In this document: one piece after another, positions 1 through 41,978 of the stretch
Position numbering within the stretch: the stretch's first letter is position 1
Layout: every line of letters begins with the position of its first letter
DNA from: Flavobacteriales bacterium
GTDB lineage: Bacteria > Bacteroidota > Bacteroidia > NS11-12g > UBA955
NCBI GenBank assembly: GCA_002737705.1
Contig: NSIM01000014.1
Coordinates: 1 to 41,978 of the forward strand
DNA: 41,978 nt
Reading direction: 5' to 3'
The notes under the pieces: model-generated
Told to the model about the DNA's origin: nothing
Databases searched by the model: none
The model's input: only the letters and a program-made list of their open reading frames with translations
Program-made: the position numbers and the translations under genes

Positions 1-1
1 A

Positions 2-868
2 AATACAACAACCTATCAAGTTGTTGGAACCGATCTTAATGGTTGTACGGACACAACCTCGATAACTGTTATTGTGAATCCATTGCCAGAGGTGTGGATG
101 ATTCCCGCGCCATCAGATTGTGGTGATACAACAGGGTCAATTGCGTTAGGGGCGACCATTGCTGGCACAGGCCCGTTTGTCTACGCAATAGGGTCTGCCA
201 CATATAATAATCTCCCTATAAATAATCTATTTCCAGGAGTATACACTGTTACCACAACAGATGCAAACGGTTGTGTTTCATCACAACCCGTAAATATTGG
301 GGTGATAAATTCTTCTTTTGTTTCTGCTGTGGCTAGCCCCGCTTTTGGCATTTACCCTCTTCCGGTTAATTTTATTTCTTCTGGGTCTTCCGGGCTTAAT
401 AATTTCTTCTGGGATTTTGGAACGGGTAGCGCAACCGCAAACACAGAACTTACTTCATATACTTACACAAGCCCCGGGACTTATACTATTGTGCTGACGG
501 CCTGGAACGACTTTTGGGGATGTGCGGTTTATGACACAATTACCGTTGTTGTTGCCGAGCAAGCAATGCTTACGCTTCCCAATGTATTTACGCCCAACTC
601 CGACGGGACAAATGATGATTTTACAGCCACCATAATCGGAGTGAAGACTATAAAAACAGAAATATTTAGTCGGTGGGGAAATAGGGTTTTCGAAGGCGAA
701 CAAACTAACATTACGTCAGCCTCACAGGACCTACCGCTTTGGGATGGAAAAGCTGCCAACGGGAATGTTTGTGCTGAAGGAGTTTATTATTATGTGGTAA
801 CAGCTATAGGCTACGACACCAAAGATTATAACTTTTCAGGGTTTGTACACCTCTTTAATTCTAAATAG
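2..868 (+). CDS. T9SS type B (gliding-motility-type) sorting domain protein, 3' fragment
   Basis: The reading frame is open from base 2, so the gene begins outside the window and only the last 288 or so residues are seen. The visible part starts inside a bacterial Ig/SprB-like repeat (GTDLNGC followed by an ITV strand). Further repeat-like segments follow, then a PKD domain with the typical FFWDFGTGSA and SPGTYTIVLTA strands near bases 400-510. The C-terminus begins with the NVFTPNSDGTNDDF signature and continues through SRWGNRVFE, LWDGKAANG and EGVYYYVVTA, which is the CHU_C / type B sorting domain. By family knowledge such proteins are exported by T9SS and are usually cell-surface adhesins or gliding-associated filaments. 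The actual ligand cannot be told. A GTG at base 74 is not the start, because the same frame runs on upstream. The gene converges on the minus-strand gene that ends at 912. Confidence 0.9.
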   Translation, partial: NTTTYQVVGTDLNGCTDTTSITVIVNPLPEVWMIPAPSDCGDTTGSIALGATIAGTGPFVYAIGSATYNNLPINNLFPGVYTVTTTDANGCVSSQPVNIGVINSSFVSAVASPAFGIYPLPVNFISSGSSGLNNFFWDFGTGSATANTELTSYTYTSPGTYTIVLTAWNDFWGCAVYDTITVVVAEQAMLTLPNVFTPNSDGTNDDFTATIIGVKTIKTEIFSRWGNRVFEGEQTNITSASQDLPLWDGKAANGNVCAEGVYYYVVTAIGYDTKDYNFSGFVHLFNSK

Positions 869-891
869 GTTATATTGTGTTTTAATATAAC
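869..891. terminator. possible AT-rich hairpin between convergent genes
   Basis: An inverted repeat GTTATATT / AATATAAC (8-bp perfect arms, 7-base loop GTGTTTT) sits directly after the stop codon of the plus-strand T9SS gene and 20 bases before the end of the converging minus-strand gene. It lacks a GC-rich stem and a clean T run, so it is only a weak terminator candidate. Confidence 0.3.
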
Positions 892-911
892 TTCGTTAAC
901 AGAGATAAAAA

Positions 912-3191
912 TCAGTCGTTTTTTAATTTACGCTCTTCTTTTTTCTGTTTTTCCTGCAGTTTTCTTTTTTCCTTCGTTGCCCGAGTCATGTATGAGCTGT
1001 ATTTAAAATCATTTCCCTTTGATTTGAAATATTGTGCAAGGATGTAAAGCCGTTGTATGTTATTGGGATCTAAGACAGCAGCCCGCTCCATTGCCGCCAC
1101 AGAGTTTACTGTGTCTTTTGCTTGTAAATAGATTGACACCATATTGTTCCAAGGGATTTCAGAGGAAGGGCTGTGTTTTGTTGCAACTCTTAATAGAGAC
1201 AATGGCGCGCCTGTGTCGTTGTTGTGTTGAATTATTAATTTACTTAATTGCTCGTAGCTTTGAACGTATGTCGAGTCAGAGCGAATACTTTTTTTAAACG
1301 CAAAAATAGCAGAGTCTTCCAAAATTAATTTTCTACCAGCGCCCATAGAGGCTAAACTATTATAAGCTATCCCAATATTAAACCACCCTTCGGCATAGTC
1401 AGGCTTTATTGAAACAGCCTTAAAAAAATTAGCAAGTGCCTCTTTTGTTTCTCCAACGAAAAAACAGGCGGTACCCAGGTTGCTCCAAGCGGTATGATAA
1501 TAAGGAGCAAGTTCCGCAGCCTTTTTATAATAAATCCTTGCATCTGTAAAAAGACCAGCAGCCTCAATTTGTTTTTCTTTGTTAATCCGCACCCCACCCT
1601 TTCCGTCAGAAATGCGCGACTCAAAATTTGCAGCAAACGCTCTTCTTGAAATTTCTGCTCCAAATAACATATTTGCTTTTACAGATTCACCTAGATAATA
1701 CATGTCGCCACCATAAAGCACCTCTTTGTTTTTCCAATCGAAATTTCTATAAAAACTTCGCACAGCAAACAACGAAACAATTACCATTAAAATAATTTTA
1801 ATTTTTTTTAAATTATCATTTCGCCTCCCATTCCAAACGAAATTTATAGGATCCTCTTTCAAAAAACGAAAAACAATCGCCACCAACACAATACAGAAAC
1901 CAAGAGAAGCGGCAAAAGTAAATCGCTCTGCCATAATTCCCGGCGCACGCGTAACCAAGTTGGAGTATGCTGCAATATTTATGAGATAAAAAAGAAGACC
2001 AAATCCAATAACGGTTTTTTTGCGAAACTCAACAAAAGTCCACAGGCCAAGCGCGCAATGAATAATTAACGATGCTATGGCAATTGGGTTTGCCCACGTA
2101 ACATCTGGAACATAAAAAGAACCGTAATAATATACAAGCGGGTGTGGAATAAAATGTAAAAACAAATATCGGCCAATCACATAAAACGAAGTGGCGGTGA
2201 GTTTCCAAATTTCTGCTGCGCCAGAAAGGGGATTTTCAAAAGACAGGTATTTTCGTGTGTCGGGTTCCAGCCCATGGCTCTGTAAGTAGGAGGAGAGCGC
2301 AGTCATAAAAATTAATGGAGAAAGATACAGTGCAATTTTCCAAAACCGATCACCAGCAAACCATAAAAACACGACTGCCATCACCACCCCAAGCCCCGAC
2401 GGTTTTTTTGCTATAAAAAGAGCAGCAGCAAAAGACAAGTAGATAAGGAGGCAGGCCAGCTTTTTAATTTTTAGTTTTTCCCAAACCAATTTTTTCTCCT
2501 CTGTAAAAAACCAAATCGAAAGAGGAATAATAAAATAAAAAGGTATGGCGGTTTGTTTGGAAAGCACCCCTGCAGTAAAGCATATAGGATATAAAACAAG
2601 ATACACCCATTTTTTAGTTTCAATATGTTTCCATAAAGCATGAAATGTAAGAAGTATAAAAAACAAAGTGAGCAACTCATCTCGGCACTTAATATTATCA
2701 ACTACCTCGGTATGTAATGGATGAACAAGAAAGAGCAAACAGATAAAAAAACTAAACCAGTTACCTTGAGAATTAAACCATTTTCGTAGAAGAGAAAAAA
2801 GGAGCACAATACAGAGCGCATACAATAACACACTAATAAAATGACTCGCGTGAGGGTTTTCCCCTAAAAACTGGTTTTCAATTGCGAAAGTGGTCAATGC
2901 AACCGGCCTGTACGAATAACCCGACCCGTCGTTATTATAAAAGGTATGGCTCTTGAATATTTGTGGAATTCCACGAACCCCCATTTTTGTTAGCTTGTTT
3001 CCCCCTGCAGTGTAAAAATCATCATCTAACGCATACTCATTTAGAATTCCGTTCCCAAATACGAGAAAAGTTAGGACAAAAAGGACAACAGGAAAAAAGT
3101 TTTTTTTAAAAAACCCCATTTCTATAGGAATTTTTTTTGTAGATATGTTTTGTTTTTTGAGGCTAGGAGAGTTTTTTTCTTTTGGCGGCAT
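912..3191 (-). CDS. TMTC/GT-C-like multi-pass membrane protein with C-terminal TPRs
   Basis: The N-terminal two thirds are strongly hydrophobic with about ten or more membrane segments. They carry features seen in TMTC and PMT-like GT-C proteins: an acidic NEYALDDDFY motif after the first membrane segment, a YRPVALTTFAIE segment, HPLHTEVVDNIKCRDELL, and a later AERFTFAASLGFC stretch. The C-terminal third carries tetratricopeptide repeats (for example YYHTAWSNLGTACFFVGE and DYAEGWFNIGIAYNSL), and the tail is Lys/Glu-rich. In known relatives this architecture belongs to dolichyl-phosphate-type sugar transferases or unassigned membrane TPR proteins, so glycosylation of exported proteins is possible but unproven. 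The start is placed at the ATG at 3191 (MPPKEKN, a Lys-rich cytoplasmic N-terminus). The ATG at 3119, just before the first membrane segment, is equally possible. An upstream ATG at 3281 would overlap the likely promoter of the divergent gene at 3285. Confidence 0.8.
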   Translation of the reverse strand: MPPKEKNSPSLKKQNISTKKIPIEMGFFKKNFFPVVLFVLTFLVFGNGILNEYALDDDFYTAGGNKLTKMGVRGIPQIFKSHTFYNNDGSGYSYRPVALTTFAIENQFLGENPHASHFISVLLYALCIVLLFSLLRKWFNSQGNWFSFFICLLFLVHPLHTEVVDNIKCRDELLTLFFILLTFHALWKHIETKKWVYLVLYPICFTAGVLSKQTAIPFYFIIPLSIWFFTEEKKLVWEKLKIKKLACLLIYLSFAAALFIAKKPSGLGVVMAVVFLWFAGDRFWKIALYLSPLIFMTALSSYLQSHGLEPDTRKYLSFENPLSGAAEIWKLTATSFYVIGRYLFLHFIPHPLVYYYGSFYVPDVTWANPIAIASLIIHCALGLWTFVEFRKKTVIGFGLLFYLINIAAYSNLVTRAPGIMAERFTFAASLGFCIVLVAIVFRFLKEDPINFVWNGRRNDNLKKIKIILMVIVSLFAVRSFYRNFDWKNKEVLYGGDMYYLGESVKANMLFGAEISRRAFAANFESRISDGKGGVRINKEKQIEAAGLFTDARIYYKKAAELAPYYHTAWSNLGTACFFVGETKEALANFFKAVSIKPDYAEGWFNIGIAYNSLASMGAGRKLILEDSAIFAFKKSIRSDSTYVQSYEQLSKLIIQHNNDTGAPLSLLRVATKHSPSSEIPWNNMVSIYLQAKDTVNSVAAMERAAVLDPNNIQRLYILAQYFKSKGNDFKYSSYMTRATKEKRKLQEKQKKEERKLKND

Positions 3192-3225
3192 TGGGCACGA
3201 TAAAGGCAAAATTAGAAAAATAAAA

Positions 3226-3258
3226 TTGATTCTGATTTCAGCGAAATTACTATTTTTG
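3226..3258 (+). promoter_or_regulatory. candidate Bacteroidota-type promoter
   Basis: TATTTTTG at 3251-3258 matches the Bacteroidota -7 consensus TAnnTTTG, and TTG at 3226-3228 lies 22 bases upstream, near the expected -33 spacing. The start codon at 3285 would then have an untranslated leader of roughly 20 bases. This is a motif match only. Confidence 0.4.
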
Positions 3259-3284
3259 TTTTCATAACCGCCAACAAACATTTT

Positions 3285-5495
3285 ATGAAAGAAATTTTTA
3301 TTAGGGTTGCGATTTTATTTTTTCTTTTTCAACAACACCTATTGTTTGCTCAGTGTCCCAATAATAATGTTTTAACTTCCGGCAACCTTACTCCTCCGGG
3401 GGTGTCCTTATCTACAATGCAAACATTTCTTAGTGGACAATACATGTTAGCAAATGTTGTTTCTGGCGCAAACTATACTATCTCCACTTGCAGTAGCTCT
3501 GCCTTTGATTCTCAACTAACAATTTACAATGATGTTACCGGTGGGTTTATTGCATATAATGATGATTTTTGTGGCGTGTCCTCGTCGCTAAGTTTTACCC
3601 CTTCATTTTGCGGGAACGTTAGAGTTTTGTTAGATAAATATTTTTGTACCACCGGAACGTCTTCTATGGACGTAACGATGACAATGAACACTGCCGGCGC
3701 AGGCATTCCATCTCTAACCTCTGCCCAAGATGTACAGGCGTGTAGCGGAGGGACCACAACAATTGGAATTTCAAATAATGGATCGGGAGGAACCCTTCCT
3801 TATGTTTTTAGCTGGCTTCCTATCACCAATCTTTCAACCCCAACTACATCAAGTTCATTAGCGACAGTCACCGCCACCCAAAATTACACGCTCACACTTG
3901 TAGATGCGAACGGCTGTGCAGCCCACGACACCGTTCTTGTTACTATGTTGCCCGCGCTTGCTGTAAATTTTGGCCCAGACACCACCTTATGCGGCGGACC
4001 TGTTTTGTTGGATGCGGGAAATATTGGCAGTACATATTTGTGGAGCACCGGGGCGAGCACCCAAACCATTTCTCCAAGTAGCAGCGGCACCTACTCTGTA
4101 GTTGTTCAAAGCCCGCTCGGTTGTGTTGGCTCAGATGTAATTAATATTATAATAAATCCTAATCCAAGCGTTTCAATTGGCCCAGACACATCTTCGTGTA
4201 GCGCATCAGTTATACTTGATGCGGGACCTGGCTATTTAACTTACGCTTGGTCAATAGGAGGGAATTTACAAAACGACACAGCAATCATAACCGGCCCTGT
4301 TTCCGTTATTGTTACGGACGCGAACGGATGTTCGGCAACAGACACTATAATTGTTACACTAAGCCCAGCAATAATAGTAAACTTAGGACCTGACATTGTG
4401 CAGTGTGGTGGACCCGCATTGCTAAACGCAGGCAACCCAGGGTCTCTTTATTTTTGGTCCAATAGCTCATCTTCACAAACCGCTTCTGTAAATTCTAGCG
4501 GCGCTTATAATGTTTTAGTAATTTCTCCCGCAGGCTGCTCGGGTTCTGACACAATTGTGGTTACAATCAACAACCAGCCAACAGTAAACCTTGGGCCCGA
4601 CACGTCGATTTGTGTGGCAAGCCTAATCCTTGATGCTGGAAATTTAGGGTCAACTTATTTGTGGAGCACACTTTCCACATCTCAAACAATTATTGCTTCC
4701 GGCGGAACCTATTTTGTTGCGGTAACAGACCCTTCAGGCTGCACGGGCTTTGATACAGTTGTTGTAATTTCAAATTCATCACCAACGGTGTCTGCTGGCC
4801 TTGATGTTACTATTTGTATAAACCAAAGCACAACGCTTACCGCAACTGGCGGTGTTACATATGTTTGGAGCACAGGAGCAACAATAGCATCAATTATCGT
4901 TTCGCCCACAACATCAACAACATATTACGTAACCGGTTATGACGCCAACGGATGCGCCGCTTCTGCGCTTGTATCGGTAACAGTACTTCCGCTTACCACA
5001 GCTCTTTTTTCGGGATCTCTATCAGGCGTAACAGAAACTTTTTTAAACCAATCTACAAACGCCACCAGCTATAGCTGGGATTTTGGCGACTCAAGCCCAC
5101 TAAACAATTCGGCAAACCCTTCTTATAGTTATTCTAGCAACGGAAGCTATACTGTAACGCTAACGGCAACAGGACCATGCGGTTCTGACACCTATACAAT
5201 GGTTGTTATTATTTCGCAAGTTGGCTTACAAGACAACGACCTTTCTAATACACTTAGTTTGTTGCCTAATCCAAACGATGGAAATTTTACACTTGCCTTT
5301 GATTTTTCAACAGCAAAAGATGTAACAGTTAGGATTATTGACGTAAGCGGAAGAGTTGTTTACCAAGACCAACAAATAAAAATTATTAATTACAAAAAGC
5401 AAATTGTGATTGAATCTGCGGAGCCAGGAATGTACTTTGTACAAATTATTACGGCCGACGGGGTTGTAAACCAGAAGGTATTAGTACAACGATAA
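3285..5495 (+). CDS. secreted SprB/PKD-repeat protein with T9SS type A sorting domain
   Basis: This is a complete 736-residue secreted protein. A signal peptide (hydrophobic core followed by LLFAQ) covers about residues 1-23. Residues ~25-135 form an N-terminal domain resembling pre-peptidase/PPC-type beta sandwiches (SGANYTISTC, FDSQLTIYND). From about residue 225 to 565 there are five or so related Ig-like repeats of about 70 residues, several beginning with a GPDT..C motif and containing LDAGN, YLWSTG and a GC(S/T).(S/F)D ending. A PKD domain follows (SYSWDFGDSSP ... SNGSYTVTLTATGPCG, ~575-645). The last ~80 residues (LSLLPNPNDGNFTL, VRIIDVSGRVVY, EPGMYFVQIITADG) are a type A T9SS sorting domain. 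Surface adhesion is a fair guess from the architecture; no catalytic residues were seen. The gene ends at a strong hairpin terminator. Confidence 0.92.
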   Translation: MKEIFIRVAILFFLFQQHLLFAQCPNNNVLTSGNLTPPGVSLSTMQTFLSGQYMLANVVSGANYTISTCSSSAFDSQLTIYNDVTGGFIAYNDDFCGVSSSLSFTPSFCGNVRVLLDKYFCTTGTSSMDVTMTMNTAGAGIPSLTSAQDVQACSGGTTTIGISNNGSGGTLPYVFSWLPITNLSTPTTSSSLATVTATQNYTLTLVDANGCAAHDTVLVTMLPALAVNFGPDTTLCGGPVLLDAGNIGSTYLWSTGASTQTISPSSSGTYSVVVQSPLGCVGSDVINIIINPNPSVSIGPDTSSCSASVILDAGPGYLTYAWSIGGNLQNDTAIITGPVSVIVTDANGCSATDTIIVTLSPAIIVNLGPDIVQCGGPALLNAGNPGSLYFWSNSSSSQTASVNSSGAYNVLVISPAGCSGSDTIVVTINNQPTVNLGPDTSICVASLILDAGNLGSTYLWSTLSTSQTIIASGGTYFVAVTDPSGCTGFDTVVVISNSSPTVSAGLDVTICINQSTTLTATGGVTYVWSTGATIASIIVSPTTSTTYYVTGYDANGCAASALVSVTVLPLTTALFSGSLSGVTETFLNQSTNATSYSWDFGDSSPLNNSANPSYSYSSNGSYTVTLTATGPCGSDTYTMVVIISQVGLQDNDLSNTLSLLPNPNDGNFTLAFDFSTAKDVTVRIIDVSGRVVYQDQQIKIINYKKQIVIESAEPGMYFVQIITADGVVNQKVLVQR
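3960..4990 (+). repeat. tandem Ig-like repeats (about 70 residues each) within the coding region
   Basis: The coding sequence contains successive units with the pattern (N/S)(L/F/I)GPDT..C....(L/I)LDAG...YLWS....Q.......G.Y.V.V..P.GC.G.D. Units start near bases 3960, 4160, 4375, 4585 and 4785. The DNA copies have diverged, so the repeat is clearest at protein level. Confidence 0.75.
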
Positions 5496-5504
5496 ATAAT
5501 TATA

Positions 5505-5545
5505 AAAACAATAAAGGCCGAGGATTACTCGGCCTTTATTGTTTT
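5505..5545. terminator. strong bidirectional intrinsic terminator
   Basis: Perfect 18-base arms at 5505-5522 and 5528-5545 enclose a 5-base loop (GATTA). The inner stem core is AAAGGCCGAG / CTCGGCCTTT, and the outer arms are A-rich on the left and T-rich on the right. Either strand therefore yields a GC-rich stem followed by a U tract. It lies between the plus-strand gene ending at 5495 and the minus-strand gene ending at 5573, and can stop transcription from both sides. Confidence 0.9.
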
Positions 5546-5572
5546 ATGAGGAACTTATTAAAAGAGAAAAAA

Positions 5573-7270
5573 TTATTTTCCTCCCGCCTTTATGCCCCTA
5601 CAAGTATTAATACCTGCCGCCGTTGCGGCTTTAATATCTTTATCAGTGTCTAATTGTTTTTTTATCTCCACATTAGCAGGGTCAAGCTCAAGGGCGAAAA
5701 GGAAATAAGATTTTGAGCAAGCAAAATTTCTTCTGACATAGTGATAGCCGGCTAGATATTTTGTTGCAATCAACAAATCTTTTTTGTTTTTATCTTTATC
5801 TTTTATTGCTAGCTCAAAATAAGTTTCGTAAAATATACGAGTGCTATCGAACTTAATTTCAGGATCAGAGGCTTGGTTTACGCGACCGCGCCAATACCAG
5901 CCAAGGAGATTTGTAGAGTCAATTAATGTAATTTTTTTAAAGGAAATGTCGGCATTTGAATAATCTTTTTGGTAGAACAACGCTTTGCCATACGCACTCC
6001 AATCGTAAACACTAGCAATAGCAGGATTTAAATCAATTTTCTTTTTGTAATAAACAGCAGCACGATCATACTTTTTCATTTTATAATACGAAGTTGCAAT
6101 GTCAAAATAAATATCTTTTCTTGCAGTGTCAATAGCAAGCGCGTTGTTATAGTCGACGATTGCAATAGAGTCCTGTGAATTTTTTGAAAAAGCTTTTCCT
6201 CGTCCGATAAAATCATCGGCAATAATTGCCGGTGCTCCCGATTTTTTTTGTTCAATAAAAAACAAATTGAAATACTCAATTGCTAAAAGAGGTTCTGGCG
6301 TTTTTTCTTCTAGGTAACAGCGTGCGATGATTCTATAGATTACAGTTGTTGAATTGTCCTTGGCAAGGGAAATTTTTCCCTGCGCAATCGCTTCGCTATG
6401 GTTACCACTTTTGTAAAGAAATACACAATAACGGTAGCGCGAAGTTGCGTCATCGTTTAGCCGTAAATAATTTGCCATTGATTTTTGTGCAGAATCAAAA
6501 CGTTGAATTTGGTATTGCGCTTCTCCCTTAAGTCGCCAAGCGGGGGCAAAAGAGGAGTCTGTTTTAATCGCGACATTATAAAAACCAATTGCCGAAGCCA
6601 TGTTTTTACCATTCATATATACTTGTCCAATTCTAACATTTGCCCGACAAGATTTTGGATCAAGCTTAGCAGCGACATTGTAATTTGTGATTGCGGGCGT
6701 TCCGTTTACAGGATCTTTTTTATATAGCGCATCTCCGCGAATTAAAAAAACTTCAGGGTTGGACGGGCTGAGCTTTTCGCTTTCAATTGTTAAGTTAATA
6801 GCGTCATCATAATTTGTTATTGCACCCCACGTTTCTGTTACTGCTATTTCTAAATATATTTGCACCTGTCGCTCTTTCTCCATATTCATCCCCTTTTTTC
6901 CCTCTTGTGTTTTAACAACTGATTTTGCGTAAGCAATTGCTTTTTGGCCATCTGCTCCATTGCCGGTGTATAAATAATACCTTGCCAATCCAACGTGTGT
7001 TAATGCGTTAGTTGGATTAATATCAATTCCGCGCTGAAATAAAAATTTAGCAGAATCAAGATTTTCCATCTTAAGCATTAGATCGCCGTAGTAGAAAAAA
7101 TTATCCCCATCCATAGGGTTTTTTGTGACAAGTACTTTAAAAACACTACGCGCCTTTTCATATTGTTCGTTCGCTACTAGTTTTCTTGCGTCTCCTAAGT
7201 TTTGTGAATTAACGTTAGTAGTTGAGACTAAAAAAAGTAAAAGGCAGATAATTTTTAGATAAATTTTCAT
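5573..7270 (-). CDS. periplasmic TPR-repeat protein
   Basis: This is a 565-residue protein with an N-terminal signal peptide (MKIYLKIICLLLFLVSTTNV, then NSQ) and about ten tetratricopeptide repeats over most of its length, for example DNFFYYGDLMLKMENLDSAK, APAWRLKGEAQYQIQRFDSA and DIYFDIATSYYKMKKYDRAA. TPRs mediate protein contacts; no enzyme motif is visible. The start is set at the ATG at 7270 because it begins a good signal peptide, and longer in-frame extensions would run into the upstream gene. It is the last gene of the operon exbB-exbD-exbD-tonB-small membrane protein-PstS-like, 31 bases after the PstS-like gene. This suggests a periplasmic scaffold or partner for the TonB complex or the PstS-like lipoprotein, but that role is inferred from context only. 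Transcription ends at the hairpin at 5505-5545. Confidence 0.88.
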   Translation of the reverse strand: MKIYLKIICLLLFLVSTTNVNSQNLGDARKLVANEQYEKARSVFKVLVTKNPMDGDNFFYYGDLMLKMENLDSAKFLFQRGIDINPTNALTHVGLARYYLYTGNGADGQKAIAYAKSVVKTQEGKKGMNMEKERQVQIYLEIAVTETWGAITNYDDAINLTIESEKLSPSNPEVFLIRGDALYKKDPVNGTPAITNYNVAAKLDPKSCRANVRIGQVYMNGKNMASAIGFYNVAIKTDSSFAPAWRLKGEAQYQIQRFDSAQKSMANYLRLNDDATSRYRYCVFLYKSGNHSEAIAQGKISLAKDNSTTVIYRIIARCYLEEKTPEPLLAIEYFNLFFIEQKKSGAPAIIADDFIGRGKAFSKNSQDSIAIVDYNNALAIDTARKDIYFDIATSYYKMKKYDRAAVYYKKKIDLNPAIASVYDWSAYGKALFYQKDYSNADISFKKITLIDSTNLLGWYWRGRVNQASDPEIKFDSTRIFYETYFELAIKDKDKNKKDLLIATKYLAGYHYVRRNFACSKSYFLFALELDPANVEIKKQLDTDKDIKAATAAGINTCRGIKAGGK

Positions 7271-7301
7271 ATTGCAAATGTATAAATAGACAAGGCTACT
7301 A

Positions 7302-8237
7302 CTACTTAACTGTGATTTTAACTTTTCTTTCGGCGGGCTTAGCTGGAACCAGCCCCGAACGTTGAACAATTAGCTGGCCCCTCTCTCCTAATGAAAAAGA
7401 GGCAAACCCCGTGCCAAGCCCCGCCCTTTTTCCTATTTTAATGAGCCAAACACCTCTGGAAAAAGGATAATTGCCAGTAGCTATATTGCTTTGATTTGGC
7501 AGAAATAATTCCGAGGCACTTTTTCCTACCGCACAAAAATTAATTTTTTCTCTTCGCGCAACATCTTCTTCGTTGTCTTTGTCGCCAACCCAATTTAACC
7601 CAACAACGCCAATTGTATTTTTGGACGCTGCGACATATTTTACAACGCTGTCATTTGTTGATAACGCAAAACAATTTTTGCCAACAGCGCCACCTCCCAA
7701 TAGTGTGTCGGCGAGGTAACGAAGATTTGAAGAAGATTCATTGTCAAAAACAATATTGATTCGTCCTAACTTTGACTCTGCGCGAATTTGACTCCATAAA
7801 GAATCCTCTCCAGAAATAATTTTTCTGATTTGGCTAATTGTAAAAGCAGAATCGGGATTATTTTTATTTACTAAAAACACCACAGCATCCGAACCTATTT
7901 TTAGTTGCTCAACAATATATTTTTGCGCCTCAAAAAAAAGGGACTCTTTTACGCTTAGCCTTCTGGTCATAATCGCCAAACGCGACGAATCGTTGTACAG
8001 TTCTTGTACTACATTTTTTTCTGGGGAGTAGGATTCTATTAAAAACGCGGCAGGGTACGAGCTTTCAAAAGCATCAACCAACGCATCGGCAAGCGAGCGA
8101 ACGTTTTCATCCACAGCCACAGAAATCTTGCCGGTTGTTGGCGTGTCAATCTCTTTAGAAATAATTTTACTCCCGTCACAGGAAGGAAAAATAAAAAAAT
8201 AAAAAATGAAAGAAAACAAAATCGAATTAATCTTCAT
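7302..8237 (-). CDS. PstS-like substrate-binding lipoprotein
   Basis: This 311-residue protein resembles the PstS family of phosphate-binding proteins (periplasmic binding protein, PBP-like 2 fold). Segments typical of the family include ISVAVDENVRSLADALVDAF, RLAIMTRRLS, GSDAVVFLVNKNNPDSAFTISQIRKI.SGE and the SSSNLRYLADTLLGG region. A signal peptide ends at FPSC with Cys20, so it is probably lipidated. A complete phosphate importer would also need PstC, PstA and PstB, and none are in this window. The gene sits in the TonB operon and its ATG overlaps the last 11 bases of the small membrane-protein gene upstream, suggesting translational coupling. It may bind a small anion and act together with TonB or the TPR protein downstream, but the ligand is unknown. 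Confidence 0.82.
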   Translation of the reverse strand: MKINSILFSFIFYFFIFPSCDGSKIISKEIDTPTTGKISVAVDENVRSLADALVDAFESSYPAAFLIESYSPEKNVVQELYNDSSRLAIMTRRLSVKESLFFEAQKYIVEQLKIGSDAVVFLVNKNNPDSAFTISQIRKIISGEDSLWSQIRAESKLGRINIVFDNESSSNLRYLADTLLGGGAVGKNCFALSTNDSVVKYVAASKNTIGVVGLNWVGDKDNEEDVARREKINFCAVGKSASELFLPNQSNIATGNYPFSRGVWLIKIGKRAGLGTGFASFSLGERGQLIVQRSGLVPAKPAERKVKITVK

Positions 8238-8457
8238 TTTCTGATTTTATTTTTTTGTATCGTAACCATATCGAAGCACCACGAAAACAAGCCCAAGCCC
8301 CGAGTAAAAGTCCAATATAAGTACGGTTTGGTTTGGGATAGCGGTCCGACAAGAGCTCAGTAAAAAGAAAAAGAAAAGCAATTCCAAGAAAAACACAAAT
8401 CATTATTATGGAAAAGCCAAGACTAATTTTTTCTCGGAAAGAAAAAGAGTTTTTCAA
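8227..8457 (-). CDS. small two-segment membrane protein in the TonB operon
   Basis: This 76-residue protein has two predicted membrane helices (about residues 13-32 and 46-63), joined by a short loop with RYPKPNRTY and ending in a charged tail (RYKKIKSENED). The reading frame has no ATG at its start. The best start is TTG at 8457, 13 bases after the end of tonB. An internal ATG at codon 19 would remove part of helix 1. Its 3' end overlaps the start of the PstS-like gene by 11 bases, so it is embedded in the operon. No known function is recognised. Its position suggests an accessory to the TonB-ExbBD complex or to the lipoprotein that follows. Confidence 0.7.
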   Translation of the reverse strand: MKNSFSFREKISLGFSIIMICVFLGIAFLFLFTELLSDRYPKPNRTYIGLLLGAWACFRGASIWLRYKKIKSENED

Positions 8458-8470
8458 CGTTAAAACTTTT

Positions 8471-9244
8471 CTATTGAAGCGTAAATCTAACAGGCTGAGT
8501 GATTTCGATTCTCACGGGATGTCCGTTCATCATTCCTGGTGTCCATTTTGGCATCAGAGATATTACTCGTATAGCTTCTTTTGTAAAGCCAGGGGCACCC
8601 GCAACTTCTTTTGCCGCCTTGACATTTGCGATTGTGCCATCCTTTTCTACAACAAAAGAAATATAAACAGTCCCTTGCTTTCCCTGATCTTTTTCTGCGA
8701 AGGGATATCTTACATTTTTTTTAAGATAGGCCTGAAATCCATCTTTTCCGGAAAAATCAGGCATAACCTCTGCGAAAGTAAAAATTTCTTCTACCACTTG
8801 CTCAACAGCAACATCTACAACAGGAGGCCCCTCTTCTTCTTCGCCCTCTTGATTTACAATTCCAATTTTTTTTGTTGTGTCGTTTTGTAATGGAGGATCC
8901 ACCTCTTTTTCAGTAATTTCAGGTGTTGTAAATTTGAGCACTTTTGTTAATGGCGGCGGTGGTGGTGGCGGTGGCGGTGGTGGTGGTGCGTCTTTGTTTA
9001 CAGGCGGGGCGTCTTTTAAATTAACCTGTGTTATTTTTTCTTTTTTTACTTGTTCAACAGACTCCCTGCTTATGAAAACAAAAAAGAAGATTAAGAAAAT
9101 GAAACCAATTGTAGCAGACCCGCCCGCAATAGCAACAACCTTCCCGTAATCGCGGCGAATTAAAAAAGCGCCATAATTACGATTACGATTTTCGAAAACC
9201 ATATCGTTCCGCTCTTTTGTTATTTCGTTACTCCAGTTTGCCAT
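8471..9244 (-). CDS. tonB: TonB family energy transducer
   Basis: TonB carries the energy of the inner-membrane ion gradient, harvested by ExbB-ExbD, to TonB-dependent receptors in the outer membrane. This 257-residue protein has the Bacteroidota layout: an N-terminal cytoplasmic stretch (ITKERNDMVFENRNRNYGAF), one membrane helix at ~37-58, a Pro-rich periplasmic linker with twelve consecutive prolines (residues 87-98) and Glu-rich segments, then the C-terminal TonB domain (~170-257). That domain includes FQAYLKKNVRYPFAEKDQGK, GTVYISFVVEKDGTI and MPKWTPGMMNGHPV. It lies 18 bases downstream of exbD and is clearly in the same operon. Confidence 0.95.
   Translation of the reverse strand: MANWSNEITKERNDMVFENRNRNYGAFLIRRDYGKVVAIAGGSATIGFIFLIFFFVFISRESVEQVKKEKITQVNLKDAPPVNKDAPPPPPPPPPPPPLTKVLKFTTPEITEKEVDPPLQNDTTKKIGIVNQEGEEEEGPPVVDVAVEQVVEEIFTFAEVMPDFSGKDGFQAYLKKNVRYPFAEKDQGKQGTVYISFVVEKDGTIANVKAAKEVAGAPGFTKEAIRVISLMPKWTPGMMNGHPVRIEITQPVRFTLQ
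8951..8986 (-). repeat. polyproline codon tract (12 CCN codons) in tonB
   Basis: Thirty-six bases consist only of CCA and CCG codons on the minus strand, encoding twelve prolines in the periplasmic linker of TonB. Twelve prolines in a row normally need elongation factor P for translation. The repetitive DNA could vary in length between strains. Confidence 0.9.
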
Positions 9245-9262
9245 TTTATTGGTATTAAGAGT

Positions 9263-9949
9263 TTATTGATTTGTAATTACAGCATCAGGATCTGGAGTGT
9301 CCAGCTCTTTATATCGTATTCCTGTTTTTGCAGAAAGGGCAGTTAGCTCTAGGCGCGTAATAGGTGTGAGAGCATACTTTTCAACATCAGAGATTTTTAA
9401 TTCATCAATGATATTAATAATGTCCCCGTACTTTGCATCTCCACCCCACTTAACAATAAAGAATGGCGATGATTTAATAAACTTTTCTTGTATCTTAATT
9501 TTTTCTTTTCTAAAAACAACTTCAGAGAGCTGGTTTTTTTTGTAGCGAGCTCTTAAGTCTTTCATCTCTGCAATAATTGGAGAGTTACGCCCTGTTGCAT
9601 AGCTACGAAAACCCTTTTTAGGGTCAAGTGTTGTCGACTGTAATACAGCATTTTCATCTAGCTTGCCCTCATAATAATATATGTTTCCGCCCTTGTTTCC
9701 GTCTAAAAGTAATGTAACTGCCGTTTTATCATTGATTTTGGTTGTGTTGGTGTCTTTCACATCTTTCGGCATTTTAATCTCCATCGTTTTGGACTTGTTT
9801 AAATTTGAAGTCAATACGAAAAAGGTTAGCAAAAGAAAAGCCAAATCAACCATTGGTGTCATGTCTACACGAGGATTTCCTCCGAGTTTCTTTCGGCCCT
9901 TTTTCCCGTGTTTCCCGCCACCTCCTTGGTCTTGTTGAATTTCTGACAT
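9263..9949 (-). CDS. exbD: ExbD biopolymer transporter, first paralogue next to tonB
   Basis: ExbD forms the rotor-like partner of the ExbB channel. This 228-residue copy has a Gly/Lys-rich cytoplasmic N-terminus (GGGGKHGKKGRKK) and the hallmark VDMTPMVDLAFLLLTFFVLT. Asp35 within the membrane helix is the expected proton-accepting residue. The periplasmic domain is longer than in enterobacterial ExbD (about 140 residues) and carries a KYGDIINIIDELK segment typical of the family C-terminus. It lies 18 bases upstream of tonB and 100 bases downstream of the second exbD. Two differing exbD genes next to one exbB are common in Bacteroidota. Confidence 0.94.
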   Translation of the reverse strand: MSEIQQDQGGGGKHGKKGRKKLGGNPRVDMTPMVDLAFLLLTFFVLTSNLNKSKTMEIKMPKDVKDTNTTKINDKTAVTLLLDGNKGGNIYYYEGKLDENAVLQSTTLDPKKGFRSYATGRNSPIIAEMKDLRARYKKNQLSEVVFRKEKIKIQEKFIKSSPFFIVKWGGDAKYGDIINIIDELKISDVEKYALTPITRLELTALSAKTGIRYKELDTPDPDAVITNQ

Positions 9950-10049
9950 TTTTATTTTTTATTTAAGATGTCGCTTGTCGACGAATAATTTTTATTGTTT
10001 CTTATTTGATGCAAAATCAGACTCTAATCCATAAATATTTCGCCTTTTT

Positions 10050-10733
10050 TTATTTTGTTGGCGCAGCATTAGGATCACCCTCTAATGCTGTAATTAAATT
10101 AAAAGTAAAAACCTCCTGTTTTTTAAAAAGTGCAATTACGGCGTCCACTTTCTTGTAAGACGCTTTTCCGTCTGCTTTAATTGCATAGCGCAAGTCCTCA
10201 ACAGGTTTCCCTGCGGCGCGCATTTGCATTCGCACTCTGTATTCCTCTTCACGCGCGAAACGTATCCACGCCGAGAGTTCGGCATCACGTTTTTTTCCTG
10301 TGGCGTCTATCGTGTCAATAGGCATACCTTTAGATTCGCGATTCATTAAATCACGCTGAGTTTGTTCAGCATTTATAAATTCTGGAAGCCGAGCAAAATT
10401 ATCTCCAAAGGATTGCAAAGAACCAAACTTTATGATTTCTTCTTCAGAAAATTTAACCGTTGGGTATTGAGTCATCATACTTCTTAGCATGTTGATCCTA
10501 ACTTCTTTTCCTTCCATATTAAAGAATACACGTCCAACGGTATCAATAGTGATAAGCATTGTGTTTTTTGGAAGTATGATATCCGAAACCGAACTTGGCG
10601 TGTCAACAATAACAGGTTCTGGCGCACGCATGGTGGCAGTAAGCATAAAGAAAGTTACCAATAGGAAAGCAAGGTCAACCATTGGAGTCATATCCAAGGA
10701 AGGGCTGTGGCTTGCGGCTTTTATTTTAGGCAT
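10050..10733 (-). CDS. exbD: ExbD biopolymer transporter, second paralogue
   Basis: This 227-residue ExbD paralogue has the motif LDMTPMVDLAFLLVTFFMLT, with Asp20 as the key membrane aspartate. The periplasmic domain includes PKNTMLITIDTVGRVFFNMEG and ends in a family-typical region (ALEGDPNAAPTK). Between residues ~110 and 175 there is a charged insertion (NRESKGMPIDTIDATGKK then SAWIRFAREEEYRVRMQMRA) that the first ExbD lacks in this form. The two ExbDs may form a heteromer with ExbB, or serve different TonB loads. The gene lies 38 bases after exbB. Confidence 0.93.
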   Translation of the reverse strand: MPKIKAASHSPSLDMTPMVDLAFLLVTFFMLTATMRAPEPVIVDTPSSVSDIILPKNTMLITIDTVGRVFFNMEGKEVRINMLRSMMTQYPTVKFSEEEIIKFGSLQSFGDNFARLPEFINAEQTQRDLMNRESKGMPIDTIDATGKKRDAELSAWIRFAREEEYRVRMQMRAAGKPVEDLRYAIKADGKASYKKVDAVIALFKKQEVFTFNLITALEGDPNAAPTK

Positions 10734-10771
10734 TTTCCGGTGCTGTTAATGAAAGTTCAGGGTCTGAAAAA

Positions 10772-11572
10772 TTAGTGCTTTTTAGAAGCAATTGTTTGCA
10801 GAATACTGAAATTAGCCTCGTCAATTCCGTAAGTGATGCGGTCGATTTGAGTGGTAAAAACATTAAAGGCAACAATAGCTAGACAAGAACCTGCAATACC
10901 GATAAATGTATTTACAAGCGCCTCAGAAATACCCGTTGCAAGAGCGTTGGAGTCAGGAGCACCGGCGTTAGCAAGCGCAGCAAATGAACGAATCATTCCC
11001 ATTACAGTTCCAATCAAACCAATCAAAGTAGAGATAGAAGCGCAGGTAGATAAGATAACAAGGTTTTTTGATAACATAGGCAGCTCAAGCGAGGTTGATT
11101 CCTCTAAATCTTTTTGAACTGCAGCAATTTTTTGCTCTTTGTCCATTGTTTTATCTTCTGCAACAAGCTTGTATTTTTCTAGACCAGCAAGCACAACATT
11201 TCCAATAGACCCTTTTTGACGCTCGCAAGCGGTCATCGCCTCATCAATATTACCAGCAGCAACGAGTTCGCGTATGGAACGAACAAAGTCTGTAATGTTT
11301 CCAGAGCCCTTTGCCTTCATGATTGTGATCATGCGTTCAATCGCAAAAGTGATTACCAAAAGAACAATTGTTATTAAAATAGGAACGATAAAACCTCCCT
11401 TATAAACAGTTCCGAAAATATCAATTGGGTGCCCTTTTTCATTATTGCCGCCTTCAAAATGGGACCCATCACCAAGTACAAATAAGTAAATTAAGATTGA
11501 GATAAAAAGTTCTATTACCATCATCCCGACGGTGAAGTAGGCCTGTAAATTTGAGGTTTTTTTGCTGCTCAT
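10772..11572 (-). CDS. exbB: ExbB/TolQ/MotA-family proton channel
   Basis: This 266-residue protein is the channel subunit of the TonB energising complex. It has a hydrophobic N-terminal helix (~15-33), a second helix (GGFIVPILITIVLLVITFAI, ~59-79), a cytoplasmic segment with the ERMITIMKAKG and NIDEAMTACERQ pattern, and two C-terminal helices. The first of those contains STLIGLIGTVMGMIRSFAALA and the second contains GISEALVNTFIGIAGSCLAI, which are signature MotA_ExbB segments. It is the first gene of the operon running exbB-exbD-exbD-tonB and on to the PstS-like and TPR genes. The 220 bases upstream, up to dedA, probably hold the promoter. Confidence 0.95.
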   Translation of the reverse strand: MSSKKTSNLQAYFTVGMMVIELFISILIYLFVLGDGSHFEGGNNEKGHPIDIFGTVYKGGFIVPILITIVLLVITFAIERMITIMKAKGSGNITDFVRSIRELVAAGNIDEAMTACERQKGSIGNVVLAGLEKYKLVAEDKTMDKEQKIAAVQKDLEESTSLELPMLSKNLVILSTCASISTLIGLIGTVMGMIRSFAALANAGAPDSNALATGISEALVNTFIGIAGSCLAIVAFNVFTTQIDRITYGIDEANFSILQTIASKKH

Positions 11573-11696
11573 AATAATTGTGTTATTTAGTTATTATTTG
11601 TATAAGAATAAAAAACAATTTGCAATATTAATAAAAGAGAAAAACGAATCTTTAAACGAAACATTAAAAAATTATTACCTTTCCTCTTTGGGTCAG

Positions 11697-11704
11697 CAAA
11701 CTTA
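11697..11704 (-). promoter_or_regulatory. candidate -7 element of the exbB operon
   Basis: Read on the minus strand this is TAAGTTTG, matching TAnnTTTG, 125 bases before the exbB start codon. No convincing -33 TTG was found at the usual distance, so this is a tentative assignment. Confidence 0.3.
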
Positions 11705-11792
11705 CAAAAACAATTCAATTTAAGAAACCCGTAATCGCCTATAAATTCTAATTATTAACGCAGCGGCAGTATATTATTGTGTGACACAATCG

Positions 11793-12416
11793 TTAAGCCG
11801 CCCTTTCTTTTTTCCATGTTTGAACCACAGGGATAATTGTTACCACAATCATAAAAAGCACAAGCCATCCAACATTTTCTTGCACCCATTTTATTTTCCC
11901 TAAGTAAAATCCAATTGTTGCCATTGTTGTTATCCAAAGCACCGCGCCTATGATGTTGTAAGCCATAAAGCGCTTAAAATCAAGGTTAATTGCCCCAGCT
12001 AAAATAGGAGCAAATGTTCTTACGATTGGTATAAAACGACCAAGAACCAACGCCTTTCCGCCATATTTAGAATAGAAAACTTTAGTGGCATTTAAATATC
12101 TTTTTTTAAAAATTAGGGAATCTTCTTTTATAAATAAAGCCGGCCCAAGCTTTTTGCCAAAGTAGTATCCCGCAATGTTGCCGACGACCGCTGAAAAAAT
12201 TAACAGTATAATTAAAACTATAATATTTACGCCAACCAGTCCAGGGTTTGTTGAACAGGCCATGCCCGAAACAAAAACAAGGGAGTCGCCCGGAAGAAAA
12301 AAACCGATCATCAACCCTGTCTCTGCAAATATCACTATCAACAAAAGCCACAGCCCACCGTAAGAAATTATGGACGATGGATCGGTTAACGTTTTAAGAA
12401 ACTCCCAAAATTCCAT
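11793..12416 (-). CDS. DedA-family membrane protein
   Basis: This 207-residue integral membrane protein is of the DedA (SNARE-associated/VTT) family. Diagnostic segments are ETGLMIGFFLPGDSLVFVSG, YYFGKKLGPALF, and YGGKALVLGRFIPIVRTFAPILAGA with the essential GRFIP..RTF.P..AG arginines. DedA proteins act in lipid-carrier flipping and maintenance of membrane potential, and some export polyprenyl phosphates or phospholipids; the substrate here cannot be named. The start is taken as the ATG at 12416 (MEFWEFLK). A TTG six codons upstream is less likely. The gene is transcribed toward exbB but separated from it by 220 bases, so it is probably a separate unit. Confidence 0.92.
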   Translation of the reverse strand: MEFWEFLKTLTDPSSIISYGGLWLLLIVIFAETGLMIGFFLPGDSLVFVSGMACSTNPGLVGVNIIVLIILLIFSAVVGNIAGYYFGKKLGPALFIKEDSLIFKKRYLNATKVFYSKYGGKALVLGRFIPIVRTFAPILAGAINLDFKRFMAYNIIGAVLWITTMATIGFYLGKIKWVQENVGWLVLFMIVVTIIPVVQTWKKERAA

Positions 12417-12493
12417 AATAAAAAAAACAAGCAATTGTTTGTTTTTTGTTCAAGAAAAAAAACCCCGAACCATAAAAAAAATTTATTCCAAAC

Positions 12494-14227
12494 CTATCGA
12501 CTTACAGCAAGCCTTGCAACACCTCGTAGTCCTCCGCTGAAAACAGAAATAAGGTAAACACCATTTGGCAATTCGCTCGTATTTATTTCTTCCGATCCCA
12601 AAGAAGAGCGCAGTTGTTTTATAATACGACCTGATAAGTCTTGTAGCTCAACCACAGAAGCTTCTCCGCTATTACCCCAGCGCACCGTTACCGATTCGTT
12701 GGCTGGATTTGGAAATAATAAAGGAGCTAAGCATTCTTGTTCGCGAATTCCGACATCGATTGAAACCGGCCAAGATGTAAAAACACAACCAAACGAATTT
12801 GTTATTTCTAATGTGTAAACGCCGTTAGTAGAGGTGGTGACCTGGTATAATGTTTCTCCTGGAATTGGAATTCCGTTTAATAGCCATTGCATAGTGTTGC
12901 CCGTTGTATCAATAGTAGAAAGCGTTGTTGTATTTTGAACTACGGCAGGGTGATATGTAGAATCGCAAAAAATTGCGGTTATTGTGTCTGAAAAAGAAGC
13001 GCATCCGCTTGCATTTACAGCCAGCACAAAATAATTTCCTGAAACGAAAACAGTGTCAGTCCCACCATTTTGTCCTAGCTGTGGGCTTCCGTTTAAATAC
13101 CATTGTAAATTATATTGAATAGAATCGGTGTGAAGTGTGTGGTTAAGCGAGTCGTAATAAATATTAGGTATGCCTGGGTAACCATATACATGTACTGTGT
13201 CGTTTGTAATTATTGAAGGGGTTGGCGGCACAACGATATGGTTTACGACATAGTCAACAATTGAAATATTTGCAGCACATCCCATGCATCCGTTCAACGA
13301 CATTGTGTGACTTCCAACATAATCGTCTGCCCCAAAACCAAATTCAAAATCGTCTTCATCCCAAACTTCAAGCACGTATGTATTTGCAGGATTCATATTA
13401 AGACTTAGGCCTGTCCATCCAACAGGAGGGAATTGATCAGCGAAATAACCAGATTGGTAAACAGGGTTGCCGTTTTCTTTTACGATGACAAATAAATCCG
13501 GATTTGCATCAAATGGATAACCCCAAACAGAATTTGAGTTTTGGATTGAAGCAATATTTATTGAAGTAAGTGTATAAAAATTATAAGTATTTGTGTCCGA
13601 ATACGCTTCGTAGTGAACCACATAATTTCCCGGCTGATTATAAACTTGTGGTACAGGATTTTCGGCAGTAGTTTGGTTGCTGTTTCCGAAATCCCAAAAA
13701 TAACCACTGAGCCCCGGATTGTTATTTACAAAATTTACAGTAATTGGCGAACAGCCATTAAAGCCACTCATAGAAAAACCGTTGTTGGAAGAATTTGAAA
13801 CAGCGGGATTTATTGCCATATAAATTTGAAAAAGAACAGGAATTCCTGTCGCGATAGTTAAATCAGCAATGACAGTAACATCAATTGGATAAAATCCGGC
13901 AAGCAACGGAGTGCCATAAATATTAACACAGCCATATTGACTAACCTGTGGATCATAATTGCAACCATTAGAGAAATTACTGCAAGTCCAATTTAGTCCT
14001 ACAGGTAACGTGCAGGTAAGAATATGAAAATTTGTAAAGTCGTATCCGCTTGTATCTAGCGGCATGAAAAAAGTGATATCGGTAGAATAAGCCAGGCCGA
14101 CAGTTCCCGAAGGAAGCGTATCTGGATAAATTCCTATTGAATGAACGGATGTGTCCATCACACAAGGTTGTGCAAACAAAACAACCGCATAAAAAGATAA
14201 AATAGTAAGGAGTAAATATTTTTTCAT
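12494..14227 (-). CDS. secreted PKD-domain protein with T9SS type A sorting domain
   Basis: This 577-residue exported protein has a signal peptide (MKKYLLLTILSFYAVVLFAQ). Residues ~25-135 hold a beta-rich N-terminal part with a GTPLLAGFYPIDVTVIADL segment resembling putative Ig repeats. A PKD domain follows at ~150-225 (GYFWDFGNSNQTTAENP, QPGNYVVHYEAYSD). Residues ~230-325 contain NPDLFVIVKENG and YVLEVWDEDDFEFGFGADDY, an acidic cluster that may bind calcium and resembles a C2-like sandwich. Two Ig-like segments (YLNGSPQLG, WLLNGIPIPGE) precede the C-terminal sorting domain (PLLFPNPANESVTVRW, VELQDLSGRIIKQL, LPNGVYLISVFSGG). No catalytic motif is evident. It appears to be a single gene between dedA and the symporter gene. 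Confidence 0.9.
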   Translation of the reverse strand: MKKYLLLTILSFYAVVLFAQPCVMDTSVHSIGIYPDTLPSGTVGLAYSTDITFFMPLDTSGYDFTNFHILTCTLPVGLNWTCSNFSNGCNYDPQVSQYGCVNIYGTPLLAGFYPIDVTVIADLTIATGIPVLFQIYMAINPAVSNSSNNGFSMSGFNGCSPITVNFVNNNPGLSGYFWDFGNSNQTTAENPVPQVYNQPGNYVVHYEAYSDTNTYNFYTLTSINIASIQNSNSVWGYPFDANPDLFVIVKENGNPVYQSGYFADQFPPVGWTGLSLNMNPANTYVLEVWDEDDFEFGFGADDYVGSHTMSLNGCMGCAANISIVDYVVNHIVVPPTPSIITNDTVHVYGYPGIPNIYYDSLNHTLHTDSIQYNLQWYLNGSPQLGQNGGTDTVFVSGNYFVLAVNASGCASFSDTITAIFCDSTYHPAVVQNTTTLSTIDTTGNTMQWLLNGIPIPGETLYQVTTSTNGVYTLEITNSFGCVFTSWPVSIDVGIREQECLAPLLFPNPANESVTVRWGNSGEASVVELQDLSGRIIKQLRSSLGSEEINTSELPNGVYLISVFSGGLRGVARLAVSR

Positions 14228-14287
14228 GGGAATAAATTTTAAGAAAGGTAATGAAAATTTAATAGCAACATTAGATGTATTAAAAGA

Positions 14288-15568
14288 CTAATTATTCAAT
14301 GCTGTTGATTTTTCTTCCCACTTACTCACCACTGCTGTTGCTACAGCGTTTCCTGCTACGTTGGTGGCCGATCGGCCCATATCGAGTAGCCAATCAATTG
14401 CAATAATAAGAGATAGGCCTTCTGCTGGAATATGAAAAGAGTCAAGCATTCCCGCAATTACAACAAGCGACGCTCGCGGAACTCCCGCCATTCCTTTGCT
14501 AGTTACCAATAACATTAACATCATTGTTAGCTGTTGTCCTAGAGAGAGGTCTAAGCCATAAGCTTGTGCAATAGAAACTGTCGCAAATGTCATGTACATG
14601 ATTGAGCCATCAAGATTGAAAGAATAACCTAATGGTAAAACAAATCCGATAATTCGATCAGGGCATCCAAATTTTTCTAGTGCATTAATTGTTTTTGGCA
14701 TCGCCGCTTCTGAGCTTGATGTTCCGAAAGCAATCATCATTGGCTCACGTATTAAACTTAATAAATGAAAATATTTTATTTTGAATGAATAGCAAATTGC
14801 GGGTAGCACAACGAATAAAAAAACAGCAAGCCCCCCAAAGAAGCAAACAATAAGTTTTAAATATCCACCAAGAATTTCTAGTCCGTGGACGGCAATAACG
14901 GCAGCCACCGCACCAAACACAGCAAGTGGGGCGAAGTACATAACGTAGCCGGTCACCTTTAGCATTATGTGTGAAATTGCTTCGAAGAAATCTACCACGA
15001 TTTTTGCTTTTTGTCCAAGAGCGGTAATGGCAGCAGCAAAAAACAAAACAAAAACGATTATAGGAAGGATATCGTTATGTGCCATTGAGTCAATAATATT
15101 TTTTGGGAAAACGTGGAGCACAAATTCCGCAACATTAAATTTCGGGGCACTAACAATTTTTTGAGTAGCGGATTGAACATTAAGCGCTGCGCCTGGATGG
15201 AAAAGATTTACGATAATCAAACCCATTGTAAGCGCAATGAGTGTTGCAAATGTGAAATACAATAATGTTTTAACTCCAATTCTTCCCATTGCACCAAAGT
15301 TTCCTGTCTTAGTCAATCCAACAAGGAGTAATGAAAAAACAAGTGGCGCAACAATTACTTTTACAAGACTAAGAAAGATATCGCTGAGTAATTTAAATCC
15401 TACAACTTGTTCTGTTGCGAAATTTTTAAGTTCATCTTTCATGAAAGGCGAAAGAGTATTTATATCAATATTGCCCCATATTTTATTGTGCGCGATTATT
15501 CCAGCGATTATTCCTAGAATAAGTCCCACAAAAATCCAAGTGGATAAACCGGGGAGTTTTTTAAGCAT
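14288..15568 (-). CDS. dicarboxylate/amino acid:cation symporter (DAACS family)
   Basis: This 426-residue membrane transporter of the GltP/GltT/DctA family carries family motifs in the right order: the serine-rich reentrant loop GTSSSEAAMPKTINALEKFG, the SFNLDGSIMYMTFATVSIAQ helix, the SKGMAGVPRASLVVIAG loop, and DMGRSATNVAGNAVATAVV in helix 8. It takes up glutamate, aspartate or C4-dicarboxylates with sodium or protons; the sequence alone does not fix which. The first eight bases of the gene (ATGCTTAA) overlap the end of nuoN including its TAA, so it is probably translationally coupled to the complex I operon. It would use the gradient made by the preceding genes. Confidence 0.94.
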   Translation of the reverse strand: MLKKLPGLSTWIFVGLILGIIAGIIAHNKIWGNIDINTLSPFMKDELKNFATEQVVGFKLLSDIFLSLVKVIVAPLVFSLLLVGLTKTGNFGAMGRIGVKTLLYFTFATLIALTMGLIIVNLFHPGAALNVQSATQKIVSAPKFNVAEFVLHVFPKNIIDSMAHNDILPIIVFVLFFAAAITALGQKAKIVVDFFEAISHIMLKVTGYVMYFAPLAVFGAVAAVIAVHGLEILGGYLKLIVCFFGGLAVFLFVVLPAICYSFKIKYFHLLSLIREPMMIAFGTSSSEAAMPKTINALEKFGCPDRIIGFVLPLGYSFNLDGSIMYMTFATVSIAQAYGLDLSLGQQLTMMLMLLVTSKGMAGVPRASLVVIAGMLDSFHIPAEGLSLIIAIDWLLDMGRSATNVAGNAVATAVVSKWEEKSTALNN

Positions 15569-17072
15569 ATAAAAATAAAATATTTGTTGTGCTTACTTCA
15601 ATTGAAGCCTTATCAATATCTCCAATAGAGAGAATTAAATCCGGAAGCAACCCAAGGAGAAAAATAATCACACCCGTAACAATTAATAATAGTTGATGTT
15701 GTTTGTTAATAGTAATCAACGATTCGTCAGTTGGCTTTTTGAAATACATTGCAATAATTATTTTAAAGTAGTAGTATATTCCGACGAGAGAAGAAAGAAT
15801 CCCAATAATTGCAAGCCAATTATGTCCCCCAGTCATTGCGGCAGTTAAAATATAATATTTAGCAAAAAAACCAGCCGTCGGAGGAATGCCTGCAAGGGAA
15901 AACAAAGCAATCGTTAACATGAAGGCCATCAATGGATTTTTTTTACCGAGCCCGTTGAAACTTTCTATAGCATCACTTCCAGTTTGATGCATGATGTTTA
16001 TTAGCACAGTAAATGTTGCGATTGATCCTATTGAATAAGCTGCGGTATAAAATACAATTGCTTTAGCTGAGAACCCGCAAAGGGCCGTTACACCAAGCAA
16101 TAAAAAACCAGCGTGAGAAATGCTAGAAAATGCGAGCATGCGTTTCACATTATTTTGTGCAGCGGCTGTTACATTTCCAACTACAAGCGTTAATCCTGTG
16201 ATCACACCAAGCACTGGGACCCAGAATGCATCAGCTCCAGAGAATGTCGTCGATAGAAATAATCGTATGATTGCAACAATCGCTGCGGTTTTTACAACGG
16301 TTGACATAAATGCTGTTATTGGAGTAGGCGCTCCTTGGTAAACGTCTGGTGCCCAAAAATGAAATGGCGCTGCCGCGAGTTTAAAAAGCAAACCCACTAG
16401 GATTAGTAAAATGCCTGCATAAAAGAAAGAAGGAATTGTCTCTTGTGATGTGTTTATAAATGTTCCAATTGTTTTAAGGTCGAACGAACCGGAGGCACCA
16501 TAAATTAATGTGATTCCAAAAAGTAAAAATCCAGAGGCAAACGAACCAAGGATAAAATATTTAAATGCAGACTCATTTGACAAGGGGTCTGACTTTTTGC
16601 TACCCGCAAGCACATATAGAGGAATAGAGAGAATTTCTATTCCTAAAAATAACATTGTCATGTTGGTATAGCAGGTAAGAATAATTGCGCCAACAAGAGC
16701 GAACATTATTAAAGCATAATGGTCTGTATTGGTAGAATCGTTATTAAAAAACCCCTTCGACATTATGAACCATAAAAAAGCGGTGGACAATATAATAACA
16801 GAAAACAAAACGGAAGAGGGGCCAAACGCTAACATTTGATTAAACGAATGCCCAACAGCATTTGCAGCCGTTGGAATCTGGTGCTTGCCATCGACCATCC
16901 CAGTAAAGTATGGAGTCATCACACCATCATCAAAAAACCAATATGAAATTGCTACAGCTATCGCCCCAGCTAATCCAATAAGGATGATAGGGTACAATAT
17001 TTTTTTAAATCGGAACAGCTCTGCGAATAGTGCGAGCAAGCCGAGTACAGAAAGAAGTAAAATTACTTTCAC
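15561..17072 (-). CDS. nuoN: NADH-quinone oxidoreductase subunit N
   Basis: NuoN is one of the three Mrp-antiporter-like pumping subunits of complex I. The 503-residue protein has about 14 membrane segments and the family core LFLGIEILSIPLYVLAG, followed by KYFILGSFASGFLLFG, KLAAAPFHFWAPDVYQGAPTP and NVKRMLAFSSISHAGFLLLG. These carry the conserved glutamate and lysines of the proton path. The start is a GTG at 17072, since there is an in-frame stop shortly upstream and no earlier ATG. It lies 65 bases after nuoM and its last eight bases overlap the symporter gene. Confidence 0.96.
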   Translation of the reverse strand: MKVILLLSVLGLLALFAELFRFKKILYPIILIGLAGAIAVAISYWFFDDGVMTPYFTGMVDGKHQIPTAANAVGHSFNQMLAFGPSSVLFSVIILSTAFLWFIMSKGFFNNDSTNTDHYALIMFALVGAIILTCYTNMTMLFLGIEILSIPLYVLAGSKKSDPLSNESAFKYFILGSFASGFLLFGITLIYGASGSFDLKTIGTFINTSQETIPSFFYAGILLILVGLLFKLAAAPFHFWAPDVYQGAPTPITAFMSTVVKTAAIVAIIRLFLSTTFSGADAFWVPVLGVITGLTLVVGNVTAAAQNNVKRMLAFSSISHAGFLLLGVTALCGFSAKAIVFYTAAYSIGSIATFTVLINIMHQTGSDAIESFNGLGKKNPLMAFMLTIALFSLAGIPPTAGFFAKYYILTAAMTGGHNWLAIIGILSSLVGIYYYFKIIIAMYFKKPTDESLITINKQHQLLLIVTGVIIFLLGLLPDLILSIGDIDKASIEVSTTNILFLYA

Positions 17073-17137
17073 TTGATATTTAAATTATGAATTGGTATGA
17101 AAATAGAATTATAGTGGCTCTTCATTTTATTTTAAAA

Positions 17138-18637
17138 TTATTTAAGTTTGATTTCGCGCACTAACGCATTGACATCGCTTCGCACTAAATCAAGAATAAG
17201 GTTTGGACAAACTCCGAAGAAAATTACTGCGCAAGAAATTATTACGAGCATCACCGTTTCGATTTTAGTGAGCGGTGTAAATAACGAGGTGTTGCTTTTT
17301 GTTTCTCCGAGCATGATAAATTGATACCCGCGTAACATGTAAACGGCGCCGAAAATAATTGTGAGTCCGGCGCAGCCAGCGGCAAAAGCAGAATATTTAT
17401 AAATACCACTAATTAATAAAAATTCACCAACAAACCCGTTGGTTAAAGGAAGTGCCACAGAGCCCATCATTATAATTAAAAAGAACGCTGCAAATTTTGG
17501 AGCAACATTTCTGATTCCTCCAAGTTTCGCCATTTCAAATGTGTTCATACGAGAGAAAATAATATCTGCAATTAAAAATAATCCAACAACATTAATTCCA
17601 TGCGAGAACATTTGGACAATCGCACCTGTAATTCCCTCTGTGTTTTCTTTCAATGGCAGGAACACTAAAACTCCAGCAGCAATTAAGCCAACGTGTGCGA
17701 TGGAAGAATAAGCAATTAATCGTTTGAAATCTTTTTGTGCTATTGCCATGAACGAAGCGTAAATTATACTAATTATAGAAAGTCCAATTACTGTTGCGCC
17801 CCAATAATTTAATGCATCGGGACACATAGGCAACAACCAACGAATTAAACCGTAAGTACCCATTTTCAACATGATGCCAGAAAGCAACATCGTGCCTTGG
17901 GTTGGGGCGTTGTAATATGTGTCAGGTTGCCAAGTGTGAAAAGGGAAAACAGGCATTTTAATTGCGAACGCGAGAAATAACCCCCAGAATACACACGACT
18001 GCTGTGTAAGATTTAACCCTCTTCCCGCTTCGGCCAGGGCCTGTATGTTGAAAGTGTGAATTCCCGTTTCTCCAACTGACGTGTTAAGATAAAGGTAAAT
18101 CAAAGCAGCAAGCATGAACAGACTTCCTAATGTTGTGTAGAGAAAAAATTTAAAGGTTATTGTTCCGCGATTTTCTCCGCCCCAAATTAAGCAGATAAAA
18201 TAAATTGGGATTAAAGCCAATTCCCAGAAAATATAAAATAAAAAACCATCTCTCGCAACGAACACACCGATGAGCGCCATCTGCATAAATAATATAAGCG
18301 CATAGAAGTAGGAAGGGTGCTCTTGTTTTTTTTCATACCCGCAAAGAATAATCAATGGGATAAGAAAACAAGTGAGCAGCACAAGCACCATACTTATTCC
18401 ATCGAGCGCGACATTAAAATTTACGCCAATAGATGAGACCCAGCCAATATTAATAAAAAGGCGAGCGTCTTCATTTCCTGTTGCCTGTTGTTGGCGAAGA
18501 AAATAATATGCTACGATACATAGAATAAATTCTATGACCGACGCCGTTAACGCCACACGTTTTACTCCGTCGCCCTTTGTAAAAAGAAGCAGCAAAGCAA
18601 AAACAAAAGGCAAACCAATTAACAATCCTGTAATCAT
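17138..18637 (-). CDS. nuoM: NADH-quinone oxidoreductase subunit M
   Basis: This 499-residue antiporter-like membrane subunit contains LFYIFWELALIPIYFICLIWG with the key membrane glutamate, FFLYTTLGSLFMLAALIYLY, KMPVFPFHTWQPDTYYNAPT, QKDFKRLIAYSSIAHVGLIA and ALPLTNGFVGEFLLISG, all NuoM hallmarks. The reaction is proton translocation driven by quinone reduction in the peripheral arm. It starts 15 bases after nuoL. Length is normal for the family. Confidence 0.97.
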   Translation of the reverse strand: MITGLLIGLPFVFALLLLFTKGDGVKRVALTASVIEFILCIVAYYFLRQQQATGNEDARLFINIGWVSSIGVNFNVALDGISMVLVLLTCFLIPLIILCGYEKKQEHPSYFYALILFMQMALIGVFVARDGFLFYIFWELALIPIYFICLIWGGENRGTITFKFFLYTTLGSLFMLAALIYLYLNTSVGETGIHTFNIQALAEAGRGLNLTQQSCVFWGLFLAFAIKMPVFPFHTWQPDTYYNAPTQGTMLLSGIMLKMGTYGLIRWLLPMCPDALNYWGATVIGLSIISIIYASFMAIAQKDFKRLIAYSSIAHVGLIAAGVLVFLPLKENTEGITGAIVQMFSHGINVVGLFLIADIIFSRMNTFEMAKLGGIRNVAPKFAAFFLIIMMGSVALPLTNGFVGEFLLISGIYKYSAFAAGCAGLTIIFGAVYMLRGYQFIMLGETKSNTSLFTPLTKIETVMLVIISCAVIFFGVCPNLILDLVRSDVNALVREIKLK

Positions 18638-18652
18638 ATATTCAAAAAAAAA

Positions 18653-20542
18653 TCAAAATAATTTTACGAAGAGCATTGCAAGCACAGCAATAGTCATGGC
18701 AAACATATAAAACCCAACACTTCCAGACTGCGCCAAGCGAAATACACTTGCCGCCCATTTAACGACATTTCCAATCGCATTCACAAGCGCATCTATAATT
18801 CTCAACTCAATGAACTTGTAAGATTTTTCCGAAACCCAGTCTATTGGTTTTCGAATTGCGGCATCATAAAATTCGTCAACATAATATTTTCTAGCAATAA
18901 TTTTTTGAAATTTAGAGATTGCAATTTCGTTTTGAATAGGAACTAAATTATTTTTTTTGTAAAGGAGCCAAGCGGTATAAATAGCAGCGCTTGCAGCAAG
19001 GACAGCTAGAAACATTAATCGCCCCTCATCCATACTGAAATGTTTTGGCGCATCGTCTATCCAAACGGAGGCGGACTTAAATGCAGGGTGCAAAAACTCA
19101 TGAAACAAATGCTGGTGCGCATTTGGAATTCCAAGCAAACCAGCGCCAGCAGCAAGCACCGCAAGGACAACCAATGGGATAGTCATGCTTTTTGGCGATT
19201 CGTGCAGGTGATGTTTTTGTTCGCCTGTTCCGCGGAACCCACCGTGAAAGGTGAGAAAATATAAACGGAACATATAAAAAGCAGTAAGCATCGAACCGAT
19301 AATTCCAAGCATCCAATAAATTTTATTGTGATTGTATGCATGAGCTAGAATTTCATCTTTAGAGAAAAATCCGGAGAATGGAGGAATGCCGGAAATTGCA
19401 ATCGTTGCAATTAAAAAAGTAATGTGAGTAATGGGAAGAGCTTTTTTTAGTCCACCCATTTTGCGAATATCTTGTTCTCCGCTCATCGCATGAATCACAC
19501 TTCCAGCGCCAAGGAAAAGCAATGCTTTAAAGAACGCGTGCGTCATTACATGAAAGACGCCTCCCGTAAACGCCCCAACACCTAAACCGAGAAACATATA
19601 ACCCAACTGAGAAACGGTAGAGTAGGCGAGAACTTTTTTAATATCATTTTGAAACAACCCAATAGTTGCTGCGAGCAAAGCGGTGGACACACCAACAATG
19701 GCAATTACTTCACTTGCGATTGGGGCATTGACAAAAATTACCGCAGAACGCGCAATCATATAAACTCCGGCGGTTACCATTGTTGCTGCGTGAATGAGCG
19801 CAGAAACAGGAGTTGGTCCAGCCATTGCATCAGGGAGCCAGGTGTATAAAGGTATTTGTGCTGACTTGCCACAAGCCCCAATAAATAATAAAATACCAAT
19901 GAGATTATAAATTTCTTTATTCGAGGCATTGTTGTGGACATGCAAAAAAACCGCATCGAAATTTAAACTGTTGCTCGTTACATAAATTAAAATTATTCCC
20001 AATAAAAAACCAAGATCTCCAATTCTGTTTACAATGAATGCTTTTTTTGCTGCATTATTATATTCCGTGTTTTTGAACCAGAATCCGATTAACAAATAAG
20101 AACAGAGTCCAACACCTTCCCAACCGACAAACATTACAATGTAATTGTCTCCCATTACAAGAAACAACATGAAGAAGATAAATAAATTTAAGTATGCAAA
20201 AAAACGATCGTATTTTTCATCGTCTTTCATATAGCCAATTGAATAGACGTGAATAAGAAATCCCACACCTGTTATGATGAGCATAAACACAACAGCTAAG
20301 GGATCAATTAAAAATGAAAAATCGACATTCAGCTTCCCGACATTTATCCAATCTGCTAATTTTACAACAGTAGAAGATCCGTTAAGCTGAAAGAAAATGG
20401 TAGCCGAAAGGATGAAAGCGGCGAGCACACTTCCGCAGCCAATAAAACTTACAAGTTTTTTAGAAAGTTTTTTTCCGCCGAGTCCAATGACAAGAAAACC
20501 AATTAAAGGGAGAATGGGGATTAACCAAGCCAGCTGAATCAT
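18653..20542 (-). CDS. nuoL: NADH-quinone oxidoreductase subunit L
   Basis: This 629-residue distal pumping subunit contains NYIVMFVGWEGVGLCSYLLIGFW, KAFIVNRIGDLGFLLGI, KSAQIPLYTWLPDAMAGPTP, VSALIHAATMVTAGVYMIAR, NDIKKVLAYSTVSQLGYMFL and THAFFKALLFLGAGSVIHAM. The C-terminal part carries the long lateral helix region (RKYYVDEFYDAAIRKPIDW) and a final membrane segment, as expected for NuoL. It is 9 bases after nuoK. No truncation or unusual substitution was noticed. Confidence 0.97.
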   Translation of the reverse strand: MIQLAWLIPILPLIGFLVIGLGGKKLSKKLVSFIGCGSVLAAFILSATIFFQLNGSSTVVKLADWINVGKLNVDFSFLIDPLAVVFMLIITGVGFLIHVYSIGYMKDDEKYDRFFAYLNLFIFFMLFLVMGDNYIVMFVGWEGVGLCSYLLIGFWFKNTEYNNAAKKAFIVNRIGDLGFLLGIILIYVTSNSLNFDAVFLHVHNNASNKEIYNLIGILLFIGACGKSAQIPLYTWLPDAMAGPTPVSALIHAATMVTAGVYMIARSAVIFVNAPIASEVIAIVGVSTALLAATIGLFQNDIKKVLAYSTVSQLGYMFLGLGVGAFTGGVFHVMTHAFFKALLFLGAGSVIHAMSGEQDIRKMGGLKKALPITHITFLIATIAISGIPPFSGFFSKDEILAHAYNHNKIYWMLGIIGSMLTAFYMFRLYFLTFHGGFRGTGEQKHHLHESPKSMTIPLVVLAVLAAGAGLLGIPNAHQHLFHEFLHPAFKSASVWIDDAPKHFSMDEGRLMFLAVLAASAAIYTAWLLYKKNNLVPIQNEIAISKFQKIIARKYYVDEFYDAAIRKPIDWVSEKSYKFIELRIIDALVNAIGNVVKWAASVFRLAQSGSVGFYMFAMTIAVLAMLFVKLF

Positions 20543-20551
20543 ATTCTATAC

Positions 20552-20869
20552 TTATCCTTTTAATTTATTTAAAATATCAATGTCAATAGATTTTGTATTT
20601 CTGTAGATCATCATTAGAATAGCGAGTCCAACAGCAACTTCTGCCGCCGCCACTGCCATAATGAAAAATACAAAAACCTGAGCTGTTGGATCGCTGTGGT
20701 GTGCAGAAAAAGCAACAAGCAAAAGCGTCACAGCGTTTAACATTAATTCGATGCACATTAAAATAATGATTGCGTTGCGCCGATACAATACGCCAAGAAC
20801 ACCTAGCGCAAATAAAATAGCGCTTAATGTGACGTACCAGTTTAAGGGAATAATTTGTATTGCGCTCAT
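20552..20869 (-). CDS. nuoK: NADH-quinone oxidoreductase subunit K
   Basis: This 105-residue protein has three membrane helices (starting near [20 protein letters not shown]). The glutamate of [20 protein letters not shown] in helix 2 and that of [19 protein letters not shown] in helix 3 belong to the central hydrophilic axis. The start is placed at the ATG at 20869 ([13 protein letters not shown]), one base after the nuoJ stop. An ATG at 20893 is possible but would overlap nuoJ. Confidence 0.95.
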
Positions 20870-20870
20870 C

Positions 20871-21383
20871 TTATGAAATGGTTTTTTTGCCAAGCATTAC
20901 CGACCCAACCATAGCTGCGAGGAAAAGGATTGACGAAAGTTCGAACGGAACAAGAAAATCATTGAACAAGACAAGGCCCAAATTATTAACCAGTCCAATA
21001 TTTACATCATTCGCTTGTTTTAAATTCATTTGCTCCGCACCTTTCAAAACGCCAACCAAGGTAACGAGCATTGCCCCACCAGCGAGCACAGCCATAAGTT
21101 GAATCCACATTGGCTTGTGCGTTTCCGTTTCTTTATTTAGGTTCAGCATCATAATAACGAAAAGAAATAAAACCATAATCGCCCCTGCGTAAACAATGAC
21201 GTGAACAACAGCAAGAAATTGGGCATTCAATAAAATGTAGTGACCCGCAATTGCAAAAAAAGTAACGATGAGATAAAGTACGCTGTGAATTGGACTCTTG
21301 CTGAATATTAATAATGCAGCGCTTGTAATTGCAATGAGGGATAAAACGCAAAACATTATTTGGGTAATCGTGATGTGTGTCAT
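20871..21383 (-). CDS. nuoJ: NADH-quinone oxidoreductase subunit J
   Basis: This 170-residue membrane subunit has five helices. The conserved region [20 protein letters not shown] then [20 protein letters not shown] corresponds to the flexible pi-bulge helix of NuoJ near the quinone-coupling region. [20 protein letters not shown] forms the end. It lies 17 bases after nuoI and one base before nuoK. Confidence 0.95.
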
Positions 21384-21400
21384 ACTAAAGTTTAGAAAAA

Positions 21401-22021
21401 CTAATGTCCTGTGTTTTTAGCCTTAATGGTTTTGTTGGGGTCCCAGTTTATATTGTGTGCATATTCTGAATGTGTTTTAAATTCCAACACTTCTTTCGTC
21501 TGCCGCTTTGAAACATCAATCCGATCTAATGGCGCAACCCCTTCTGTAAGTTTGTCTTTTCCGTAAATGAATTCCGCACGTTCAAATGTAGAAGGAACAA
21601 TTCTGTCTGTTAGAAAAATGGATTCTTTCGGGCAAGCCTCTTCGCATAATCCACAAAAGATACACCGTAGCATATTTATTTCATATACCGCAGCGTATTT
21701 TTCTTCGCGATACAAATGCTCTTCTCCCTTTTGACGTTCTCCAGCAACCATTGTTATTGCTTCTGCCGGACAAGCCACCGCGCACAGTCCACAAGCAGTG
21801 CAGCGTTCTGCGCCAATCTCATCACGCTTCAAAACATGTTGTCCGCGATAACCTTCTGCGATTGGACGTTTTTCTTCAGGGTAATTTACTGTTGCGGGCT
21901 TTCTAAAAAAATGTGACATCGTAATGCGCATTCCACCAAGAATTGCAGGTAAGTACATCTTCTCTAAAAAAGACATCTTTTTATCTGAAACTACTTTTGA
22001 TCTATCGGTCAGCGGTTGCAT
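21401..22021 (-). CDS. nuoI: NADH-quinone oxidoreductase subunit I (two 4Fe-4S clusters)
   Basis: This 206-residue peripheral-arm subunit holds clusters N6a and N6b. The first motif has Cys74, Cys77, Cys80 and Cys84 (CTACGLCAVACP); the second has Cys120, Cys123, Cys126 and Cys130 (CIFCGLCEEACP). The YPEEKRPIAEGYRGQHVLKR segment before the first cluster is a NuoI signature. It starts 17 bases after nuoH. A second ATG at codon 16 is possible. Confidence 0.97.
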   Translation of the reverse strand: MQPLTDRSKVVSDKKMSFLEKMYLPAILGGMRITMSHFFRKPATVNYPEEKRPIAEGYRGQHVLKRDEIGAERCTACGLCAVACPAEAITMVAGERQKGEEHLYREEKYAAVYEINMLRCIFCGLCEEACPKESIFLTDRIVPSTFERAEFIYGKDKLTEGVAPLDRIDVSKRQTKEVLEFKTHSEYAHNINWDPNKTIKAKNTGH

Positions 22022-22038
22022 ACTTGTTTATTATTTTC

Positions 22039-23088
22039 CTAAACTCTTCCAGTTGCTAATAATAAAATACCGGTCGCTATCATATTGACTATCGACAAAG
22101 GTATCAGGATTTTCCAGCCTAAATTCATTAGTTGGTCATAGCGGAAACGCGGGATTGTCCACCGAATCCACATGAAAAGAAATATAAAAAATATTGTTTT
22201 TGTAAACATTACAATGGTTCCTATTATCGCAACCGTATTCGGATTAGCAATGCTGTCCATTCCTGGAAAATTATATCCACCAAAAAAGAACAAAGACATT
22301 ACCGCAGACGAGATAAACATATTTACATATTCAGCAAACAAATAAAACCCAAGTTTCATGGAACTGTATTCGGTGTGGTAGCCACCAACTAATTCTGTTT
22401 CACATTCCGGTAAATCGAATGGCGCGCGATTGGTTTCTGCTAACGCACAAATAAAGAAAATTAAAAACGTCAGCGGGTTTTTAAAAAAATTCCACGAAAA
22501 CCAATGTGAATGCTCGTTGTAAAAACCGTGTTGTTGTGCTGCAATTTCTGAGGTGCTGAGGGTTCCCGTAATCATAATCAAAGTGATTACAGAAACACCC
22601 ATAGCAATTTCATATGAAATCATTTGAGATGACGCACGCAATGCGCCAAGCAATGAATATTTATTGTTTGAAGCCCAGCCCCCAATCATAATTCCATAAA
22701 CACCAATAGAAACGACACCGAACAAATAAAGGACTCCGATATTTATATCCGCTACTTGTAATGGATATTTTACACCGTTTATTGTAAGGTCAGGTCCCCA
22801 AGGAATAACCGCGCTAGTACAAAGTGACGTTAGCATTGCCAATCCAGGTCCGAGAATGAAAAGAAATTTATTTGAAACATTGGGAATAATTTCTTCCTTC
22901 ATAAACATCTTTACCCCATCGGCAAGCGGTTGCAACAAGCCGAAAGGTCCAGCACGATTAGGTCCGAGTCGATCCTGTAAGAATGCCGCAATTTTCCGTT
23001 CGCCGTAAGTAGAATACATCGCAATCACCAACGATATTACAAATACCGCAATAACTAGAATCAGTTTATAAAGAATATATGTACTCAT
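22039..23088 (-). CDS. nuoH: NADH-quinone oxidoreductase subunit H
   Basis: This 349-residue membrane anchor subunit lines the quinone-binding chamber with NuoB and NuoD. Signatures are YGERKIAAFLQDRLGPNRAG, PFGLLQPLADGVKMFMKEEI, GALRASSQMISYEIAMG and ETNRAPFDLPECETELVGGY, followed by MKLGFYLFAEYVNMF. All invariant acidic residues of the E-channel segments that I can recognise are present. It follows nuoG after 17 bases. Confidence 0.97.
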   Translation of the reverse strand: MSTYILYKLILVIAVFVISLVIAMYSTYGERKIAAFLQDRLGPNRAGPFGLLQPLADGVKMFMKEEIIPNVSNKFLFILGPGLAMLTSLCTSAVIPWGPDLTINGVKYPLQVADINIGVLYLFGVVSIGVYGIMIGGWASNNKYSLLGALRASSQMISYEIAMGVSVITLIMITGTLSTSEIAAQQHGFYNEHSHWFSWNFFKNPLTFLIFFICALAETNRAPFDLPECETELVGGYHTEYSSMKLGFYLFAEYVNMFISSAVMSLFFFGGYNFPGMDSIANPNTVAIIGTIVMFTKTIFFIFLFMWIRWTIPRFRYDQLMNLGWKILIPLSIVNMIATGILLLATGRV

Positions 23089-23105
23089 TAGTTTTTAGGG
23101 CGTAC

Positions 23106-24074
23106 TTATTTTTTTTCTTTAATTTTTTTTAATTGCTCTCCTGTATCCAATTTCAATTTTGCTAACTCATACTGATTTTGTGAAATTACAGAATGGGGAT
23201 CAATACGGCTTGGTCCTTCAACAATCCAGTCGGAAAGATTTTTGCGATCGAAACGACACTCATTGCAAATCCAATCAATCACTTCTCCCCACTGGTCTTT
23301 TCTGCCAGTTACACGCAGCACCTCTTCTCCTTTAAACCAGAGACGAACTTTGCCAGCGCATTTTTTACAGTCGCGGTGTGCATCTACAGGTTTTGTAAAC
23401 CAAACACGCGATTTGAAACGAAAGGTTTTGTCTGTCAAAGCGCCAACAGGACAAACGTCAATAACGTTACCGGAAAGCTCATTGTCAATATTTGCAGCTA
23501 TGTAAGTAGAAATTTCTGAAACCTCACCGCGATTAAGAACACCGTGGACACGTTTTTCTGTTAGTTGATCCGCTGTGTGTACACATCGATAACATAAAAT
23601 GCATCGTGTCATGTGTAATTGAATCTTTGGGCCGATGTCTATTTTTTCAAACGTTCGACGTTCGAAATCATAGCGTGTTTTTTCCGCACCATTTTCATAT
23701 CCCAAGTCTTGTAAACTACATTCTCCCGCCTGGTCACAAACCGGACAATCGAGCGGGTGGTTTAACAACAAAAATTCAACCACACCTTTTCTGTCAGCGA
23801 GAACTTGTTCAGACGTAAAATTTTCCACCACCATTCCGTCCATTACTTCAGTACGGCAGGAGGCAACAGGTTTTGGCATTGGATTCGGATTCGCTGCAGA
23901 ACCTTTTGTAACGCGCACTATGCAGGTGCGGCAATAACCGCCACTTACATCTAGTTTAGAATAATAACACATCGCAGGAGGAGCAACATGTTTTCCAATC
24001 ATTCGCGCAGCCTGAAGAATAGTGGTTCCTTTTGGGACCTCAATTTCAACTCCATCAATGGTTACTTTCGGCAT
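23106..24074 (-). CDS. nuoG: NADH-quinone oxidoreductase subunit G, short form lacking the molybdopterin-like domain
   Basis: This 322-residue protein contains the iron-sulfur part of NuoG. The N-terminal 2Fe-2S ferredoxin domain has Cys36, Cys48, Cys51 and Cys73. The His-Cys cluster N5 has His106, Cys110, Cys113 and Cys119. Cluster N4 has Cys158, Cys161, Cys164 and Cys208 (CPVGALT). A further Cys set, Cys236, Cys239, Cys270 and Cys273, lies where N7 ligands occur in bacterial NuoG, but with different spacing. The protein ends soon after, with a Lys-rich tail (TGEQLKKIKEKK), so the roughly 500-residue C-terminal molybdopterin-oxidoreductase-like domain of E. coli NuoG is absent. nuoH starts 17 bases later, so this is not a frameshift within the window. 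Short NuoG forms are, to my knowledge, usual in several Bacteroidota groups. Confidence 0.93.
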   Translation of the reverse strand: MPKVTIDGVEIEVPKGTTILQAARMIGKHVAPPAMCYYSKLDVSGGYCRTCIVRVTKGSAANPNPMPKPVASCRTEVMDGMVVENFTSEQVLADRKGVVEFLLLNHPLDCPVCDQAGECSLQDLGYENGAEKTRYDFERRTFEKIDIGPKIQLHMTRCILCYRCVHTADQLTEKRVHGVLNRGEVSEISTYIAANIDNELSGNVIDVCPVGALTDKTFRFKSRVWFTKPVDAHRDCKKCAGKVRLWFKGEEVLRVTGRKDQWGEVIDWICNECRFDRKNLSDWIVEGPSRIDPHSVISQNQYELAKLKLDTGEQLKKIKEKK

Positions 24075-24088
24075 TTTATAATTGTGCG

Positions 24089-24961
24089 TTAGTTCGATTT
24101 GTTTTGTTTTTGAGGAAAATTAATTCCCATTGACAAAATAGTTCCGTAGGTTGGGAATTGCACTTTCGCAGTTCCAGTTGCAGTGCGTAAATTGTAGTAT
24201 GACGCGTAAACCGCTTTTTGTCCAAATTCAAGATAAGTTCTGTTAAAAAACAACAGCCGAATAGCGCCCTCGGCCCCAACGTTCCAGCCGCCAATCGCCT
24301 GAAAATGCGGGGTGTTTTTTGCTCCAAAAATAGTGTTTTCAACGTGTGGTGTGTTCCATCCCGCCCCCATTTTCAGGTGATAAAGCAATTTAAACTTTCC
24401 ATTGCGACTTGAAAAAAGAGAAAACTTCTTTACAAGTGTAAATGCAAAAAAATTCGCGCCGTTATTAAGTTTAAAAATAAACGGCTGTGAACCCAAACTT
24501 TCGCTTTCATAAAGATGAGCGATGGAATCGAAGGCCACGCCATTTGTGCTACCAACCATTCTTACATATTGATCATTGTTCACAACAAACTTTGCGTGGT
24601 CGTATGTAAACTCGGCGCCAAGGCTTTGGTCTGAATTGAAAAAATAACCTAAGCGCACGCAAAATTGAGGAACAGTTAGCGGAACAGTAAATATTTCAGA
24701 AATAAACGGAGAGTCGTGGGCGTAAACATCTTTTAATACGTATTCCGTGTGTGAATTTTTAGCGTTTCCATCAACAGTATTTATGTCAAAATGAATATCT
24801 GTTTTTGGATACCACCACTTGCTGTATCCCCAAGATAAATACCACTCGCCCCCTTTTTGAACTTTCCAATAATTTTTTAACGACCCCACTTTTTCAGTCT
24901 GCGCATAGGCGGTTGTTGGAATAATTAGTAAAAACAAAAAAAGGATTTTTATAATTTTCAT
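24089..24961 (-). CDS. putative outer-membrane beta-barrel protein inside the nuo operon
   Basis: This 290-residue protein has a clear signal peptide (MKIIKILFLFLLIIPTTAYAQ) and a mature part rich in alternating aromatic and polar strands typical of small outer-membrane barrels, for example GEWYLSWGYSKWWYPKTDI, QFCVRLGYFFNSDQSLGAEF, NFFAFTLVKKFSLF, GGWNVGAEGAIRLLFFNRTY and TYGTILSMGINFP. I do not recognise a family with known function. Its ATG overlaps the nuoF stop codon (ATGA, bases 24958-24961) and nuoG starts 15 bases downstream, so it must be transcribed and is probably translationally coupled with complex I genes. It has no visible iron-sulfur or flavin motif and should lie in a different membrane from complex I. 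A lipid A deacylase-like role is conceivable, but no catalytic motif was confirmed. Confidence 0.82.
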   Translation of the reverse strand: MKIIKILFLFLLIIPTTAYAQTEKVGSLKNYWKVQKGGEWYLSWGYSKWWYPKTDIHFDINTVDGNAKNSHTEYVLKDVYAHDSPFISEIFTVPLTVPQFCVRLGYFFNSDQSLGAEFTYDHAKFVVNNDQYVRMVGSTNGVAFDSIAHLYESESLGSQPFIFKLNNGANFFAFTLVKKFSLFSSRNGKFKLLYHLKMGAGWNTPHVENTIFGAKNTPHFQAIGGWNVGAEGAIRLLFFNRTYLEFGQKAVYASYYNLRTATGTAKVQFPTYGTILSMGINFPQKQNKSN

Positions 24962-26304
24962 TTAGCGCTTTGTTGTAGATTGTTTACTGCATAATAATGT
25001 TTGACATCTACAATTTCTTCGGGCTTGTTTACATATTCTTCAAACTCTTTACGGAAATGTCTAATCGCAGAGGCAACAGGCCAAGCAGCCGCTTCGCCTA
25101 GGGGACAAATTGTTTTACCGTCTATTTTACTTTGAATATCAAACAGCAAATCAATATCTGTTTGTTTCCCCTTCCCCTCTAAAATTCGATTAAGAATTTT
25201 TTCCATCCATCCTGTTCCTTCGCGACAAGGAGAACATTGTCCGCAACTTTCATGGTGGTAGAAGCGCGTAAAGTTCCAGAGGTTTTTTACGATGCTTGCC
25301 GTTTCGTCAAGAACGATAAATCCGCCTGAGCCCAACATTGTTCCCGAAATAAATCCACCATCCGAAAGCGATTCGTACGACATTAATCGAGGCTCTCCTT
25401 TTGCCGTTTTTAAAAATAGGTCAGCAGGAAGAATTGGTACTGATGAGCCACCAGCAACAACCGCTTTGAATTTTTTTCCGTTTTTTATTCCACCACAATA
25501 TTTATCATCAAACAAAAATTCTTCACAAGAAAGACCGAGTTCAATTTCATATACGCCAGGATTATTGATATGGCCACAGGCGGAAATTAATTTTGTTCCT
25601 GTGCTTTTTCCCACACCAATTTTTGCGTACTCTTCACCACCCATATTAATAATTGGCACCGTGGCCGCAATGGTTTCAACATTATTGACAACAGTCGGTC
25701 TTCCCCAAACACCCGAAACAGCAGGGAATGGAGGTTTGATCCTTGGGTTTCCTCGTTTTCCTTCGAGTGATTCTATTAATGCCGTTTCCTCACCACAGAT
25801 ATATGCGCCAGCGCCAAGGTGACAATAAAGGTTAAGATTAAATCCAGATCCTAAAATATTATCACCTAAAAAACCAGCATCATAAGCTGCTTGAATTGCC
25901 TTTTCTAAAATGTGATAAACATAAAGCAGCTCACCACGGATGTAGATGTATGATGTATTTGCCCCGAGTGCATAACTCGACAAAATCATTCCTTCAATCA
26001 AAAGATGTGGGTTGTGCTGCATTAAATAACGATCCTTGAAAGTTCCGGGTTCAGATTCATCGGCATTGCAAACTAAATGACGAGGAACGCCTTCTGGTTT
26101 TGCAATAAAACCCCACTTCATTCCCGTAGGAAAGCCCGCGCCACCCCTTCCTCGAAGACCAGATTTTTTAACTTCGTCCACCACTTCGCTTTGTTGCATC
26201 TTCAACGCCTTTTCAAGCGCCTTATATCCTCCGTTCGCACGATAAACGCTGAGGGTTTCAATCCCAGGAACATTTATGTTTTCAAGAAGCAACTGCTTTC
26301 CCAT
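24958..26304 (-). CDS. nuoF: NADH-quinone oxidoreductase subunit F (FMN, NADH binding)
   Basis: This 448-residue subunit oxidises NADH using FMN. It shows the FMN/NADH-binding GRGGAGFPTG motif at residues 52-61, CNADESEPGTFKDRYLM, IYIRGELLYVYHILEKAI, GAGAYICGEETALIESLEGK and PPFPAVSGVWGRPTVVNNVE. The N3 cluster motif SCGQCSPCREGT lies near residues 350-360, with the fourth cysteine in TICPLGEA near 398. It starts 2 bases after nuoE and its stop overlaps the barrel gene. Family length and motifs are normal. Confidence 0.97.
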   Translation of the reverse strand: MGKQLLLENINVPGIETLSVYRANGGYKALEKALKMQQSEVVDEVKKSGLRGRGGAGFPTGMKWGFIAKPEGVPRHLVCNADESEPGTFKDRYLMQHNPHLLIEGMILSSYALGANTSYIYIRGELLYVYHILEKAIQAAYDAGFLGDNILGSGFNLNLYCHLGAGAYICGEETALIESLEGKRGNPRIKPPFPAVSGVWGRPTVVNNVETIAATVPIINMGGEEYAKIGVGKSTGTKLISACGHINNPGVYEIELGLSCEEFLFDDKYCGGIKNGKKFKAVVAGGSSVPILPADLFLKTAKGEPRLMSYESLSDGGFISGTMLGSGGFIVLDETASIVKNLWNFTRFYHHESCGQCSPCREGTGWMEKILNRILEGKGKQTDIDLLFDIQSKIDGKTICPLGEAAAWPVASAIRHFRKEFEEYVNKPEEIVDVKHYYAVNNLQQSAK

Positions 26305-26306
26305 GT

Positions 26307-26846
26307 TTATTTAATTGAAATGTGTTTAATGTCGTAATGAGTTTTTCGCGCATCTTTTATTTTGTATTCGCCCAGCAATAAATCCACAGATTCGCAAGTC
26401 ATGTTTTCGTGATAGGTTTCACCTACTTGAATTACGGGAGCCGTTCCGCAAGCAGCAAGGCACTCTACTGTTTTTAAAGTGAACATTCCGTCTGGAGTTG
26501 TTTCCCCATCTTTAATTTTTAAATTTTTCTCAATATGTTTTACTAAATCTTCCGCACCCAATAACCAACAAGGGCCTGTGCGGCAAACTTCGATTAAACA
26601 TTTTCCAACGGGCTTTAAATTAAACATGGAATAAAAGGAGGCCACTTCATATACTTCGATAGATTGAATTTTAAGAATAGAAGCAACGTAATCCATCACA
26701 GGAGAGTCGAGCCATCCGTCGAATTCCATTTGCGCAAGGTGTAACATTGGAATAAGCGCAGATTTATGTTTGCCTTCTGGATAACGCTTGATCATTTTCT
26801 GAACCAGCGCCATTGTTTCATCTGTAAATCTAATTTCCTTCGACAT
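26307..26846 (-). CDS. nuoE: NADH-quinone oxidoreductase subunit E (2Fe-2S)
   Basis: This 179-residue thioredoxin-fold subunit binds cluster N1a with Cys88, Cys93, Cys129 and Cys133 (CRTGPC and CLAAC). Segments SALIPMLHLAQMEFDGWL and YEVASFYSMFNLKPVGK are family hallmarks. The start is the ATG at 26846 (MSKEIRF); a TTG three codons earlier is less likely. It lies 46 bases after nuoD and two bases before nuoF. Confidence 0.96.
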   Translation of the reverse strand: MSKEIRFTDETMALVQKMIKRYPEGKHKSALIPMLHLAQMEFDGWLDSPVMDYVASILKIQSIEVYEVASFYSMFNLKPVGKCLIEVCRTGPCWLLGAEDLVKHIEKNLKIKDGETTPDGMFTLKTVECLAACGTAPVIQVGETYHENMTCESVDLLLGEYKIKDARKTHYDIKHISIK

Positions 26847-26892
26847 TTTTTTCAATTCAATTTTTTAATCAGCACAGCAGCACATCATTTTT

Positions 26893-28107
26893 TTAAGCAT
26901 CAAGCTCCCCTGCGATAACATTCATACTAGACATTGTTAAAATTGCATCTGACAACATTCCGTTTTTAATCATTTCTGGATACGCTTGGTAATAAATAAA
27001 ACAAGGTCGACGGAAATGTAAACGGTACGGCGTTCTCCCCCCATCGCTCACCAAATAAAATCCAAGCTCTCCGTTCCCTCCTTCAACAGCATGATAAACT
27101 TCGCCCACCGGAATATCGGTTTCTCCCATAACAATTTTGAAATGGTAAATTAGCGCCTCCATATGATTGTAAACATCTTCTTTAGGAGGTAAATAAAACT
27201 CTGGGACGTCGCCATGAAATAAATTTTCTTTTCTATCAATTTTTTTCATTGCTTGTGTGATGATGGAATAAGACTCCCACATTTCCTGTTCGCGCACCAT
27301 AAAACGATCGTAGGTATCTCCGTTTTGTCCTACAGGGATAATAAAATCAAAATCCTCATAAGAAGAATATGGATTCATTACACGCACATCGTAATCTATT
27401 CCTGCTGCACGAAGGTTAGGGCCAGTAAAACCATATTCCAAAGCACGATCACCTTTTATCGGGCCAACGCCAATCGTTCTGTCCATGAAAATTCTATTCC
27501 GCACCAATAATTTTTCAAACTCTTTTAAAATTGCAGGAAACTCTTTCATGAAACGATCTAGTTTAATCCACACCTTTTCGTTCCAATTTTTTTCGAAGCC
27601 ACCAATCCTCCCGATGTTTGTTGTTAATCGAGCCCCACACATTTCCTCAAAAATTTCATATATGAATTCGCGCCATTGAAAAACATAAAGAAACCCAGTC
27701 ATGGCGCCGGTGTCAACACCAACAACAGAGTTACAAATAATATGGTCTGCAATTCGAGACAGCTCCATTACAACTACGCGCATGTATTCTACTCGCTTCG
27801 GAAGTTTTGCTCCGATTAATTTTTCCACTGTCATGTGCCATCCCATATTATTAATGGGAGAGGAACAGTAATTTAAACGATCAGTAATTGTTGTGATTTG
27901 TGCATAGGGCCTTCGCTCTGCCAGTTTTTCAAACGCTCTGTGAATATATCCAATAGTTGGTTCTGCCTCAATAATTTTTTCCCCATCCATTTTTAGGACG
28001 TTTTGAAAAATCCCGTGCGTAGCAGGGTGTGTAGGGCCAAGGTTGAGTGTGGTATACTCTTTCTTTTCCTCTTGAACGAGCTCTATGTTTTCTGTTCCGT
28101 CTAACAT
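26893..28107 (-). CDS. nuoD: NADH-quinone oxidoreductase subunit D (49 kDa-type)
   Basis: This 404-residue quinone-site subunit contains LNLGPTHPATHGIFQNVLKM, GYIHRAFEKLAERRPYAQ, DRLNYCSSPINNMGW and GFTGPNLRAAGIDYDVR, and ends with SMNVIAGELDA. The conserved His and Tyr expected to contact quinone (THPATHG and the RLNYCS region) are present. NuoC and NuoD are separate genes here, with a 3-base gap, rather than the fused NuoCD of enterobacteria. Confidence 0.97.
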   Translation of the reverse strand: MLDGTENIELVQEEKKEYTTLNLGPTHPATHGIFQNVLKMDGEKIIEAEPTIGYIHRAFEKLAERRPYAQITTITDRLNYCSSPINNMGWHMTVEKLIGAKLPKRVEYMRVVVMELSRIADHIICNSVVGVDTGAMTGFLYVFQWREFIYEIFEEMCGARLTTNIGRIGGFEKNWNEKVWIKLDRFMKEFPAILKEFEKLLVRNRIFMDRTIGVGPIKGDRALEYGFTGPNLRAAGIDYDVRVMNPYSSYEDFDFIIPVGQNGDTYDRFMVREQEMWESYSIITQAMKKIDRKENLFHGDVPEFYLPPKEDVYNHMEALIYHFKIVMGETDIPVGEVYHAVEGGNGELGFYLVSDGGRTPYRLHFRRPCFIYYQAYPEMIKNGMLSDAILTMSSMNVIAGELDA

Positions 28108-28110
28108 TTT

Positions 28111-28635
28111 CTATCTTCCAAACATTGAATCATTTTTATCGTCGCGAGTTTGGTCTTCTAATGGAAATTCTTTTCTCAAAGGGAAAAAAGTAATGTCATC
28201 CATATTAAGAATGCGTTTCAGATTCGGATGACCGGTAAAAATCACACCAAAAAAATCGTATTCCTGACGTTCCATCCAATTGGCTGTTGCCCAGAGCGAA
28301 GTAACAGTAGGAATTTCTAAATCGTTTCCGGGAATAAATATTTTCAAACGAATGCGAAAATTCTTCGGCATGTTGTGCAACTGATACATCATTCCGAATT
28401 CTTTACCGGGGTTTTCAGGATAATGCAAAGCACACATCGTTGTAAGGAAATGAAAATTCAATTCGGCTTCTTCTTTGAGAAATTTCAAAACAGCAAAAAC
28501 ATTTTCTCGCCTCACAACAAAAACAGGAAAATCGTAATCAATCGCAGACGAAATAATTGCGTCGCCGAAATTTTCTTTCAGTTTAGCAAGAACGGTATCG
28601 TGCAATGTTTTAATATTTTCTTCTGTAGTGATCAT
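28111..28635 (-). CDS. nuoC: NADH-quinone oxidoreductase subunit C (30 kDa-type)
   Basis: This 174-residue structural subunit of the peripheral arm has the signature ERQEYDFFGVIFTGHPNLKR followed by ILNMDD and FPLRKEFPLEDQTRDD. The upstream part (VFAVLKFLKEEAELNFHFLT then HYPENPGKEFGMMYQLHN) matches the family fold. It sits 68 bases after nuoB and 3 bases before nuoD. Confidence 0.95.
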   Translation of the reverse strand: MITTEENIKTLHDTVLAKLKENFGDAIISSAIDYDFPVFVVRRENVFAVLKFLKEEAELNFHFLTTMCALHYPENPGKEFGMMYQLHNMPKNFRIRLKIFIPGNDLEIPTVTSLWATANWMERQEYDFFGVIFTGHPNLKRILNMDDITFFPLRKEFPLEDQTRDDKNDSMFGR

Positions 28636-28703
28636 TACAATCTTTGAATTATCAATTTTGTTAGGCTGAGCAGAACGCGTTTTTCTAGCATTCGTATCGA
28701 AGC

Positions 28704-29264
28704 CTATTCAATTCCGTATTTTGTCATTAAGTCTTTGTATTCTTGAGAGTCTCTTCGTCGTAACGATTCGCTTTCAACGAGTCGTTGAATTTGTAAAAGT
28801 CCATCAATGACTTGTTCCGGGCGAGGTGGGCAACCGGGAATATAAACATCGACAGGAATTATTCTGTCTATTCCCTGAAGCACACTGTAAGTATCAAAAA
28901 TTCCCCCGCTTGAAGCGCACGCGCCCATTGATAAAACCCAACGAGGTTCCGCCATCTGTTCATAAACTTGTTTCAGAACAGGGCCCATTTTTTTTGCAAT
29001 CGTTCCCATCACCATTAGTAAATCGGCCTGGCGAGGGGAGAAGCTTAGTCGCTCCGAACCAAAACGGCCAAGATCATAATTAGATGCCATGGTTGCCATG
29101 AATTCAATGCCGCAACAGGAAGTAGCAAACGGTAAAGGCCAGATTGAGTTTTTGCGCGCCATCCCAACCGCTTTCTCCAAAGAAGTTGCGAAAAAGCCCG
29201 GCCCTTCCAGGCCCGCAGGGGATTGACCAATTTCTAATTTGCTTCTTTTAACTTCTTCTTCCAT
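28704..29264 (-). CDS. nuoB: NADH-quinone oxidoreductase subunit B (cluster N2)
   Basis: This 186-residue subunit carries the terminal 4Fe-4S cluster N2, which hands electrons to quinone. Its ligands are the tandem Cys50-Cys51 (FATSCCGIEFMAT), Cys116 (MGACASSGG) and Cys145 (YIPGCPPRPEQ). The RFGSERLSFSPRQADLLMVM segment is diagnostic. It follows nuoA after 35 bases. Confidence 0.97.
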   Translation of the reverse strand: MEEEVKRSKLEIGQSPAGLEGPGFFATSLEKAVGMARKNSIWPLPFATSCCGIEFMATMASNYDLGRFGSERLSFSPRQADLLMVMGTIAKKMGPVLKQVYEQMAEPRWVLSMGACASSGGIFDTYSVLQGIDRIIPVDVYIPGCPPRPEQVIDGLLQIQRLVESESLRRRDSQEYKDLMTKYGIE

Positions 29265-29299
29265 TTATTATTTATGCTATAAAAAAATGCTGAATTAAC

Positions 29300-29698
29300 T
29301 TAGTCTTCCCATTTTAATGCTCCTTTTTTAAGGATGTAATAAAAGCCAATTAAGAAAATGCATATGAAGGAAGTCATTTCAATAAAACCGACAAGCCCTA
29401 AGCCGTGTAACGGACCCGCTCCGTCGGGGTCGCGAAAATTGACCGCCCATGGATACATGAAAATCACTTCAACGTCAAACAATACAAAAAGAATAGCAAC
29501 GAGAAAATATTTTATAGAAAAAGGAACCCTCGCATTTCCCTGCACTTCAATACCACATTCGAATGTTTCGAGTTTCTTTTTTGTTTTGCGCATCGGCCCA
29601 AGCCGGTGGGTAGCGAATAGGGTAGTGGCAACAAATCCGCCCGCCACTAGAACAGTAAAAATAATTGGAATAAAATCTGAGGCGTTTCCAGAGGACAT
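29300..29698 (-). CDS. nuoA: NADH-quinone oxidoreductase subunit A
   Basis: This 132-residue, three-helix membrane subunit contains KKLETFECGIEVQGNARVPF, IKYFLVAILFVLFDVEVIFM and YPWAVNFRD, all NuoA signatures. The Cys and Glu in the loop contact the quinone-channel region. It is the first gene of the nuo operon. The upstream 444-base noncoding region presumably contains the promoter, but no clear TAnnTTTG element was found there. Confidence 0.96.
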   Translation of the reverse strand: MSSGNASDFIPIIFTVLVAGGFVATTLFATHRLGPMRKTKKKLETFECGIEVQGNARVPFSIKYFLVAILFVLFDVEVIFMYPWAVNFRDPDGAGPLHGLGLVGFIEMTSFICIFLIGFYYILKKGALKWED

Positions 29699-29772
29699 GC
29701 CACGCTTGTTTTTAGTTTTTTTTACAAATTCAATTGTAACAGGATGTAAAATTAGGTATAAATTTTTAAGAA

Positions 29773-29786
29773 AAAACCGGTTTTTA
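29773..29786. promoter_or_regulatory. perfect 14-base palindrome upstream of nuoA
   Basis: AAAAACCGGTTTTT is self-complementary and centred about 82 bases before the nuoA start codon. It could be an operator in the nuo control region or part of a terminator for the decayed gene. Its A/T flanks also make a chance occurrence possible. Confidence 0.3.
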
Positions 29787-29864
29787 TTGAATTATTAAGA
29801 ATCCCATATCTTCATTGCGATAACGAATTTTTAAACACCATTTTAATGAAAAAAGGGAGTACTA

Positions 29865-30016
29865 TTGAAGTTTTCCAACAAGCATCAATATGGCACAGTG
29901 GCAGGTCAAGGAAAGATAAATGTTTTCGCAAATGATTTGAGCAATGGAATTTATTCTTAAGCCTTAGTTATTGATGGCAAATTGCAGATACAAAACGAAT
30001 GGTGAAAACAAATTAA
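29865..30016 (+). pseudogene. relic of a T9SS type A C-terminal sorting domain
   Basis: In one frame (first codon base at 29904) the sequence reads GQGKINVFANDLSNGIYS, then an in-frame TAA at 29958-29960, then ALVIDGK. From 29984 a second frame reads ADTKRMVKTN and ends in TAA at 30014-30016. Put together this is the familiar end of a Bacteroidota sorting domain (ANDLS.GIY.Y.L.IDGK...TKRMVK.). It is interrupted by one nonsense codon, where a tyrosine would be expected, and by one frameshift. Weaker similarity (FSNKH.Y.TVA) extends back to about 29865, with probably another lesion near 29870. The rest of the parent gene is not in the window. It is a fossil fragment, not an expressed protein. 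Confidence 0.75.
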
Positions 30017-30142
30017 AAAAGTAGCCCCTCTTGCTTGGCCATTACTTTCATGAGATCGTGTTTTTAGGAATGGTTTGTGTGAGTAGGGAGCTCGGGCATC
30101 TAACCTATGGCATTCGTGGAAATTGTGCAAACGGATTTGAAT

Positions 30143-30685
30143 TTATCGGAGTTTTGCGGCAAATTCCAAAAGAGAATCCACGCGTTCGTCAATATCAACC
30201 CCTATTTCTTCATCAGCAAGAAAAACGATTCGCATTCCCGCCGACTTTCCAAATACCATATCGCTTTCACTATCACCAACCATTACTGATTTAGAAAAAT
30301 CAATTTCAGGGAAATCTTTTTTTGCGGCGAGTGCCATACCAATTCCCGGTTTTCTCATTGGAGAATTTTCGGAATCTCTTTGCGGCGCATAATAAACAGC
30401 GTCAATTTTTCCTCCGGCTTTTTCAATTTCACTTTGCATGTGATCGTGAATTGCTTTCAAATCTTCGTGTGAGTAAAGACCACGCGCAATTCCTTGTTGA
30501 TTGGTTACTACCACAATTCTTCCGAACAAAGAAGAAAATTTTGCAATCGCCTGCTTTACGCCAGGAAGAAATTCAAAGTCTTCTACACGCTTTACATAGT
30601 CACCAGGAAATCGCACATTGATTACACCATCTCTGTCGAGGAAGAGCGTCCACGATTTATCGACAACCCACTTACTAGCATTCAT
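30143..30685 (-). CDS. HAD-IIIA phosphatase, GmhB-like without zinc-binding cysteines
   Basis: This 180-residue HAD-superfamily hydrolase resembles D-glycero-D-manno-heptose-1,7-bisphosphate 7-phosphatase and histidinol-phosphatase. Motif I is LFLDRDGVIN with the nucleophile Asp17 and acid Asp19; motif II is VVVTNQQGIARG; motif III is RKPGIGMALAAKK; motif IV is VMVGDSESDM. The loop that holds a zinc ion through Cys/His in canonical GmhB is replaced by YYAPQRDSENSPMRKP, and the whole protein has no cysteine. A role in heptose or another nucleotide-sugar pathway is possible, with the substrate open. It starts 3 bases after the end of the 1445-residue T9SS gene, so it is probably co-transcribed with it. 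Whether that has meaning is unknown. Confidence 0.88.
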   Translation of the reverse strand: MNASKWVVDKSWTLFLDRDGVINVRFPGDYVKRVEDFEFLPGVKQAIAKFSSLFGRIVVVTNQQGIARGLYSHEDLKAIHDHMQSEIEKAGGKIDAVYYAPQRDSENSPMRKPGIGMALAAKKDFPEIDFSKSVMVGDSESDMVFGKSAGMRIVFLADEEIGVDIDERVDSLLEFAAKLR

Positions 30686-30688
30686 AGA

Positions 30689-33600
30689 TTAGTAAACTAT
30701 AATATGTTGCGATGAAACTTCTTTGTTTGTGGATAGTTTTATAATATAAAGACCGGGGCCCAAATCAGAAAGATCAATTTTTTTATTGTATTCACCAATA
30801 AAGTTTGGGAGATTTTCTATGTAGACAAGCTTGCCATCAACGGTGAAAATACTCAGATTAAAATCATCGTAGAAATTAAAATTAAAGGATAGACTGAACG
30901 CCCCACCATTAGGGTTTGGAGCAATAACAAACGGAAGCACCTCTTGTATTGCTATTCCTGACACTAAAACAGCAGGAGAAATTCCTGACACGCAGCCTTG
31001 GTAACTGCTTGCTTCGACAGCGTAACTTCCTATAGTTGTCGCTGTATAGATTTGTTGGTTTGCGCCCACAATAGGATTGCCATTCAAATACCATTGATAA
31101 GCAAAGCCAGGTGTTGTACAGGTTAACACCCATCCGTTTGTCAGAATTGTTGGAAGTGCAAGTGGCGGATAAACAACAATAGTTTTACTTGCAACGTAGC
31201 TACAAAAATTTGTACCAACTGCGGTTACGGTATAATTTGTAGAAGAAACAGGTGTTGCAAAAACAGAATCGCCAGTAGCAACATTTAATGAAACCGATGG
31301 AGTCCATGTGTAAGCCCAAGAGGGATTTGAACAAACGAGCTCAGCGGTATCACCCAAACAAATATTCGATGGATTTCCATTAATAGTAAACGTAGGGAGA
31401 GAGAGCGCTGAGGCCAAAACAGAATCCGAAGAAGTACATCCATTTATATCAGTAACTGTAACAGAAAAATTCAAAGATGATGTAATGTAAATTCCTGGTG
31501 ATGCAATAAAAGAATTACTTAGGCCCGAAGTTGGTGCCCAGCTGTATGCTATTCCTCCACTAGCATTTAACTGCAAATAATTTGCACTACAGATAGCAGT
31601 ATCTAAACCCGCATTGGCTATTGGAGAAGGACAGACAGTAATTATTTGAGATGAAGTGTTGCTGCCAAAACTATTAGAAGACGTTAAAGAAACAGTAAAC
31701 GTTCCAGGTGTTGTCCAGACAACAGAAGGGTTTTGTAACGTTGATGTTGAAGGAGTTCCCCCAACAAAACTCCAAGCCCAAGTCGTTGGCGTTGGCGAAG
31801 AGATATCTGTAAATATTGCGCTATTGTTTTGACAAATAGTTGAAGCATTTGTAAATGAGGCAACAGGAGCTGCGTTTGCTGTGGCGGTAATATTAATATT
31901 GTCTAAGTATAAAAAATTCCCATGCCGTCCGTGATTTTGAAAAGCAATAAGCACACCGCCTTGCCCAGCATAAGCGTTTAGGTTTATTGACTCAGTTCGC
32001 CACTGATTGTTCGAAGGAGTAAACGCAGAAGTTTGTGTTGTAGAGGTAGCAAGCAGATTTCCTCCTTTAAGATATACAGAAGTCCATGTCAATCCGCAGT
32101 TTGTAGAAATCAAAACTCGCAACGTATCGCTTCTTGATGAGTTGTAACGAGCATAAGCAACGTCAAAAGTCATCGACAAACTTATATAGCCAGAAAAATT
32201 TAATCCAATAGAGCGCATTTCATCTTGCTCCCCATTAATGCTGTTGTTGTAGTTATCGAAGTATGCACTTTCCGAACTGTTGTGTCCAACACTTGCACTT
32301 CTTTTCCAAAAAGCAGCTTGGTTTCCCACATTCAAACCAGACCATCCAGCTGGGAGGAAAGATGGTGAAACAAATCCTTCTGTATATGGAGGATGTTGAG
32401 GCGCCCCAACGCAAATATAAGCCGTCTGAGTTTTTGTTCCGCTTCCTGCGTTGTTGGTTGCAACAAGAGTTACGGGAAATGTTCCAACCGAGTTGTAAGT
32501 TACAGTTGGGTTTTGAGCTGTTGATGTTGACGGCGTTCCGCCAGGAAAACCCCAGCTCCAGGAGGTGGGTGCAAAGGTTGATAGATCTGTAAACGTTACG
32601 GATTGCGAAGGGCAAATCACCGCCGGCGTTGCTGAGAAATTTGCAAGTGGGCTAAGTAACGTTTGGTCGATGCTAGCTTCCCAAACTCCGCGACCATAGG
32701 TAAAAGCAGTTAATTTTAATGTAGGAAGAAAAATATCTAAATCGTAAATTGGAGCATTAGGAAGGTTTGTGAAGAAAGGTTGCCAGCTTGCACTGGAGTT
32801 GTCTCTGTAATAAACGCCAACGTCCATTCCGATAAATATAGCATCGTTAGATGTACCAGGAACAACCGTTAAACAATTTGCTGGGACGTTTGGTAGCCCA
32901 TAAGAAATATTTGTCCATGAAGTTCCGCCATTTGCACTATAAAAAATTTTTGAGTTTGCTGTATAGCCAGAAACGGTAACCCATACTTTATTGTGATTTT
33001 CTTTACTTACCACAATTCGTGTAAATGACAGCCCCCCTAAATTACCAGTAATTGGCACCCAATTAATTCCACCATCATTCGACCGATTCAACGAAGCCCC
33101 CGTGGAAATATATATAACCTGATTGTTACTTTTTGAAATCTCAATATCTTTTATATTTCCAAAAGTGGCGTTTCCAACAGCACTCCAAGAAGTTCCTTGG
33201 TTTGTTGTTTTGTATAATTGATCAAAGCCAGCATATAAAACATTTGCTAACACAGGGTCTTGCTCCCATGGAGTAATCCAGTCTCCGTTGCCTGGCGTTC
33301 CATTATTGATGGTAGACCAATTTAGACCTCCGTTTGTAGAACGACGGAAATCCCCATAATATAATTCACCAAACATTTTTAAGTCGGTTGTTTGATCAAT
33401 AAAACAATCCATCCCATCCCCACCTATTCCTCTGAAATAATTTGTTCCCACCTTTACGTTTGTGCCATTATCTTGGTGTCCCGAAATAAGCGTTCCTGAT
33501 GTAGATCCGGAAACGCCCCCTCTATAAATTTGCGCAATTGATAAATTGCCACTGTGATCATTAAAACTATTTCCGTCGTCAGGCGTCCTAAAAACACCTC

Positions 33601-35026
33601 CATCGCAACCAGCAAAATAAACACCGGATGCGTTTGGGTCAAAAATAAGATCGTGGCAATCGGCGTGTACATACGGCGTGCCACCAGCGCCATACCAATG
33701 TGCGTTTATATTAAAGGTTATTCCCATATCATCCGAGCGCCAAATATTTACTCCTCCAATAATGACAACATTCGGATCATCATTTGCAACCGCAATCGAT
33801 AGGTCGTACCAACCCTGCCCTGTTGCGTCACTTCCGTCAACTTCCCATCCTAAAAGATTAGGCGATCCCGATTGTGGAACAAAAGAGTTTCCGCTGTTTG
33901 TTGAAAGGTAAACGCCCTCTGATGCATTGGTTGAAGAATTTGCAGCAACGACATAAACATTATCTGGCGCAGCAGGGGTGACAGCAATCGCAATGCGCGA
34001 AACAAGGCTACTTTGGGGAAGTCCAGTTGCTATTTGTGTCCATGTGGCTCCCGCATTTGATGTTTTAAAAAAGCCAACCCTCCCAGCGTAAATTGTATTC
34101 GGATCACCGGGCTTAAACTCCATGTCTGTTGTATTGCTTTGGGTAGCGAGATACCAATTTACTCCAGCATCTATTGTTTTAAAAATACCAGCCGTAGTTG
34201 CTGCGTATAGAATATTTGAATTAGTGGGGTCGATCAAAAGTTTTCCTATTTTTCTAAAAGCGTTGTGTGCAAACGAAAGACCAGTAGTATTCCATGATGC
34301 GCCCCCATCGATACTTTTCATTACACCAATACTTGGGCAATCCCCTTCAATGTCTCCTGTAGCGATGTAAAGAATGTTTGTGTTATTTGGGTCGATGGCA
34401 ACATCTGAACAGCCAATGACCGGAAGAAAATCTGTTAGACAAGCCCACGTTGCGCCTGCGTCAAGAGATTTCCACAGTCCGCCCGCTGGAGCGCCAACAT
34501 AAATAATGTTTGAATTTCCTGGTTGTAACCTAACACAACATAATCTCCCTGCCCCAGAGTTGGTTGGAGCGCCAACCGGCCCAACAAACGACCAAGAATT
34601 AGAAGAAGGGGTACGCGCAACTGAAGCAAGGTGTTGCGCCTTCGCAATTGGGGTAGCATCGAGGTATTCATTGAAGCGCAGGTAAGTTGTTCCCACTAAA
34701 GAAACGTCTCCAGATGGATAAACACGCTGCTCCATAAAGTTTTCCCATCGCTTGAATTGAAAAAAAGTTCCGTCAAGTTTTTCAACTTCGCGGTTAGTCG
34801 ATTGTTCAACTTGTGGGACTCTGTTTCTAGCTTGTCTTATTTCAACTTCCCTTTCTGCCCAAGCGGAGTCAAACGCACTTTTTATTGTGTAAAAACTCAC
34901 TCCTGGGGTTTGACGAAGTTCCACCCATTTTAAATTGTTTTGCGAATACAGCTCAAAGGATGAACAGAATAGTAAAACAATAAATAGGGTAAAGCTGAAT
35001 TTTAATCTCGTCTTGAAAAAAAGCAT
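30689..35026 (-). CDS. 1445-residue BNR/sortilin-like propeller protein with PKD domains and T9SS type A tail
   Basis: A secreted multidomain protein. The N-terminus is a signal peptide (FTLFIVLLFCSSFELYSQ), then a charged helix region (EREVEIRQARNRV) and the motif FQFKRWENFMEQRVYPSGD near residues 88-108. Residues ~135-780 carry BNR/VPS10-like blades with Asp-box-like patterns (IIYVGAPAGGLWKSLDAGATW, MKSIDGGASW, YKTTNQGTSW, YYRDNSSASW), typical of a large beta-propeller. A PKD domain (WSWGFPGGTPSTSTAQNP) is at ~795-875. A choice-of-anchor or MAM-like jelly-roll domain is at ~880-1045, and a second PKD domain at ~1050-1130. SprB-like Ig segments follow, then the sorting domain (VIAPNPNGGAFSLSF, FTVDGKLVYIENL, LGPGLYIIKLST). 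Related proteins are often named glycosyl hydrolases, but no catalytic site was identified. It lies 43 bases after its larger paralogue. Confidence 0.88.
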   Translation of the reverse strand: MLFFKTRLKFSFTLFIVLLFCSSFELYSQNNLKWVELRQTPGVSFYTIKSAFDSAWAEREVEIRQARNRVPQVEQSTNREVEKLDGTFFQFKRWENFMEQRVYPSGDVSLVGTTYLRFNEYLDATPIAKAQHLASVARTPSSNSWSFVGPVGAPTNSGAGRLCCVRLQPGNSNIIYVGAPAGGLWKSLDAGATWACLTDFLPVIGCSDVAIDPNNTNILYIATGDIEGDCPSIGVMKSIDGGASWNTTGLSFAHNAFRKIGKLLIDPTNSNILYAATTAGIFKTIDAGVNWYLATQSNTTDMEFKPGDPNTIYAGRVGFFKTSNAGATWTQIATGLPQSSLVSRIAIAVTPAAPDNVYVVAANSSTNASEGVYLSTNSGNSFVPQSGSPNLLGWEVDGSDATGQGWYDLSIAVANDDPNVVIIGGVNIWRSDDMGITFNINAHWYGAGGTPYVHADCHDLIFDPNASGVYFAGCDGGVFRTPDDGNSFNDHSGNLSIAQIYRGGVSGSTSGTLISGHQDNGTNVKVGTNYFRGIGGDGMDCFIDQTTDLKMFGELYYGDFRRSTNGGLNWSTINNGTPGNGDWITPWEQDPVLANVLYAGFDQLYKTTNQGTSWSAVGNATFGNIKDIEISKSNNQVIYISTGASLNRSNDGGINWVPITGNLGGLSFTRIVVSKENHNKVWVTVSGYTANSKIFYSANGGTSWTNISYGLPNVPANCLTVVPGTSNDAIFIGMDVGVYYRDNSSASWQPFFTNLPNAPIYDLDIFLPTLKLTAFTYGRGVWEASIDQTLLSPLANFSATPAVICPSQSVTFTDLSTFAPTSWSWGFPGGTPSTSTAQNPTVTYNSVGTFPVTLVATNNAGSGTKTQTAYICVGAPQHPPYTEGFVSPSFLPAGWSGLNVGNQAAFWKRSASVGHNSSESAYFDNYNNSINGEQDEMRSIGLNFSGYISLSMTFDVAYARYNSSRSDTLRVLISTNCGLTWTSVYLKGGNLLATSTTQTSAFTPSNNQWRTESINLNAYAGQGGVLIAFQNHGRHGNFLYLDNINITATANAAPVASFTNASTICQNNSAIFTDISSPTPTTWAWSFVGGTPSTSTLQNPSVVWTTPGTFTVSLTSSNSFGSNTSSQIITVCPSPIANAGLDTAICSANYLQLNASGGIAYSWAPTSGLSNSFIASPGIYITSSLNFSVTVTDINGCTSSDSVLASALSLPTFTINGNPSNICLGDTAELVCSNPSWAYTWTPSVSLNVATGDSVFATPVSSTNYTVTAVGTNFCSYVASKTIVVYPPLALPTILTNGWVLTCTTPGFAYQWYLNGNPIVGANQQIYTATTIGSYAVEASSYQGCVSGISPAVLVSGIAIQEVLPFVIAPNPNGGAFSLSFNFNFYDDFNLSIFTVDGKLVYIENLPNFIGEYNKKIDLSDLGPGLYIIKLSTNKEVSSQHIIVY

Positions 35027-35069
35027 TACGCTAAAATTAATTTATATTAAAAACAAAAAAGTTTAAAGT

Positions 35070-38000
35070 TTAATAAGTAACAGATTTGATAATTTGTTCT
35101 TTTTCAGAATTTATCAGACGAATAGTATAAACACCAACCCCATAATTAGTCAAGTTGATTTCGTGATTATAGTTACCGCCTAAGTTATTTAAGATTTCTC
35201 TGTATACAATTTGCCCAAGCGTATTTTGAATTTCAAGGATGTAATTATCTGTTTTTGTAGTATGAATACTTAACATAAAGTGCCCGTCGTTTGGATTCGG
35301 AATAACGCGCATAAAGTCGAAGTCGTTTAGTTGCGCTACTCCTGTAGGATCAACAACTGCGGTAGATTGCCCAGAGCCACATCCTAGCGAGTCGTAAACT
35401 TCAACAGTGTATGTGCCAAGTACCGTTGCTGTACAGGATTGCCCCGTAGACAAAGGAATAGGAACTCCATTTAGAAACCATTGATAATTTGCGCCAGTTA
35501 CATTTGATGTAAGGACATTTCCATTCACAATAACAATTGGAGTTGCTGGTGGAATATCAATTACAACGGTGTGCGTAGCTATACTAAAGCATCCTAAAGA
35601 GTCAGTTCCTGTTACGGAATAAGTTGTACTTGTAATCGGTGAGTCAATTATAGTTGCGGTTGTTTGTCCTCCCGGCAACCAAGCGTAAGTGGTTGCTCCG
35701 CTAGCAGTTAAACTAACACTGTTCCCAGGACAAATAATATTAAGCCCCGCGATACTAACTGTTGGTTGAAGTACAACAGTTACAGTTGTAGAGTCAATAT
35801 TTATACAACCATTTAGATCTGTACCCGTTACTGTGTAAGTAACTGTTGTTGTTGGCGCGTCTGAAACAGTAGGGCCACTAAGATTAATAGGCTGCCACAG
35901 GTAAGATGCGGCTCCAGTTCCATTAAGATTCACAGATGCTCCAAGGCAAATAAGATTGCTTGAAGCAACAGCAGTCACTAAAGGAATCGAATTTACGAAT
36001 ACAGAAATAGTTGATGTATTTGAGCAACCAGCAGCAGACAGACCCGTTACGGTGTACGTTGTGCTTGAAATCGGAAAGTCTGTGATCGGAGAGCCACTCA
36101 TGTTAATGGGTTGCCAGCTATAAGCCGCTGCACCAAAACCGGTAAGCGTAATCGAATTACCAATACAAACGCTGTCTGCTGAAATTGATGCGGTAACAGT
36201 TGGAATTATATTTACTGTAATTGGAACAAGCAAGGTGTCGGAGCAGCCGCTTGGATAAGTTCCAATTACAGTGTAGGTTGTACTGGTAGCGGGAACATAG
36301 GTGACTGTAGTGTTAGATAAATTTCCAGGCATCCAATTATAAACGGAAGCGCCTGAGACAACTAATATAACGGAGTCGCCATAGCAGATTGAGGAATTGG
36401 ACGCAGTTACAACTACAGTAGGGCTTGGTGACACAACAATCATTTGCGTTGCTGTATTTGTGCATCCGTTTCCGTTTGTTCCAACGACAGTATAAGTTGT
36501 TGTTGATAACGGGGAAACAGTAATTGTTGCTCCCGACAAATTTCCAGGTTGCCAGGTGTACGAAGTTGCTCCCGATGCAGTTAATGTTGCGTTAGCTGTC
36601 GAGCACATTAAAAAACTAGGTGTGAAGATTGTAACATTTGGAGCAGCACTTACAGTAATTGTCTGTGTTGTTGTGTTTGTGCAGCCATTCGTTGCTGTTC
36701 CGATTACGGTATATGTTGTTGTTGATAACGGAGAAACAGTAACAGTTGTGCCCGATAAATTTCCAGGCATCCAGCTATATGAATTCGCGCCACTTGCAGT
36801 AATTGTTGTTGTTCCTCCAGCACAAATTGTATTCATTGTTGTTGTTGCTAAAATTATTGGATTAGCAATTGTTGTTATTGTAATTATCGCGGAGCCCACG
36901 CAACCATTTCCATTTGTACCTGTCGCGGTGTACGTTGTAGTTGTCGTTGGGCTAACTATAATTGTTGCACCCGATAAATTTCCTGGCATCCAAACATAGG
37001 AAGTAGCGCCGCTTGCCGTTAATGAAGTGTTGTTGCCAGAGCATACAGTTGCCGAAGTTGTTGTGATTGTAATGATTGGCGTAGGGTTAACTGTAATTGT
37101 TCTTGTTGCAGTGTTTGTGCAGCCGTTTGCTCCCGTTCCCGTTACTGTGTATGTTGTAGTAGCGGCGGGACTAATTGTAATTGTTGCCCCGGATAAACTT
37201 CCAGGCATCCACATGTAAGTGGTGCCACCTGTAGCTGTAATTGAACTGCTGTTTCCCACACAAATAGTTGCCGCAGTTGTTGTTGTTGTAATGATTGGAG
37301 CAGGGTTAACTGTAATTGTTCTAGTTGCTGCATTTGTGCAGCCCGCTGTATTTCCCGTAACTGTATATGTGGTTGTTGTTAATGGTGAAACAGTAATAGT
37401 TGCCCCTGATAAATTTCCAGGCATCCAATTGTATGAAGATGCGCCACTGGCCGTAATTGAAGCACTATTTCCAGCACAAATTGTTCCTGATGTGGTAGTA
37501 GTTGTAACTGTTGGGATAGGATTAACGGTTATTGTTCTCGTTGCAGAGTTTGTGCAGCCGTTTATTCCTGTTCCTGTTACAGTGTATGTTGTTGTTGTTG
37601 CGGGACTAATTGTAATAGTAGCACCCGAAAAATTTCCAGGCATCCAATTATAGGAAACAGCCCCACTTGCAGTAATTGAGGTACTATTTCCAGCACAAAT
37701 TGTTCCTGATGTGGTAGTAGTTGTAACAGTTGGTAATGGCTTTATTGTTATAACTTGTGTTGTTGAACTTGTTCCGTTTGCGTTTGAAGAGGTTAGCGTT
37801 ACTGTATATGTTCCAGCTGTAGCCCAAGAAATACCAGAGGGATTTTGTGCTGTTGATGTAGATGGCGTTGCATTTGGGAAAGTCCAATTCCACGCTGTTG
37901 GATTATAGCTTGTTTGATCCGTGAAGTTGATCGGAGTGTTTGAACAGGCAATAAATGTGTTTGCCGAGAACTGTGCAATAGGAGGCAGTGTCGCCGGATT

Positions 38001-40418
38001 AAAAATATCCACTTCCCACACCCCTCTACCAAAACTTGCAGCACGAAGCTTTGCTGTTCCCGCATGAATTTCAAGATCAAAAATAGGAACATTAGGAAGA
38101 CTGGTAAAGTAGGGTTGCCAACTTAAAAAAGAGCTGTCTAAATAATAAACTCCGACATCTGATCCAACATAAACAGCTCCAATTGTTGAACTTGGGTCGT
38201 AACGTAAAGCATTGCAAGGAAGGTTTGGTAGCCCTGTTGAAATATTTGTCCATGTAGTTCCTCCGTTTGTTGTTTTGAAGGCTTTATTACCAGAGGAGTA
38301 GCCAGATAAGGTTACTATAGCCGTTAGGGGATCAGAGGGCTTAACATCAACTCTACTTAAAAAAGCTGACCCAACAGGAAGTGTTCCGGTTATTGTGGTC
38401 CAAGTTGTTCCGCCATCGGTTGTTAAATATGCCGCGTTCGACCGTAAAAGATAAATTGTTTGGCTTGACGAAGGCGCAACTTTAAAGTCAACAACCCCCA
38501 AATGGATAGAGTTAGGAAGCGCAGTTAACATTGTCCAACTTGTTCCTTGGTTTGTTGATTTCCATAAATTGCTGCGGCCACAATAAATTGTATTTGCCGC
38601 TGTTGGATCTTGGTACCATGGCGTTACCCATGGAGCGTTTCCAGTAAGACCCGATGTAATTGAATTCCAATTTGCGCCCCCATTTGTGCTTCTGTTTAGA
38701 CCACCAACTTGATACGAAGCATACATTACACTATTATTTGTTCTGTCAATAAAACAATCCATTCCATCACCGCCCAGTGTTCTTGCATAAGTTGCGCCGT
38801 TTTTAAGATTTGTACCATTGTCTTGATGACCCGTAAGCCAAAGATTTGGGCTTCCTGTTTGTCCCGACAAGCCAATGCGATACATCTGAGCGATGCATAG
38901 ATTGTTAGATAAATCTATCCACGAACTACCATTATTAGTTGTTTTATAAACACCCCCATCGCAACCCACAAACATTGTTGTTGCATTATAATAAAACATG
39001 GCATGATGATCTGCATGAATGTAAGGTGCGCCCGAACCAGTCCAATGGCCATTAAGCGTCCAGCTTGTACCTCCGTTTGTTGTTCTCCAAAGATTAATTC
39101 CCCCAACACAAACTTCGTTTGCGTTTGTTGGCGAGCAATCAATTGTCAAATCATACCAACTTTGTCCGCCTACATCGCTTCCTGCATTAGACCAACCAAG
39201 AAGATTGCTTGGAGAACTGATTGTTACCTGAGTAAACGATGCTCCTGAATTTGTTGATTTATAAAAACCATGTAATCCTGAATTGGCAGAGCTTCCCGCA
39301 ACTAAATAAACAATTGCTGTGTTTGCTTCTGTTACTGCAATAGCCAATCGATTTACACTGGTTGCACTAGGAAGACCAGCTGTAATAGTTATCCAAGTAG
39401 CTCCGCCGTCTGTTGATTTAAAAAAATCTTTTCCGCAAGCATAAATTGTATTTGGCGTTTGCGGCATAAACTCAGCATCGTAACAAGAACTATTTAATAC
39501 CTGAGTCCATGTCGTTCCGCTATTTGTTGTTCTCCAAATTCCGGTATTTGAAAACGCCATAATTGTTGACGGCGTTCCTGGCATAATCAAAAGCTTTCGA
39601 ATCGTACGACCTTGTGTAACGGTCCAAGCTAAACCTGAAGAGTTCCATGTAGCACCACCATCGATAGATTTCAAAACACCTGTTGAATAAGTATCGGAGT
39701 GGTCTCCGTCTCCAGTTGCTAAATACATTATTTGTGTATTTGTAGAATCAATCACAACATCACTTACTCCAATAACAGTAAGAAAATCGGTGTTAGTTGT
39801 CCAACTCGATCCTCCATTAGTAGATTTCCATAATCCCCCCGCTGGGGCGCCGGCCCAAATTGTATTAGGATTTGTTGGGTCAAGGCGAATAAACCCAATG
39901 CGCCCAGCACCTGTTCCTATTGGCCCACCCACAGGTCCAGCAAAAGTCCAATTTGAGGATTGTATTGTATTCGGGCCTATACTGTTTTGTATGGAAGGAT
40001 TTCCATTACCCTGATGGTACATTTGCAATGCCGCGGGTGTATTATTGAGATAATCTTGAAAATACCCCCAAGTCTTTGAAGGTAAACTTAAGTCACCCGA
40101 TGGGAAAACTCGCGGCTCCATAAAATATTCCCACCTCTTAAATTGAAGATACCCCTCCATTTCCTCTTCACTTTCTTCTTCGTTAGCATATGGTTTATTT
40201 GATGAAAAAGAATTTCTGTTATTAGCCCTCTCTCGCTCTATTTTGCGAACTAAGCTTTTCATATCATGGTTGAAAGTATTTTGAATAGTATAAAAATTAG
40301 TGGTTGGATTTGCCATTGGGCTTTTCCAAATTTGGGCATCGCTTTTCTTTATTATTAATAAAAAAAACAGAAGCGATAAAGTATAGTAAAACAAACTACG
40401 GTTCTTTATTTTGATCAT
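35070..40418 (-). CDS. 1782-residue BNR/sortilin-like propeller protein with ten tandem Ig-like repeats and T9SS type A tail
   Basis: A paralogue of the following gene. The start is the ATG at 40418 (MIKIKNRSLFYYTLSLLFFL, a signal peptide ending near KSDAQ), not the upstream in-frame extension. A basic/acidic helix region contains EEESEEEMEG and leads to the motif LQFKRWEYFMEPRVFPSGD (~91-112), shared with the paralogue. The BNR propeller covers about residues 150-800 (AGAPAGGLWKSTNGGSSW, LKSIDGGATW, FKSTDGGATW, WKSTNQGTSW). One PKD domain follows (~813-890), then ten Ig-like units of about 72 residues (~893-1620), each with a (T/V)ICxGNS..(I/L)TASGA.SY.WMPGN.SG core. A SprB-like end domain and the T9SS sorting domain (MRVIPNPNDGHFMLSI, LGQIVYREIL, GVGVYTIRLIN) close it. 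Size and repeats suggest a long surface-exposed stalk that presents the propeller. Confidence 0.88.
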   Translation of the reverse strand: MIKIKNRSLFYYTLSLLFFLLIIKKSDAQIWKSPMANPTTNFYTIQNTFNHDMKSLVRKIERERANNRNSFSSNKPYANEEESEEEMEGYLQFKRWEYFMEPRVFPSGDLSLPSKTWGYFQDYLNNTPAALQMYHQGNGNPSIQNSIGPNTIQSSNWTFAGPVGGPIGTGAGRIGFIRLDPTNPNTIWAGAPAGGLWKSTNGGSSWTTNTDFLTVIGVSDVVIDSTNTQIMYLATGDGDHSDTYSTGVLKSIDGGATWNSSGLAWTVTQGRTIRKLLIMPGTPSTIMAFSNTGIWRTTNSGTTWTQVLNSSCYDAEFMPQTPNTIYACGKDFFKSTDGGATWITITAGLPSATSVNRLAIAVTEANTAIVYLVAGSSANSGLHGFYKSTNSGASFTQVTISSPSNLLGWSNAGSDVGGQSWYDLTIDCSPTNANEVCVGGINLWRTTNGGTSWTLNGHWTGSGAPYIHADHHAMFYYNATTMFVGCDGGVYKTTNNGSSWIDLSNNLCIAQMYRIGLSGQTGSPNLWLTGHQDNGTNLKNGATYARTLGGDGMDCFIDRTNNSVMYASYQVGGLNRSTNGGANWNSITSGLTGNAPWVTPWYQDPTAANTIYCGRSNLWKSTNQGTSWTMLTALPNSIHLGVVDFKVAPSSSQTIYLLRSNAAYLTTDGGTTWTTITGTLPVGSAFLSRVDVKPSDPLTAIVTLSGYSSGNKAFKTTNGGTTWTNISTGLPNLPCNALRYDPSSTIGAVYVGSDVGVYYLDSSFLSWQPYFTSLPNVPIFDLEIHAGTAKLRAASFGRGVWEVDIFNPATLPPIAQFSANTFIACSNTPINFTDQTSYNPTAWNWTFPNATPSTSTAQNPSGISWATAGTYTVTLTSSNANGTSSTTQVITIKPLPTVTTTTTSGTICAGNSTSITASGAVSYNWMPGNFSGATITISPATTTTYTVTGTGINGCTNSATRTITVNPIPTVTTTTTSGTICAGNSASITASGASSYNWMPGNLSGATITVSPLTTTTYTVTGNTAGCTNAATRTITVNPAPIITTTTTAATICVGNSSSITATGGTTYMWMPGSLSGATITISPAATTTYTVTGTGANGCTNTATRTITVNPTPIITITTTSATVCSGNNTSLTASGATSYVWMPGNLSGATIIVSPTTTTTYTATGTNGNGCVGSAIITITTIANPIILATTTMNTICAGGTTTITASGANSYSWMPGNLSGTTVTVSPLSTTTYTVIGTATNGCTNTTTQTITVSAAPNVTIFTPSFLMCSTANATLTASGATSYTWQPGNLSGATITVSPLSTTTYTVVGTNGNGCTNTATQMIVVSPSPTVVVTASNSSICYGDSVILVVSGASVYNWMPGNLSNTTVTYVPATSTTYTVIGTYPSGCSDTLLVPITVNIIPTVTASISADSVCIGNSITLTGFGAAAYSWQPINMSGSPITDFPISSTTYTVTGLSAAGCSNTSTISVFVNSIPLVTAVASSNLICLGASVNLNGTGAASYLWQPINLSGPTVSDAPTTTVTYTVTGTDLNGCINIDSTTVTVVLQPTVSIAGLNIICPGNSVSLTASGATTYAWLPGGQTTATIIDSPITSTTYSVTGTDSLGCFSIATHTVVIDIPPATPIVIVNGNVLTSNVTGANYQWFLNGVPIPLSTGQSCTATVLGTYTVEVYDSLGCGSGQSTAVVDPTGVAQLNDFDFMRVIPNPNDGHFMLSIHTTKTDNYILEIQNTLGQIVYREILNNLGGNYNHEINLTNYGVGVYTIRLINSEKEQIIKSVTY
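35560..37740 (-). repeat. ten tandem coding repeats of about 213-219 bases (Ig-like stalk)
   Basis: Ten head-to-tail units encode Ig-like domains of about 71-73 residues with a core like GxxSYxWMPGNLSGATITVSP and a GC(T/V)N ending. The first units in reading order, near 37740 down to about 36450, are most alike. A 45-base stretch is identical at 37683-37727 and 37464-37508, exactly 219 bases apart. The last three or four units (toward 35560) are more diverged. The gradient suggests recent expansion or gene conversion in the propeller-proximal part. Confidence 0.88.
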
Positions 40419-40471
40419 TGCTAATATTATTATGTACTCGAACTTTTTTTTAATAAATAAAACATACCAAA

Positions 40472-40479
40472 CAAAATTA
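40472..40479 (-). promoter_or_regulatory. candidate -7 element of the 1782-residue protein gene
   Basis: On the minus strand this reads TAATTTTG, a match to TAnnTTTG, 54 bases before the start codon at 40418. No good -33 TTG is seen at the usual distance. It lies in the 228-base divergent region shared with phoH. Confidence 0.35.
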
Positions 40480-40551
40480 ACATAAAAATTGGCGATTTCA
40501 CCTGATCCCATTCATTTAAGGTTTTTTAACTATCCGCCAAAGAGGGAATAA

Positions 40552-40573
40552 AATCAACATTTTAATGTTGATT
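40552..40573. promoter_or_regulatory. 22-base inverted repeat between divergent genes
   Basis: The arms AATCAACATT and AATGTTGATT (perfect 10-base complements) are separated by two bases. The repeat is centred about 85 bases before the phoH start and 145 bases before the start of the divergent propeller gene. The symmetric form fits a dimeric regulator site or a small hairpin. No known operator is recognised. Confidence 0.35.
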
Positions 40574-40646
40574 AATTAATAAATTAGAAGTGTGTTAAAT
40601 GTGTTGTATTTAATAGCTTCGTACCAAACAAATTAATACGCTCTTT

Positions 40647-41975
40647 ATGCCGAAGGAGAAAAAAATTTTTGTGCTCGACACGTCTGTGATTATTTATGAT
40701 CATAACGCTATTAAAAGTTTCAAAGAGCATGATGTTGTGGTACCTATAACGGTGCTTGAGGAACTTGATAATTTTAAAAAAGGAAATGATACAAAAAACT
40801 ATGCTGCACGAGAGTTCACTCGTTATATAGATAAAATATCTGGCAGGAACACTTTGCAAGATTGGATTAACATCAACGGCAAAGGGCATGGAATGTTCAT
40901 GATTGAAATGCGACAGTCTCCCAAGCTGGATGCCGAAAAAATATTTGGTGAGAGAAAAGCTGACCATAGAATTTTAAATTCTGCGCTTTATCTATCAGAA
41001 AAATATCCAACAAGGAAAGTTGTTTTGGTTACCAAGGATATTAATCTGCGCATAAAAGCAAAATCATTAAGCCTACAGGCCGAAGATTATGAAACAGGAA
41101 AAATTAAAAATCTCGATGAGCTTTATACAGGCAGTACCCTGCTCGATAAAATAACGCCGGCGACAATTGCTGATTTATACGAGAAAGAAATAATTCCCGT
41201 TCCCCCCACAATAAAAAAATCTTTGCCTGTAGCAAATCATTTTTATATTTTAAAGGGCGGACAAAAATCTGTGCTCGCTTGGTATAATTCACACGCGGAT
41301 AAATTAGAGCGGGTAAAAAAACAAACCGCATTTAATATTCTTCCGAGAAATGCAGAACAAGCATTTGCCCTTGATGCAATTCTTCGCCCAGAGGTAAGAC
41401 TTGTCACCATTCAAGGTGTTGCAGGAACAGGTAAAACACTTCTTTCTTTGGCCGGGGCATTGGAGCAAAGAAGAAATTATCATCAGATTTATTTAGCTCG
41501 TCCAATTGTTCCTCTTAGTAACAAAGACATTGGGTATTTGCCCGGCGATGTTAAGTCAAAGTTGAATCCATATATGGAACCGCTTTGGGATAATTTAAAA
41601 TTTATTAAAAGCCAATTTAGCGAAAAAGACAGGGAGTTTAAGCAGATAAACGAAATGGTTGAGAACGAAAAATTGGTTGTATGCCCGCTTGCATATATAC
41701 GCGGTAGAAGCTTGTCGAATGTTTTTTTTATTGTTGACGAAGCGCAAAATCTTACGCCCCACGAGGTCAAAACAATTATTTCCCGCGCCGGAGAAAACAC
41801 AAAAATTATTTTTACAGGGGACATTTTTCAAATTGACACACCTTACCTCGACACCCAATCCAATGGACTTTCCTACATGATTGATCGATTGAAAGGGAAA
41901 GATTTGTATGCCCACATTACTTTACAAAAAGGAGAAAGAAGCGAATTAGCTAATCTTGCCAACGAGTATTTGTAA
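40647..41975 (+). CDS. phoH: PIN-PhoH fusion ATPase
   Basis: This 442-residue protein combines an N-terminal PIN domain with a C-terminal PhoH NTPase. The PIN part (~1-140) shows KIFVLDTSVIIYDHNAI with the first catalytic Asp, VVVPITVLEELDNFKKG with the conserved Glu, and later acidic residues (ADHRILNSAL and VVLVTKDINLRIKA). The PhoH part (~235-442) has LVTIQGVAGTGKTLLSLAGA as Walker A near residue 257, LARPIVPLSNKDIGYLPGD, and VFFIVDEAQNLTPHEVKTII as Walker B near residue 362. By family knowledge such PIN-PhoH proteins act as RNA helicase/nucleases in RNA processing; the targets here are unknown. The stop codon TAA lies at 41973-41975, three bases before the window end, so the gene is complete. 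Confidence 0.94.
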   Translation: MPKEKKIFVLDTSVIIYDHNAIKSFKEHDVVVPITVLEELDNFKKGNDTKNYAAREFTRYIDKISGRNTLQDWININGKGHGMFMIEMRQSPKLDAEKIFGERKADHRILNSALYLSEKYPTRKVVLVTKDINLRIKAKSLSLQAEDYETGKIKNLDELYTGSTLLDKITPATIADLYEKEIIPVPPTIKKSLPVANHFYILKGGQKSVLAWYNSHADKLERVKKQTAFNILPRNAEQAFALDAILRPEVRLVTIQGVAGTGKTLLSLAGALEQRRNYHQIYLARPIVPLSNKDIGYLPGDVKSKLNPYMEPLWDNLKFIKSQFSEKDREFKQINEMVENEKLVVCPLAYIRGRSLSNVFFIVDEAQNLTPHEVKTIISRAGENTKIIFTGDIFQIDTPYLDTQSNGLSYMIDRLKGKDLYAHITLQKGERSELANLANEYL

Positions 41976-41978
41976 AGA

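Follow-up and report, generated by a model that had tools for sequence, protein, structure and literature searches.

In the window, by which we mean the whole stretch of 41,978 nt analysed here, a PstS-like lipoprotein gene stands in a Ton operon together with two further genes, and these three genes form a cassette that recurs in the phylum. The operon is on the minus strand in the order exbB-exbD-exbD-tonB-[2-TM]-[PstS-like lipoprotein]-[TPR]. As an interpretation which we judge to be about evenly poised between right and wrong, we propose that the cassette encoding the 2-TM protein, the lipoprotein (referred to as PBP in the following) and the TPR protein belongs to the ExbB-ExbD-TonB machine as an accessory module, and that the PBP comes from phosphate-binder stock and serves no ABC importer. 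For the uptake of glycans, heme and siderophores, Bacteroidota rely on transporters that are driven by TonB, and a conserved, unstudied cassette in a Ton operon would offer a direct handle on the sharing of TonB among many receptors. Among the papers searched, one, on Riemerella, mentions the adjacency of tonB and an SBP gene.

Organisation of the operon and properties of the cassette proteins

The position of a PstS-type lipoprotein gene between tonB and a TPR gene, as given in the initial annotation, was confirmed by the ORF and Pfam analyses. The following features were assigned:

10772..11572, minus strand: exbB, encoding the MotA/TolQ/ExbB proton channel and opening the operon; PF01618, E 1.4e-29
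10050..10733, minus strand: exbD, copy 1; PF02472, E 1.8e-18
9263..9949, minus strand: exbD, copy 2; PF02472, E 1.4e-16
8471..9244, minus strand: tonB, proline-rich, with C-terminal TonB domain; PF03544, E 3.8e-17
8227..8457, minus strand: 2-TM protein of 76 aa, TTG start; ORF, number of TM segments probable
7302..8237, minus strand: PstS-like (PBP_like_2) lipoprotein of 311 aa; PF12849, E 6.6e-25
5573..7270, minus strand: TPR protein of 565 aa, all-TPR, with signal peptide; TPR Pfam matches

The Ton system genes exbB, exbD and tonB are thus found together in one operon and encode the expected domains. From exbB to the TPR gene, the intergenic gaps are 38, 100, 18, 13, -11 and 31 nt, the negative value reflecting the start of the PBP gene, which overlaps the 2-TM ORF by 11 nt in a different frame. 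The short gaps and this overlap make a single transcription unit likely. For the TPR gene we took the ATG at 7270, located 31 nt past the PBP stop, as the start, and not the TTG at 7369 of the mechanical ORF. Upstream of exbB, Pfam detects a DedA-like (VTT) gene. A scan of the window with Rfam yielded no match.

The small membrane-protein gene had been noticed merely because of its overlap with the PBP gene; the overlap is real, yet the gene is more than that, namely the conserved third member of the cassette. A sliding-window analysis of its product reveals one strong hydrophobic stretch, and the family alignment (A3) leads us to infer a second TM stretch. Arg59, which is part of the motif YG.FR..R, is invariant over 33 sequences. 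Comparison with Pfam and NCBIfam gave weak, scattered matches and no convincing family. The PBP has a signal-peptide-like N-terminus followed by a Cys at residue 20 that is kept in at least 90% of its relatives, and therefore the designation as a lipoprotein is reasonable. For the TPR protein, AF2 predicts a superhelix (pLDDT 93.1, pTM 0.83), and a fold search with this model retrieved generic TPR matches. The solved structure 3u4t from Cytophaga hutchinsonii (Q11TI6) matches residues 272-535 of the window TPR protein in one stretch (31% identity, E 3e-27), and may, judging from this similarity, be a cassette TPR protein.

The genome to which the window belongs harbours a second, solo cassette (L051, contig C45:16000-34000, locus 6614-9546) in a neighbourhood free of tonB and exb genes. 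It encodes a 2-TM protein of 63 aa, a PBP of 369 aa (the mechanical start making it too long) and a TPR protein of 581 aa. The second-copy PBP is highly diverged, with an end branch of 2.13. The same genome also has a second tonB operon, on contig C11, which is without a cassette.

Conservation of the cassette and its linkage to tonB

The PBP was used as a query against 296 genomes of the phylum and gave matches in 199 of them, canonical PstS proteins at weak scores included. Around strong and weak matches 40 loci were fetched, the own genome being excluded. At 28 of these loci the PBP gene is directly preceded by tonB and/or exbBD, and in all 28 a TPR gene follows downstream; tonB adjacency of the PBP gene thus exceeds chance. 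Four loci added later (L118-L121) have the same operon, L118 ending at a contig edge before the TPR gene, while L117 contains a lone PBP gene. Conservation of the gene order over Bacteroidota, which was proposed as a check of the initial annotation, is borne out by these loci, since the tonB-linked ones come from 17 other families of the phylum. Two of the loci show two tonB-like genes in tandem ahead of the cassette (L034, 5892-7763; L062, 9095-10692).

The three cassette genes are tightly associated with each other. In the first set, a TPR-type gene follows the PBP gene at each of the 36 cassette loci from outside the own genome, counting L043, whose TPR neighbour is similar in length and could be aligned but was missed by a single-sequence search. 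With a 2-TM profile built from these loci themselves, the 2-TM gene was detected directly upstream of the PBP gene at 37 of 42 loci (window and own second copy counted); the others are L036, where the gap between tonB and the PBP gene is 2 nt, and four loci with other PBPs. It is also present between tonB and the PBP gene in L118-L121, which are outside the set used for building the profile (39-69 bits). The four other-PBP loci (L064, L070, L072 and L073) do not contain the cassette. In two of them, the PBP_like_2 lipoprotein genes adjoin genes for GGDEF (diguanylate cyclase) proteins (L073, 8046-10233; L070, 2861-6226), which suggests a use of PBPs as sensors.

At eight loci (L035, L043, L046, L048, L050, L052, L056 and L057; five from family f3, two from f19 and one from f35) the cassette is found away from tonB. 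There the 2-TM and TPR partners accompany the PBP gene, and the genomes possess a plain exbB-exbD-exbD-tonB operon elsewhere, which has no cassette. Adjacency to tonB is therefore not needed. At the f3 loci L043, L048, L050 and L056, the cassette immediately precedes nuo-like (NADH dehydrogenase) genes and shares their orientation; for L048 only, the identity of nuoA was established by Pfam. Moreover, a profile search of 20 complete genomes, which had been picked for having no PBP match, revealed no full-length PBP family member. Thus, the cassette is not core to every Ton system.

These observations raise doubt about an accessory role at the TonB complex, since the cassette is viable away from tonB and the 20 genomes searched with the profile have no full-length family member. 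The cassette could instead be an autonomous envelope module that works as a sensor or scaffold, is physically independent of TonB and shares the tonB operon only for the sake of co-expression. The tonB-free loci (four of the five in f3 being located beside nuo-like genes), the tonB operons that stand alone in the same eight genomes, the solo second copy in the own genome and the negative search of the complete genomes are all in line with such a module. However, linkage to tonB or exbBD at 28 of 40 loci and at four more, in 17 families, is more than would be expected from chance or loose co-expression. We consider an autonomous module to be a real but clearly less probable possibility.

Relationship of the PBP to PstS

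The AF2 model of the PBP (pLDDT 92.5) has the PstS fold. Its best VIA-align Z score, 28.6, was obtained with 4omb and 4q8r, and the best four structure matches have Z scores of 26-29 and rmsd values of 1.9-2.3 A over 239-260 residues. Against the NCBI PstS model TIGR02136, the PBP scores 70.3 bits and thus remains below the cut-off of 206.6 bits. Among eight PstC-adjacent PstS controls seven pass this cut-off (256-287 bits) and the remaining one reaches 186 bits. Both kinds of protein occur in genome G122, with 271 bits for the PstC-adjacent and 46 bits for the TonB-linked protein.

The residues of the binding site were compared in a joint alignment of 42 cassette proteins and 13 PstC-adjacent PstS proteins of the phylum. 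Gly at positions 72 and 74, belonging to a GGGSGTG-type loop, is present in 13/13 PstC-adjacent proteins, while the loop is found in none of the cassette proteins. The same is true for Arg at position 165 (12/13 versus 0/42), a position that corresponds to E. coli R135, an arginine of the phosphate signature; here 23 of the 42 cassette proteins have Asp. R92 and S169 are retained in 38 and 34 cassette proteins, respectively. An acid at position 44 was also considered as a breaker of the phosphate site, and was dropped because the PstC-adjacent PstS proteins of the phylum carry Asp there as well (GSDT). In a tree calculated by a quick method, the group with the cassette proteins, which includes some non-cassette PBPs, is split from PstC-adjacent PstS with an SH-aLRT of 100.

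The failed cut-off, the loss of the phosphate signature and the split in the tree show that, at the level of sequence, the PBP does not qualify as a PstS in the features tested, while its predicted fold marks it as PstS-derived. After loss of the signature, tight binding of phosphate appears unlikely. Phosphate could still be bound, since at least one solved protein named phosphate-binding protein, 4jwo, is also devoid of an R135 equivalent according to the alignment.

The initial annotation described the PBP as an orphan because pstC, pstA and pstB are absent from the window, and this extends to the whole genome (G000, 1.92 Mb), in which no match to PstC (TIGR02138) was found. Only two BPD_transp_1 permeases are encoded there, on separate contigs. 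The one match to the PstA model is below the cut-off and corresponds to a permease with a dipeptide-permease-type N-domain match. Two PHO4/PiT transporters are present. PstC exceeds the cut-off in 25 of 36 cassette genomes and is below it or without a match in 11. From those checked among these 11, five complete genomes (G041, G257, G281, G150 and G115) lack PstC and have the cassette PBP as their sole PBP_like_2 protein. We rejected the correlation between cassette and PstC (25/36 with versus 0/20 without the cassette) as evidence, because the 20 cassette-less genomes were chosen for having no PBP match and are therefore biased against canonical PstS.

A single counter-example to the separation from PstCAB was found. 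In L061 (G180:C73, 2903-10595), tonB-2TM-PBP-TPR directly follow pstC-pstA-pstB and a gene for a YkuD L,D-transpeptidase, and the fetched stretch contains no exbB. This arrangement, the nearest solved folds, which are phosphate-binding proteins, the retained R92 and S169 loop and the frequency of PstC in cassette genomes would fit a PBP that is a working binder of phosphate or another oxyanion and feeds a Pst importer or concentrates periplasmic phosphate. We hold this to be improbable, since the glycine-rich loop and the R135 equivalent are lost in all 42 cassette proteins, that of L061 included, and G180 has on another contig (C113) a much better PBP_like_2 match. The own genome, with its two PiT-type transporters and no PstC, and the five genomes with a sole PBP_like_2 protein also argue against it. 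Service to a PstCAB importer as its main binding protein was to count against the initial annotation. As far as can be judged from sequence, the PBP does not resemble such a protein: the bit score is low, the signature is lost, and PstC is missing from the own genome.

Possible function and comparison with known systems

The interpretation that we favour remains that the cassette assists the ExbB-ExbD-TonB machine as an accessory module. It is suggested by the overlapping or closely spaced genes and the operon order in 17 families, by the trio staying joined away from tonB (the own copy at C45 included), by the PstS fold being kept while the signature is lost 42/42 with a tree split at SH-aLRT 100, and by the presence of the PBP without PstC in the own and five other genomes. 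By analogy, TtpD2, the TPR protein of the Vibrio TonB2 system, may serve as a precedent (PMC6957404). In such a module, the TPR superhelix would hold the PBP in the periplasm, and the 2-TM protein would tie the PBP-TPR pair to the inner-membrane ExbBD-TonB complex. The trio could then regulate, stabilise or position TonB or its receptors, and the remodelled cleft of the PBP (R92, S169, D165) might hold a small ligand. That the PBP supplies or detects a ligand for transport driven by TonB, as suggested with the initial annotation, remains conjectural, the phosphate signature being lost. A bolder version, which is speculative and in our opinion rather unlikely, is that a solute-binding fold now serves the TonB motor, either as one of its subunits or as a regulator gated by a ligand, the TPR protein being the scaffold and the 2-TM protein the anchor. 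If true, many Bacteroidota would have an extended Ton system, the activity of which is set by a periplasmic ligand.

With PstS/PtsS_2 (TIGR02136; PDB 4gd5, 4q8r, 4omb) the window PBP has in common the predicted fold over the whole length, the lipoprotein nature, R92 and the S169 loop. It differs by the lack of the GGGSGTG-type loop, of the R135 equivalent and of a genomic PstCAB partner, and by its position with tonB, 2-TM and TPR genes.

The layout also resembles Tol-Pal (TolQRA, TolB, Pal, CpoB), where motor and transducer are likewise combined with a lipoprotein and a periplasmic TPR protein, and recognisable tol-pal loci are missing from Bacteroidetes (PMC12204202). A Tol-Pal-like envelope machine with an order as in tolQ-tolR-tolA-(tolB)-pal-cpoB is nevertheless very improbable, since the transducer is of the TonB type with a typical TonB_C domain and a poly-proline spacer, the operon has no tolB gene and no Pal lipoprotein with an OmpA-like peptidoglycan-binding domain (the PBP-fold protein being the only lipoprotein between tonB and the TPR gene), the tethering role has been proposed for PorE instead (PMC12204202), and R. 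anatipestifer tonB2, which has a similar neighbour, works in hemin uptake (PMC4446302).

In the open-access papers searched we found no study of the PBP function or of the three-gene unit, which is weak as evidence of absence. In the R. anatipestifer exbB-exbD-exbD-tonB2 locus an SBP gene adjoins tonB, a likeness based on the published description; this downstream gene was merely noted, with no function given (PMC4446302). Among the Ttp proteins (TtpB/TtpC/TtpD) of Vibrio TonB2 no PBP-fold component is reported, and the TPR proteins are likened by type alone. Like the window operon, however, the Vibrio TonB2 operon contains genes beyond the usual Ton set, among them one for a TPR protein, TtpD2, which is essential and required for uptake (PMC6957404).
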